Below are positions 1 to 38,573 of a stretch of DNA of 38,573 nt, piece by piece. The stretch is from NCBI GenBank assembly GCA_022969215.1, contig JALJPA010000016.1, forward strand, positions 1 through 38,573, read 5' to 3'. The stretch comes from Colwellia sp. (lineage in GTDB: Bacteria > Pseudomonadota > Gammaproteobacteria > Enterobacterales > Alteromonadaceae). The notes below the pieces were generated by a model, which saw only the letters and a program-made list of their open reading frames with translations, did not search any database and had not been told where the DNA came from. The position numbers and the translations under genes are program-made. Numbering within the stretch: the first letter of the stretch is position 1; each line of letters opens with the position of its first letter.

Positions 1-53
1 AACGCTCCCTAACTTCTCACCATGCCTGCGGCCTTGAGTTAAGAAAGTAGTTT
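1..53. repeat. Left copy of the 53-bp terminal repeat (contig overlap)
   Basis: Identical to 38521-38573 except at four positions (17, 31, 37, 48). Both copies lie inside terL; only the right copy keeps the frame open. Best explained as an assembly overlap of a circular genome with low-quality ends. Confidence 0.85.
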
Positions 54-1309
54 TTGTTGGTCCTTTTCTCACCGCTTGGACCTTCTAAAATAACATGGTC
101 AGGATAAACGACACCGCCGCCACTATTCCAACCGCTAATTTCAAAAGGCTTAAATTCTATATGTTTGATTGCAGTCTTGAAGCCGGCACCAACACCAACT
201 GAATCATATATTAATAAATCAGCATCGTTTTCAATTGAAATGTCCGTTGCTCTTCCTGCTGAATAATCGTGATCCCCTTTACAGTTCCAACTTTCACAAA
301 TATCAACTATTGAACCTTTACGGCCAACAATGGAATCTTTATCACCGCCTTCATCTGAAACATCAGTTCCAAATTGTCTAATACCATTGCCGGTAAATTT
401 AAGTCTTGTATGAGCATCGATTGAAGCACGAACCCATTCAGGCCTTATCATAATTCCGTCAACAGCTGCTAAATAATCGCGTTCAACCTCCTGATTGAAG
501 ATACTTAATAAACCTTTACCATCTGCGCTTATTCTTCTTGCATCATACCAGGCTTGATTTTTTCGGGGATCATCACGCCAATCAAAAATGAATGTATCTT
601 TGCCGCCGTTTGATTTAGCTATTTTATGAAATAGGTTTGTGCCATTAACTGAACTGATTAAAATTTGTGTGTTGGTGTTATCGCCTAATGATGCGGAAAT
701 AGATTTTTGTTTATCACAATGAGCAAATTCATCAACAAAATATATAGACTTTCGACCACCACGGCCAATATTAATGCCTGCTTCGCCGGTGATGGTATTA
801 CCGTTTTCAGGGTTAATGATTTTCATGTAGTTAAAATTCTTTTCACTAAAACCTTTTGGCAAAAATAACTTTGGCAAAAATCTAATCTTAGAGCGTAATT
901 TTTCAAAGATAGAATCAGGATCCCCAATTCTATCAACCAACATTTCTTTTCTTGATCCCCAGCCAATAGAAAAGCCGTCAATGTATAACCACGCCCAAAC
1001 ACTAAAAGCAGTGGACACTTCAGTTATTCCTGCATCACGACATTTTTCAACGCATCCATCTTTTTTATCTTTAACCCTACCTAACAGCCAATCAATATAT
1101 TCTTCTTGTTTTGGAAACAGCATAAAAGGAAGTGTTGAAGGTTTATCTGTTGAGGCATTACGGGGATCATAAGTAAGCATCCAATGAATAATAAATTCTT
1201 TGGGCCTTGTCTTATAATATTCTTTTGCGCCGGCAATTAGAAAAGGGTTATCTTCTATTTTTTTTAACCGGCCTAATCTTTGTTTAAATACTTCTATACA
1301 ATCAGTCAT
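17..1309 (-). CDS. terL: Terminase large subunit, N-terminal 430 residues (gene split by the contig ends)
   Basis: This is the ATPase/nuclease motor subunit that cuts concatemeric phage DNA and pumps it through the portal. A Walker A-like segment (EKCRDAGIT, about residues 88-96) and a Walker B (IYFVDEFAH, about 189-197) mark the ATPase. The nuclease domain begins near residue 310 with an acidic GTDVSDEGGDKD motif and continues with LLIYDSVGVGAGF (about 365-377). The ATG overlaps the end of terS by 8 bp. The TGA at 17-19 is probably not real: the same sequence at 38537-38539 reads TGG, and the frame continues there for 94 more residues, giving about 524 in total, a normal TerL length. The family is certain; the premature stop is inferred to be an end-of-contig error or a variant. 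Confidence 0.93.
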   Translation of the reverse strand: MTDCIEVFKQRLGRLKKIEDNPFLIAGAKEYYKTRPKEFIIHWMLTYDPRNASTDKPSTLPFMLFPKQEEYIDWLLGRVKDKKDGCVEKCRDAGITEVSTAFSVWAWLYIDGFSIGWGSRKEMLVDRIGDPDSIFEKLRSKIRFLPKLFLPKGFSEKNFNYMKIINPENGNTITGEAGINIGRGGRKSIYFVDEFAHCDKQKSISASLGDNTNTQILISSVNGTNLFHKIAKSNGGKDTFIFDWRDDPRKNQAWYDARRISADGKGLLSIFNQEVERDYLAAVDGIMIRPEWVRASIDAHTRLKFTGNGIRQFGTDVSDEGGDKDSIVGRKGSIVDICESWNCKGDHDYSAGRATDISIENDADLLIYDSVGVGAGFKTAIKHIEFKPFEISGWNSGGGVVYPDHVILEGPSGEKRTNKNYFLNSRPQAW

Positions 1310-1817
1310 TATTGCTTATAGCATCCATGTAAGCTTGTGCTGCTTCTTGTGGGTTTGAATCTGCAGGCAATTCGTAATTAACATTTTTACTTGATACTTC
1401 ATGTTTGTCTGCTAAACCTAATTCCCTTGCAATAATATTAGCATTTAATAAGTCAGCGCTTGCGCCTTCAAACTTCTGAACAAAAATAATATCTTTAATC
1501 TCATGTATGACACTAGAAAAATCTTTATCTTGTTTATTTTTTAAATCAAGTGCAGATTCAAATTGTGTAAAGTAATCGCAACTAACCCCTATATGAATGC
1601 ATAACCCTTTAATGGTCATGGCGCGCATTTTAGCGATGGTTGTTTTATTTATCTTGCCTTGGTATGCAAAAGCCTTTTCTTCTAGTAATGGGTTATTCTC
1701 GCACCATTCAAAGTACTTACAAGCTGCCTTCCATAGTTTATTAGGTGTGGTGAATTTCTTCTTTCTTCCTGAAGTCTTTCTTGTTTTCCAATATTGGTTT
1801 CCTTTTTCAGCTGCCAT
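1302..1817 (-). CDS. terS: Terminase small subunit (P22 Gp3-like DNA-packaging protein)
   Basis: This small terminase subunit recognises the packaging site and feeds DNA to TerL. The 171-residue protein has the conserved pattern of the Gp3-type packaging family: an N-terminal GNQYWKTRKTSGR, then LWKAACKYFEWCENNPL, KMRAMTIKGLCIHIG (helix-turn-helix-like, about residues 63-77) and QKFEGASADLLNANIIARELGLADK near 113-137. A GGAG ribosome site lies upstream of the ATG. It is the first gene of the leftward late unit and overlaps terL by 8 bp. The family assignment is from recalled motif patterns; whether packaging is by headful or cos cannot be told from this sequence. Confidence 0.88.
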   Translation of the reverse strand: MAAEKGNQYWKTRKTSGRKKKFTTPNKLWKAACKYFEWCENNPLLEEKAFAYQGKINKTTIAKMRAMTIKGLCIHIGVSCDYFTQFESALDLKNKQDKDFSSVIHEIKDIIFVQKFEGASADLLNANIIARELGLADKHEVSSKNVNYELPADSNPQEAAQAYMDAISNND

Positions 1818-1851
1818 GGTGACTACTCCTATACAATTAACTTACCATATC

Positions 1852-1880
1852 ATTTTAATATACTACTTGAAACAATGCAA
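1852..1880 (-). promoter_or_regulatory. Candidate late leftward promoter for terS
   Basis: Reading leftward, TTGCAT (1875-1880), a 17-bp spacer and TAAAAT (1852-1857, five of six matches to the -10 consensus) lie 35 bp before the terS start. The -35 is weak and lies inside a 17-bp direct repeat, so an activator or repressor may decide its use. This is inference from consensus matching only. Confidence 0.4.
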
Positions 1881-1895
1881 AAGATGAACTAATAT
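1867..1895 (+). promoter_or_regulatory. Candidate rightward promoter for the 1938-2230 pair
   Basis: TTGAAA (1867-1872, five of six to consensus), a 17-bp spacer and TAATAT (1890-1895) point toward the small rightward genes. The promoter overlaps the candidate leftward promoter and one of the two 17-bp repeats, so the two directions could be mutually exclusive. Confidence 0.45.
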
Positions 1896-1918
1896 ACATT
1901 CAAACAATGCAAATGATG
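1870..1918. repeat. Two 17-bp direct repeats, probable tandem operator
   Basis: AAACAATGCAAAWGATG occurs at 1870-1886 and 1902-1918, with 16 of 17 bases identical and 32 bp between starts (three helical turns). Similarity extends weakly on the left side of each copy as TATATTA-like sequence. The copies lie between two divergent genes and overlap both candidate promoters, which is how tandem repressor or activator sites are placed. Confidence 0.55.
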
Positions 1919-1937
1919 CAGATAATAGGGGTTTATA

Positions 1938-2036
1938 ATGAATGAACGTGATTACTTAGAAAGTTTCACCACTGATGCAAGTGAAGGTGATTTAGCTGAA
2001 CTTTGGGTTGCTGTTGAAAAGTGGATTAATAGCTGA
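1938..2036 (+). CDS. 32-residue hypothetical acidic protein
   Basis: This short ORF has an ATG preceded by TAGGGG seven bases upstream. The peptide is acidic, begins MNERDYLESF and ends EKWINS. Its TGA overlaps the ATG of the next gene (TGATG), a usual sign of translational coupling, which supports both genes being real. No family recognised. It sits immediately downstream of the paired direct repeats, so it may be part of a control module for late transcription. Confidence 0.55.
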   Translation: MNERDYLESFTTDASEGDLAELWVAVEKWINS

Positions 2037-2230
2037 TGAAAGCATCAACACGTAAAATTAGAAACAAAGGCTATACCATTTTACAGTTTTGTGAAGCTAT
2101 TGGTTATTCATTGCGTTGGTATCGTGAGCATTGCGACCAAGACAGCAAGCAAGGAAAATTGATTGCTTCAAAGGCTGATGAATTAGAATTAAAATTGCCT
2201 GTTAGGATTCATAGTGTAAAGGTGAAGTGA
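2036..2230 (+). CDS. 64-residue hypothetical protein, possible HTH/excisionase-like fold
   Basis: This small basic protein is translationally coupled to the 32-residue ORF upstream. Residues 11-34 (KGYTILQFCEAIGYSLRWYR) have the spacing of a MerR/excisionase-type helix-turn-helix, in which a short helix, a turn and a recognition helix with an aromatic-arginine pair follow each other. That reading is tentative. The gene is convergent with the leftward unit and ends in a terminator hairpin that starts inside its own stop codon. A small DNA-binding regulator acting on the nearby direct repeats would fit the context, but nothing proves it. Confidence 0.6.
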   Translation: MKASTRKIRNKGYTILQFCEAIGYSLRWYREHCDQDSKQGKLIASKADELELKLPVRIHSVKVK

Positions 2231-2248
2231 TGGCCGTTATTGGCCATC
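2229..2248 (+). terminator. Intrinsic terminator between convergent units
   Basis: A perfect 7-bp stem (GATGGCC / GGCCATC) with a 6-base loop is followed by TTCTTTTT. It starts in the stop codon of the rightward gene and overlaps the last codons of the leftward gene at 2237. Confidence 0.75.
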
Positions 2249-2392
2249 TTCTTTTTCAGCAAGAGCTATTAATTCCCGTTGAAGTTCTACCGGTAAATCT
2301 GCAATATGCTCTTTAAGCAATCCAAGCAGTTTTTCAATATCCTTTTGATGCAATAAATTTACACTAATTTCTAATTTAATTTTTTCTGACAT
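2237..2392 (-). CDS. 51-residue hypothetical protein
   Basis: This is the last gene of the leftward spike/nuclease unit. I place the start at the ATG at 2392 (MSEKIKLEIS...), because it shares one base with the stop of the upstream gene (TAATG); the longer frame would run far into that gene. The protein is mostly helical in appearance, with leucine- and glutamate-rich segments and the ending ALAEKEDGQ. No family recognised. Confidence 0.6.
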   Translation of the reverse strand: MSEKIKLEISVNLLHQKDIEKLLGLLKEHIADLPVELQRELIALAEKEDGQ

Positions 2393-2706
2393 TAGCAGAT
2401 CCTTGTTATAGCTCTTTGTATTGAAATACATTCACTTTTTAAACCATCTAAACCAACAACGTTAATTGTTACGGTATATTTGGCACCTTCTACCAGGTTA
2501 ATAAATGGTTCAAATGTTTTTCTGTATACCCCATCAGAACCAGCAACATAAGGCAATTCAACGGGCCATGATTCACCGGGTAAATCAACACCGCTAGCAT
2601 CTTGAATAATTACAGTAACAGTTGCATCATTAACGAAAATTGGAACCGCTAAAGGGTTTGTTACTATATGTTCAATTACTGTTGAATTGTCTAATCCTAA
2701 AGGCAT
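2392..2706 (-). CDS. Probable small virion-associated protein, 104 residues
   Basis: This is a beta-rich sequence with alternating hydrophobic strands (VTVIIQDASGV, YTVTINVVGLDGL) and the segment GESWPVELPYVAGSDGVYR around residues 44-62. The pattern suggests a single immunoglobulin- or fibronectin-like sandwich, of the kind found in small phage structural proteins next to tail fibre genes. It is packed with four other small genes downstream of the spike. Exact role unknown. Confidence 0.65.
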   Translation of the reverse strand: MPLGLDNSTVIEHIVTNPLAVPIFVNDATVTVIIQDASGVDLPGESWPVELPYVAGSDGVYRKTFEPFINLVEGAKYTVTINVVGLDGLKSECISIQRAITRIC

Positions 2707-2708
2707 TT

Positions 2709-2933
2709 TTATTTACTCGATATGATAGTGGTTATTTTATCAATTTTTATTTTTGATACACCTTCAACACGTTCTCCAACTTCACCAGTTTCAACGCATT
2801 TAGCTAAACCGGCACCAATATAAGCATTTGCTAAATCTTTATCTATTGAGCAAATATCACCGCATTGACGATGAACAATGCCTTCTTTAATACCGTTTAC
2901 TTCAAGTATTTCTATCTTTTTTAAATCTGACAT
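2709..2933 (-). CDS. 74-residue hypothetical protein
   Basis: This small protein begins MSDLKKIEILEVNGIKEG and contains the segment DICSIDKDLANAYIGAGLAKCV (about 26-47). That resembles short phage proteins with an N-terminal strand pair and an 'AxxxIxxGxA' helix commonly encoded among structural genes. A gene with a similar N-terminal plan lies at 30885-31178 in the head cluster. Function not known. It is tightly packed between neighbours with 2-3 bp gaps. Confidence 0.6.
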   Translation of the reverse strand: MSDLKKIEILEVNGIKEGIVHRQCGDICSIDKDLANAYIGAGLAKCVETGEVGERVEGVSKIKIDKITTIISSK

Positions 2934-2935
2934 AA

Positions 2936-3301
2936 TTATACCGCCTGCTCTATTTCATGGTCGAATGCTGAAGTGTCAACCGTTCCACCTGATGTTAATA
3001 ATTGGCTAACAGTTGTTGTGACTAATTCTAAAACACTGCCTGTTGTTGTTGTTACTGAAACATGTGTTGCCGTTCCTGTATTATCAATGGTAGCTGCAAG
3101 CTGAGCCGCTAAAGTGTTTTTGCGACCTGATACATCACCATTTGCTTTAGTATAAGCTCCTGACAGTGTGAATGTAGCAAGTTGAAAAGTTGCTGTTGCT
3201 TCTGCAAAAGTTGTTGGTTGCGCTGAATTAACATGCAGTTCATCACCTTCAACAACATCAAGCATTAAATCGATGTTTGTTAGTGGTATGTTCTTAGCCA
3301 T
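2936..3301 (-). CDS. Hypothetical phage structural-type protein, 121 residues
   Basis: The central segment (GDVSGRKNTLAAQLAATIDNTGTATHVSV, about residues 55-83, in pieces) matches my recollection of a conserved family of small phage proteins found beside tail fibre genes in siphophages. The rest is threonine- and valine-rich and probably all beta, ending in a short acidic helix. It follows the repeat protein in the same leftward unit and is likely virion associated; the role is inferred from context only. Confidence 0.65.
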   Translation of the reverse strand: MAKNIPLTNIDLMLDVVEGDELHVNSAQPTTFAEATATFQLATFTLSGAYTKANGDVSGRKNTLAAQLAATIDNTGTATHVSVTTTTGSVLELVTTTVSQLLTSGGTVDTSAFDHEIEQAV

Positions 3302-3313
3302 AATTTTTACCTT

Positions 3314-3991
3314 TTATTTAAGAATTTCTGTTTCACCTGTTAAGGCGTTCATAATGACAATATCGCCATTATACGCATAAAATATTGATAATTCACCTTC
3401 GAGATACCCAACTACAATACCACCAAAATTTACACTATCAATTAATTGCTGCTGAGTTAAGTTGTTTACAGTTAATATATTGTGTTGAATTAACTGATTA
3501 CCGTCTAATGTTTGCCCTTGCGATAAATTTACAACTGACAATAAATTACCAGTAACTTCAGTTAACGTAACAATATCTAATGATTGTGCTTGAAGCAATG
3601 AATCAACTAAAACAACATTTTGAACTGATAAAGTTACCTGATCAACTGTTTGGCCTTGAGATAAATCATCAACATTAATTGCTGAATGCTGAGTTAAAAT
3701 TACACCGTCTAAAGTTTGAGTCATTGACAATGAGTTAGTTATTAGCACCCCAGCAATAGCAAGAACAACTTGATCTAATGTTTGGTTTTGAGATAACTTA
3801 TTTACGTTTAATGAATTGTGTTGAGTTGATGCAACCTGATCAATAGTTTGACTTTGCGATAAAGAATTAACAGTTAATAAATTATGTTGCGTTAAAGTTA
3901 CTTGGTCAATTGTTTGGCTTTGAGATGAATCATTTAGTGATAAAACCGCACCACCGCCCCATACACCCAGCCCACCATATACGCCAAGCAT
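3314..3991 (-). CDS. Repeat protein with eight 22-residue units, putative fibre component
   Basis: After a glycine-rich start (MLGVYGGLGVWGGGAV), residues 17-193 are eight tandem degenerate repeats of the form L-x-V-N-x-L-S-Q-x-Q-T-L-D-x-V-x-L-T-Q-H-N. The protein ends with a unique beta-rich tail (about 194-225). Its ATG overlaps the stop of the spike gene by one base, so the two are made together. A regular one-strand-per-repeat protein next to a spike suggests an elongated shaft, a connector between spike and tail, or an accessory receptor-binding part. No named family recognised. Confidence 0.75.
   Translation of the reverse strand: MLGVYGGLGVWGGGAVLSLNDSSQSQTIDQVTLTQHNLLTVNSLSQSQTIDQVASTQHNSLNVNKLSQNQTLDQVVLAIAGVLITNSLSMTQTLDGVILTQHSAINVDDLSQGQTVDQVTLSVQNVVLVDSLLQAQSLDIVTLTEVTGNLLSVVNLSQGQTLDGNQLIQHNILTVNNLTQQQLIDSVNFGGIVVGYLEGELSIFYAYNGDIVIMNALTGETEILK
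3413..3943 (-). repeat. Eight tandem ~66-bp coding repeats
   Basis: The units are 22 residues each, except unit 6 (24) and unit 8 (21). The core SQxQTxDxV is kept in most copies, while the flanking residues have diverged, so this is an old rather than freshly expanded array. Confidence 0.8.
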
Positions 3992-6144
3992 TAAGTTGTT
4001 ACTCCGTAATCAGCACCACCTGTTGTTTTTGGATTGTTACCAGGCTCTATTGATATTACTTCGCTTCCTACTGCCAAAGGAACGGTGGCTGATGCTGTTC
4101 CGCTGCTATATGTAAGGGTTTGAGTAGGTAATATTACTGGCAAATCAATATCTGTAATATCCACTAATACTGTTTTTGCTGCGCCATCTGGTATCCCTGT
4201 CAATGTAATATCTATCGTGGATACCATAAGAACATCGCCTGACTTATTAAATATAGGCAGGTTTATAGATGAATTATCTAAAACAACACCTGTTAAATCA
4301 TACAAAGCCCCATACATGTAACGGTAATTTGTTATTGTTAATGGTGCGTGAGTTAATTTAATAGTTGTTGCATCTTGCCTGACTGCCGCTGTTATTGTTG
4401 GTGAAAAATCAACACCGTCAGTACTTACCGCGAAACCTGTTATGCCTGATGTTGGTGTAAAATCTGTACCATCACCCTGCTCAATATTAATTAAAGTTTC
4501 AGTTGATGACAGCATGGTAGCTGTTGTGATTAATGGTAGGCGCCAATCAAGACCTTTTGAATATAATGTGGTTAATATCAGGTTTGACATTCTGCCAGCT
4601 AATATTATTCCTGAAGGATCAGCAAGATGCACAGCATCCCTTAACGGTAAATCATAATGAGTTGTGTAATAGTTATTTACATCTTCGTTGGCAACTTCAA
4701 ACTGTGCTTGCTTTACATCTTCCCATGCGCTTTGGCTATCTGCATCCGTTCTTTGCCCCACTGGAATAACAATTGTAGGTAAATTAGCCTGTCCAAGCCT
4801 TGTTCGTATATCAGCATAAAAATCTATTAACTCAGATTTAAATGTTGCTGGTGTTACTGCATGAATTCTAGCATCAGTTGAACAACCTAATGATATATGA
4901 AAGTCTATTCCTTCCAGTGCCGCAACTCCATCGATGATAGCGGTATATAAAGGGTTACTTAATGGGCTTGATGGAGTCCAAACAAAATTATTGGCGCTTG
5001 TTTCGTTTTCTGTTAATAGTGCTCTACCATCAACACAAGTATTAAGTATAACAATAAACCTATCTAATGAAGCTTGCATAGCATTCATTATAGTAATTTC
5101 GCCATCACCAGCAGTTAATGTAAAATAGCTAGTTCCGTTAAACCCTCTTGTATTTGCGTGAGGTGTCAGTGTTGTACCTTCAGTAAGTAAATCTAAACCT
5201 AATGATTGACCATCTAACAGCAAATGAACAGCAGGCCAAAATTCCGTACTTTCATCAGTTGCTAGCGCATCATTAGAAAAATCAACTTCTAGTTTATACG
5301 CTAGATTTGAATCAGGTATAACAACATCTGAACCACTAAAATTACCGCCTGATGGTGATGCGTCCAAAGTAAACCAGTCTAAACCAGAAACAGGTAAGCC
5401 AGTAATAGAGAAAACAACTCTTGCTCTAATTGTTGTTGGCGATCCTATGTAAGTACCCGAAGCAGGTACAGTTATATTGCCAGCAATAGCCCTGTAAGTA
5501 AGTCTTGGGTTTATTAAGGTTATCGTGTTAACTATTGGGCCTAGGTCAATCCATGGGCCACCGTCAGTAGCCATGTTTACACCAGTAAAATCATCATTAC
5601 TAATGGTTTCATCAACCGTTACAACACCGACACCATGAGAGCTATTATCGAAATCGTAATCTCTTACTAAAACGTCATCAATGTAAACCTTTGTATTACC
5701 AATTCTAGTGCCGCTTGCAGCGTTAAATCCACCCTCGCGAGCAAACGCCCTAAAAAGAACACCATCAACACGGGCAGTACCTACACCGATAGCGCCTGAA
5801 AACTCCGTAACGCCATCTATAATAACTATTGCTGTATTTGCATTATAATCAACAGTTACATCAACGGTTTTATCTACAATATTAAACGGTGTCATTATAT
5901 TATTATTGTCGGTACCACCTGCAAATATAGACAACTGACCTGTAGAGGGTCTAGAGTACAAGCCAAACTCCCTCGTAGTCGATCCGGTTGATGCTTGCGA
6001 CCACAAATAACCTGTATTAGAATTTGTATCCCATGTAACATTATCTGATACAACCCTGACTTTAGATGACACCAAATTACCCAGAGTGGGCGATGTCATT
6101 TCATCATTACCGCCTGCTGATTGAACTACCCAAGTATTAGCCAT
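3991..6144 (-). CDS. Tail spike/fibre with SGNH (SASA-type) esterase domain
   Basis: This 717-residue modular virion protein has three parts. Residues 1-190 look like a LamG/concanavalin-like beta sandwich (DVTVDYNANTAIVIIDGV, TKVYIDDVLVRDYDFD). Residues 190-300 are another beta region. Residues 305-530 carry an SGNH/sialate-O-acetylesterase-like domain: block I as LLLDGQSLGLDL (serine about 314), a GCSTDAR segment (about 420-426) at the place of the usual QGExD, and a C-terminal DAVHLADPSG with Asp503 and His506 as the expected catalytic pair. The rest (540-717) is beta-rich. Inferred role: binding and de-esterifying a host surface polysaccharide. The esterase call rests on motif spacing, not on a search. 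Confidence 0.75.
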   Translation of the reverse strand: MANTWVVQSAGGNDEMTSPTLGNLVSSKVRVVSDNVTWDTNSNTGYLWSQASTGSTTREFGLYSRPSTGQLSIFAGGTDNNNIMTPFNIVDKTVDVTVDYNANTAIVIIDGVTEFSGAIGVGTARVDGVLFRAFAREGGFNAASGTRIGNTKVYIDDVLVRDYDFDNSSHGVGVVTVDETISNDDFTGVNMATDGGPWIDLGPIVNTITLINPRLTYRAIAGNITVPASGTYIGSPTTIRARVVFSITGLPVSGLDWFTLDASPSGGNFSGSDVVIPDSNLAYKLEVDFSNDALATDESTEFWPAVHLLLDGQSLGLDLLTEGTTLTPHANTRGFNGTSYFTLTAGDGEITIMNAMQASLDRFIVILNTCVDGRALLTENETSANNFVWTPSSPLSNPLYTAIIDGVAALEGIDFHISLGCSTDARIHAVTPATFKSELIDFYADIRTRLGQANLPTIVIPVGQRTDADSQSAWEDVKQAQFEVANEDVNNYYTTHYDLPLRDAVHLADPSGIILAGRMSNLILTTLYSKGLDWRLPLITTATMLSSTETLINIEQGDGTDFTPTSGITGFAVSTDGVDFSPTITAAVRQDATTIKLTHAPLTITNYRYMYGALYDLTGVVLDNSSINLPIFNKSGDVLMVSTIDITLTGIPDGAAKTVLVDITDIDLPVILPTQTLTYSSGTASATVPLAVGSEVISIEPGNNPKTTGGADYGVTT

Positions 6145-6184
6145 TATTTATCCAATTTATTTAAATTAACTATAAAAATTAAAT

Positions 6185-6601
6185 TTATTTGTCTTTCACT
6201 TGCTCTGCTTTAACTGGTTCTGGTTTACCAAAGCTAATATAACCAGCTAAGTTTGCACCCCATGCAGTTAAAACACCAATTAATACAAATGATAGTGCCA
6301 ACTTTATATATTTAGCAGAGTGATAAACACCGGCTTGCTCTTTAATGGTATCTTCAATGCTTATAATTCTTGTGTTGATGGCAATAAAGGTATTGTGATT
6401 TTGTTGCTGTGAGTGATTAAATTCTTTTATATGAGTTTTAACAAGGCTTTTAGTAGAAGCAATATCTTCACGAAGAAGAAGGTTTGTTTCTCTAATTTCT
6501 TTGCTAATATCTTTTAGCTCATTACTATGTTGGTTTTGAATATCCGCTAATGTTTTTGCCCAAAGCTCGAATTCTCTGACTGAAACGTTTTCTGCGCTCA
6601 T
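6185..6601 (-). CDS. Coiled-coil protein with C-terminal membrane segment (lysis or envelope candidate)
   Basis: The 138-residue protein has a long helical, probably coiled-coil region (about 15-92, with many Glu/Lys/Gln/His). One clear transmembrane helix follows (about 99-121, LALSFVLIGVLTAW), then a charged tail (KAEQVKDK). It overlaps the polytopic membrane gene upstream by 4 bp (ATGA). Single-span coiled-coil proteins of this type occur in phage lysis cassettes, and no standard holin is visible elsewhere, so a holin, antiholin or spanin-like job is possible. Nothing specific is recognised. Confidence 0.6.
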   Translation of the reverse strand: MSAENVSVREFELWAKTLADIQNQHSNELKDISKEIRETNLLLREDIASTKSLVKTHIKEFNHSQQQNHNTFIAINTRIISIEDTIKEQAGVYHSAKYIKLALSFVLIGVLTAWGANLAGYISFGKPEPVKAEQVKDK

Positions 6602-7083
6602 GCCATACCCCTATTAATATACCGATACCCAATCCTAAAAATAGCATCGACATCAATAAAACCTGAAGTTCCGTGTTTAGTTCTATTATACGCAACATAT
6701 TTATTCAGCATCCCTAAGTAAATAAGCTCAAATATCATTATAGTGCCAACAACATAATCTTTAGCATAATAGAAAACAACAAAATTTTGATTGAAATAGC
6801 CGGCCATGGTGAACATGTTGTAACACATATTAATAAAAATCAAGAACACGATAAGAAAGTGAGCGTTAACTTTCTTTAGCCAGAACATGATAGGAAGTTG
6901 AATTGCGCTATAAATAAAATAAATAAACCATTTGTTTTCTACCCTGAAATCTAGAAAGAAACACCTATAAGCTAAAGCATGTAAGGCGAACTCAATAGCA
7001 ACAATGATAGCTATTAAACGGTATTTTTCAGAAGCACTAGCAGCTAAAATAGCCGCCAGTGCTGAACATATTAATGACAACAT
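6598..7083 (-). CDS. Polytopic membrane protein, holin candidate
   Basis: 161 residues with four to five hydrophobic segments (about 2-17, 22-41, 51-68, 73-95, 108-128), separated by short charged loops; the C-terminal 35 residues are soluble and basic. It forms a pair with the following coiled-coil membrane gene, with overlapping stop/start. Larger than classical holins. The two may work together in lysis timing or in changing the host membrane. No family recognised. Confidence 0.6.
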   Translation of the reverse strand: MLSLICSALAAILAASASEKYRLIAIIVAIEFALHALAYRCFFLDFRVENKWFIYFIYSAIQLPIMFWLKKVNAHFLIVFLIFINMCYNMFTMAGYFNQNFVVFYYAKDYVVGTIMIFELIYLGMLNKYVAYNRTKHGTSGFIDVDAIFRIGYRYINRGMA

Positions 7084-7090
7084 AATTTAC

Positions 7091-7165
7091 TTATGGGCCT
7101 GTAGGTGGTGGACCATCATCTTCATCACCACCTTTAACAGCAAGATTAATTTTATCTAAAATCAT
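7091..7165 (-). CDS. 24-residue proline-rich microprotein
   Basis: ATG preceded by AAGGT at a suitable distance. The peptide starts MILDKINLAV and continues with an acidic, glycine- and proline-rich end (GGDEDDGPPPTGP). It sits alone between the nuclease at 7215 and the membrane pair, where no other frame is open. A comparable tiny peptide with a PPP motif is encoded at 10526-10597. Too short for family assignment. Confidence 0.5.
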   Translation of the reverse strand: MILDKINLAVKGGDEDDGPPPTGP

Positions 7166-7214
7166 AACGTTTACCTTTTTTAAATTAAAAAAACATACTA
7201 GAAATTATATATTA

Positions 7215-7490
7215 TCACTCGTTTAAACTAATTACATCATCTATTGATTTGACTAAAGAGTATTCACCCTGCCATTCATCTTTAAACTTTAATTCACCTT
7301 CAGTTAATTTTTGCTTGCTTGGCGGTTTTTCACCATCTTTAATTTCAACGGCTATTGTGCGACCGTTTTTACTAACCATAATGTCACAACAATTTTTTAA
7401 TTGGCTAATAATCAAAACAGACCAACCAAGACTTCGAAAAGTTTTAACTATTTCTGGCTGGTTTCTGTCAATTCTTGCAGCTCTAAACAT
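7215..7490 (-). CDS. VRR-NUC/PD-(D/E)XK-type small nuclease
   Basis: This 91-residue protein has the restriction-endonuclease-like core seen in small phage VRR-NUC proteins. RNQPEIVKTFRSLGW forms helix 1 (about 9-23). CDIMVSKNGRTIAVEIKDG follows, with Asp36 and Glu49-x-Lys51 as the catalytic D...ExK. KPPSKQKLTEGELKFKDEW is the typical helix after it, and a final strand SLVKSIDDV ends the fold. The neighbour is another nuclease (YbcO-like), a pairing seen in nin-type regions of lambdoid phages. Likely structure-selective DNA cutting in recombination or packaging; the substrate is unknown. Confidence 0.75.
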   Translation of the reverse strand: MFRAARIDRNQPEIVKTFRSLGWSVLIISQLKNCCDIMVSKNGRTIAVEIKDGEKPPSKQKLTEGELKFKDEWQGEYSLVKSIDDVISLNE

Positions 7491-7770
7491 TCATTAACCC
7501 CTTGCTAACAAATTTACCTTGAGTTTCTTCAAGCGCTCTAAACTTTTCCGCTTCAAGTTCTAGCTTTGAAAATTCGCTTTTCTTATGTCCATCAATTTGA
7601 GCATGACAATCAGCACAAGCATAAATAGCAAAGTAATCAGCGCATTTAATAGCCCAACCTCTGTTTCTTCCTATATGGCATAATACAACCGTTTCATTGC
7701 TTGAACAGTTACCGAGTCGAAGTGAACAATCTTCATCCCTTGCTGATGATTTAAACGTTAATTTAGCCAT
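7483..7770 (-). CDS. YbcO/DUF1364-family HNH-like nuclease
   Basis: 95 residues with the family signature: ARDEDCSLRLGNC near the start (Cys15, Cys22), VVLCHI (His32), a KCADYFAIYACADCHAQIDG block (about 42-61; Cys52, Cys55 and His56 as zinc/catalytic ligands), then a helical tail. YbcO-type proteins are small zinc HNH-like DNases in lambdoid phage nin regions. It overlaps the next gene (VRR-NUC-like) by 8 bp, and its ATG shares a base with the preceding stop, so the two nucleases are translated together. Confidence 0.8.
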   Translation of the reverse strand: MAKLTFKSSARDEDCSLRLGNCSSNETVVLCHIGRNRGWAIKCADYFAIYACADCHAQIDGHKKSEFSKLELEAEKFRALEETQGKFVSKGLMNV

Positions 7771-8081
7771 TAAAATTTAGGCTCCTGATGTGTAACTTTT
7801 ACTTTAGCCTTTTTAATAGTTCCCTTTTTGGGAAGTAATTCTTCGGGCAAGTAATCGCCAAACTCCCATATCATATTTGTTAATGCTGATTTTTGTTTGA
7901 TGATTGAAGGATTAGTTGAAGCTGTAAATAAAATATTCCATGTTGTGCCTATTGTAAGGCTATGATTAACATTACTGATTTTATGCCAATCTTTTACATT
8001 GTTCTTTGCATTGGCAAACATTACTTGAAGTTGATCAAAAGTAATTACTTCAGCTATTTTTTTCGCGTTTGATTTATTCAT
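7770..8081 (-). CDS. 103-residue hypothetical protein
   Basis: I choose the ATG at 8081 (MNKSNAKKIAEVIT). It has AGGAA ten bases upstream and shares one base with the preceding stop, while an upstream start would overlap the preceding gene by 24 bp. The body is mixed alpha/beta (FDQLQVMFANAKNNVKDW), and a lysine-rich C-terminus (KKGTIKKAKVKVTH) suggests nucleic acid contact. No family recognised. It is placed in a nin-like cluster of small recombination and nuclease genes. Confidence 0.6.
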   Translation of the reverse strand: MNKSNAKKIAEVITFDQLQVMFANAKNNVKDWHKISNVNHSLTIGTTWNILFTASTNPSIIKQKSALTNMIWEFGDYLPEELLPKKGTIKKAKVKVTHQEPKF

Positions 8082-8257
8082 TATTTTAACTTTCCTAATA
8101 ACCACATTATAAAACTAAAAGTAAAAACAGGTATTTTATATCCACAATTAAAGCAAAGGTTTTTTCCTCTGCGTTGTGGGTATTTAAAATCACCTGAATA
8201 AATGGGTTTTTTGCAAGATTTACACTTGCAATCTTTTTTTGATTTTACTAATCGCAT
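8081..8257 (-). CDS. 58-residue zinc-ribbon protein with hydrophobic tail
   Basis: Start taken at 8257 (MRLVKSKKD), since a GAGG element lies 12 bases upstream and it begins just after the previous stop. The sequence holds CKCKSC and, about 20 residues later, CFNC, so four cysteines can bind zinc. The last 20 residues (VFTFSFIMWLLGKLK) are hydrophobic and may anchor it to the membrane. Function unknown. Confidence 0.6.
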   Translation of the reverse strand: MRLVKSKKDCKCKSCKKPIYSGDFKYPQRRGKNLCFNCGYKIPVFTFSFIMWLLGKLK

Positions 8258-8259
8258 AA

Positions 8260-8694
8260 TTAAAAAAACCTCATTAAGTCGTTCCACTGTTCAACGCTTG
8301 CACCATGGAAAACATTTTTACAAGCTGCCGTTACTAATTTCTGATAACAATCACGCCTTTCTTCTTCAGTCATTTTTGCATAACTTATTGAAGTTGGTTT
8401 TAATTCAAAGCGTATATTATCAGGAAGAAATACTTGCTTTACATAACCAGCAGACATTAATAATTTATCTTTGGTTAATTGTATTTGATCTTTGTTTACG
8501 TTTTCATCACCGTAATAATGCTTTGCACAATATTTAAAAAACACATGAATTTTCTGAAGCAAAGGGTAATTATGATCAAGCGTAATATCAGCTTTATAAT
8601 GATCACCGATTTTAAGCTTTTTCATTTGTTCAAGATCTTCTTCAGAAGCAGGCCAAAATTTGTTGTTAGCCGTTCTGATTAGATTAATTTTCAT
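8260..8694 (-). CDS. DUF1367-family phage protein
   Basis: 144 residues from the ATG at 8694; a TTG seven bases further up is less likely. The pattern fits DUF1367, found in the nin regions of lambdoid phages: N-terminal INLIRTANNKFWPAS, a basic helix (LLQKIHVFFKYCAKHYYG), and the block ELKPTSISYAKMTEEERRDCY in the C-terminal third, followed by a helix ending DLMRFF. The molecular role of DUF1367 is not established. It overlaps the HTH gene upstream by 11 bp and lies in the same leftward unit as the nucleases. Confidence 0.7.
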   Translation of the reverse strand: MKINLIRTANNKFWPASEEDLEQMKKLKIGDHYKADITLDHNYPLLQKIHVFFKYCAKHYYGDENVNKDQIQLTKDKLLMSAGYVKQVFLPDNIRFELKPTSISYAKMTEEERRDCYQKLVTAACKNVFHGASVEQWNDLMRFF

Positions 8695-8956
8695 TAGCAA
8701 CAATCAACCTTGAATTAGGTGTTTTGCTAATATCTTTAACTTTGTTTAGGTCCATAAGATAAATAATATCTAGTCGGATAGTTGCTAAAGTCACCCTTGC
8801 TTTTTCAGCTAAGAAGCCAATGGTTCTTTCTCCTGTTTTTGCTAAATCAATGATTAAATTGTGTCTATCTTCAATTGATAATTTATCGATTAAACCTGAA
8901 GATGGTCTATGTATTTTTCCACTGTAAATACTTTGAATTGAATTTATATTTAACAT
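8684..8956 (-). CDS. Small winged-helix-like DNA-binding protein
   Basis: 90 residues. Residues 35-75 (LAKTGERTIGFLAEKARVTL, then a second helix IRLDIIYLMDLNKV) have the spacing of a winged helix-turn-helix, with a short final strand pair (DISKTPNSRLIVAN). This is like the small phage regulators that help loading or transcription. The assignment is by pattern only. Located between the small zinc protein downstream of deformylase and the DUF1367 gene. Confidence 0.6.
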   Translation of the reverse strand: MLNINSIQSIYSGKIHRPSSGLIDKLSIEDRHNLIIDLAKTGERTIGFLAEKARVTLATIRLDIIYLMDLNKVKDISKTPNSRLIVANEN

Positions 8957-8958
8957 GA

Positions 8959-9105
8959 TTATTTACCTTTATTTTTATTGGCGTCTTTAGCTTTATCATT
9001 ACGCCAAACTTTGTTTTTACACGTGTTGTTAAAAAACATTCTTCGCTTGGTGCCATAGAATTTTTTACCACAACCACAAACGCATTCTTTTTCAGTTATT
9101 GCCAT
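8959..9105 (-). CDS. 48-residue cysteine-rich (zinc) protein
   Basis: This short gene fills the space between deformylase and the HTH gene. Its ATG shares one base with the deformylase stop (TAATG). It encodes ECVCGCGKKFYGTKRRMFF followed by NNTCKNKVWRN and a lysine-rich end. Four cysteines in a CxCxC...C layout, with an Arg-Arg and a Trp-Arg, match small 'cut/paste' zinc-finger peptides common in phages. Probably binds nucleic acid; exact function unknown. Confidence 0.65.
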   Translation of the reverse strand: MAITEKECVCGCGKKFYGTKRRMFFNNTCKNKVWRNDKAKDANKNKGK

Positions 9106-9515
9106 TAAATTGTAATCCCATTCAAATGATCTATTTCATGCTGAACACAAAAGGCAGTTAAAGCCTTGCATTTTCTGCTAATAGGCTTCCAATTCTCATC
9201 AAACCCAATTACCACGACTTGGTTATCTCTCTTTACTTTTACTTGCTTACCTGGATATGACAAACAACCCTCAACAGAGTTTTTAATTTTACCTGAACGT
9301 TTTGTTATTACAGGGTTAATAACTACCCCCATAAAGCCATTGCAGTTTATTAGTATAATCCGTTGCAAGCAACCTATCTGGTTGGCGGCAAGTCCTATTC
9401 CTGTGGTTTTTGATAACTCTAAACGCATTTCAGCAACAACATCTGAAACATCAGTATTTAGCGGCACATTATCTGCGATTTGCTTTAGTGTTGGAAAACC
9501 CTTTTGTACAATCAT
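9105..9515 (-). CDS. def: Peptide deformylase (viral type)
   Basis: The enzyme removes the formyl group from the N-terminal methionine of nascent proteins, using a metal ion. All three family motifs are present: GIGLAANQIG (39-48), EGCLSYPG (82-89, Cys84 a metal ligand) and HEIDHLNG (126-133, His126 and His130 as ligands, Glu127 catalytic). At 136 residues it ends almost directly after the third motif. It therefore lacks the C-terminal helix of bacterial enzymes, as known for phage deformylases. First gene of its leftward unit, with GGAG upstream and a promoter/operator at 9545-9572. Likely helps the ribosome cope with high phage protein output. Confidence 0.95.
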   Translation of the reverse strand: MIVQKGFPTLKQIADNVPLNTDVSDVVAEMRLELSKTTGIGLAANQIGCLQRIILINCNGFMGVVINPVITKRSGKIKNSVEGCLSYPGKQVKVKRDNQVVVIGFDENWKPISRKCKALTAFCVQHEIDHLNGITI

Positions 9516-9544
9516 TTATTATCTCCATCTAATTAATTAACTAA

Positions 9545-9572
9545 AGTATGACTCAATACAGTCACAAGTCAA
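9545..9572 (-). promoter_or_regulatory. Leftward promoter of the deformylase unit
   Basis: Reading leftward, TTGACT (9567-9572, five of six matches), a 16-bp spacer and CATACT (9545-9550) lie about 30 bp before the def start. A 5-bp inverted repeat fills the spacer. Confidence 0.55.
9549..9564. promoter_or_regulatory. Palindromic operator inside the def promoter
   Basis: TGACT-N6-AGTCA is a perfect inverted repeat placed between the -35 and -10 elements, where a bound dimer would block RNA polymerase. Which protein binds is unknown. Confidence 0.45.
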
Positions 9573-9637
9573 GGTCATTTCAGATTATTTTTTAAACGTG
9601 TTACTATTTGTTTACACCCATTACAAAGGCGCAATAA

Positions 9638-9934
9638 ATGAAAGCTATATTACTGATTGTATTAATTACTTTTTTATCCGGCTGTTCAATGTTCGTTCCA
9701 CCTTCAGGAACTCACTACACTGTAAAATACGGGGAAATAGAAGTAGAGGTTGATGATTATACGGATAGAAACGGCGTTCAGTTTGAATACACTAATGGAG
9801 ATACTAAGGTTGTATTAAAGAAAAAAGAAGTCGATACAGCAACGCCAGCTGCAGCAATAAGCCAAAAACAGGCAGAGAATAATTCAAAATTACTTGATGC
9901 TGTTGCAGCGATAATTCCAAGACCAGGCGTTTAA
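9638..9934 (+). CDS. Phage-encoded lipoprotein
   Basis: 98 residues. A lipoprotein signal peptide (MKAILLIVLITFLSGCSM) carries a lipobox LSGC with Cys16 as the lipidated residue. The mature part has charged beta strands (YGEIEVEVDDYTDRNGVQFEY) and ends IIPRPGV. It starts a rightward unit of its own and is two bases from the alpha/beta hydrolase. Possible roles: an outer-membrane surface-exclusion or conversion protein, or an outer spanin partner. It is larger than usual o-spanins and not proline-rich, so I favour an exclusion/conversion role with low certainty. Confidence 0.75.
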   Translation: MKAILLIVLITFLSGCSMFVPPSGTHYTVKYGEIEVEVDDYTDRNGVQFEYTNGDTKVVLKKKEVDTATPAAAISQKQAENNSKLLDAVAAIIPRPGV

Positions 9935-9935
9935 T

Positions 9936-10502
9936 ATGAATATATTGATACATGGTTTTAATGAAAAGCATCCTGAAGAATCGGTTGGCAAGTTAACGGA
10001 TCATTTAACCGATACATTTTTATTCAATTATGGATGGCGTTTTTTTAGCGTTTTATGGCACAACAAAAGAGATGCTAAGAAGCTTAAACTTCTATTAGAT
10101 AAAAACCCTGATAGTAATGTTTATGGTCATTCTAATGGTAATGCAATAACCGTTGAAGCTGCAAGGCAAGGTGCAAAGATAAAAACGCTAATTGTCATTA
10201 ATGGGGCGCTTAAATGTAAAACAAAGTTTCCCAAAACAATAGATAGAATAATTGTTATTTATACCAAGCACGATAAGGCAACTAGGGCTGCTAGGTTTTT
10301 TGATAAAGTGCCGTTTATTCAACTATTGATACCGAACGCATGGGGCGCAATGGGTGCGAAAGGTTATACAGGTAATGATGAACGCGTTAAAAATTGGGAC
10401 TTGTCAATCGGTCTTAAAGGTCACAGTGATTTTTTTGATAAGGATAATTTAGATTGGTACATGCCCGAATTGAAAAAGTGGGTTGACAATGAAAACAAGT
10501 AA
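9936..10502 (+). CDS. Alpha/beta hydrolase (putative lipase/esterase)
   Basis: 188 residues with a compact alpha/beta hydrolase layout. An oxyanion-hole HGFN follows strand 1 (6-9). The nucleophile elbow is GHSNG (64-68, Ser66), the candidate acid is Asp113 in IYTKHDK, and the catalytic His163 is in KGHSDFF. No signal peptide, so it acts in the cytoplasm unless released by lysis. It is co-transcribed with the lipoprotein. Roles to consider: membrane or lipid hydrolysis at lysis, or cleavage of a small ester. The substrate cannot be told from sequence. Confidence 0.75.
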   Translation: MNILIHGFNEKHPEESVGKLTDHLTDTFLFNYGWRFFSVLWHNKRDAKKLKLLLDKNPDSNVYGHSNGNAITVEAARQGAKIKTLIVINGALKCKTKFPKTIDRIIVIYTKHDKATRAARFFDKVPFIQLLIPNAWGAMGAKGYTGNDERVKNWDLSIGLKGHSDFFDKDNLDWYMPELKKWVDNENK

Positions 10503-10525
10503 TTGTCTTTTTAATATGAGGAATA

Positions 10526-10597
10526 ATGACAGAAAGAAAAGCGGCAACCAGAAACGGGGATTTGCCGCCACCTTTGACAAAAGAACCGCCAGAGTAA
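10526..10597 (+). CDS. 23-residue proline-rich microprotein
   Basis: ATG after a good GAGG ribosome site at 10518-10521. The peptide begins MTERKAATRNGD and ends PPPLTKEPPE, recalling the acidic PPP peptide at 7091-7165. It is the last frame of the rightward cassette. The same DNA folds into a 7-bp stem (10541-10547 with 10562-10568), so this stretch may be a structured RNA as well as, or instead of, a gene. Confidence 0.45.
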   Translation: MTERKAATRNGDLPPPLTKEPPE

Positions 10598-10635
10598 ACT
10601 TAGGCGGTTAAATTCAAACGCCACTTAATTGTGGC
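10584..10635. terminator. Two stacked hairpins, bidirectional terminator
   Basis: AACCGCC/GGCGGTT (10584-10590 with 10603-10609) spans the stop of the microprotein. It is followed by GCCAC/GTGGC (10620-10624 with 10631-10635), with TTTCTTGTTT on its right and an A-rich left flank. It lies between convergent units, so it could stop both directions. Confidence 0.55.
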
Positions 10636-10644
10636 TTTCTTGTT

Positions 10645-11034
10645 TCAGTAAGTCCAAGTTCTAACGCGCATATCATCTAAATCAAGAACACGCCAAGCAC
10701 AATGAACAAAGCCATTACCATAAGCAACTGCTGTTGCTCCATATCTACCAGCTAACACCATTATTTCATTTCGTTCTTCAATCGTTTCATATTCAATATC
10801 AACAACGATACAATTTTGATGATCAGCAGGTTTTATTCTATGCAATTCATCAGGGTGATATGGACAGCGACCAGCAGAGGTAATTGTAAACGGTCTATTA
10901 GCATCATTACGCATTAATTGAACCTGACATAACACCCATTGTTTAACGCTTCGTTTATCGCATTTAGGATGGCCACAAGTGCAAATTAACTTGGGATCTG
11001 TTTTAACATTAAAGTTTTTAGTTTCTGCTGGCAT
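10645..11034 (-). CDS. M15-family peptidase (candidate endolysin)
   Basis: A zinc D-Ala-D-Ala carboxypeptidase/endopeptidase-like protein of the Peptidase_M15_3 type. In the 129-residue form these are visible: ICTCGHPKCD near the start (an extra Cys cluster), ITSAGRCPYHPDELHR, KPADHQNCIVVDI with zinc ligands His72 and Asp79, and NGFVHCAW with His111. I choose the ATG at 11034, preceded by AAGGG; an in-frame ATG at 11076 has no ribosome site. The HxxxxxxD...H triad suggests cleavage of peptidoglycan cross-links. It is the only recognisable wall-cutting enzyme here, so it is the best endolysin candidate, although it is encoded with early genes. Confidence 0.8.
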   Translation of the reverse strand: MPAETKNFNVKTDPKLICTCGHPKCDKRSVKQWVLCQVQLMRNDANRPFTITSAGRCPYHPDELHRIKPADHQNCIVVDIEYETIEERNEIMVLAGRYGATAVAYGNGFVHCAWRVLDLDDMRVRTWTY

Positions 11035-11065
11035 TATTAAAGCCCTTATATTGGTTTCGATAATT

Positions 11066-11263
11066 TTAAATTTCATTAACGTGTATGATCAAAGATGGTA
11101 AATTTCTATATTGATCAAAGTTTTTTTGTTCATCTTGCTTTAAAAGTATCATTGCGGCGCCTAAAGCTTTAACCCCATTAGAAGTATTAAATATATATCT
11201 TCTTGGTTTTATGCTCACACATTTAGGGTTTTTGGCTACAAAGGTTATTTGTGTAATCTTCAT
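11066..11263 (-). CDS. 65-residue hypothetical protein
   Basis: This small basic protein (MKITQITFVAKNPKCVSIKP...) is predicted beta then alpha. No recognised motif. It lies between the M15 peptidase and another unknown gene, with an 11-bp gap upstream. Confidence 0.5.
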   Translation of the reverse strand: MKITQITFVAKNPKCVSIKPRRYIFNTSNGVKALGAAMILLKQDEQKNFDQYRNLPSLIIHVNEI

Positions 11264-11273
11264 TTTAACCCCG

Positions 11274-11567
11274 TTATTTTTCAGATAATTGACCAGAAGC
11301 TAACAGCTCCATTGCTTCAACTGTTTTAAATTTAGCTGACATAATTTTTTCTTGTGCTGCAATTGATGCTTCAACCGCATTATAAAAAACATCTTCATCA
11401 ATACATACTGCATAACAATCATTGTAACCATTAACAGAAAAGCCCATTTTTAAATTGTGTGGGTTTCTTTTTTTATTGGCTTCATAAGTTGAATGCAATT
11501 TATTTAACTGTTCAATATTTGCTTTTGCTTCTGCAACTTCTCTTATTAATATTTGTAAATCTGACAT
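11274..11567 (-). CDS. 97-residue hypothetical helical protein
   Basis: A helical N-terminus (IREVAEAKANIEQLNKLHSTY, split over residues 8-28) is followed by a short beta segment (MGFSVNGYNDCYAVCI) and a second helix (AVEASIAAQEKIMSAKF). No family recognised. A terminator-like hairpin lies upstream at 11609-11624, so this gene and those after it may be expressed at a lower level or from another promoter. Confidence 0.55.
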   Translation of the reverse strand: MSDLQILIREVAEAKANIEQLNKLHSTYEANKKRNPHNLKMGFSVNGYNDCYAVCIDEDVFYNAVEASIAAQEKIMSAKFKTVEAMELLASGQLSEK

Positions 11568-11717
11568 TTTTAATTACCTTCTAGTTGTTTAAATAGTTTC
11601 ACCCAAAAACCCCAATTAAGGGGTATCAGGGGTTTATCAAGCTTCAACGCCTAAGCTCCACTTATAAACATTACCCTCCACACTAGGTTTCAACGGGCAC
11701 TTTTTAGGTTGGATTAT
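11568..11717. other. Intergenic spacer between 11567 and 11718
   Basis: About 150 bp without a convincing gene. It holds the hairpin at 11609-11624 and otherwise AT-rich sequence with stop codons in all frames I checked by eye. Confidence 0.5.
11609..11624 (-). terminator. Leftward intrinsic terminator after the clamp/FtsK-gamma gene
   Basis: Read leftward: ACCCC, loop TTAATT, GGGGT, then TTTTGGG. The stem is short (5 bp) but GC-only apart from the closing pair, and a T-run follows at once, so partial termination is plausible. Confidence 0.5.
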
Positions 11718-12626
11718 TTACTTATCAACTAAGACTTCTCTTGCTCCATTGTGACCAGGAGCAGAAACAACACCTTTAATTTCCATTTGTTCAACAATTC
11801 TTGCTGACCTGTTGTAACCTATGCGAAATTTACGCTGTACACTAGATATTGAAACCCTTCCTGATTCTTTAATAAAAGTAACCGCTTCATCATACAAAGG
11901 ATCTAAATCAGGGTTTTCATCTTTTAATTCTGAACGTCTATCAATTTCGCTTTCTATATCTTGATCACCACCACCAAAAGAAGCAAATTCAGGAAGTTCA
12001 ACAGGTTCAATTTCGCCTTTTGATGGCATAATTAAAGCAACAATTTCTTTTTCATAACCACCAACAGCAACAATATATTTATCAACACCACAAAACATAA
12101 GGTTAACAGCTGGAATATTTGAGCTTAAACATATACTAGCCAAGTCTTTTATGTACAGAGGATTAACACAAATCGTTGATACAGGCTCATAGCTTATACC
12201 TTGAAAAATCCTTTTTGTATTTGGGTAAATACCATCAACATTAGAAATATATTCAACATGATAAATGCGATCGGTTTCTTCTGGCTCTTCTTCTTTAAAC
12301 CAATCAACAACATGTTCTTCAGCATAAAGAATATAAGCTTTATCATCAATTATTTGTATTTCAGTTAAAGGCCGTTTATCTCTTGTTTTTGATTTTTTAG
12401 ATGCTGTTAAAAGTTCTTTTGTTATTGGCAATATATACTGATCATCAGTAAAACCGTATTCATCATAAATAGAAACTAATCTATGACCATCAGTAGCGGT
12501 TAATATAACGCCTCTTTTATCCGGGTGTGACTTTATATGAAAACCGTTAAGATAATAACGAACATCATCTTTAGCCGCAAAAGCCGCCAACACTTGAAGG
12601 TAAGCTTTGTTGAATTTTACTTTCAT
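11718..12626 (-). CDS. Sliding-clamp-like protein fused to an FtsK-gamma winged helix
   Basis: 302 residues. Residues 1-203 resemble part of a DnaN-type sliding clamp: [40 protein letters not shown] (the clamp ATDGHRL signature), and near 156-202 a strand-helix block ending VALIMPSKG that parallels the VVMPM end of a clamp. A charged linker (206-240) follows. Residues 241-302 are an almost standard FtsK gamma domain ([46 protein letters not shown]), which in FtsK reads KOPS sequences. It is much shorter than a three-domain clamp. It sits between the dead exonuclease gene and the M15 gene, downstream of the Exo/annealing pair. Inferred role: loading or orienting phage or host replication proteins on DNA at sequence signposts. 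Confidence 0.8.
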
Positions 12627-12652
12627 TTTTATTTATCCTGGTGGTTGAATGT

Positions 12653-12679
12653 GAACTGTTCGGAATTACCGAACAGTTC
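12653..12679. repeat. 11-bp perfect inverted repeat upstream of the clamp/FtsK-gamma gene
   Basis: GAACTGTTCGG, five bases AATTA, CCGAACAGTTC. Each arm itself contains a short palindrome (GAACTGTTC at 12653-12661 and GAACAGTTC at 12671-12679), 18 bp apart. No T-run follows in either direction, so an operator or RNA leader hairpin is more likely than a terminator. It starts 27 bp before the clamp/FtsK-gamma start. Confidence 0.7.
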
Positions 12680-12686
12680 GATTAAA

Positions 12687-13247
12687 TTATTTACTGTTTA
12701 TAGCAAAAAATACTTTTGCTGAAGAGGCTGCGTTTACCAATGAATCAGAATTATCTTCTGCTTGCTGATTTGTATAATGTGCAAAAGCATCAGATAAAAT
12801 AAGTGATTTATTACCAGTATCATCTTTAGCCATTTTCATTGCACAAAAATGATTTTCTTTATTATCATTCCATGCTTCTTGATGTACATCAGTGCTAAAT
12901 CGTTTTAAGGCAATGCGGATTATCCGACTATTAAACTGCTTGTTTGATGAAACAACAGTGCTAGCTTCACGGACCATATTCAAGAAAACCTCAATAGCTA
13001 CACTTTCAGCAATACCTTCTTTTTCAGCACGTTCAACAGTTATACCATGAACATCAATTGTTTCTTGTGGAATAGTCCAGCCATCAGGACGAATTAAAAC
13101 GTCCATGTCACCAATTATTTCTTGTGTTTCAGCATTACAAAGAACAGCGGCTAACCTTACAATGTGCGGTTGGCCTTCATTGTTTGATCTTTCTCTCCAA
13201 AGTGGCAAGCCGTTTGTTTCAGTTTTAAAGCTAAGTAAAGTTTTCAT
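12687..13247 (-). CDS. DnaQ-like (DEDDh fold) protein with lost catalytic residues
   Basis: 186 residues aligned by eye to phage/bacterial DnaQ-type 3'-5' exonucleases: an ExoI-like TETNGLPLW (9-17), QPHIVRLAAVL, DVLIRPDGWTIP, DVHGITVERAEKEGI, the FNSRIIRIALKRF block (105-117) and a C-terminal NSDSLVNAA. The catalytic set is broken. The first Asp is Lys8 (FKTET where FDTET is usual) while Glu10 remains; the second Asp is Asn106 (FN for FD). The His is Ser167 and the last Asp is Asn172. The reading frame, start and fold signature are intact, so it is a pseudoenzyme rather than a decayed gene. Possible jobs: a non-catalytic subunit of a polymerase- or clamp-binding complex with the neighbour. 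Confidence 0.8.
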   Translation of the reverse strand: MKTLLSFKTETNGLPLWRERSNNEGQPHIVRLAAVLCNAETQEIIGDMDVLIRPDGWTIPQETIDVHGITVERAEKEGIAESVAIEVFLNMVREASTVVSSNKQFNSRIIRIALKRFSTDVHQEAWNDNKENHFCAMKMAKDDTGNKSLILSDAFAHYTNQQAEDNSDSLVNAASSAKVFFAINSK

Positions 13248-13297
13248 ATTTATCTTCCATCCGTTTTAGTAGCGGCGGCTATTAACCGCCTGTTAGT

Positions 13298-15061
13298 TTA
13301 AATAGTTTCAGTAGTTACAACATAAGGAACTGATCCTTCACAAATTGCATAAGCAATAACCATTGCATCATCATCATTAATAGGGCATGTGCTAACTAAG
13401 TAATTTGCTATTTCTTGTGGAATGGTTCTAGTATCTTCATTCGTATTACAGGTTTCAATTTCATCAGAAACATCAGCAAAACGACTAGCTAAACGTTCCT
13501 TAACTGGTGTTTTAACACTATCTTCAACACTTGCAATATAAGGCTTTGAGTTATCAAGTTTAACTTCAGGCTTTGCTTCAGGCTTAACTTCAACCTTTGT
13601 TTCAGATTCTTCTTTTAACTTCTGTTCAGCTTCAACCTTTTTGCGTTCTTCATCACGAATAGCTTGCTCTTGTAGTTCAAGCTTTTCAGCTGCTTCACGT
13701 TCTGCTTTTTGTTTTGCTTCAAATTCAATTTTTTCTTTCTCTAAACGTTTACGTTCAGCTTCTTCTTGTTCATGTTCAGAAATACGCATTTTGATCAAGT
13801 TGATAAGATCATCATTATCTTTAAGTATTAATGAGGAATGATCACTGAATAAAAATTTATGGTCTTTGGCTAGCTCGGTTAAGCTATCTAAATTTTTACG
13901 GATTATTTGAGATACTTCACTAGCTTCAATTTTGGCATTAGCAAGTAAAGAATTAACCGCTTCTTCCATTTTTTCAAAGCTTCGTTTTCCTTTTAATGCT
14001 GCGGCCCAATCGTTACTGTTAACATACAAACCAATTGATATGTCGTTAATCGATTCACTAAGTTTTCTTAAATGCTGATTAAAAGCGCCTTCTGCATTAT
14101 TGATGATTGAAAGCTTTTTAGCTTCTTTGTGAGTTTTTACAGCTAAATTTAATTTAGATTCGGCTTGTTGTAAAATGCCATCAGTAGTAGAAACATCGTT
14201 AACAAATGCTGAATAGCTTTCAAAAGCATTGGTAATATTTAATTGTTCCTGTTTTAACTTGGTTCTTGTTGTTTTAATGTTTTTAACAAAAGCTTCAGTA
14301 TCAGCAAAGTCTTGATCAGTTTCTAATATTACAGATAATTTTTCATCAATTGCCGCTTTTATTGCTGGTATGAATTCACCCAAATTTGAAACAACCATTG
14401 AACCTTCAACACTACATTGAATAACAGGAAAGCTTTCTTGTTCATTGGCAACAATAACTTCTTGTTTAGCTTTTACTTCATAATTTTTCAAATCTTCAGC
14501 GAATTGTTTTAAACCTTTAATTAGTTTTTCTCTTCGTTCAGGTATTGACACATAATAAAAACTTGCTCTTTTTTCAGTTGTTCCATCTGACACTACAAAT
14601 AAAACAGACTCAGCACCAAACACCATTAGCTGAAATTCTAATTGCCAATAATGCGAAGCTTCAAGAACTGAATTATTAACATTTTCAGCAAGAATTTCAT
14701 TCCATAACTTATGCTCAAAAACTGTTTTTTCATCTTCTGAAAGTCCATCAAGTGAAGCTAGCAGCTTTAAACCATCAAGTTCAATAGAACCTACAACGGG
14801 TTTGAATTCTTCCATCAGTTCAAATTCTATTATGTCTCTTGCGCTTTCTTCTGTTTGATGGCCCTTATCAAATAAAGACTGAGTAAAAGAACTAACAGCT
14901 TTTACTTTTCCTGTTTTTTTCTCTTTTAATAACTCAGTTCTACTTTTATATTTTGAATCACCCATCATTGCCGGTGCTTCACTAGCTGTTAAATACTCTT
15001 TACGAGCTTCTAACCATTCATCAGTTCCTTGAACTAGGTTTAATATTTTTACTGTTTTCAT
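13298..15061 (-). CDS. YqaJ-type viral recombinase exonuclease with long coiled-coil extension
   Basis: 587 residues. Residues 1-200 are a YqaJ/lambda-Exo-like nuclease: GTDEWLEARKEYLTASEA (12-29), KGHQTEESARDI (66-77), the catalytic LASLDGL (Asp105) and FEHK (115-118, Glu116 and Lys118), then YWQLEFQLMVF (138-148). Residues 210-430 are a helical domain recalling DUF1351. About 430-500 is a charged coiled coil (EEAERKRLEKEKIEF), and the end (540-587) is a small globular part. It resects 5' ends to give 3' single strands for the annealing protein upstream; the ATG overlaps that gene's stop (TAATG). Typical YqaJ proteins are about half this length, so the fusion is notable. Confidence 0.85.
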   Translation of the reverse strand: MKTVKILNLVQGTDEWLEARKEYLTASEAPAMMGDSKYKSRTELLKEKKTGKVKAVSSFTQSLFDKGHQTEESARDIIEFELMEEFKPVVGSIELDGLKLLASLDGLSEDEKTVFEHKLWNEILAENVNNSVLEASHYWQLEFQLMVFGAESVLFVVSDGTTEKRASFYYVSIPERREKLIKGLKQFAEDLKNYEVKAKQEVIVANEQESFPVIQCSVEGSMVVSNLGEFIPAIKAAIDEKLSVILETDQDFADTEAFVKNIKTTRTKLKQEQLNITNAFESYSAFVNDVSTTDGILQQAESKLNLAVKTHKEAKKLSIINNAEGAFNQHLRKLSESINDISIGLYVNSNDWAAALKGKRSFEKMEEAVNSLLANAKIEASEVSQIIRKNLDSLTELAKDHKFLFSDHSSLILKDNDDLINLIKMRISEHEQEEAERKRLEKEKIEFEAKQKAEREAAEKLELQEQAIRDEERKKVEAEQKLKEESETKVEVKPEAKPEVKLDNSKPYIASVEDSVKTPVKERLASRFADVSDEIETCNTNEDTRTIPQEIANYLVSTCPINDDDAMVIAYAICEGSVPYVVTTETI

Positions 15062-15828
15062 TATGCTTTCCCTACGTTGTTAATAATTTCTTTTTGTTGA
15101 TCAGTTAATTTAACTTTCTTTTCAAAGAATTTAATTATCTGCTCTGCCGTTTTTTCTTTTGATAAAATTTTTGCCTCCCCTGCTGGGAAACTTTGATTAA
15201 ATAATTCTTCTGAACAAAAATCATCTTCATTAATCTGATCTTCTTGTTCAACTTGTTCTTCATAAAAACCACCATCATCATCTTCATCACCAACTGTAAT
15301 ACCAAGAGCACCAGTTAACGTATAACGGCGAAGGTAACTAATTGTTGATGCTATTTGCTGTATTTGGTTCTTGCTACCACTTTGATCAGCAAAAGCGCTC
15401 ATTGAAGTTTGTTCTTGATGCCCTTCTTTATGAGTAATAATACAAATAACGGTCATTAAATTGTTTTCGCTGCTTTGTTCGTAGCGATAAGATAAGCCAG
15501 CTTCTTTTAAAGTAGGTCTGATTACTCTCGCTATATCTTCAAGCTTTGCATAAGTGTATTCAGTTTTACCGGTCTTTGTTTTGAATGATGCTAAACCTGT
15601 TTTTTTAATCGTTGGTATTATTGATTGGAATATAGATAAGCCTTCGAAAAAACTTCTTCTAGCGTTTTTAGCTTCAAATCTATCTTGAAGATCCATTAGC
15701 TTTTCAAGCTGCGCAATATCAGCGCCTTTTTCAACTGCCATTTGAATCAAGCCCATATACTGCTCTTGCTGTACAGCTAAAGGATGAATTGTTTCATCCT
15801 TGGTTATTATTTCAGTTTTTTTATTCAT
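15061..15828 (-). CDS. erf: ERF-family single-strand annealing protein
   Basis: 255 residues. The ERF core runs about 45-190: FEAKNARRSFFEGLSIFQ, KTGKTEYTYAKLEDIARVIRP, YRYEQSSE, and the GSKNQIQQIASTISYLRRYTL/TGALGI signature (151-177), followed by an acidic patch (DEDDDGG). I choose the ATG at 15828: GGAG lies 11 bases upstream and it overlaps the preceding TGA (ATGA); an in-frame ATG at 15843 has a poor site. Paired with the YqaJ exonuclease immediately after it, this is a Red-like recombination module, which could also drive replication through annealing. Confidence 0.9.
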   Translation of the reverse strand: MNKKTEIITKDETIHPLAVQQEQYMGLIQMAVEKGADIAQLEKLMDLQDRFEAKNARRSFFEGLSIFQSIIPTIKKTGLASFKTKTGKTEYTYAKLEDIARVIRPTLKEAGLSYRYEQSSENNLMTVICIITHKEGHQEQTSMSAFADQSGSKNQIQQIASTISYLRRYTLTGALGITVGDEDDDGGFYEEQVEQEDQINEDDFCSEELFNQSFPAGEAKILSKEKTAEQIIKFFEKKVKLTDQQKEIINNVGKA

Positions 15829-16025
15829 TCTGTGTAACTCCATAAAGTAAGGTTATCTTCTAACATTTGTTCAACAATTTGTTCTTCAGTAAAGTTTTTG
15901 TGAAACTTCATAACGCGACACTGTTTAGCTGATGAATCATAGCCAATCGGCTTTAGTGGATTCTTGGCGATAATTTCACGCCCTGCTTCAGGTGCGGTTA
16001 TTGTTGTGCTTAAAAAAGTAATCAT
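15825..16025 (-). CDS. 66-residue hypothetical protein
   Basis: Small protein (MITFLSTTITAPEAGREIIA...) with a predicted beta-alpha pattern and a C-terminal acidic helix (EEQIVEQMLEDNLTLW). Encoded directly before the ERF gene with a 4-bp overlap. No family recognised; it may be a partner or regulator of the recombination pair. Confidence 0.55.
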   Translation of the reverse strand: MITFLSTTITAPEAGREIIAKNPLKPIGYDSSAKQCRVMKFHKNFTEEQIVEQMLEDNLTLWSYTE

Positions 16026-16186
16026 TATTTTTGCTCCGTTTCATAATCACAATCATTATTAGTGCATTCAAACCAAGTGCCGTAAACATTGCTTTTTTCT
16101 TCAAGCTGCGAACCGCAATCAGTGCAAGTTGCTTCTTCTTCATTACAGTGATTAGCGATTTGATTTGATACATGACAATGTGACAT
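16025..16186 (-). CDS. 53-residue zinc-ribbon protein
   Basis: Start taken at 16186 (MSHCHVSNQIANHC), because the frame further upstream runs through the promoter region. Two cysteine pairs (CTDC near 21-24 and CTNNDC near 41-46) with HCHV at the start give enough ligands for a zinc ribbon. First gene of the leftward early unit. The next gene's start shares a base with its stop. Confidence 0.65.
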   Translation of the reverse strand: MSHCHVSNQIANHCNEEEATCTDCGSQLEEKSNVYGTWFECTNNDCDYETEQK

Positions 16187-16217
16187 TTGATTTATTCCGT
16201 TTCGTTTCGATGAATTA

Positions 16218-16246
16218 ATATTAAGCCCTATCGAATCATATTGCAA
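16218..16246 (-). promoter_or_regulatory. Early leftward promoter
   Basis: Reading leftward: TTGCAA (16241-16246), a 17-bp spacer and TAATAT (16218-16223), about 35 bp before the first leftward gene. Both elements match consensus in four of six positions. Confidence 0.5.
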
Positions 16247-16276
16247 GTTTATTTATTAATTTAATTAAGTTGCAAT
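16240..16276. promoter_or_regulatory. Inverted ATTGCAA / TTGCAAT operator pair
   Basis: ATTGCAA at 16240-16246 and TTGCAAT at 16270-16276 form a 7-bp inverted repeat around a 23-bp AT-only spacer. Each copy serves as a candidate -35 of one of the two divergent promoters. The Cro-like protein at 16328 is the obvious candidate binder. Confidence 0.5.
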
Positions 16277-16296
16277 GTTAAGTGCCTTAATATAAT
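16270..16296 (+). promoter_or_regulatory. Early rightward promoter
   Basis: TTGCAA (16270-16275) and a perfect TATAAT (16291-16296), with a 15-bp spacer; an alternative -10 TAATAT at 16293-16298 gives 17 bp. It lies about 30 bp before the Cro-like gene. Confidence 0.55.
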
Positions 16297-16327
16297 ATAT
16301 ATACATCCATAACAAATAGAGAATATT

Positions 16328-16531
16328 ATGAACTTAGAAAAATCATTTAGAATAGCGTTAGCAACCAGGGGCATGAGTAAGGCAGAATTAGCTGCTCAAA
16401 TGAAATGTACAGGCGCTTACATTACACAAATAACTAAAGGCGGTTCTATGTCGGTTAGTAAACTGGAAGAGGTTTGTGGCGAACTAAACTACAAGGTTTG
16501 GGAATTCATTAAATTGGGAGAAGAGCAATGA
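16328..16531 (+). CDS. Cro/CI-type helix-turn-helix regulator
   Basis: 67 residues. The HTH spans about 17-38: SKAELAAQMKCTGAYITQITKG, in the XRE/Cro arrangement, with a third helix SVSKLEEVCGELNYKVWEF. The small size, with no dimerisation or cleavage domain, is Cro-like. It is the first gene of the rightward early unit, right next to the divergent control region, as Cro is in lambda. No second, larger CI-like repressor is visible, so whether the phage is temperate is open. The ATGA overlap couples it to the GIY-YIG gene. Confidence 0.8.
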   Translation: MNLEKSFRIALATRGMSKAELAAQMKCTGAYITQITKGGSMSVSKLEEVCGELNYKVWEFIKLGEEQ

Positions 16532-17010
16532 TAGAAATGTCGTTTGATCATTTAGTTAATTCAAATATAGAACCAGAAGATGGATTTGTTTTTATTTATA
16601 GATTATTAAACAGAAATGATGTGGTTATATATATTGGACAAACAATAAATATAAAATCTAGAATAAGAACCCATTTTATTGATAAGGACTTTGTTAAGGT
16701 GCAGATTTACCCTTGTAAACTAGGAGAATCAACAAAAATCGAGAGGGACGAAATAGTACGATTTAACCCACAGTTAAATATAGAACTGCCAAAAACAGAC
16801 AAATATATAACTATGAATCAAGCAAAAAAAATCATTAGTAACGGCGTTGCTGATAGCGTATCAAAATACATAAACATAGTATTTGAAAGGCCAATAAACA
16901 AAAAACTTGAGCCAAAATATGTTTCTGCTGTTGATGTTAATAATGAAATTGAAGTATTGATCGAATTAATCGATAAAGCACATAAAAAGGAAGTCGGCAA
17001 TGAAAGCTAA
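16528..17010 (+). CDS. GIY-YIG nuclease-domain protein
   Basis: 160 residues. The domain is visible as FIYRLL (22-27, replacing GIY), VIYIGQT (33-39, YIG), KSRIRTHF (43-50, Arg45 or Arg47), the catalytic Glu72 in IERDEIVRFNP (71-81) and a final Asn. The C-terminal 60 residues carry a further helical part (YISAVDVNNEIEVLIELID-like). Stand-alone GIY-YIG proteins act as homing or repair-type nucleases, or may be aimed at competing DNA. It follows the Cro-like gene directly (4-bp overlap) and is followed by a microprotein. Confidence 0.8.
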   Translation: MIEMSFDHLVNSNIEPEDGFVFIYRLLNRNDVVIYIGQTINIKSRIRTHFIDKDFVKVQIYPCKLGESTKIERDEIVRFNPQLNIELPKTDKYITMNQAKKIISNGVADSVSKYINIVFERPINKKLEPKYVSAVDVNNEIEVLIELIDKAHKKEVGNES

Positions 17011-17101
17011 AATAAAAAGTATTCTATTAGGTATCTTGTTTTATGGGGCGTTCTTCGTTATGTCTTATGCGTTTTTACTTGAATTAAGTAAACAGGCTTA
17101 A
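17000..17101 (+). CDS. 33-residue single-span membrane microprotein
   Basis: ATG inside the end of the GIY-YIG gene, preceded by AAGGAAG at a good distance. Encodes a short basic start (MKAKIKS) and a hydrophobic span (ILLGILFYGAFFVMSYAFLL), ending ELSKQA. Likely inserts in the inner membrane. Early position suggests a host-takeover or toxin-like peptide, but the function is unknown. Confidence 0.55.
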   Translation: MKAKIKSILLGILFYGAFFVMSYAFLLELSKQA

Positions 17102-17573
17102 TAATTAAACTTGCCAAAGGAGAATAAATAAATAATAATACGGTTGTTGTTTGGGTGTCAGACCCTGAAGAATAGAATAGGTTTTGCAAGTGTTTCTAGG
17201 GTTAATCTAATTAATCCGTCTGACTAGAAACACCCGCAAAGCCTTTTTTTTTACTTCTTTTCTGCCCTCCTAAATAATCGATTTAAACAATCACCCTGAT
17301 ACAGGTGTTACTGTCTTTAACTTAGCAATGAGATAGTTGATAAACGAATTACAAGCTTGGAAAATCATTTTATAAGATTAGTAGATAACGGATTCTACTT
17401 TAACAAAACCGATGAGTCTTAATAAATGTTACCCGTCCTGATAAGACGATAAACTATGTTCGATAATATTGTTTATGTATGACCAGCTAATAATAAATTA
17501 AATATAGGTGCACTAGTTACCAAGTAACCGTATCTAAGAGACAATAATATTTAAAATACAATGGAGAATAGAA
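17102..17573 (+). other. 470-bp non-coding, structured stretch in the early unit
   Basis: I see no convincing gene here, only frames of about ten codons. The region holds a long terminator-type hairpin (17179-17252), a small CACC-GGTG stem (17292-17307), a GTCTT/AAGAC stem near 17430-17450, and a GTTAC-CAA-GTAAC palindrome (17517-17529). It could carry an RNA, an origin or an anti-termination target. Confidence 0.55.
17179..17252 (+). terminator. Exceptionally long intrinsic terminator or small RNA
   Basis: The outer stem AGGTTTTGC/GCAAAGCCT has 9 bp with one G-T pair. It is separated by a 2x2 mismatch from a perfect 10-bp stem GTGTTTCTAG/CTAGAAACAC, with a small inner TTAAT/ATTAA stem at the tip. 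Nine T follow (17244-17252). Rightward orientation. Confidence 0.8.
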
Positions 17574-17773
17574 ATGAAACTAACAATTAAAGTCAACAAA
17601 GGTAGAAAACTTGTCGTTCAAACACTACTCGATTATCTAGATATCAAATGGGAGGAGTATTGGGATTTAGATATTGACAAGTTCTGTATGGATATTGAAG
17701 TGCCACATCAGGACTTAGTACCTTTACGCGACCTAATAAAAGAAGTTAACTATATTTAACCAAGTAACCATAT
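17519..17773 (+). repeat. 15-bp element repeated before two successive genes
   Basis: ACCAAGTAACCRTAT occurs at 17519-17533 and 17759-17773 (14 of 15 identical), 41 and 62 bp before the starts at 17574 and 17835. The first copy lies in a palindrome GTTACCAAGTAAC. A shared control or processing site is likely. Confidence 0.5.
17574..17759 (+). CDS. 61-residue hypothetical protein
   Basis: ATG after GGAG. The sequence starts MKLTIKVNKGRKLVV, has an aromatic-acidic middle (KWEEYWDLDIDKF) and ends LRDLIKEVNYI; it looks like a small alpha/beta fold. No family recognised. It lies between two copies of the ACCAAGTAACC element. Confidence 0.6.
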   Translation: MKLTIKVNKGRKLVVQTLLDYLDIKWEEYWDLDIDKFCMDIEVPHQDLVPLRDLIKEVNYI

Positions 17774-17834
17774 AACACACTTTATGAAATGGCATATAAA
17801 GACTAAAACTAAACTCATATAGGAACAATCCAAA

Positions 17835-18389
17835 ATGAAAGAACTAAAACGATTAACTGAACTAAGCAACTGTAAACACCTAAATAAGACAGACCGAGAT
17901 TGTATAACTTGGGCTATCTTTCAAATTCAACCACCTGAAGTAGATCCCGAAACAGGTTTTAATGGCTTTGAGTTTTCATCATGGCCTAGTGTGCCGGATA
18001 AGAAAATTTTCGCAGAATTAACCAAAGCACGTAAAGCCAAGAAAAAAGTAATCATGACCCAATCATATATCGACTTGGCAGCACCTCATTTGCACGAACT
18101 AAGTAATAATAACGTAACAGTCAACGAAGCTTTAACCGTTGCAGCTGTTCATGGTTGGCAAGGTTTAAGAGCTAATTGGGTGCTTAATGAATTAAAAGCC
18201 AACGAAGCAGTAAAAGAAGAAGCACCTAAAACAATCAACGATTACATGAAATTAATAATGGATGACAAAATAACAAGTGTTAGCCAGATTGAAAAGAACA
18301 ACAGAAAAATGATTGAAACGCATTTAAGGATCGGCAAGTTTAGCGTTCAGACTGAACAGAAATTATATAAAATAGGGTTTGCCCTTTAG
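17835..18389 (+). CDS. Putative replication-associated protein (phage O/DnaT-like C-terminal module)
   Basis: 184 residues. Residues 48-118 hold FSSWPSVPDKKIFAELTKAR, KKKVIMTQSYIDLAAPHLHEL and NEALTVAAVHGWQGLRANWV. The last pattern (…EAL…GWQGLxAxW) is one I associate with the C-terminal region of phage replication/primosomal proteins. The usual N-terminal HTH is absent: the first 45 residues are short and helical. A new C-terminal part (135-184) is unfamiliar. It is the only candidate replication gene in the early unit, so a helicase-loader or initiator role is inferred and uncertain. Confidence 0.5.
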   Translation: MKELKRLTELSNCKHLNKTDRDCITWAIFQIQPPEVDPETGFNGFEFSSWPSVPDKKIFAELTKARKAKKKVIMTQSYIDLAAPHLHELSNNNVTVNEALTVAAVHGWQGLRANWVLNELKANEAVKEEAPKTINDYMKLIMDDKITSVSQIEKNNRKMIETHLRIGKFSVQTEQKLYKIGFAL

Positions 18390-18398
18390 GATCATATT

Positions 18399-18776
18399 AT
18401 GAACAAGCTTGAAAAGTTAGCATTTAGAATTGGTGAAATATCCAACGAGATTAAAAAATTAAAAGATCAACGAGAAATAAACCTTGAACATTGCCATGGC
18501 TCAGAAGATGAAGATTTTAATGGACCGTCAACCAATAGTGACAATGTTCCTTTTGAAAATTGTTTGTATAACGCTTATGAGTGGGTGAAAGCTGATAGAG
18601 AAAGCGACGATGAAACATATTTTTCATATACAGCTTTTGCTGACGTTATAAATGATTATGGTTGTGCAAATTGTAAAGGTGCTTATTTGGCAAAACGTGA
18701 AATTGGCTTACTAAAGCAAGAGCGCGGCCGAGTAGTTGGCAATATATCAACCATTGGCAAATCATTAAAAGGATAA
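18399..18776 (+). CDS. 125-residue hypothetical protein with cysteine motif
   Basis: N-terminal coiled-coil-like helix (GEISNEIKKLKDQREINLEH), then an acidic stretch, and near residue 88 YGCANCKGAYLAKREIGLLKQERGRVVG. CxxC with nearby Cys32/Cys55 could bind zinc. This type of small early protein recurs in phages of gammaproteobacteria, but I do not know a function. Confidence 0.6.
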   Translation: MNKLEKLAFRIGEISNEIKKLKDQREINLEHCHGSEDEDFNGPSTNSDNVPFENCLYNAYEWVKADRESDDETYFSYTAFADVINDYGCANCKGAYLAKREIGLLKQERGRVVGNISTIGKSLKG

Positions 18777-18781
18777 AACAA

Positions 18782-18976
18782 ATGATTAAAGAAAAACCAG
18801 TAAAGTGCACTGAATGCAATAGCATTGTAAGAACTTGCTACATTCAAGGTAGCTTGAACAAAGACACCAGTTACAAAGCATATTGCCGATGTAGCGATAT
18901 TTTAGGCCGCAGCGAAAAACGCGCCTTAAATTCTTTCAAAAAATTCAATCAAACTGAGGAAGTTGATCATGGGTAA
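18782..18976 (+). CDS. 64-residue zinc-ribbon protein
   Basis: CTEC (9-12) and CRCS (about 35-38) form a small zinc ribbon with beta hairpins between them (TCYIQGSLNKDTSYKAY). The C-terminal third is basic and helical (EKRALNSFKKFNQ). Overlaps the next gene. Likely nucleic-acid or protein binding; role unknown. Confidence 0.6.
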   Translation: MIKEKPVKCTECNSIVRTCYIQGSLNKDTSYKAYCRCSDILGRSEKRALNSFKKFNQTEEVDHG

Positions 18977-19187
18977 GCAATCAAAAGAATGTGCTGAAAT
19001 ACTTAACCAGCTAGAAGAACCTGTTGAACGTTTTACTTTAGATGAAGGTAATGGGCCATTGCCAATATTAAAGTTTAAGTTTGACGGTGAAGAAATTACT
19101 TACAGAGATTTAGTGAGTGTTGCAAATCAATTAGCCGCGTTTTTAAAAGATCTTGGTCAAGACTTTCAAAAAATGACAAAGCATTAG
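18969..19187 (+). CDS. 72-residue hypothetical protein
   Basis: Start at the ATG at 18969, preceded by GAGGAAG; a TTG six bases earlier is unlikely. Acidic protein with a short beta hairpin (GPLPILKFKFDGEEITY) and a C-terminal helix (DLVSVANQLAAFLKDLG). Stops six bases before the methyltransferase. No family recognised. Confidence 0.55.
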   Translation: MGKQSKECAEILNQLEEPVERFTLDEGNGPLPILKFKFDGEEITYRDLVSVANQLAAFLKDLGQDFQKMTKH

Positions 19188-19195
19188 GGGGAATG

Positions 19196-20251
19196 ATGAA
19201 ACTTAAAGTATTAGATTTGTTTTCTGGTATTGGTGGTTTTAGCCTTGGCTTAGAAAGTACAGGGTATTTTAAAACTAATTCTTTTTGTGAGATAGAAGAT
19301 CACTGTATAAAGGTTCTAAATAAAAATTTTAAGGGCGTTAATATATTTAATGACATAACAAATCTTAATTTAATGCCTAATGATTACGATGTATTTACTG
19401 GTGGTTTTCCATGCCAAGACATAAGTATAGCAGGGAAAAACAAAGGTATAGACGGTGAAAAAAGCGGATTGTGGAAAGAATATAAAAGACTAATTAAACA
19501 AGGGAAACCTAAATATGCAATTATTGAAAACGTGTTCGCTCTGCTTGGCAGAGGACTTGAAATTATCTTACAAGACCTTGCCGAAATCGGGTACGATGCG
19601 ACTTGGACGCTGTACGATACAAGGTACTTTGGAAAGCCTCAGCGTAGGCGTAGAGTTTACATTATCGCAGTTCGTGACGGAATCCCTGCCGACTCCGATA
19701 TATTCGAGGTTGGACTTAGAGATTTACCAACAAGTAAACCCATGCTGGAATCTTTCAACAAGGGCTTTAGATGGGATTTTAAGGAGGGAGAAGGAGACAA
19801 ACACACCTTTACCTTTGTCACTCGCCAACGCAGTAATGAGTTTAAAGAAACAGGTCTGAGTAGCACTTTAGCAAAAAGAGATTATAAGTCTTATGTTGAT
19901 TTGGTTTTACAGAATGGAATAATCAGAAGAGTAATGCCAGAGGAAAGAATGTTATTGCAAGGTTTCCCTAGTGATTGGTTGAGTGACTGCGGATTAACAA
20001 AAAAAGAAAAATTCACATGTAATGGTATGAGTGTTCCTGTAGTAAAATACATAGGCGAATTAATAAGAAAATTTGATATTAAGCAATCATCACCAATAGG
20101 ATCAAGTTTCTTTTCTGATGGTAAATATAGATTTTTAGATGATAATGAAAAAAAATCTTATTTTAAAGATGGTGGCTGCGAATACGAATCAATTTTTAGT
20201 GTTGACTGCCTAAAAAGTAAAGAAGATTACGTTAATTTAATTGAAGGGTAA
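19196..20251 (+). CDS. dcm-like: DNA (cytosine-5) methyltransferase
   Basis: The 351-residue enzyme transfers a methyl group from SAM to cytosine C5. Visible motifs: I LDLFSGIGGFSLGLE (6-20), IV GGFPCQDIS (69-77, nucleophile Cys73), VI ENV (111-113), VIII QRRRRVYII (149-157) and X GMSVPVVKYIGELI; the target-recognition region lies between VIII and X. About 55 extra residues follow motif X. An AGGGGG ribosome site makes the second of two ATGs (19196) more likely than 19193. No partner restriction enzyme is adjacent, so it probably protects phage DNA. A GC-rich patch inside the gene (about 19530-19740) suggests recombination. Confidence 0.93.
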   Translation: MKLKVLDLFSGIGGFSLGLESTGYFKTNSFCEIEDHCIKVLNKNFKGVNIFNDITNLNLMPNDYDVFTGGFPCQDISIAGKNKGIDGEKSGLWKEYKRLIKQGKPKYAIIENVFALLGRGLEIILQDLAEIGYDATWTLYDTRYFGKPQRRRRVYIIAVRDGIPADSDIFEVGLRDLPTSKPMLESFNKGFRWDFKEGEGDKHTFTFVTRQRSNEFKETGLSSTLAKRDYKSYVDLVLQNGIIRRVMPEERMLLQGFPSDWLSDCGLTKKEKFTCNGMSVPVVKYIGELIRKFDIKQSSPIGSSFFSDGKYRFLDDNEKKSYFKDGGCEYESIFSVDCLKSKEDYVNLIEG

Positions 20252-20254
20252 AGC

Positions 20255-20422
20255 ATGAATCAAGTTAGCTTTGAATTCCCATTAACCGACTTTGAAGAAA
20301 TTACTGCAAAGTATTTTTCTGAAGGTAAGAAGCCAACAAAAAAGCATATTGCTATGGCTGTAAAGAAGTGTAGAAAATGGAATTCAGATAGAATCAAACT
20401 AGGCTTGAAAGTTTGGCGATAA
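20255..20422 (+). CDS. 55-residue basic hypothetical protein
   Basis: Short gene with AGGG upstream of the ATG, three bases after the methyltransferase stop. Begins MNQVSFEFPLTDFEEITAKY and ends in a lysine/arginine-rich helix (KKCRKWNSDRIKLG). Basic C-terminus suggests nucleic-acid binding. No family recognised. Confidence 0.6.
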   Translation: MNQVSFEFPLTDFEEITAKYFSEGKKPTKKHIAMAVKKCRKWNSDRIKLGLKVWR

Positions 20423-20446
20423 TCAACATAAAAGGATAATCAGAAA

Positions 20447-20635
20447 ATGAAAGATATAATTTTTATAATATTCATTGCTCTTGTTGCTTTAAGTGTTAAT
20501 GATGAATTAATGAAAAAAGAACTTGATAAAAAAGATATTCAGATTGAAAGGTTGGCCAAGGAGGTTTGCAGATATTCAAAAGAATATAAACCTGTTTGTA
20601 TTGATCATCGTATTGAATGGAGTAAACAAAATTAA
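20447..20635 (+). CDS. 62-residue membrane-anchored protein (possible inner-spanin-like)
   Basis: N-terminal membrane span (IIFIIFIALVALSV, about 4-17), then a charged helical segment (MKKELDKKDIQIERLAKEV) and a short C-terminus with two cysteines. The layout is that of an Rz-like inner spanin, but it is shorter and no outer spanin is adjacent. Last gene of the rightward early unit, ending at a terminator. Confidence 0.55.
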   Translation: MKDIIFIIFIALVALSVNDELMKKELDKKDIQIERLAKEVCRYSKEYKPVCIDHRIEWSKQN

Positions 20636-20638
20636 AGC

Positions 20639-20673
20639 AAAAAAAAGCCCTAATCAGTTTTCACTGGTTAGGG
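20639..20673 (-). terminator. Late-unit terminator
   Basis: Read leftward: a 10-bp stem CCCTAACCAG/CTGATTAGGG with one G-T pair and a 6-base loop, then C and eight T (20639-20646 on the complement). It stops the leftward tail-gene transcript before it enters the early rightward unit antisense. Confidence 0.8.
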
Positions 20674-20746
20674 ATAAATACTACTAGAAGGAAGATAATG
20701 TTCAAGTTGATAATAGAACTATATTTGCTTTAATGCAAAATTTTTA
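20674..20746. other. Short spacer between early and late units
   Basis: About 70 bp between the late-unit terminator and the stop of the last tail gene. One 11-codon frame with a GGAAG start signal is visible but too short to call. Confidence 0.4.
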
Positions 20747-21328
20747 TTAATACCATTTTACTTGAAACCTGTAATCCGTTCTCATGCCTGAATCAATTAA
20801 CCGGCTAGCACCAGCTATAACCGGCGTTGGATTTTCAATAGCATAGCTTTCTCTCTGAACTCGATAAAATATACCACCATTTCTAATATAAAATAATAAT
20901 ACGTCACTTCTTGCGTTTGATGGCTGGTACTTCATATCCATGGTTATTACTACATCTTGAGCAGCTCCAAGATTTACTATTGTGTCACCAGGTATCCCAC
21001 TGTCAAAAAACCTAAGCATTAAAATATCAGTTTCTGTTATCCATGCATAAACATCATTACCATTTTGATCAAAGGCCAAACCAATTCTAGTAACACCTAA
21101 TGGTTCGTTAGTTATTACTTCTGTTGTTCCTGCTAAATCATCAAGAATAATATTGTCAGTTATTGGATCGTAATAAGTAGCCCAAAATTTATTGTTTAAA
21201 CCTTCACTAGCATCATTTAAAGCAATGGGGCCAATAGTGACATTGTTAACTGAAACATTAACGGTTGGCGGATTACCATAGTTATTGTATGCAGCTGGTG
21301 TTGTATCGGGGATAAATAAATTAAACAT
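20747..21328 (-). CDS. Distal tail-tip protein, 193 residues
   Basis: All-beta sequence typical of a distal siphophage tail protein: KFWATYYDPITDNIILDDL, TRIGLAFDQNGNDVYAW, a hydrophobic DILMLRFFDSG segment, and LLFYIRNGGIFYRVQRESY near 145-163. I recall this pattern as a conserved unknown encoded after the hub in several phages. Last gene of the late unit, two bases after its neighbour. Role: part of tail tip or fibre, inferred. Confidence 0.65.
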   Translation of the reverse strand: MFNLFIPDTTPAAYNNYGNPPTVNVSVNNVTIGPIALNDASEGLNNKFWATYYDPITDNIILDDLAGTTEVITNEPLGVTRIGLAFDQNGNDVYAWITETDILMLRFFDSGIPGDTIVNLGAAQDVVITMDMKYQPSNARSDVLLFYIRNGGIFYRVQRESYAIENPTPVIAGASRLIDSGMRTDYRFQVKWY

Positions 21329-21329
21329 A

Positions 21330-22310
21330 TTAAACGATCACTTGGTTCATAATTTCTTTAAGTTTAAATGTTACAGTATCAGAAGATGTTTTTGTTATAA
21401 AATTAGGTCCATCAAACTCTATTTGGAAAAAAATAGTAGTAACGCTTGCTGAAGATGATGTTGAAAATGTTGCAGAAACCCATTGAAAATTTCCTGTACC
21501 TATTGGAAATGTCATAGTATGAGTTACTTCACTTCCTGTTGCTGTTAAAGCTACTGAAGCGCCTCCTTCGGGCGATGTATCGCCGCCACCGTCAATAAGA
21601 GTCGGTATAAATGTTGTTGGATTTACGCTTATTCTATTTGCATCATTTACAAACATAAATAAATTTGTACTGCCTATGGTTTGATAAATTGAAGCAGGAA
21701 ATGAAGCAGAAGATCCACCGTCCCCACTAGAAGCTATACATGGTCTAATCGTAAAATCTATTGTTACAGGTGAACCGGCAACAGTAGCTGATATACTTCC
21801 AACAGTAGGAGTCATTGAAGATATTTTTTTAACGAAGTAAGTAATAACGAGCTGATCAACTGCTGTTAATGTTATTGTTGTTGGATCCCCAACACCATCT
21901 TTAAAAAGCGCTCTTGTGTGTATGTCAGCAGTTTCATTAGATGTTTGTGCAACACCCAACTCAGCGATATTTCCAACAACAGAACCTATAGCAAAAGAAT
22001 ATATTGCTTGAGATTCCTTTTCATAATCAGAACCATTTAAAACGCTTGTGTTAGCGCTCCACCCTGCACTTGTTGATGCTGCAAGAAAATTTTCTAAGCT
22101 TGTATCAGCAAAAACAGGAGTAGTTCCACCAGTGCCAACGTGTAAAAAACCACCAAAATCTTGAAGAATCGCTAGTCCACCTCGACAAATTAGATTTTTA
22201 GTTCTTGGCAATGACAGTATCTGTTTTCCATCTCTAAATACTTGAACAGAAAATGAACCTTCAATTGTCGTTTTAATCATTGCGCCATTTTCGTTATTTT
22301 GTTTTTTCAT
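21330..22310 (-). CDS. Tail-tip/fibre-like structural protein, 326 residues
   Basis: N-terminal EGSFSVQVFRDGKQILSLPR and RTKNLICRGGLAILQDFGGF, then HVGTGGTTPVFADTSLENFL: the NLI..GL…HVGTG..TP..TDTSL pattern of a widespread phage tail-protein family. The middle is beta-rich with low-complexity Thr/Ser/Gly, and the C-terminus ends VTFKLKEIMNQVIV. Located between the second tube-like protein and the last tail gene. Exact attachment unknown. Confidence 0.7.
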   Translation of the reverse strand: MKKQNNENGAMIKTTIEGSFSVQVFRDGKQILSLPRTKNLICRGGLAILQDFGGFLHVGTGGTTPVFADTSLENFLAASTSAGWSANTSVLNGSDYEKESQAIYSFAIGSVVGNIAELGVAQTSNETADIHTRALFKDGVGDPTTITLTAVDQLVITYFVKKISSMTPTVGSISATVAGSPVTIDFTIRPCIASSGDGGSSASFPASIYQTIGSTNLFMFVNDANRISVNPTTFIPTLIDGGGDTSPEGGASVALTATGSEVTHTMTFPIGTGNFQWVSATFSTSSSASVTTIFFQIEFDGPNFITKTSSDTVTFKLKEIMNQVIV

Positions 22311-22322
22311 TTTACTGTCTCT

Positions 22323-23105
22323 TTATGCTGTTGTTTGGGTTATTTCTTCAACTCCGATAGTACCTGTCATTGCTTCTTCAGTCGAATCAGCTTCAACTAG
22401 CACTTCTGTTTGTGTTATTTCTTCAACCGAAATAGATCCCGTCATTGCCTCTTCAGTTTCATCATATTCAACTAATATTTGCACTTGAGTTATTTCTTCA
22501 ACCGAAACAGTGCCTGTCATAGCTTCTTCAGTCGAGTCAGCTTCAACTAATATTGTTGTTTGAGTTATTTCTTCAACCCCGATAGTGCCACCCATCAAAG
22601 GAGTTTCAAATAAAAATGATAATACAGTAATGGATTCAACACCAATCGTACCTGTCATAGCTTCTTCTGTTGCTAGTACCGGATAAATATCAGTTACCAA
22701 AGCAAATACAGGTGTAAAAAATACCTCGCCTGATGATAAGAAAGATATTGATGTAGTTAGTTTATCACCATGCGGAAAAGAATCACTCAATCCGTTAGGC
22801 ATCATTGAACAACTAAACACTTCGCCAATAACTGTATTTGATACATAACTAATAGTGTAATTATCTATGTTACCGTTAAAAGCATCATTCCTAATTTTTT
22901 TAAATTGTTCATCATTATTATAGACAATTGAACCTGATATTTGCAATTGCTTAGAACCAAGATGTTCATTCATTAGAACAATGTATTGATCAAATGATTT
23001 GTTGCTTATATCAATGGGTGTTCCATTGAATGATAAAGTCATATCCATTTGGCCGACAATATCACCTGTGCTGTTTTGAATTACAACGTTAGTGCCATTA
23101 ATCAT
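22323..23105 (-). CDS. Second tail-tube-like protein with C-terminal repeat array
   Basis: Residues 1-132 are a clear paralogue (roughly 60% identical by eye) of the tail tube protein at 28825-29241, sharing FNGTPIDISNKSFD, KQLxISGSIVYN and SCSMxPNGLSD near 95-109. Residues 147-260 are unique: five repeats, four of about 25 residues, with the core EEAMTGTIGVEEITQTxxLVE. It sits well downstream of the first tube gene, between hub and tip genes. Likely a specialised tube-like ring at the tip or baseplate, with the repeats exposed. A tube duplicate with its own tail domain is unusual. Confidence 0.8.
   Translation of the reverse strand: MINGTNVVIQNSTGDIVGQMDMTLSFNGTPIDISNKSFDQYIVLMNEHLGSKQLQISGSIVYNNDEQFKKIRNDAFNGNIDNYTISYVSNTVIGEVFSCSMMPNGLSDSFPHGDKLTTSISFLSSGEVFFTPVFALVTDIYPVLATEEAMTGTIGVESITVLSFLFETPLMGGTIGVEEITQTTILVEADSTEEAMTGTVSVEEITQVQILVEYDETEEAMTGSISVEEITQTEVLVEADSTEEAMTGTIGVEEITQTTA
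22326..22667 (-). repeat. Five ~75-bp coding repeats at the end of the tube paralogue
   Basis: Units encode E-E-A-M-T-G-T-I-G-V-E-E-I-T-Q-T-x-x-L-V-E-A-D-S-T, with conservative changes. The first (21 residues) and last (18) are shorter. Near-identical units suggest recent expansion and possible length variation. Confidence 0.8.
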
Positions 23106-23114
23106 TTCATTACC

Positions 23115-25481
23115 TTAAACATCAGGAGTATCACCGCCGCCGTTAATAAAGTTTAGTGGAGTACTTCCAAACACTTTCACGTTTGCACCGTTTTTAATTA
23201 TGCCATCGCCTTTTATGCCTTTCAGTGCATCATTATCAACACCATCAACACCAAAGCCGGTACCAGTGCCATCTGTTTGACCGTTTGAACCAGCATCCCC
23301 CGGTGTAGCTAAAGCAGTGCCGACTATAACACCGCCAAAACCGCCAACACCAGGATTGATACCATCGCCACCATCACCACCATCACCACCAATACCACTA
23401 GATTCTATCCCTTGAACAAAGAAACCTACAAAACCACCTGAACCACCAGAAGGCGCACGTAAAAAGCCCTCTGCTGTTCCTGACTCTGGATCGGCACCAC
23501 TAAGATAAATTTCTGTATCGATACCTTGTGCATCGTAAACTATACCAGCATTTTCACCATTAGAAAGACCACCTAAAGCCGCCCATTCATCAACGCCCGG
23601 ACTCCAAACCAAAGCTTGACCGTTGCCACCTTTGCCCCCTTTTGCTGACCAATCAGCGGCATTTCTAAGTATGATTATTATTGTACTTCCAGCAGCAAAG
23701 CCCCCAGCTCTAACTGCTGGTATATTATTGTCAGTTGAATTAAAAATCCCACCGTCAAAAATAAAAGTAACATCAACGGCTGTTGATGGTGCGCCGGCAA
23801 ATATAAATAAATTTAATTCTGTAGCATTATTAATTACAAATACTGCACCTGAAGTTATTGCTGGTTGATATGACAACGCGCTAACATCGTATTCCCTACC
23901 CGTTTTAGTAAATTTAGGTTGAATTCTTAATATTTGCGCCCTTGTATTCTCACTTGGCAGACCATCAAAGCCTTGAATCCTTGGCGAAAAAACATTGACA
24001 ACATCACCAACATCAAAATTTAAGTTTCTTTCCTGAGTTTTCCAGCTGTATTTTTGTGGAGTCATACCGAAGCTTTGAACATATCGAGAAGTTAAAAGAT
24101 CAGCTGTACCTTTATTTATTAATGTTGAGCTTTTGAATTTCTTTGATTTTGGCTTTGTGCCATAAAATTCAACTGTTTCAAGTTCTGGCCTAATGGCAAC
24201 AGATGTTTTTTTGTAGCTTTGAGCATCTTCATTATTTGCTAGAAATGGTTTGTCATAACTGATAAACGCCCGACTATAACGAAGTTCTTCAACGTCAGCG
24301 ATTTTTAATGAATTAAAATCAATCTCTTTGCCTTCAGTAACGGTTGAAGATGATACTAACCATTGGCTAATTGCTTTTAGTTTTATTTCTCTTGCAATGG
24401 GATCGAACCACATTTGCATTAAATACGGTTCAAGTATTCTTATTATCGATTCATCTGCATCAACTGATTCATCATAAACACCATTTACTTTATCGCTTGG
24501 GTGCCATTCTGCGACCTCATCAAGCCAATCAGCAATAGGTATAATTGAACTAGGTACTTCAACAGATAAAAGCAAAGTCTCTAAAGCGGTTGCAATATTT
24601 TCATCATCAAAAGTTGTGCAGATATAAACATCATCACCGGCTGAATGATCATCAGCTACCGTTCTCGTTAATGTATTGGTAAATTCTGGCGCACCAACAT
24701 TATCACCCCTTGTTTTAACAGTAAGTGAAGCGGTTGCTGTTTGGTTATCTGTAACGGCGGTTACTGTCTGGTATTCGTCACCAATTCGGACAACATAGGG
24801 CGTTGATATTTGATTCCAATCGGTAACAGAATCAACAGGAATTGCTGTAACTGAGTCATCAATATCAAGTCGCAAAAAGCTTTCTTGTTCAGGTGGTATT
24901 TGTGCTTGATCAAATTCTATTCTTGCCAATTCATCAACGCATTCTAATCTGTATTTTCCAACATCACTAGTTGATAGCTTTCTTGCGGTGTAATATGCTG
25001 TTTGGCCATCAGTATTTACATCTAAGCTATTTGATTTTCTATATTTTATTACTCTAACTTCACGGCCTTCAATAACATTTCTATCCTTGAATTTACCAAA
25101 AAATGTACCATTATCTCTTGATGCAACGCCTCTTGCTCTTTCAGAATTTGGATCTAAACCGCTAAAGTCCTCGAAAGAAATAGTTGCTCTTCCACGTATG
25201 GCAAGACCTACATCAACTTGTAATTCTGTTGCACTTTCAGCAACGTTTGTAACATGGCGATAAAGTTCAGCAATTGGCAGTATTGGCGTATTTGGGGTGC
25301 AAAACCGATATGTTTTAATGACCGTTGCGCTAGTAACATCTTGAATAGGACAGCTTAAAGGTGTTCCAAAACCTTCAACACCTACTGTTTCCTCACACTT
25401 GCCGGTGATTATTGGCAAATCTATTTCGATAATATAGAAATGCTCTTGCGTTGGTTGTTTTCTTGTTGCTTCAAAAGTCAT
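23115..25481 (-). CDS. Tail hub / tip protein with C-terminal glycine-rich domain
   Basis: 788 residues. The N-terminal two-thirds are in the central-hub class: ITGKCEETVGVEGFGTPLSC, ELQVDVGLAIRGRATISFED, DVGKYRLECVDELARIEF, KSKKFKSSTLINKG, and GDVVNVFSPRIQGF near 510. After about residue 590 the sequence turns glycine-rich (KGGKGGNG, GGDGGDGGDGINPGVGGFGG), up to about 740, with a short closing part (STPLNFINGGGDTPDV). Glycine-rich ends of this type form polyglycine-II bundles that bind receptors in phage adhesins, so this gene may carry both hub and receptor contact. Eight bases from the next late gene. Confidence 0.75.
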   Translation of the reverse strand: MTFEATRKQPTQEHFYIIEIDLPIITGKCEETVGVEGFGTPLSCPIQDVTSATVIKTYRFCTPNTPILPIAELYRHVTNVAESATELQVDVGLAIRGRATISFEDFSGLDPNSERARGVASRDNGTFFGKFKDRNVIEGREVRVIKYRKSNSLDVNTDGQTAYYTARKLSTSDVGKYRLECVDELARIEFDQAQIPPEQESFLRLDIDDSVTAIPVDSVTDWNQISTPYVVRIGDEYQTVTAVTDNQTATASLTVKTRGDNVGAPEFTNTLTRTVADDHSAGDDVYICTTFDDENIATALETLLLSVEVPSSIIPIADWLDEVAEWHPSDKVNGVYDESVDADESIIRILEPYLMQMWFDPIAREIKLKAISQWLVSSSTVTEGKEIDFNSLKIADVEELRYSRAFISYDKPFLANNEDAQSYKKTSVAIRPELETVEFYGTKPKSKKFKSSTLINKGTADLLTSRYVQSFGMTPQKYSWKTQERNLNFDVGDVVNVFSPRIQGFDGLPSENTRAQILRIQPKFTKTGREYDVSALSYQPAITSGAVFVINNATELNLFIFAGAPSTAVDVTFIFDGGIFNSTDNNIPAVRAGGFAAGSTIIIILRNAADWSAKGGKGGNGQALVWSPGVDEWAALGGLSNGENAGIVYDAQGIDTEIYLSGADPESGTAEGFLRAPSGGSGGFVGFFVQGIESSGIGGDGGDGGDGINPGVGGFGGVIVGTALATPGDAGSNGQTDGTGTGFGVDGVDNDALKGIKGDGIIKNGANVKVFGSTPLNFINGGGDTPDV

Positions 25482-25483
25482 TT

Positions 25484-26254
25484 TTACAATCCGTTATAAG
25501 CTAAAAAGTTATAGCTAACATTTGTTAAATTTCTAGTTTGTGCGTGTGCCTTTGGCATAATAGGAATGAATTGCATTGCTACATAAGTTTGAGTAACATC
25601 ATCATCATTACGCATAAAGAACCCGTTTAACGTCCAAAATAATTGGTATTCAACTAATTCATTCTGAACAAAACTTGTTGCAACATCTTTAATATTTAGG
25701 TTCAGTTTTTGTGAAACCGTTTGTATCAATGTTGCCGTTGGTGCTGCTGATTCATTCAAAACAGCCCTTGATTTAATGCCGCGGTTCATTGGCACTTTAT
25801 TATAACCAGCTTGATAGCTCTTTATTATTTCTTGGCCGTTAACGGTTGTTGATGTGAAATCAGTTGTTAGCCCGGTTGCAACATGCGAAATAATAGCAAC
25901 ATCAGCTGAATTTGGTTTTGTTATTTCAATCCTAACAAAATTATTTGTGCCACCTGTTCGTTCAGGAATAACAAACATTATTGGCCGATCGTCTGATGGT
26001 GCGAAGCTAGTAATATCTGTTGTATCATGGTTGATGATTGATATTGTACAACCAAGACTTCCTAAGTTATGTCCAGCAATGCCAACATAGGTTGTATTCT
26101 GTGCGGTTAAATCTATATTAAAACCCGTTGTACTTGTGCCGCTACCGTAGACAGTATCAAAAGTATAATCAAGCAAATCACTTGCTGTAAAACTTGGATT
26201 GCTACCAGTAGAAACATTTATTGCTGTTGCCAATTGGCTAATTGCTAAAATCAT
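25484..26254 (-). CDS. Minor tail protein, 256 residues
   Basis: Beta-rich protein with the block TYVGIAGHNLGSLGCTISI (about 54-72), a carbohydrate-binding-like VRIEITKPNSADVAI segment (about 105-120), and a C-terminus ending NVSYNFLAYNGL. Placed between tape measure and hub, where siphophages encode the distal tail (Dit-like) or baseplate attachment proteins. Overlaps the tape measure by 4 bp. Dit-like role inferred from gene order only. Confidence 0.65.
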   Translation of the reverse strand: MILAISQLATAINVSTGSNPSFTASDLLDYTFDTVYGSGTSTTGFNIDLTAQNTTYVGIAGHNLGSLGCTISIINHDTTDITSFAPSDDRPIMFVIPERTGGTNNFVRIEITKPNSADVAIISHVATGLTTDFTSTTVNGQEIIKSYQAGYNKVPMNRGIKSRAVLNESAAPTATLIQTVSQKLNLNIKDVATSFVQNELVEYQLFWTLNGFFMRNDDDVTQTYVAMQFIPIMPKAHAQTRNLTNVSYNFLAYNGL

Positions 26255-28209
26255 CTTGCTCTTCCTACTGTTAACCGGCCACTTTTAACTGAGTCGTTTA
26301 TAAATTCAGTTAGTATTTCATCTGCTGAACTTCCCCCTTCATTTTGAAAGGTAAAGTCCTCTGTTGTCGTTGATGAAGAACCACCACCAATAGCGGTAAC
26401 ACTTGTTTCTTGTGTGAATTCTTCAGGCTGAAAGCTTTGCTGTGCTTGCGCTGTATCAACACCAATAGCACCGGCACCGCCCCCACTACTTCCACCACCA
26501 CCGCCAAAAGATAAAGATCTAACAATGCCAGCGGCAACTTGTGACCAACCAACAACAGAAGCTGCTGCTGGTGGTCCTGCAATTGGACCTAATTCAGCTA
26601 GTGCTTTAGCGCCTGCTGTTAAACCATGTGCTTCAATTGCTCCTGCAGCACCATCTTTAACAACAGAAAATAATTTTTCCTGAGTAGTTAGCGTACTAGA
26701 AAGTAATGTTTGCGCTGTTCTGCTTGCAAATGCTGCCTTTTGAGTTTCAATTTTCGCTTCATTTTTTGCAAGGTTATCTTGTTTTTTTATAGTTTCTTTA
26801 TCAGACTTTTCTTTTAGTTTAGCTTCTGCTTCTGCTTTTTCTGCTATTCTGTCTAAGTCTCTTTGGCCAGCTTCTTCTTCCATGTTGAAAATATTATCTA
26901 GAAACTCTTGGTGTAACTGCTCTTTTAATTGGTTGTTATCACCAACAAGTGTAAGTTCCTTTTCAAGCTTTTCTCTAAGAAGTTCTTCTTCAGTTTTAAA
27001 CCTATCAGCAATGGCTGCTATTTCGTCACCAGTGCCTTCACCTGTTATGCCCTCGCCTATTGTGCCGCCAATTTCGCCGCCTTTTCCGCTTCTGGCATCT
27101 TCTAGCCTTGCTTGCTTTTCAAGTACCTCTAATTGCTCATTAAGCTCGCCTGTTCTTATTCTTTCAAGCTCGATTGCTTCACCAAGTTGACGAATAGCGC
27201 GAACAGTAGAAGCGCCGCTATCTTTTCTAAATGAAGTATCTTGTTTTTCAAATGCTGTTTTTTTCTCTTGAAACTCTAATAGTCTGCCTTGAGATTCTTG
27301 TATTTGTTTGTTTATGCCTGAAATGGTTGTTATGTTTTCAGCATCTAAAAAGGAGTTGATAAAATCAATTATTGTTTGAGTAGCTTGAGGAACAACATCA
27401 ATTACATCATTAAAGAAATCATCCATCACCGGCGCAAGAGTAGCAGAAATTGCCGTTGTAGCGTTGCCGATTTGCGTTGTCATATCATCATAGGTCTGAC
27501 TAACTTTTTTAAGTTCGTCAGCTTGTGAAGATGTTATTAGTAATGAACCATTGAGATCGTCAAAACGTTTTTGTAATCTTTCCAATTCTGTTGAATTGTT
27601 TATGAATAAAGGTGTTAATTTAGATAAATCATTGCCCATTGATTCAAGAACAAATGTCATTTTATCGCCTGAAACACCAGCTTTTTCCATTTCAGAAACC
27701 ATTCTTCCAATGACTTCAGGTGATGATAAAGCTTGAAATTCTATAGCGGTAGCTCTGGCCTCTTCTTTTGTTAACTTTATAACGTCAGCGTAGTCTTGAA
27801 ATGTGCCAGTACCTACAGCGCTAAATTCGCCTATCCGATCAGAAACATCTTTGCTTATGTCTGCAATTTGTTCAGCGTTTACGCCGTAAAATTTTGTGGC
27901 TGATGCGAGTGATTGAAATTCATCTGCTGAAAGTTTGGCTTGTCTGGCCATTAATTCAAGTTCACGCCTGTTTTGCGCAGAGTTTAGAACCATGGCAGAG
28001 ATTGCGGCATTAGCAGCTAGAAAAGCCGTTACCATTACCGTTACACCTTTAGCGGTGAATTTAGCGGCATCAGTTAGGCTAACAAGAGATTTATCTACTT
28101 TTTTTGTAGACTCATTAACCCCATCTAATTTTTTTTCAAGTGTATCTAGTTTTTTATCTAGCTTTGCTGTTTTAGCATCAAGCTCTAAAATTAATTTTGA
28201 AGTAGCCAT
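26251..28209 (-). CDS. Tape measure protein
   Basis: 652 residues, the longest late helical protein. It begins with heptad-like LDAKTAKLDKKLDTLEKKLDG, has a hydrophobic span (FTAKGVTVMVTAFLAANAAI, about 50-69), long alpha regions and charged coils (RDLDRIAEKAEAEAKLKEKS-type), and a C-terminal Gly/Ser-rich segment (FGGGGGSSGGGAGAIG). Tape measures set tail length at about 0.15 nm per residue, which would give a tail near 95-100 nm. The ATG lies inside the end of the GT frameshift product. Confidence 0.9.
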   Translation of the reverse strand: MATSKLILELDAKTAKLDKKLDTLEKKLDGVNESTKKVDKSLVSLTDAAKFTAKGVTVMVTAFLAANAAISAMVLNSAQNRRELELMARQAKLSADEFQSLASATKFYGVNAEQIADISKDVSDRIGEFSAVGTGTFQDYADVIKLTKEEARATAIEFQALSSPEVIGRMVSEMEKAGVSGDKMTFVLESMGNDLSKLTPLFINNSTELERLQKRFDDLNGSLLITSSQADELKKVSQTYDDMTTQIGNATTAISATLAPVMDDFFNDVIDVVPQATQTIIDFINSFLDAENITTISGINKQIQESQGRLLEFQEKKTAFEKQDTSFRKDSGASTVRAIRQLGEAIELERIRTGELNEQLEVLEKQARLEDARSGKGGEIGGTIGEGITGEGTGDEIAAIADRFKTEEELLREKLEKELTLVGDNNQLKEQLHQEFLDNIFNMEEEAGQRDLDRIAEKAEAEAKLKEKSDKETIKKQDNLAKNEAKIETQKAAFASRTAQTLLSSTLTTQEKLFSVVKDGAAGAIEAHGLTAGAKALAELGPIAGPPAAASVVGWSQVAAGIVRSLSFGGGGGSSGGGAGAIGVDTAQAQQSFQPEEFTQETSVTAIGGGSSSTTTEDFTFQNEGGSSADEILTEFINDSVKSGRLTVGRAR

Positions 28210-28433
28210 TCTTTCGACGCTCCATTAGTGACACGTTCAAAATTAAGCATCAAACTAGTGTCTATTTGTTTTGCAACTTCGACGTGATCAAACAAATGCA
28301 TCAGTTCAACAAAGTCTAGTTTCCAAGCTTCAGATGGACTTATTTTTAATTCTTTGATGCTTGCTTTAAACCAAGACCAATGATTAAAAACTACTGGATC
28401 AATTTTCCCTGTTAATCCGAGGTATCCGTGACT
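28191..28433 (-). CDS. gpGT: Tail assembly chaperone T part (reached by -1 frameshift)
   Basis: An 81-codon open stretch in the -1 frame relative to the G chaperone begins at the slippery run and stays open to the TAA at 28191-28193, just past the tape-measure start. It encodes SHGYLGLTGKIDPVVFNHW and SPSEAWKLDFVELMHLF, like the short helical T domain of other phages. No good start of its own, so it is reached only by slippage, giving a GT fusion of about 211 residues. Lambda-type G/GT balance is needed for tail assembly. Confidence 0.85.
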   Translation of the reverse strand, partial: SHGYLGLTGKIDPVVFNHWSWFKASIKELKISPSEAWKLDFVELMHLFDHVEVAKQIDTSLMLNFERVTNGASKEWLLQN

Positions 28434-28825
28434 TTTTTTTTATGCTCTGGAATGTTCGCGTTGCAATAGTCATTATGATCAAGTGCTAGTTGCAACATGA
28501 TAATAGGGTAAGGTTCGCTTAACTCATCAGGACGTTCTGATAATTGCCAACCAACCCTAAAAGTGCCATCACAAATTTCATCAAAAGATACTTCTTTGTG
28601 GCATGGCTTTATAACTGAATGCAAAGCATGATTAACAACACCACGAGAATACAAAGAACCTAAACTAACCATTCTTGAAAGCAATGTTTGCTCACCGTTT
28701 AAATGGTTACATTCAATGTATTTAGCCAATACGATTTGTAAATCAAGCCCAGTTTTATCAGTAAAGTTTTTATCTGCTTCTAGGCTTATTTTATAATCAT
28801 ATTCCTTGTAACATAATTTAATCAT
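28412..28825 (-). CDS. gpG: Tail assembly chaperone G
   Basis: 137 residues between tail tube and tape measure, where siphophages encode the G chaperone. Helical, with KNFTDKTGLDLQIVLAKYIE and a C-terminal EPYPIIMLQLALDH; it ends HKKKVTDTSD with three Lys codons over the A9 slippery run. Chaperones of this type recruit the tube subunits to the tape measure. Its ATG overlaps the stop of the tube gene. Confidence 0.85.
   Translation of the reverse strand: MIKLCYKEYDYKISLEADKNFTDKTGLDLQIVLAKYIECNHLNGEQTLLSRMVSLGSLYSRGVVNHALHSVIKPCHKEVSFDEICDGTFRVGWQLSERPDELSEPYPIIMLQLALDHNDYCNANIPEHKKKVTDTSD
28433..28441 (-). promoter_or_regulatory. A9 ribosomal frameshift site
   Basis: Nine A in the mRNA (CAT A9 GTC), read AAA AAA AAA in the G frame. 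Slippage by one base opens the 80-codon T frame. The position, eight codons before the G stop, is as in lambda-like phages. Confidence 0.85.
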
Positions 28826-29241
28826 TATGTTGCGGCCGGTACGTGTGTAACAACGCCGGTAGATAAGAACGTTATAGTTGTAGTAATTTTATCGCCATGG
28901 GGCAATGCATCACTTAGGCCATTTGGAATCATTGAACAGCTAAAGCTTTCATCTGTAGTTGCAGCACTTACATAAGTAAGAGTGTAATCATCAGCTATAC
29001 CAGCAAGGGCATCATCTCTCACTTTTCTAAATTGAGTGTCATCGTTATAAACAATAGAACCTGATATTGTAAGCTGTTTCGATGCAAGTTCACCATCCAT
29101 TAAAGTAACCCAATCATCAAAAGATTTATTGCTAATATCAATTGGCGTACCATTAAAAGTAAGTGTCATTTCCATTTGACCAACTACATCACCCGTACCA
29201 TTTTCAATTACAACATTAGTTGCATTAATTTCACCAGACAT
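28825..29241 (-). CDS. Major tail tube protein
   Basis: 138 residues, all beta: TNVVIENGTGDVVGQMEM, FNGTPIDISNKSFDDW, KQLTISGSIVYNDD, SCSMIPNGLSDALPHGDK, then TTTITFLSTG. This is the usual size and position for the tube subunit (lambda V-like/TP901-1-like), directly before the G/GT chaperones. It has a longer paralogue at 22323-23105. Confidence 0.85.
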   Translation of the reverse strand: MSGEINATNVVIENGTGDVVGQMEMTLTFNGTPIDISNKSFDDWVTLMDGELASKQLTISGSIVYNDDTQFRKVRDDALAGIADDYTLTYVSAATTDESFSCSMIPNGLSDALPHGDKITTTITFLSTGVVTHVPAAT

Positions 29242-29243
29242 TT

Positions 29244-29660
29244 TTAAACCCTCTCACTAAATGTTAAATAATTTATTGATATATCTCTTTTGTACCAAGA
29301 TTCAAAAACTGAACCCTCGTTAACTTCAGACTCTAATATATCAACGTTTTGATTAAGATGCACTGCCGTTGTGTTATAGGTAAAACCAGACAATACAGTA
29401 TCAATTGCTTGTAATTGTACATTATCATATTCATTACTATTTACTTTAACATAAACGGTAACTTGAAAAATACCACGCTGTTCATCACTTGAAGCTGATG
29501 ATTTACCCATCATGGCACTAGGACCAGGTATTAAAAATGCCTCAAACCACAATGATTTATTTTCTGAACTCTCTTTTTTATTTTCAAAAACAACATCAGC
29601 TTCATCAACAACTGTTAATAATTGCGTTATCAGTGCTTGCTTTGTATTAAAATAACTCAT
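29244..29660 (-). CDS. Tail terminator (gpU-like, DUF4128)
   Basis: 138 residues ahead of the tail tube. Helical start (YFNTKQALITQLLTVVDEAD), beta middle with QRGIFQVTVYVKV and a C-terminal helix/strand (ESWYKRDISINYLTFSERV), matching the tail-terminator fold that caps the tail before head joining. A 4-bp overlap links it to the neck gene before it. Confidence 0.75.
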   Translation of the reverse strand: MSYFNTKQALITQLLTVVDEADVVFENKKESSENKSLWFEAFLIPGPSAMMGKSSASSDEQRGIFQVTVYVKVNSNEYDNVQLQAIDTVLSGFTYNTTAVHLNQNVDILESEVNEGSVFESWYKRDISINYLTFSERV

Positions 29661-30118
29661 GCTGACCTTAATTTATTTTTCATTCTTAAAACCGCTATCC
29701 TAACCCATCCTTTAGGTGCTTGTTTACTAAAACCGTTAATCGATCTTATTTCAAACTTTCTTGTTTTTTTATTGTATGTGCCTTTTTTAACTGGTACGGG
29801 ATAACCGCCAAATTCTAATACATTAATGTTAGGGCTATTATTCGTGAAGAAAATTGTTTTGCCTAAAACTATTTTTGGCATTTTCAATATCTGAGTAAAT
29901 GAAGCATTACCAGTACCATTTGATTTATTTTTTGTTCTTCTTATTGATGGTGCTTTTGTAGTTAAAAACCAATTATTCTTGGTTGTACCTTCATCAACGG
30001 GCGTACCATCAACAACATCAATTAAACCTTTAGTAAAAATTGTTCTAACTTTGCCGTTCAAATCGGTTTTGACGTTGGCAATATCTTTTTTTAATTCTTT
30101 AAGGCCTAGTAACGGCAT
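29657..30118 (-). CDS. HK97 gp10-like neck / head-tail joining protein
   Basis: 153 residues with LIDVVDGTPVDEGTTKNNW (about 33-51), the 'TPVDTG.A..NW' motif of the gp10-type family, then LEFGGYPVPVKKGTYNKK and a basic C-terminus (PKGWVRIAVLRMKNKL). Located between head-completion and tail-terminator genes as expected. Confidence 0.75.
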   Translation of the reverse strand: MPLLGLKELKKDIANVKTDLNGKVRTIFTKGLIDVVDGTPVDEGTTKNNWFLTTKAPSIRRTKNKSNGTGNASFTQILKMPKIVLGKTIFFTNNSPNINVLEFGGYPVPVKKGTYNKKTRKFEIRSINGFSKQAPKGWVRIAVLRMKNKLRSA

Positions 30119-30492
30119 TAGTTAAGCCTTACTTGTGATTGGTACATTAGATTATCAGATGTTAATTCGACGCGGTCAACGCCTGCCATAACGATATATA
30201 ATGAAGTGCCTTGCTTGATTGAATCGCCAACACTAACCAATACATCACTATCAGATAATAGTATTCTATCACCGGCTTTAATATTGCCGCCGATTAAGTC
30301 AATTGAATATTCTGCAAAAATGGCATTAACAAGTTCAGTTTCTGTTTCTGTTTCAACGCCGGTATTTAGTGGGGAAGTGCCTGTTGTGGTTTTTGTAACA
30401 AGAAATACTTTTTCGCTTGAGCTTGAGCCAGTTCTTTCAACGGCCCTTGCTAGCATTCTTTTAACTCTTGCTTGTATTTGTGCAGCACTCAT
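30118..30492 (-). CDS. Head closure / neck protein
   Basis: 124 residues. A helical start (QIQARVKRMLARAVERTG), then beta strands with GDRILLSDSDVLVSVGDSI and SLYIVMAGVDRVELTSDN near the end, a fold pattern like small head-closure (gp9/SPP1 gp16-like) proteins. Overlaps the gp10-like gene by one base. Assignment by order and pattern. Confidence 0.65.
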   Translation of the reverse strand: MSAAQIQARVKRMLARAVERTGSSSSEKVFLVTKTTTGTSPLNTGVETETETELVNAIFAEYSIDLIGGNIKAGDRILLSDSDVLVSVGDSIKQGTSLYIVMAGVDRVELTSDNLMYQSQVRLN

Positions 30493-30510
30493 TGAAAATT
30501 ACCTTTTAAA

Positions 30511-30882
30511 TTATAAAAAGTTCACTGTAGCTTTTTCTTTTCCAATAAGGATCAAACAACCTTTTGAAAGCATGTTTGCTGTTCTTCCATAAGTTGTGTC
30601 TAAAATATTACCCTGTAAAGAATATACATTGTAAGTTTCAGCTAATTGATTTGTGATTTTAAATGATGTTAATTCACCACCACCTGAAGCGGCATTTTCA
30701 AGCGCTACAAAATGCGCCGAAAGATAAAGCTCCACCTGAGTAAGTAAAGTATTATCACCACCAATACATTCAGCAGCATCATCAACAATAGTGCTTGCTG
30801 CATCAATCCAAATCTGAAGGATAGGATCGGTTAATTCAGTAGCAATGATTTCTTTTACTTCATCAGGTGTAGTTCTTGACAT
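30511..30882 (-). CDS. Head-tail connector adaptor (DUF4054-like)
   Basis: 123 residues, helical, starting TTPDEVKEIIATELTDPIL with QIWIDAASTIVDDAAE, then TLLTQVELYLSAHFVAL, the pattern of DUF4054/gp6-like adaptor proteins that attach to the portal after packaging. Followed by SFKITNQLAETYNV and a beta tail. Third gene after the capsid, as in HK97-type order. Confidence 0.75.
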   Translation of the reverse strand: MSRTTPDEVKEIIATELTDPILQIWIDAASTIVDDAAECIGGDNTLLTQVELYLSAHFVALENAASGGGELTSFKITNQLAETYNVYSLQGNILDTTYGRTANMLSKGCLILIGKEKATVNFL

Positions 30883-30884
30883 TA

Positions 30885-31178
30885 TTACTCGCCTTTAGAT
30901 AATACTTTGATTTTTTCTAACGCTTCATCTAATGACTTATTGCTTTTTGTCAATGCAGTTTTAGTTGATTTTAATTCTTTTTTAGCTTCTGCAAGCTCTT
31001 CTTGAAGCTTGTTTTGAAGTTCAGAATTATAACCTTCATCTTCTTCACTGATGACTTCTGTTTTTAACTTAACTTTACCGCTAAGGTTTTGCGCTTGGCG
31101 TTCATCAAGTTTAATAGTGTCACCAATTTTATGATTGAGTGTGTGTTTTTTAACAACGATATAATCTTTCTTAGACAT
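30885..31178 (-). CDS. Small head-region protein with coiled coil
   Basis: 97 residues: N-terminal strands (DYIVVKKHTLNHKIGDTIKL, then ERQAQNLSGKVKL), and a C-terminal coiled coil (LQNKLQEELAEAKKELKSTK). Similar N-terminal layouts occur in small phage proteins between capsid and connector. It follows the capsid gene after a terminator-like hairpin. Role unknown. Confidence 0.65.
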   Translation of the reverse strand: MSKKDYIVVKKHTLNHKIGDTIKLDERQAQNLSGKVKLKTEVISEEDEGYNSELQNKLQEELAEAKKELKSTKTALTKSNKSLDEALEKIKVLSKGE

Positions 31179-31195
31179 TTTATTTCTCCAAAAAC

Positions 31196-31215
31196 AACGG
31201 GGGATGAACCCCGTT
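31196..31215 (-). terminator. Hairpin with T-run after the capsid gene
   Basis: Read leftward, AACGGGG, loop TTCATC, CCCCGTT and then GTTTTTGG. A 7-bp GC-rich stem between the capsid gene and the next gene would limit read-through, as expected for highly expressed capsid genes. Confidence 0.6.
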
Positions 31216-31239
31216 ATTAATTAGTTAAAGTTAATTACG

Positions 31240-32346
31240 CTACACTGAACCGTGAAGAATACCAGTATTACCATTTGAATCTACTTTAATGATTTGCACC
31301 ATTGCCGCATAAGTGGTCAATACTTGATTTTCCATAGGGTTAGTTTTTGTATGAGGAACTGAAATAATATCAGAAGCAATTGCTAACTGTATTGTGCGAT
31401 CAGTCATTTCAACAAACATAACGTTACTATCTGCTAATTTCTCAGCAAATTTAACATCTTTAATATCTGGAATTCGTTTAATTCTTTCCAGAACTGTATC
31501 TGAAGGAAATCCAGAAACATAATCACGATCCATAGCAGACTTGAAATTTTTCGGAAAGTAAAGAACCACCGAATCCATTTCAACACCACCTTGACCACTG
31601 AACATTTGACCAACTGCAGCAATGACTTCATTTACAATATCATCATTGTTTGCAACGTTTGACCAATCAGAAATAGTGATTGTGCCGCGATCAGGATGCG
31701 TTGTATATCCGTAAATTGGATGATTAGAACCACCAAATGAAACAGAAATACCCGTATTGCCATTGAATAAAGTTTCCTCTAAACGTTCAGCAACTTGGCG
31801 CATAGTTTCTTTTAAGCCTGCAGAGCGCTTATAATCAAAACCTTGTTGTCTCCATGGCACACCGAAAGATTGATGCGTTACCGGGTTAGGAACGAAAATT
31901 TCGTTGTAAACCGTATCGTTGTTTTGATAATCAGTAGGATTCATATCCTGATTAGCTTCTTGGAACTCGTTGATGTTTTCAGTACCAACTAATTGTTCTT
32001 CAATGCCAACAGTAAAAGATAAACCAGCATCTTTTAAATCCTGAATACCATTTAATTTACGACGACGAACTTCAGTAATCATTTCTTGAATTACAAGAAA
32101 ATCTTCATGGCGTAACGTGTTCGCGTTAGTGTTAAGGGCGTTACTAACTAATTCAGCAGCTTTTGAAGCGCGAGCGACAACTTTACCTTCTGCATTAGTA
32201 AGAACAAATTTTTCTTGATTTAGATTTTCAAATAAATCTTGATGTGTATTGGCGTAACCCTGCCAAGATACAGCGGCCATTGTAATAGCTGCAGCGAACG
32301 AAGCGCGTGAACTACCTAATGCCGAAAATGCTAATTTCTTTTTCAT
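31240..32346 (-). CDS. Major capsid protein
   Basis: 368 residues, third in the protease/decoration/capsid order. I read it as HK97-fold of the DUF6260-like class: HEDFLVIQEMITEVRRRKLNG, NEIFVPNPVTHQSFGVPWRQ, AGLKETMRQVAERLEETLFNG, RDYVSGFPSDTVLERIKRIP, ending MVQIIKVDSNGNTGILHGSV. The start has a strong AGGAG; the first 30 residues (KLAFSALGSSRASFAAAITM) resemble a signal peptide but are more likely a region next to the scaffold. Gene order supports the call strongly. Confidence 0.85.
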   Translation of the reverse strand: MKKKLAFSALGSSRASFAAAITMAAVSWQGYANTHQDLFENLNQEKFVLTNAEGKVVARASKAAELVSNALNTNANTLRHEDFLVIQEMITEVRRRKLNGIQDLKDAGLSFTVGIEEQLVGTENINEFQEANQDMNPTDYQNNDTVYNEIFVPNPVTHQSFGVPWRQQGFDYKRSAGLKETMRQVAERLEETLFNGNTGISVSFGGSNHPIYGYTTHPDRGTITISDWSNVANNDDIVNEVIAAVGQMFSGQGGVEMDSVVLYFPKNFKSAMDRDYVSGFPSDTVLERIKRIPDIKDVKFAEKLADSNVMFVEMTDRTIQLAIASDIISVPHTKTNPMENQVLTTYAAMVQIIKVDSNGNTGILHGSV

Positions 32347-32357
32347 TGTGTTAGCTC

Positions 32358-32798
32358 CTACGCTATACGGATTGAAATGCGAACAGCAGAACCGCCGCCT
32401 GAATTATCAACTGCTTCTGTTGCATAACCAATTGCATTTGCAGCTAGACCAACTTTCCATGTGCCATCACCGGCAGATGTAACAGGTGCACCATCAGCAA
32501 TAGCTGCAGCACCAGCGGCAAGAATTGCATTAACTTCTTGACCTGAATGATAAGCGCCATAACTAACAGTTTCACCGTCAGCATATACTTGATCAATATC
32601 ACCAGCATTAGCCAAATTGGTTTGTGCAACTAATTTTGGCGATAACGCATTGGCAGTTGTGTTTAAAACTACTTCGCCTAACAATTCAACAACAAGCATA
32701 CCAGGAGTGATACCGGCAACACCGGCTAAACGTTCTGATTTGATTGGCTGACCTGTTGAAGCAGTGACTAATGAAATTACTTGAGCTACTTGAGCCAT
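32358..32798 (-). CDS. Capsid decoration (cement) protein
   Basis: 146 residues, glycine/alanine-rich and all beta: ITPGMLVVELLGEV, TVSYGAYHSGQEVNAILAAG, DGTWKVGLAANAIGYATEAV, ending RISIRIA. Position right before the capsid gene and the sequence style fit head decoration proteins that stabilise expanded capsids. Confidence 0.75.
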   Translation of the reverse strand: MAQVAQVISLVTASTGQPIKSERLAGVAGITPGMLVVELLGEVVLNTTANALSPKLVAQTNLANAGDIDQVYADGETVSYGAYHSGQEVNAILAAGAAAIADGAPVTSAGDGTWKVGLAANAIGYATEAVDNSGGGSAVRISIRIA

Positions 32799-32809
32799 GT
32801 TATTCCCCT

Positions 32810-33253
32810 TTATGTAAAGTCAAAGTTAACTTCAGCGCTTTCTGCTGAATTGGTTTTAATATGACTAAGAGTACCTTCAGGAATTCTTTTAGCCGGCTTT
32901 TGCTCGTTATTAACTAAACCAAGAATAACATTAAGTTCATCTTCGTTTTTGTTAACAAGCATTTCAGCAGTGTAATCACTATTTTCAGTAATTTCACCTT
33001 TGATTTTATCAACGCGTACATCTTCAGCTTCAAGATAAACATCAAACTTATCTTTGTTGACTAAAAATGCCTCATAGCTTTTAAAATCAAAGCCACTGTT
33101 AGTTAATACTAACTTCGCACCATCTTCATCAGTATTAGATATAAGCGTAACAAGAGCGTTATCATCCATGGCCAATAACTCGGCTTGGTTTGCTATCGTA
33201 AACTTATTTGCACTATTACCGATAATGGCTAGGACTATTGCGTTCTTATCCAT
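32810..33253 (-). CDS. Nested internal-start scaffold protein
   Basis: An in-frame ATG at codon 292 of the protease gene has a strong GAGG exactly eight bases before it, giving a 147-residue product starting MDKNAIVLAIIGN. Lambda and other phages make the scaffold from such an internal start (C/Nu3). The protease would cut it during maturation. Confidence 0.65.
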   Translation of the reverse strand: MDKNAIVLAIIGNSANKFTIANQAELLAMDDNALVTLISNTDEDGAKLVLTNSGFDFKSYEAFLVNKDKFDVYLEAEDVRVDKIKGEITENSDYTAEMLVNKNEDELNVILGLVNNEQKPAKRIPEGTLSHIKTNSAESAEVNFDFT

Positions 33254-34126
33254 TGCTTTTACCTCATTTGTATTGTTAAGAGTTTGCTTCTTTATAAACT
33301 CGCGTTTTTCTTCTACTTCAACGCGATCTTCAACTAAAACTAATTCATCGTTTTGATCGATTGCATAGGTTTGTTTGAATAGTTTTTGACCTTCGTTTCT
33401 AGCTTCAACACTAAAAACAAAAGTTTTACTGTCTGGAAATATATCACGAACCCATGAAAATACACCTTCTTGACGGGTACGAATTAATTCATTAAGCCCT
33501 TCATGTAATTCAGATGTTGATAATTCATTTAATTCAAGACTATTTACTTCTATTGATTCATCGTTTTCATTAAGTACTAATTCAGTGCCGGCATGTTTAC
33601 CAGCTGCTTCTTCATTAAGCAGAATAGCAACATGGTCAAAACCAAAACCGCCAACCTCTTGATTGTAAGCTTTACCAAAATCATCTTCACCTGATTTGTT
33701 ATCAATGCGATCGATGGTTAGGCCGGTAGATACGCCAATTCTTTCACCGTTTTCAATGCGTCTAATAGTCTCTTTACCATCTTCACTATTATTAGCAATC
33801 TCTTCATCAAGCATAAAATCAACAAAGACACGTTTGCCTTTCTTGCGAGGATTACGCAAAAAGCCGCCTATGTTATGTTTATTGTTTGCCACTGGATGAA
33901 AGGCAGGAACTTTAATACCGTTAACGCTTGGATGACCATTAGGAGCCGGCAACATGTTTAATTGCATAAAACTGTTTTTGACTTCTTTGTCTGGATAGAA
34001 TTTATTGTTCATGGTTATATCACCACGAATAGGCATCATAGTTGTCACTAAATGAGAACGGCCATCAATTGTTTCTCTTGTGAATTTACCTGATGTTTTT
34101 GAGTTAATTAAAATCTTTGTTTTCAT
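32810..34126 (-). CDS. Prohead protease with fused scaffold (DUF2213-like)
   Basis: 438 residues. Residues 1-180 form the protease: RPIRGDITMNN-like strands, NMLPAPNGHPSVNG (His65) and ERIGVSTGLTID (Ser133) as expected catalytic residues of the DUF2213-type maturation protease. The C-terminal part (about 195-438) is acidic and helical, as for scaffolds (ELNELSTSELHEGLNELIR; MDKNAIVLAIIGN). An internal start at 33253 probably makes the scaffold alone. Order: before decoration and capsid. Confidence 0.8.
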   Translation of the reverse strand: MKTKILINSKTSGKFTRETIDGRSHLVTTMMPIRGDITMNNKFYPDKEVKNSFMQLNMLPAPNGHPSVNGIKVPAFHPVANNKHNIGGFLRNPRKKGKRVFVDFMLDEEIANNSEDGKETIRRIENGERIGVSTGLTIDRIDNKSGEDDFGKAYNQEVGGFGFDHVAILLNEEAAGKHAGTELVLNENDESIEVNSLELNELSTSELHEGLNELIRTRQEGVFSWVRDIFPDSKTFVFSVEARNEGQKLFKQTYAIDQNDELVLVEDRVEVEEKREFIKKQTLNNTNEVKAMDKNAIVLAIIGNSANKFTIANQAELLAMDDNALVTLISNTDEDGAKLVLTNSGFDFKSYEAFLVNKDKFDVYLEAEDVRVDKIKGEITENSDYTAEMLVNKNEDELNVILGLVNNEQKPAKRIPEGTLSHIKTNSAESAEVNFDFT

Positions 34127-34173
34127 TTTTTGTTACCAATTAATTGAAGGCAAATATAAATAACTAATTATTT

Positions 34174-35028
34174 TCACACTTTATTACTTTCTTGGGCTAA
34201 AAGCAATTTACGTTCCTTTGTAAACTTCGCTTCTACTCTTGCCGGTGTTCTATTTTTAATAACAGGAACTAAACCGCATCGACAATTCCAAGGGCTAATA
34301 GTTAGATTTTTATTCGCTTGCTTTTGTGTAAATATTTTACCATGCCAACTTGCATGTAAATGTCTAACCTTTGAATCATCCATTGTTATCCATCGAACAT
34401 TAACGCTATCTTTAAATGCAGCACCAATAACAGCAGTTTGAACAATAACACCACGTTGTGAAGCTTGCGCTGTTTCAGTCGTTGAAATCACCTTAGCCCT
34501 TGATTTACTTACAGAAATTCGCTCTTTAATCAATGCGTTTATTTCTGGTATAGTCAAAACGCCTATATTATTAAACAATATTGTTCTTGCTTCACTGTTT
34601 AATGCTGCTATCCATTTCTGCAGTGCTTCTCTTGACCTGTTCAATAAAAATGCCGATTCGTTTCTATGATCATCAATGGCATTTAGATTAAAACCGTCTT
34701 GAGTAATAAGAGATCTAGCAACTTCAGTTTCAGGTATCATTGAATTGAATTGTTTATTGGTTCTTTTAACTGCTCTTGAATATGCTGATAATTGGAATTT
34801 ATTTTGCCATGCACCATTGCCGCTTAATAATAATGATGTTGATAATATTAAAAACTGATTCATATACTGATCAATTTCTTGTTGTTCGGATTGTGTGACG
34901 TTAGAGACAACGCTTTTTAATGGAATGTTTTTTATTGCAGCGCTAAAATTTCTCCAACGCTCGTTTATTTCTTTGCGCCATCTAGCTTCTATACCTTTGG
35001 CTTTATTTGGGTTATTGGTTATTGCCAT
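34174..35028 (-). CDS. Phage head morphogenesis (SPP1 gp7/Mu F-like) protein
   Basis: 284 residues. Helical first half, then STTETAQASQRG (about 185-196), VRWITMDDSKVRHLHASWHGKIF (about 216-238), and SPWNCRCGLVPV (about 250-261), the conserved D..VR..H...(G)...P.NCRC signature of the minor head protein family that joins portal and capsid assembly. Located after the two unusual structural genes and a terminator-like hairpin. Confidence 0.85.
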   Translation of the reverse strand: MAITNNPNKAKGIEARWRKEINERWRNFSAAIKNIPLKSVVSNVTQSEQQEIDQYMNQFLILSTSLLLSGNGAWQNKFQLSAYSRAVKRTNKQFNSMIPETEVARSLITQDGFNLNAIDDHRNESAFLLNRSREALQKWIAALNSEARTILFNNIGVLTIPEINALIKERISVSKSRAKVISTTETAQASQRGVIVQTAVIGAAFKDSVNVRWITMDDSKVRHLHASWHGKIFTQKQANKNLTISPWNCRCGLVPVIKNRTPARVEAKFTKERKLLLAQESNKV

Positions 35029-35089
35029 TATTCACTGATAGTTTATGTTTCTTGCTTACCACTATAACACCTTTTTAATTTATATAAAA

Positions 35090-35107
35090 AACCCCTTCCT
35101 TGGGGTT
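35090..35107 (-). terminator. Leftward intrinsic terminator in the late unit
   Basis: Read leftward: AACCCC, loop AAGGAA, GGGGTT and then TTTTAT. The stem is 6 bp. It lies between the head-fibre-like gene and head morphogenesis, in a 110-bp gap without a gene. Confidence 0.65.
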
Positions 35108-35139
35108 GATGATTTATCATTTATAAAATCATTGACTGA

Positions 35140-36369
35140 CTACGAAACTCTAAATATTTCTAATCTTGCCCTTCTTATTTTTGCAGTTCCTCCTTCAGAT
35201 GTTGACCTAAAACTTAGCACTAGTTCATGCGTGTCATTATCTAGTGCTTGAACTGCGAACGAGGACTTTATTATATACTCATCCTCAAATTTTGGAGCAA
35301 AGCTTGATTGTCCATATTCCACGCCATCAAGTGTGGTTTGTGTAATTACGGGTTTATCTCCACTATCATTAGTTACTTCATAAGTAGCAGCGCCCCTGTA
35401 ATTGCCGGCAGGTAGCACTGGTGTTGTTAGAGTTAATTTAGTTTGGAATGTGGTGCTAGTGGTGGTGCTTTCAGTTTCATCAGCCTCAAATTGATACTGA
35501 GTACCAAAGATGCTTATAATTTCTATCTCGTCTGCGGTAGGCTCTAGTGATATACCATCACCGGCCACAAGGGATTTTAGCGGAAGGTTATTAACATCTT
35601 TACCTATCGCAATGCCCTCGCCTGAGCCTGAGTTTGAATAGTTTAATACTAGACTTTGATTGGCAAATAACCTAAAGCTAGACTTAACCCAGTGACGAGT
35701 CGGCATGGTTGAAGATCGCCTAACCTGTAAGACTGCCCTGTCTGCGTCCTGATTGCCTTTAGCTATTGATTGCCTTGTGTATATCTGCTGACCAGTAACA
35801 CCAAACAAAGGAGTTGTAAAAAACCACTGAAAAGTTCCACCAGGTGAAAAGGTTAAATCTGTTCTTGTTTGTTGGTATATCAATCGACCTGTATCATCGG
35901 TACCTTCAAATATTTCATAAAATAAGAAGTCACTAGGGTCAATGGTTTCCTCGAACGTGTACTCAATACCAATTACCGCAACATCAAAAGGCACTATGTT
36001 TGAACCTTCATAACCTACAGCGCCGCTAGTATCTTCAGGCCCATTTGCCTCAATAGTTTGTAAATCATCACCCATAACCGCAGTAGCTAAAGGAACCAAT
36101 CCAGTAACATCTTGATTAGCTAGTATTGATTGATCTTTAAGTCCTGTTTTTGGGTAGTAATAATCTATATTAGTTCTTAAATCGGTAACTACTAACTCAT
36201 TCGCCGACGAAGATATTCTGTAACCATCACCTAAAAGTATACTAGACAGTATGGTCATTATAGATCTGTCAGCTTCTAGCATGTTTGTTTCTGGATTAAA
36301 TACAAAATGTAATAGTGTAGCCACCTGTTCAGGGGTTAATGATTTTGGATATGCTGGGCCTAAAGTCAT
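35140..36369 (-). CDS. Head-fibre or virion-surface-like protein, 409 residues
   Basis: All-beta protein located between portal and head morphogenesis genes, an odd position for a fibre. Begins TLGPAYPKSLTPEQVATLLHF and RTNIDYYYPKTGLKD; the middle repeats strand patterns (DFLFYEIFEGTDDTGRLIYQ), and the C-terminal 110 residues (FEADETESTTTSTTFQTKL, GNYRGAATYEVTNDSGD, HELVLSFRSTSEGGTAKIRR) look like a jelly-roll/TNF-like head domain. Likely a trimeric surface fibre or adhesin on the head, or a tail fibre inserted here. Role inferred. Confidence 0.6.
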   Translation of the reverse strand: MTLGPAYPKSLTPEQVATLLHFVFNPETNMLEADRSIMTILSSILLGDGYRISSSANELVVTDLRTNIDYYYPKTGLKDQSILANQDVTGLVPLATAVMGDDLQTIEANGPEDTSGAVGYEGSNIVPFDVAVIGIEYTFEETIDPSDFLFYEIFEGTDDTGRLIYQQTRTDLTFSPGGTFQWFFTTPLFGVTGQQIYTRQSIAKGNQDADRAVLQVRRSSTMPTRHWVKSSFRLFANQSLVLNYSNSGSGEGIAIGKDVNNLPLKSLVAGDGISLEPTADEIEIISIFGTQYQFEADETESTTTSTTFQTKLTLTTPVLPAGNYRGAATYEVTNDSGDKPVITQTTLDGVEYGQSSFAPKFEDEYIIKSSFAVQALDNDTHELVLSFRSTSEGGTAKIRRARLEIFRVS

Positions 36370-36379
36370 AATAAACCCC

Positions 36380-36760
36380 TTATGTTAGATTTTGACGAAT
36401 GGTAACTTTATAAGAAACAGCACCGACAATTGTATCTGGCACTATTTTTATCTCTAAAGCATTTGAAGCGAATGAGGCTGTGACGGGAACACCATCAGCT
36501 GAAGCATCACCGCCGGTTAATGTTGCATTGATAACACCATCAGTGATAGCTTGAAAACCACCATCTTCAGATGTTTTTACATAGATACTATAGGTGCCGC
36601 TTGAAGGGACTACCGGCGCAAGAACGCCATCGAGTGAAACAATATCGATAAAATTGTGGACTAGGCCCACATCTATTCTATCAGGCAAAATAATATCTAC
36701 TGTTGTAAATAAAGCAGTTTGCCCAACCGCTTGTGTTTTATCCGTGTAATTTATTGACAT
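36380..36760 (-). CDS. Small beta-rich structural protein paired with the head fibre
   Basis: 126 residues from the ATG at 36760, two codons inside a longer TTG-started frame, with AAAGG upstream. All beta: TALFTTVDIILPDRIDVGL, SGTYSIYVKTSEDGGFQ, SNALEIKIVPDTIVGAVSYK. It lies directly before the head-fibre-like gene, so it may form the base or a second subunit. No known family recognised. Confidence 0.6.
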   Translation of the reverse strand: MSINYTDKTQAVGQTALFTTVDIILPDRIDVGLVHNFIDIVSLDGVLAPVVPSSGTYSIYVKTSEDGGFQAITDGVINATLTGGDASADGVPVTASFASNALEIKIVPDTIVGAVSYKVTIRQNLT

Positions 36761-36805
36761 TTTCAAAACCTTTTATTTTTGGTCTTGAACACTTCCTATA
36801 TCAAA

Positions 36806-38251
36806 TTATTCTTCAGGAATATCATCTTTATCATCTAATGGATTACCATCATCATCTTTTAAAGATTCATCATCTTCTTCATCATCAAAGGAAATATTTT
36901 CAACCTCTATTTTAAGACCTATTTCTTCAAAAACACTTTCAACAGCTAGTTCATCAGCTGCTGCAGTGGATAGGCCATCGATGACTGTCTTAAAGGCAGT
37001 CGCTTTATTTACCATTATTGTGGATTCTTCGAGTTGAGTTAGTGCTTTTTGTGGTGAATATTCCACTTCACTATCTTCAGGTAAATCTAAAATCCCTGCA
37101 TCAGCTAGTATGCTCAATGCCCTAAGAAGCCAGTTTTGGCATTCTTGTTCTTGCCGATCTAGAATTAAAGCGTTCCAAGCTGCTTTATCTTCTGTGCCTG
37201 CTAATTGCCCGGTGCCTTTACCCAATAAAATCCTAATGGGAATACCTGTAACACCAGAAACTTCTTCTACTGCAATATCGAATGCATCCCTTGGAGATGC
37301 TAGACCAGGTTGCAACATGTTTGCTTTCATTTTATTTAAACGAAGAACATCTTCATAACCATTTTGAAAGTTTTCAACGTTTTCTTTTAATCCTTTTAAT
37401 GCTTCAGTACCATTATCAATGGTTGCATCTTTATCAACTTCTAATGCTAATTTTTGTCTAGCATTTCTATAATACGCTTCACCTGAACCGCCTCTAACTT
37501 TATCTTTATCAATCAAGCAATTCCAAGGTTGTTGCAGTGAACTTCTACCTTCAACTGATGAATCAAGCGCACCTTCTGCCATGTGAACAACTCTTGACCA
37601 ATGGACAACGTGAGAAGTAAATATTGCTTCTTTGTTTTTGTCTTGATTAATGTTTGTTGTTTGTAGTTGATAAAGCTCAGGTAAGCCAAAACGAACAGAA
37701 GCCGCATCAGTATCCCATTTTGTGATCTCTATACCATCGTAATTGTAAGGATTGAAATACAATGATTTAAAATCATCTTTTCTTGCGCTGCCAAGTGGCA
37801 AATGTAAATCAGTACCATCTGGAATACCAATAAGTAAAACTGAAAAATTACCTATACGGTTTAAAATATCGGCGCGTTCTAATGCTTTAAACATGCCTCT
37901 ATTTTTTAGAATGCGCAACTCTTTTTCTAGAATTACATCATCACCAACTTTAATTTCTGGCAAATCACGCCAACAAGCCTTGGCCACTTTTTCAACAACA
38001 GTGCCGGCAATGCCACCACGTTTAAACATGTTGTAATAATCGCTAAAGAATAAATCAGTCCCATAACCAAACAATATATTATAATCGCGTTTGCCATCAG
38101 GTGAAACGCCATAAGTACCACCACCAAAACCGCGGCGTATAGTTGATGTGATTTGATTTAACAGCATACCAAAATAACCATCAGCTTTTTTCATATCGGC
38201 TGTGTATTCAAAAGTATTAGTTTCTGGTTTTTTCTTAAAAAAATTAAACAT
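36806..38251 (-). CDS. Portal protein (DUF1073-like)
   Basis: 481 residues with the portal pattern: YGTDLFFSDYYNMFKRGGIAG, RNRGMFKALERADILNRIGN-like segment (exact order in protein), FSVLLIGIPDGTDLHLPLG, ELYQLQTTNINQDK, and VSGVTGIPIRILLGKGTGQLAG near 350-371. It ends with a very acidic tail (DDEEDDESLKDDDG). The dodecameric portal forms the DNA entry vertex and docks the terminase. Three bases separate it from the terL stop. Confidence 0.9.
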   Translation of the reverse strand: MFNFFKKKPETNTFEYTADMKKADGYFGMLLNQITSTIRRGFGGGTYGVSPDGKRDYNILFGYGTDLFFSDYYNMFKRGGIAGTVVEKVAKACWRDLPEIKVGDDVILEKELRILKNRGMFKALERADILNRIGNFSVLLIGIPDGTDLHLPLGSARKDDFKSLYFNPYNYDGIEITKWDTDAASVRFGLPELYQLQTTNINQDKNKEAIFTSHVVHWSRVVHMAEGALDSSVEGRSSLQQPWNCLIDKDKVRGGSGEAYYRNARQKLALEVDKDATIDNGTEALKGLKENVENFQNGYEDVLRLNKMKANMLQPGLASPRDAFDIAVEEVSGVTGIPIRILLGKGTGQLAGTEDKAAWNALILDRQEQECQNWLLRALSILADAGILDLPEDSEVEYSPQKALTQLEESTIMVNKATAFKTVIDGLSTAAADELAVESVFEEIGLKIEVENISFDDEEDDESLKDDDGNPLDDKDDIPEE

Positions 38252-38254
38252 ATG

Positions 38255-38573
38255 TTACCAACTGAATGTTCCGGCTTTTGGAATTTCTATTTTAGTACAA
38301 TAACACATAATTAAAGCATCAGCATGATCAGGTGATGAAATTTGCCTTGCCTTCATTTCCTTCTTGCTTTCAACCTTAACCATGCCGTTATGATAAAGCA
38401 TCAAAGGCGAACATAATTCAGTAATTAATGTTTCTAAATGGTTTAGGTCACTGCATAAACTAATTAGCTCATGTTCAGGGTATTCTTTGCCTTGGGTGAT
38501 GGCTAAAAACGTTTTTCTGAAACGCTCCCTAACTTCCCACCATGCCTGCGCCCTTGCGTTAAGAAAGAAGTTT
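38255..38573 (-). CDS. terL: Terminase large subunit, C-terminal part (continues 17-1309)
   Basis: This leftward frame enters from the end of the window and stops at 38255. It carries the rest of the nuclease domain: LNARAQAWWEVRERF (the usual 'NAKAQAWW' block), KEYPEHELISLCSDLNH and SSPDHADALIMC, where the last Asp pair is a standard nuclease element. The region overlaps the first 53 bases of the window, in which a T for C change creates a stop. Joined, TerL is about 524 residues. The copy here is the one that matches the family. Confidence 0.9.
   Translation of the reverse strand, partial: NFFLNARAQAWWEVRERFRKTFLAITQGKEYPEHELISLCSDLNHLETLITELCSPLMLYHNGMVKVESKKEMKARQISSPDHADALIMCYCTKIEIPKAGTFSW
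38521..38573. repeat. Right copy of the 53-bp terminal repeat (contig overlap)
   Basis: Matches 1-53 in 49 of 53 bases and keeps the terL frame open. Trimming one copy gives a circle of about 38,520 bp. Confidence 0.85.

Follow-up and report, generated by a model that had tools for sequence, protein, structure and literature searches.

Reading of the KOPS octamer and activation of Xer recombination by the FtsK γ domain have been studied in Escherichia coli. Excerpts of PMC2680272 state that joint change of R1300, E1303, and E1306 leaves FtsK blind to KOPS, and that R1300 is required for KOPS reading and not for Xer activation. The contacts of γ with XerD involve Q1288, R1289, R1292, I1293, G1294, and N1296 (PMC5052618, Table 1), and the excerpted text of that paper adds that the nine-residue stretch RQFRIGYNR, when fused to XerC, stimulates dif recombination. 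For the E. coli β clamp, the residues of the peptide pocket are used here as given in an excerpt of PMC11139829. The role of single γ-like genes in phages is stated to be unknown in the excerpted part of PMC8190038. The excerpt of PMC7996906 describes phage RdgC with no mention of FtsK, and that of PMC5963079 names RdgC and FtsK in unrelated contexts only. Among the papers listed in a search by title and abstract, with most subscription journals outside its scope, none describes a clamp–γ or an RdgC–γ fusion. Both parts of the putative clamp–γ protein analyzed here are already known, and we found no earlier description of their being joined.

The gene is a single ORF (302 amino acids plus stop) in the window, which is the whole stretch of 38,573 nucleotides that was analyzed, and is laid out as follows.

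11718–12626, minus strand: fusion gene, mini-clamp / linker / FtsK γ (ORF, Pfam, AlphaFold2)
12018–12626, minus strand: mini β-clamp module, residues 1–203 (PHROG 3007, family profile, AlphaFold2/Foldseek)
11907–12017, minus strand: linker, residues 204–240 (AlphaFold2 confidence, dN/dS)
11727–11906, minus strand: FtsK γ winged helix, residues 241–300 (PF09397 and AlphaFold2)
11609–11631, minus strand: terminator-like hairpin, 3′ of the fusion gene (pattern count)

It encodes a two-module phage protein, predicted to consist of a truncated β clamp, a flexible linker, and an FtsK γ winged helix. A preliminary description of this DNA had already proposed two modules in one gene, and both are real as judged by Pfam, PHROG, the family profile, and AlphaFold2/Foldseek. 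The AlphaFold2 model of the full 302-residue protein has a mean pLDDT of 90.1, with values below 50 at linker residues 230–237. Pfam gave no match in the fusion protein to the RecA-like motor domain (FtsK_SpoIIIE or FtsK_alpha) or to RdgC (PF04381); a genome scan found one RdgC, on a different contig. Defence-system models, run on three proteins, gave no match. The terminator-like hairpin pattern is at chance level around the fusion gene (4 vs 3.2 expected).

In Pfam, the central domain of the clamp (PF02767, DNA_pol3_beta_2) was placed at residues 16–52 with 26.1 bits against a cutoff of 27, and in the genome scan with 27.7 bits, slightly above that cutoff. A search of the PDB with the single fusion sequence reached β clamps at E values of 0.014 or worse. 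At the family level, residues 1–203 align with positions 1–185 of 190 in PHROG 3007 (E = 1.4e-22), and a profile of 10 family members, comprising the window protein and nine others that are 21 to 76% identical to it, matched E. coli-type β clamps in the PDB, the best entries having E values from 3.7e-23 to 2.5e-22. RYYLN, T.GH, and a final MP are common to all ten members. The main profile match spans residues 136–299 of β, and β before residue 132–136 is unmatched. The C-terminal part of the profile also matches β 307–366, weakly when taken alone (14 bits, i-Evalue of about 0.2), through a shared N..Y and a VMPMR-type block; an alternative alignment puts this part on the first half of domain 3. 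Judged from these alignments, the phage module corresponds to domain 2 of DnaN and roughly one half of domain 3, with nothing equivalent to domain 1. Of the preliminary description as a whole, the clamp-like module, the γ module, the kept KOPS-contact residues, and the absence of a polymerase stand, and the clamp part has to be narrowed to these domains. With domain 1 absent and domain 3 only about half present, a DnaN-type ring that encircles DNA cannot be assumed; the mini-clamp lacks the set of three domains with which DnaN closes its dimeric ring. The TIGR00663 DnaN equivalog model gave 26.3 bits and thus did not reach its cutoff of 137.65.

The AlphaFold2 model of residues 1–203 (pLDDT 88.2, pTM 0.86) provided the structural match to DNA clamps that had been foreseen for this part of the protein. 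Foldseek returned 50 PDB matches, all with titles of β clamps or of entries taken to contain one, with a best E value of 6.7e-8 and a TM of 0.61 by query length; the full-protein model gave 50 matches of the same kind (best E = 1.4e-7). The rmsd of these matches is about 5–9 Å, the matched part of β not being given in the output, which indicates that the arrangement of parts differs from that in DnaN. The alignment of the 203-residue model takes about 273 columns on β, which would agree with a missing half domain.

PHROG 3007 is labelled as a RusA-like Holliday junction resolvase, also in RefSeq phage records (e.g., NC_054650.1 and NC_042037.1), and its members appear in several GenBank twins as DNA polymerase III β subunit or β clamp domain protein. 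The resolvase label looks wrong, and we prefer the clamp label because of the family profile and the structure results.

Three stretches of the module align with the peptide pocket of the E. coli clamp.

12543–12560, minus strand: RYYLNG, residues 23–28, with the equivalents of E. coli R152 and L155 (alignment)
12477–12497, minus strand: ATDGHRL, residues 44–50, equivalents of E. coli T172, G174, H175, R176, and L177 (alignment)
12018–12035, minus strand: LIMPSK, residues 198–203, equivalent of the E. coli V360–R365 end block (alignment)

The second and third of these contain the clamp signature and the clamp-like terminal MP block that had been pointed out from the sequence before. At 11 of the 15 pocket positions that could be aligned, the residue is the same as in the DnaN fragment of the host itself, compared with 29 of 144 positions outside the pocket (Fisher p = 5e-5). 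Conservative changes affect three of the 15 positions (V247I, V360L, and R365K), and M364 is S202 in the mini-clamp. The equivalents of N320 and Y323 (N155 and Y158) are matched in the profile alignment and unmatched in a second alignment, and V344 has no assigned equivalent. Across 49 family members, G47 is kept in 49, T45 in 48, M200 in 47, and H48 in 45; P135 is kept in 47, being part of one of the two scan patterns (13 of 49 rows). R23, Y25, and L26 are invariant across the same 49 members and RYYLN is invariant or nearly so, RYYLN being part of the other scan pattern (exact pattern in 38 of 49 rows). By alignment, therefore, the mini-clamp keeps most of the clamp peptide pocket. No clamp-binding motif was seen in the phage Erf, YqaJ, DnaQ-like, and NinB proteins, so that any clients would need to come from the host. 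The scan covered 47 phage ORFs, with what we take to be the clamp-binding motif patterns, and gave four loose matches, none of them in the proteins just named.

The C-terminal module was identified by PF09397 (FtsK_gamma), which matches residues 241–300 and scores 87.6 bits, the cutoff being 30.6 (E = 4.5e-25; 1.9e-25 in the genome scan), and its pLDDT is 92–97. This bears out the FtsK-γ-like C terminus of the preliminary description, including the stretches at residues 268–285 and 290–299 that were cited for it. The KOPS-reading residues R1300, E1303, and E1306 of E. coli FtsK are kept as R276, E279, and E282, in line with the KOPS-contact residues expected there, and all six XerD-contact residues are kept as Q264, R265, R268, I269, G270, and N272. 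Neither of the outcomes that the preliminary description had named as refuting it, a clamp part without structural match to DNA clamps or a γ part without the KOPS-contact residues, was thus obtained. Most of the latter lie in one stretch, which differs from its E. coli counterpart by a single change, Q1290 to K.

11808–11834, minus strand: RKFRIGYNR, residues 265–273, counterpart of E. coli FtsK 1289–1297, RQFRIGYNR (alignment)

The γ domain is nearest to host-genus FtsK, with 49 of 60 residues identical to locus L011; it shares 46 of 60 residues and 123 of 180 bases with the host's own FtsK.

The fusion gene lies in a phage genome, with the following genes around it.

12687–13247, minus strand: DnaQ/ε-like protein, upstream neighbor of the fusion gene (Pfam, PHROGs)
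13298–15061, minus strand: YqaJ/RecE-like exonuclease (Pfam, PHROGs)
15061–15843, minus strand: Erf-type single-strand annealing protein (Pfam, PHROGs)
8260–8703, minus strand: NinB/Orf recombination mediator (domain scan)
9105–9515, minus strand: peptide deformylase (PHROG 2890, E = 2.3e-32)
19193–20251, plus strand: DNA methyltransferase (PHROG 116 and 363)

On the same strand, the order is Erf, YqaJ/RecE-like exonuclease, DnaQ-like protein, and clamp–γ, with NinB/Orf and an HNH nuclease further on. The order Erf–YqaJ–DnaQ–clamp is kept at locus L003, and DnaQ–clamp at L042; the mini-clamps whose neighbors were inspected (L003, Rb1, and Eta) lie beside recombination or replication genes. In the window DnaQ-like protein, the D of motif I is replaced by K, the D of motif II by N, and the H and D of motif III by S and N (motifs numbered as we take them to be). 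These DEDDh residues are intact in L003 and L042, and the window protein looks catalytically dead by sequence. Across 50 window ORFs scanned, Pfam or PHROGs revealed no integrase, no RdgC, and no polymerase beyond the DnaQ-like exonuclease-type gene, which agrees with the phage without its own polymerase that had been supposed. The terminase (17–1817) and portal (36806–38251) genes lie at opposite contig ends and point in the same direction, a placement that suggests a near-complete contig of a phage whose genome, about 38.6 kb long, is circularly permuted. The window ends share no exact repeat in the length range of 12 to 200 bases.

Starting from the modules, the residue conservation, the neighborhood, and the constraint observed for this protein, we infer DNA tethering, recruitment of clients, and timing: the most probable role of the fusion protein is that of a docking hub tethered to DNA within the recombination module, a tentative reading to which we give a probability of roughly 40%. 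The γ domain would bind double-stranded DNA, somewhat favoring the host KOPS octamer, and would keep the mini-clamp there with neither a clamp loader nor a closed ring. The pocket of the mini-clamp could then recruit host proteins with clamp-binding peptides (polymerases, mismatch repair), which would act on DNA being processed by the phage Erf/YqaJ/NinB module. In favor of such a hub we count the clamp fold and family, the kept pocket, the KOPS and XerD residues, the constraint on γ, the Erf/YqaJ/DnaQ run, and the partner that γ mostly has in other viral fusions, which is RdgC. Counted against it are the number of fusions found (two, among the matches listed), a closest relative without γ, phage DNA that is not rich in KOPS, phage recombination proteins without a clamp motif, and, within the pocket, the change at M364, the equivalents of N320 and Y323 that only one of two alignments matches, and V344 with no equivalent assigned.

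The partners of γ were surveyed in a scan of viral sequences, in which 459 loci were confirmed and the best 80 kept; some contigs among these 80 are near-duplicates. RdgC–γ accounts for 47 of the best 80 of 459 (purpose-built RdgC profile; among L121–L200), which suggests repeated phage use of a chromosome-polarity reader. The other 33 comprise a mid-protein γ family (16), short γ proteins (4, 3, and 1), N-terminal γ (3), FtsK-like proteins (2), DUF5906/VapE-like proteins (2), a phage metallopeptidase (1), and a clamp fusion (1); nine of the proteins surveyed were put through Pfam. RdgC plus γ was confirmed by Pfam in six proteins (L024, L026, L029, and L031–L033), of which five come from named phages and the sixth from host-genus genome G027.

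Some further arrangements were seen along the way. L161, L175, and 14 similar viral loci encode proteins of mostly about 290–360 amino acids with γ toward the middle, L175 having no other Pfam domain over the cutoff. FtsK γ occurs with a DUF5906/VapE-like protein at L172 (Pfam) and L186 (grouped with L172), and with a phage metallopeptidase at L184. In Xanthomonas phage Rb1 (L037, 1952–3561), an RdgC-annotated gene lies immediately 5′ of the mini-clamp gene and SSB, so that two γ partners can share one module.

Among 66 distinct phage and prophage γ domains outside FtsK (window excluded), R1289 is conserved in all 66 and Q1288 in 65, whereas R1300 is kept in 48 and lost in 18, and all three KOPS residues are present in 44; since the pattern used in the γ scan partly fixed positions 1291–1299, only 1288–1290, 1300, 1303, and 1306 are free evidence. 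Loss of R1300 with R1289 retained would be explained by contact with XerD, or by a general tether to DNA, no less well than by strict reading of KOPS. Of the two fusions, L042 has N at the R1300 equivalent and keeps six of six XerD-contact residues. The γ domain might accordingly be present for its XerD-contact surface, with host XerD activated or occupied and the mini-clamp bringing the fusion protein to newly made DNA, either for resolving phage genome multimers or for upsetting chromosome dimer resolution. We consider this unlikely, although these counts and the intact XerD residues of both fusions speak for it: every residue of γ that touches XerD also touches DNA (excerpt of PMC5052618), so that conservation of these residues does not single out XerD, and XerD half-site matches in the phage (3 vs 5.4 expected) are not above chance. 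The window contains no match to E. coli dif within 3 mismatches, and integration at dif was rejected. A search for host XerD in G000 gave no match over the cutoff.

KOPS itself was sought as GGGNAGGG, in the phage and in likely hosts as the preliminary description had recommended. The window holds one such octamer, compared with 0.84 expected.

23894–23901, minus strand: sole GGGNAGGG occurrence in the window (GGGTAGGG), within a tail fibre gene (pattern scan)

This is chance level, and the idea that KOPS is enriched in the phage was dropped. The search in hosts turned out differently: in a one-contig congeneric genome (G036), the octamer occurs 93 times and its reversed pattern 37 times, and the orientation of 87 of the 93 sites agrees with two polarity switch points chosen from the same data, so that the host genus very likely uses the octamer. 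In 40 virus records (39 with a γ-bearing locus plus L041, which has none; several are fragments), GGGNAGGG occurs 106 times vs 69 for the reversed control. With regard to one-strand bias, KOPS reaches 92 of 106 and the control 62 of 69, and the excess is therefore not counted as support. Thirteen of the 40 records have no site; many γ-bearing phages do without KOPS on the DNA seen, several records being fragments. Because KOPS is at chance level in the phage and L042 has lost R1300, we only infer, from its residues, that the fusion protein may read KOPS.

A host that uses the octamer could also be the target. The fusion protein would then occupy host KOPS and block the loading of FtsK, with the clamp as a scaffold, and division would be delayed or a chromosome region freed. 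The polarity in G036 is in keeping with this idea, as are the closeness of the window γ to host-genus FtsK, with three of three KOPS residues, and the occurrence on viral contigs of short γ proteins without another recognized domain. However, R1300 is lost in L042 and the clamp as a partner is left unexplained, and such competition with FtsK seems to us rather improbable.

The clamp family was surveyed in the same manner. At least 357 viral relatives were confirmed among at least 600 candidate stretches, and of the best 80 of these relatives one (L042) has γ and 79 do not. L042, with 61% identity and the same clamp–γ architecture, is the single other phage case that came out of the search for the same fusion urged by the preliminary description. 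A further viral scan with both fusions as queries gave 10 loci and no new fusion; this makes two clamp–γ fusions, as identified by sequence, among the matches listed. Among the matches listed, the nearest relative is L041, which lies on the contig of L003 and is 76% identical over residues 1–217; it ends after a glycine-rich linker and has no γ, so that tethering is dispensable in the mini-clamp family. No convincing match to a γ remnant was found in the 16.6 kb surrounding L041/L003 or behind the γ-less relatives L003, L043, L044, and L204. Candidate γ sequences behind L046 and L047 were rejected, as the tblastn alignments overran stops and γ is absent there. Of 39 host-genus genomes scanned at E 1e-12, one matched, the window's own. 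Among the 80 loci listed in a genome-wide scan, L204 (Shewanella oncorhynchi) is a mini-clamp without γ, and the other 79 are matched mainly in the short RYYLNG/ATDGHR stretch and are DnaN-like by that stretch.

A largely retained pocket on a module that has lost domain 1 could alternatively serve as a decoy, soaking up host clamp-binding proteins and slowing host replication, with γ for localization on DNA. Yet mini-clamps without γ are the rule in the survey just described, and the recombination and replication genes beside the mini-clamps of L003, Rb1, and Eta fit a positive role equally well; we think it improbable that the protein acts in this way.

A bolder reading, drawn by analogy and in our view a long shot, is that γ replaces the clamp loader, so that clamps would be loaded in a set orientation, at a site chosen by sequence, and without a loader. 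RdgC encircles DNA as a ring, and the same loading logic would thus hold for RdgC–γ. The γ domains bound at one site would gather mini-clamps around the DNA, much as three FtsK γ domains at a single KOPS site cause the ring to assemble on one flank of it (excerpt of PMC5052618). If true, phages would be using FtsK γ as a portable module for ring loading, joined to proteins that encircle DNA.

Comparison of the window with L042 gave dN and dS values of 0.22 and 1.18 for γ, 0.30 and 1.39 for the clamp, and 0.83 and 0.61 for linker residues 215–240 (24 codons), all of them rough because dS is near saturation. Judged by these values, γ and the clamp seem to be under constraint, unlike the linker. 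A γ domain captured from bacterial ftsK and carried without function would suit the patchy presence (two fusions among the matches listed, nearest relative without γ) but is already disfavored and very improbable, as γ is as constrained as the clamp, with the linker as internal contrast. A γ tree of 60 columns, too short to resolve, places the window near host-genus FtsK γ and L042 among RdgC γ domains. These positions would fit two origins of the fusion; the similar linker start in the window and L042 would fit a single one.

With the docking hub as the preferred reading, the compact protein lets FtsK γ be tried as a free DNA-reading module, and also lets a clamp without its ring-closing domain be tried when tied to DNA by other means. 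The role of single phage γ genes, raised in the excerpted part of PMC8190038, becomes a testable question with this fusion.

Compared with known systems, the N-terminal module shares with the DnaN β sliding clamp its fold, the RYYLNG and ATDGHR signatures, and most of the peptide pocket, and differs in having no domain 1, in the loss of about half of domain 3, and in a score far under the equivalog cutoff. The phage mini-clamps of PHROG 3007 belong to the same family along residues 1–203; γ is found only in L042 among the best 80 viral matches, and the window is the second case. The γ domain of E. coli FtsK (1261–1329, PF09397) is matched far above the cutoff, with three KOPS and six XerD residues retained, whereas the window γ has no FtsK motor, is placed behind a clamp module, and is only predicted to bind. 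In the small terminase of Bacillus phages Sam46 and Sam112 (excerpt of PMC8190038), FtsK γ is likewise joined to a phage DNA-handling protein, but γ is N-terminal, the partner is a terminase, and the host is Bacillus. The phage RdgC–γ proteins (KLER1-1 gp60, Vibrio phage D53, and Pseudomonas phage CF69a) resemble the window protein in carrying a C-terminal γ on a recombination protein, and differ from it in that the partner is RdgC instead of a clamp.
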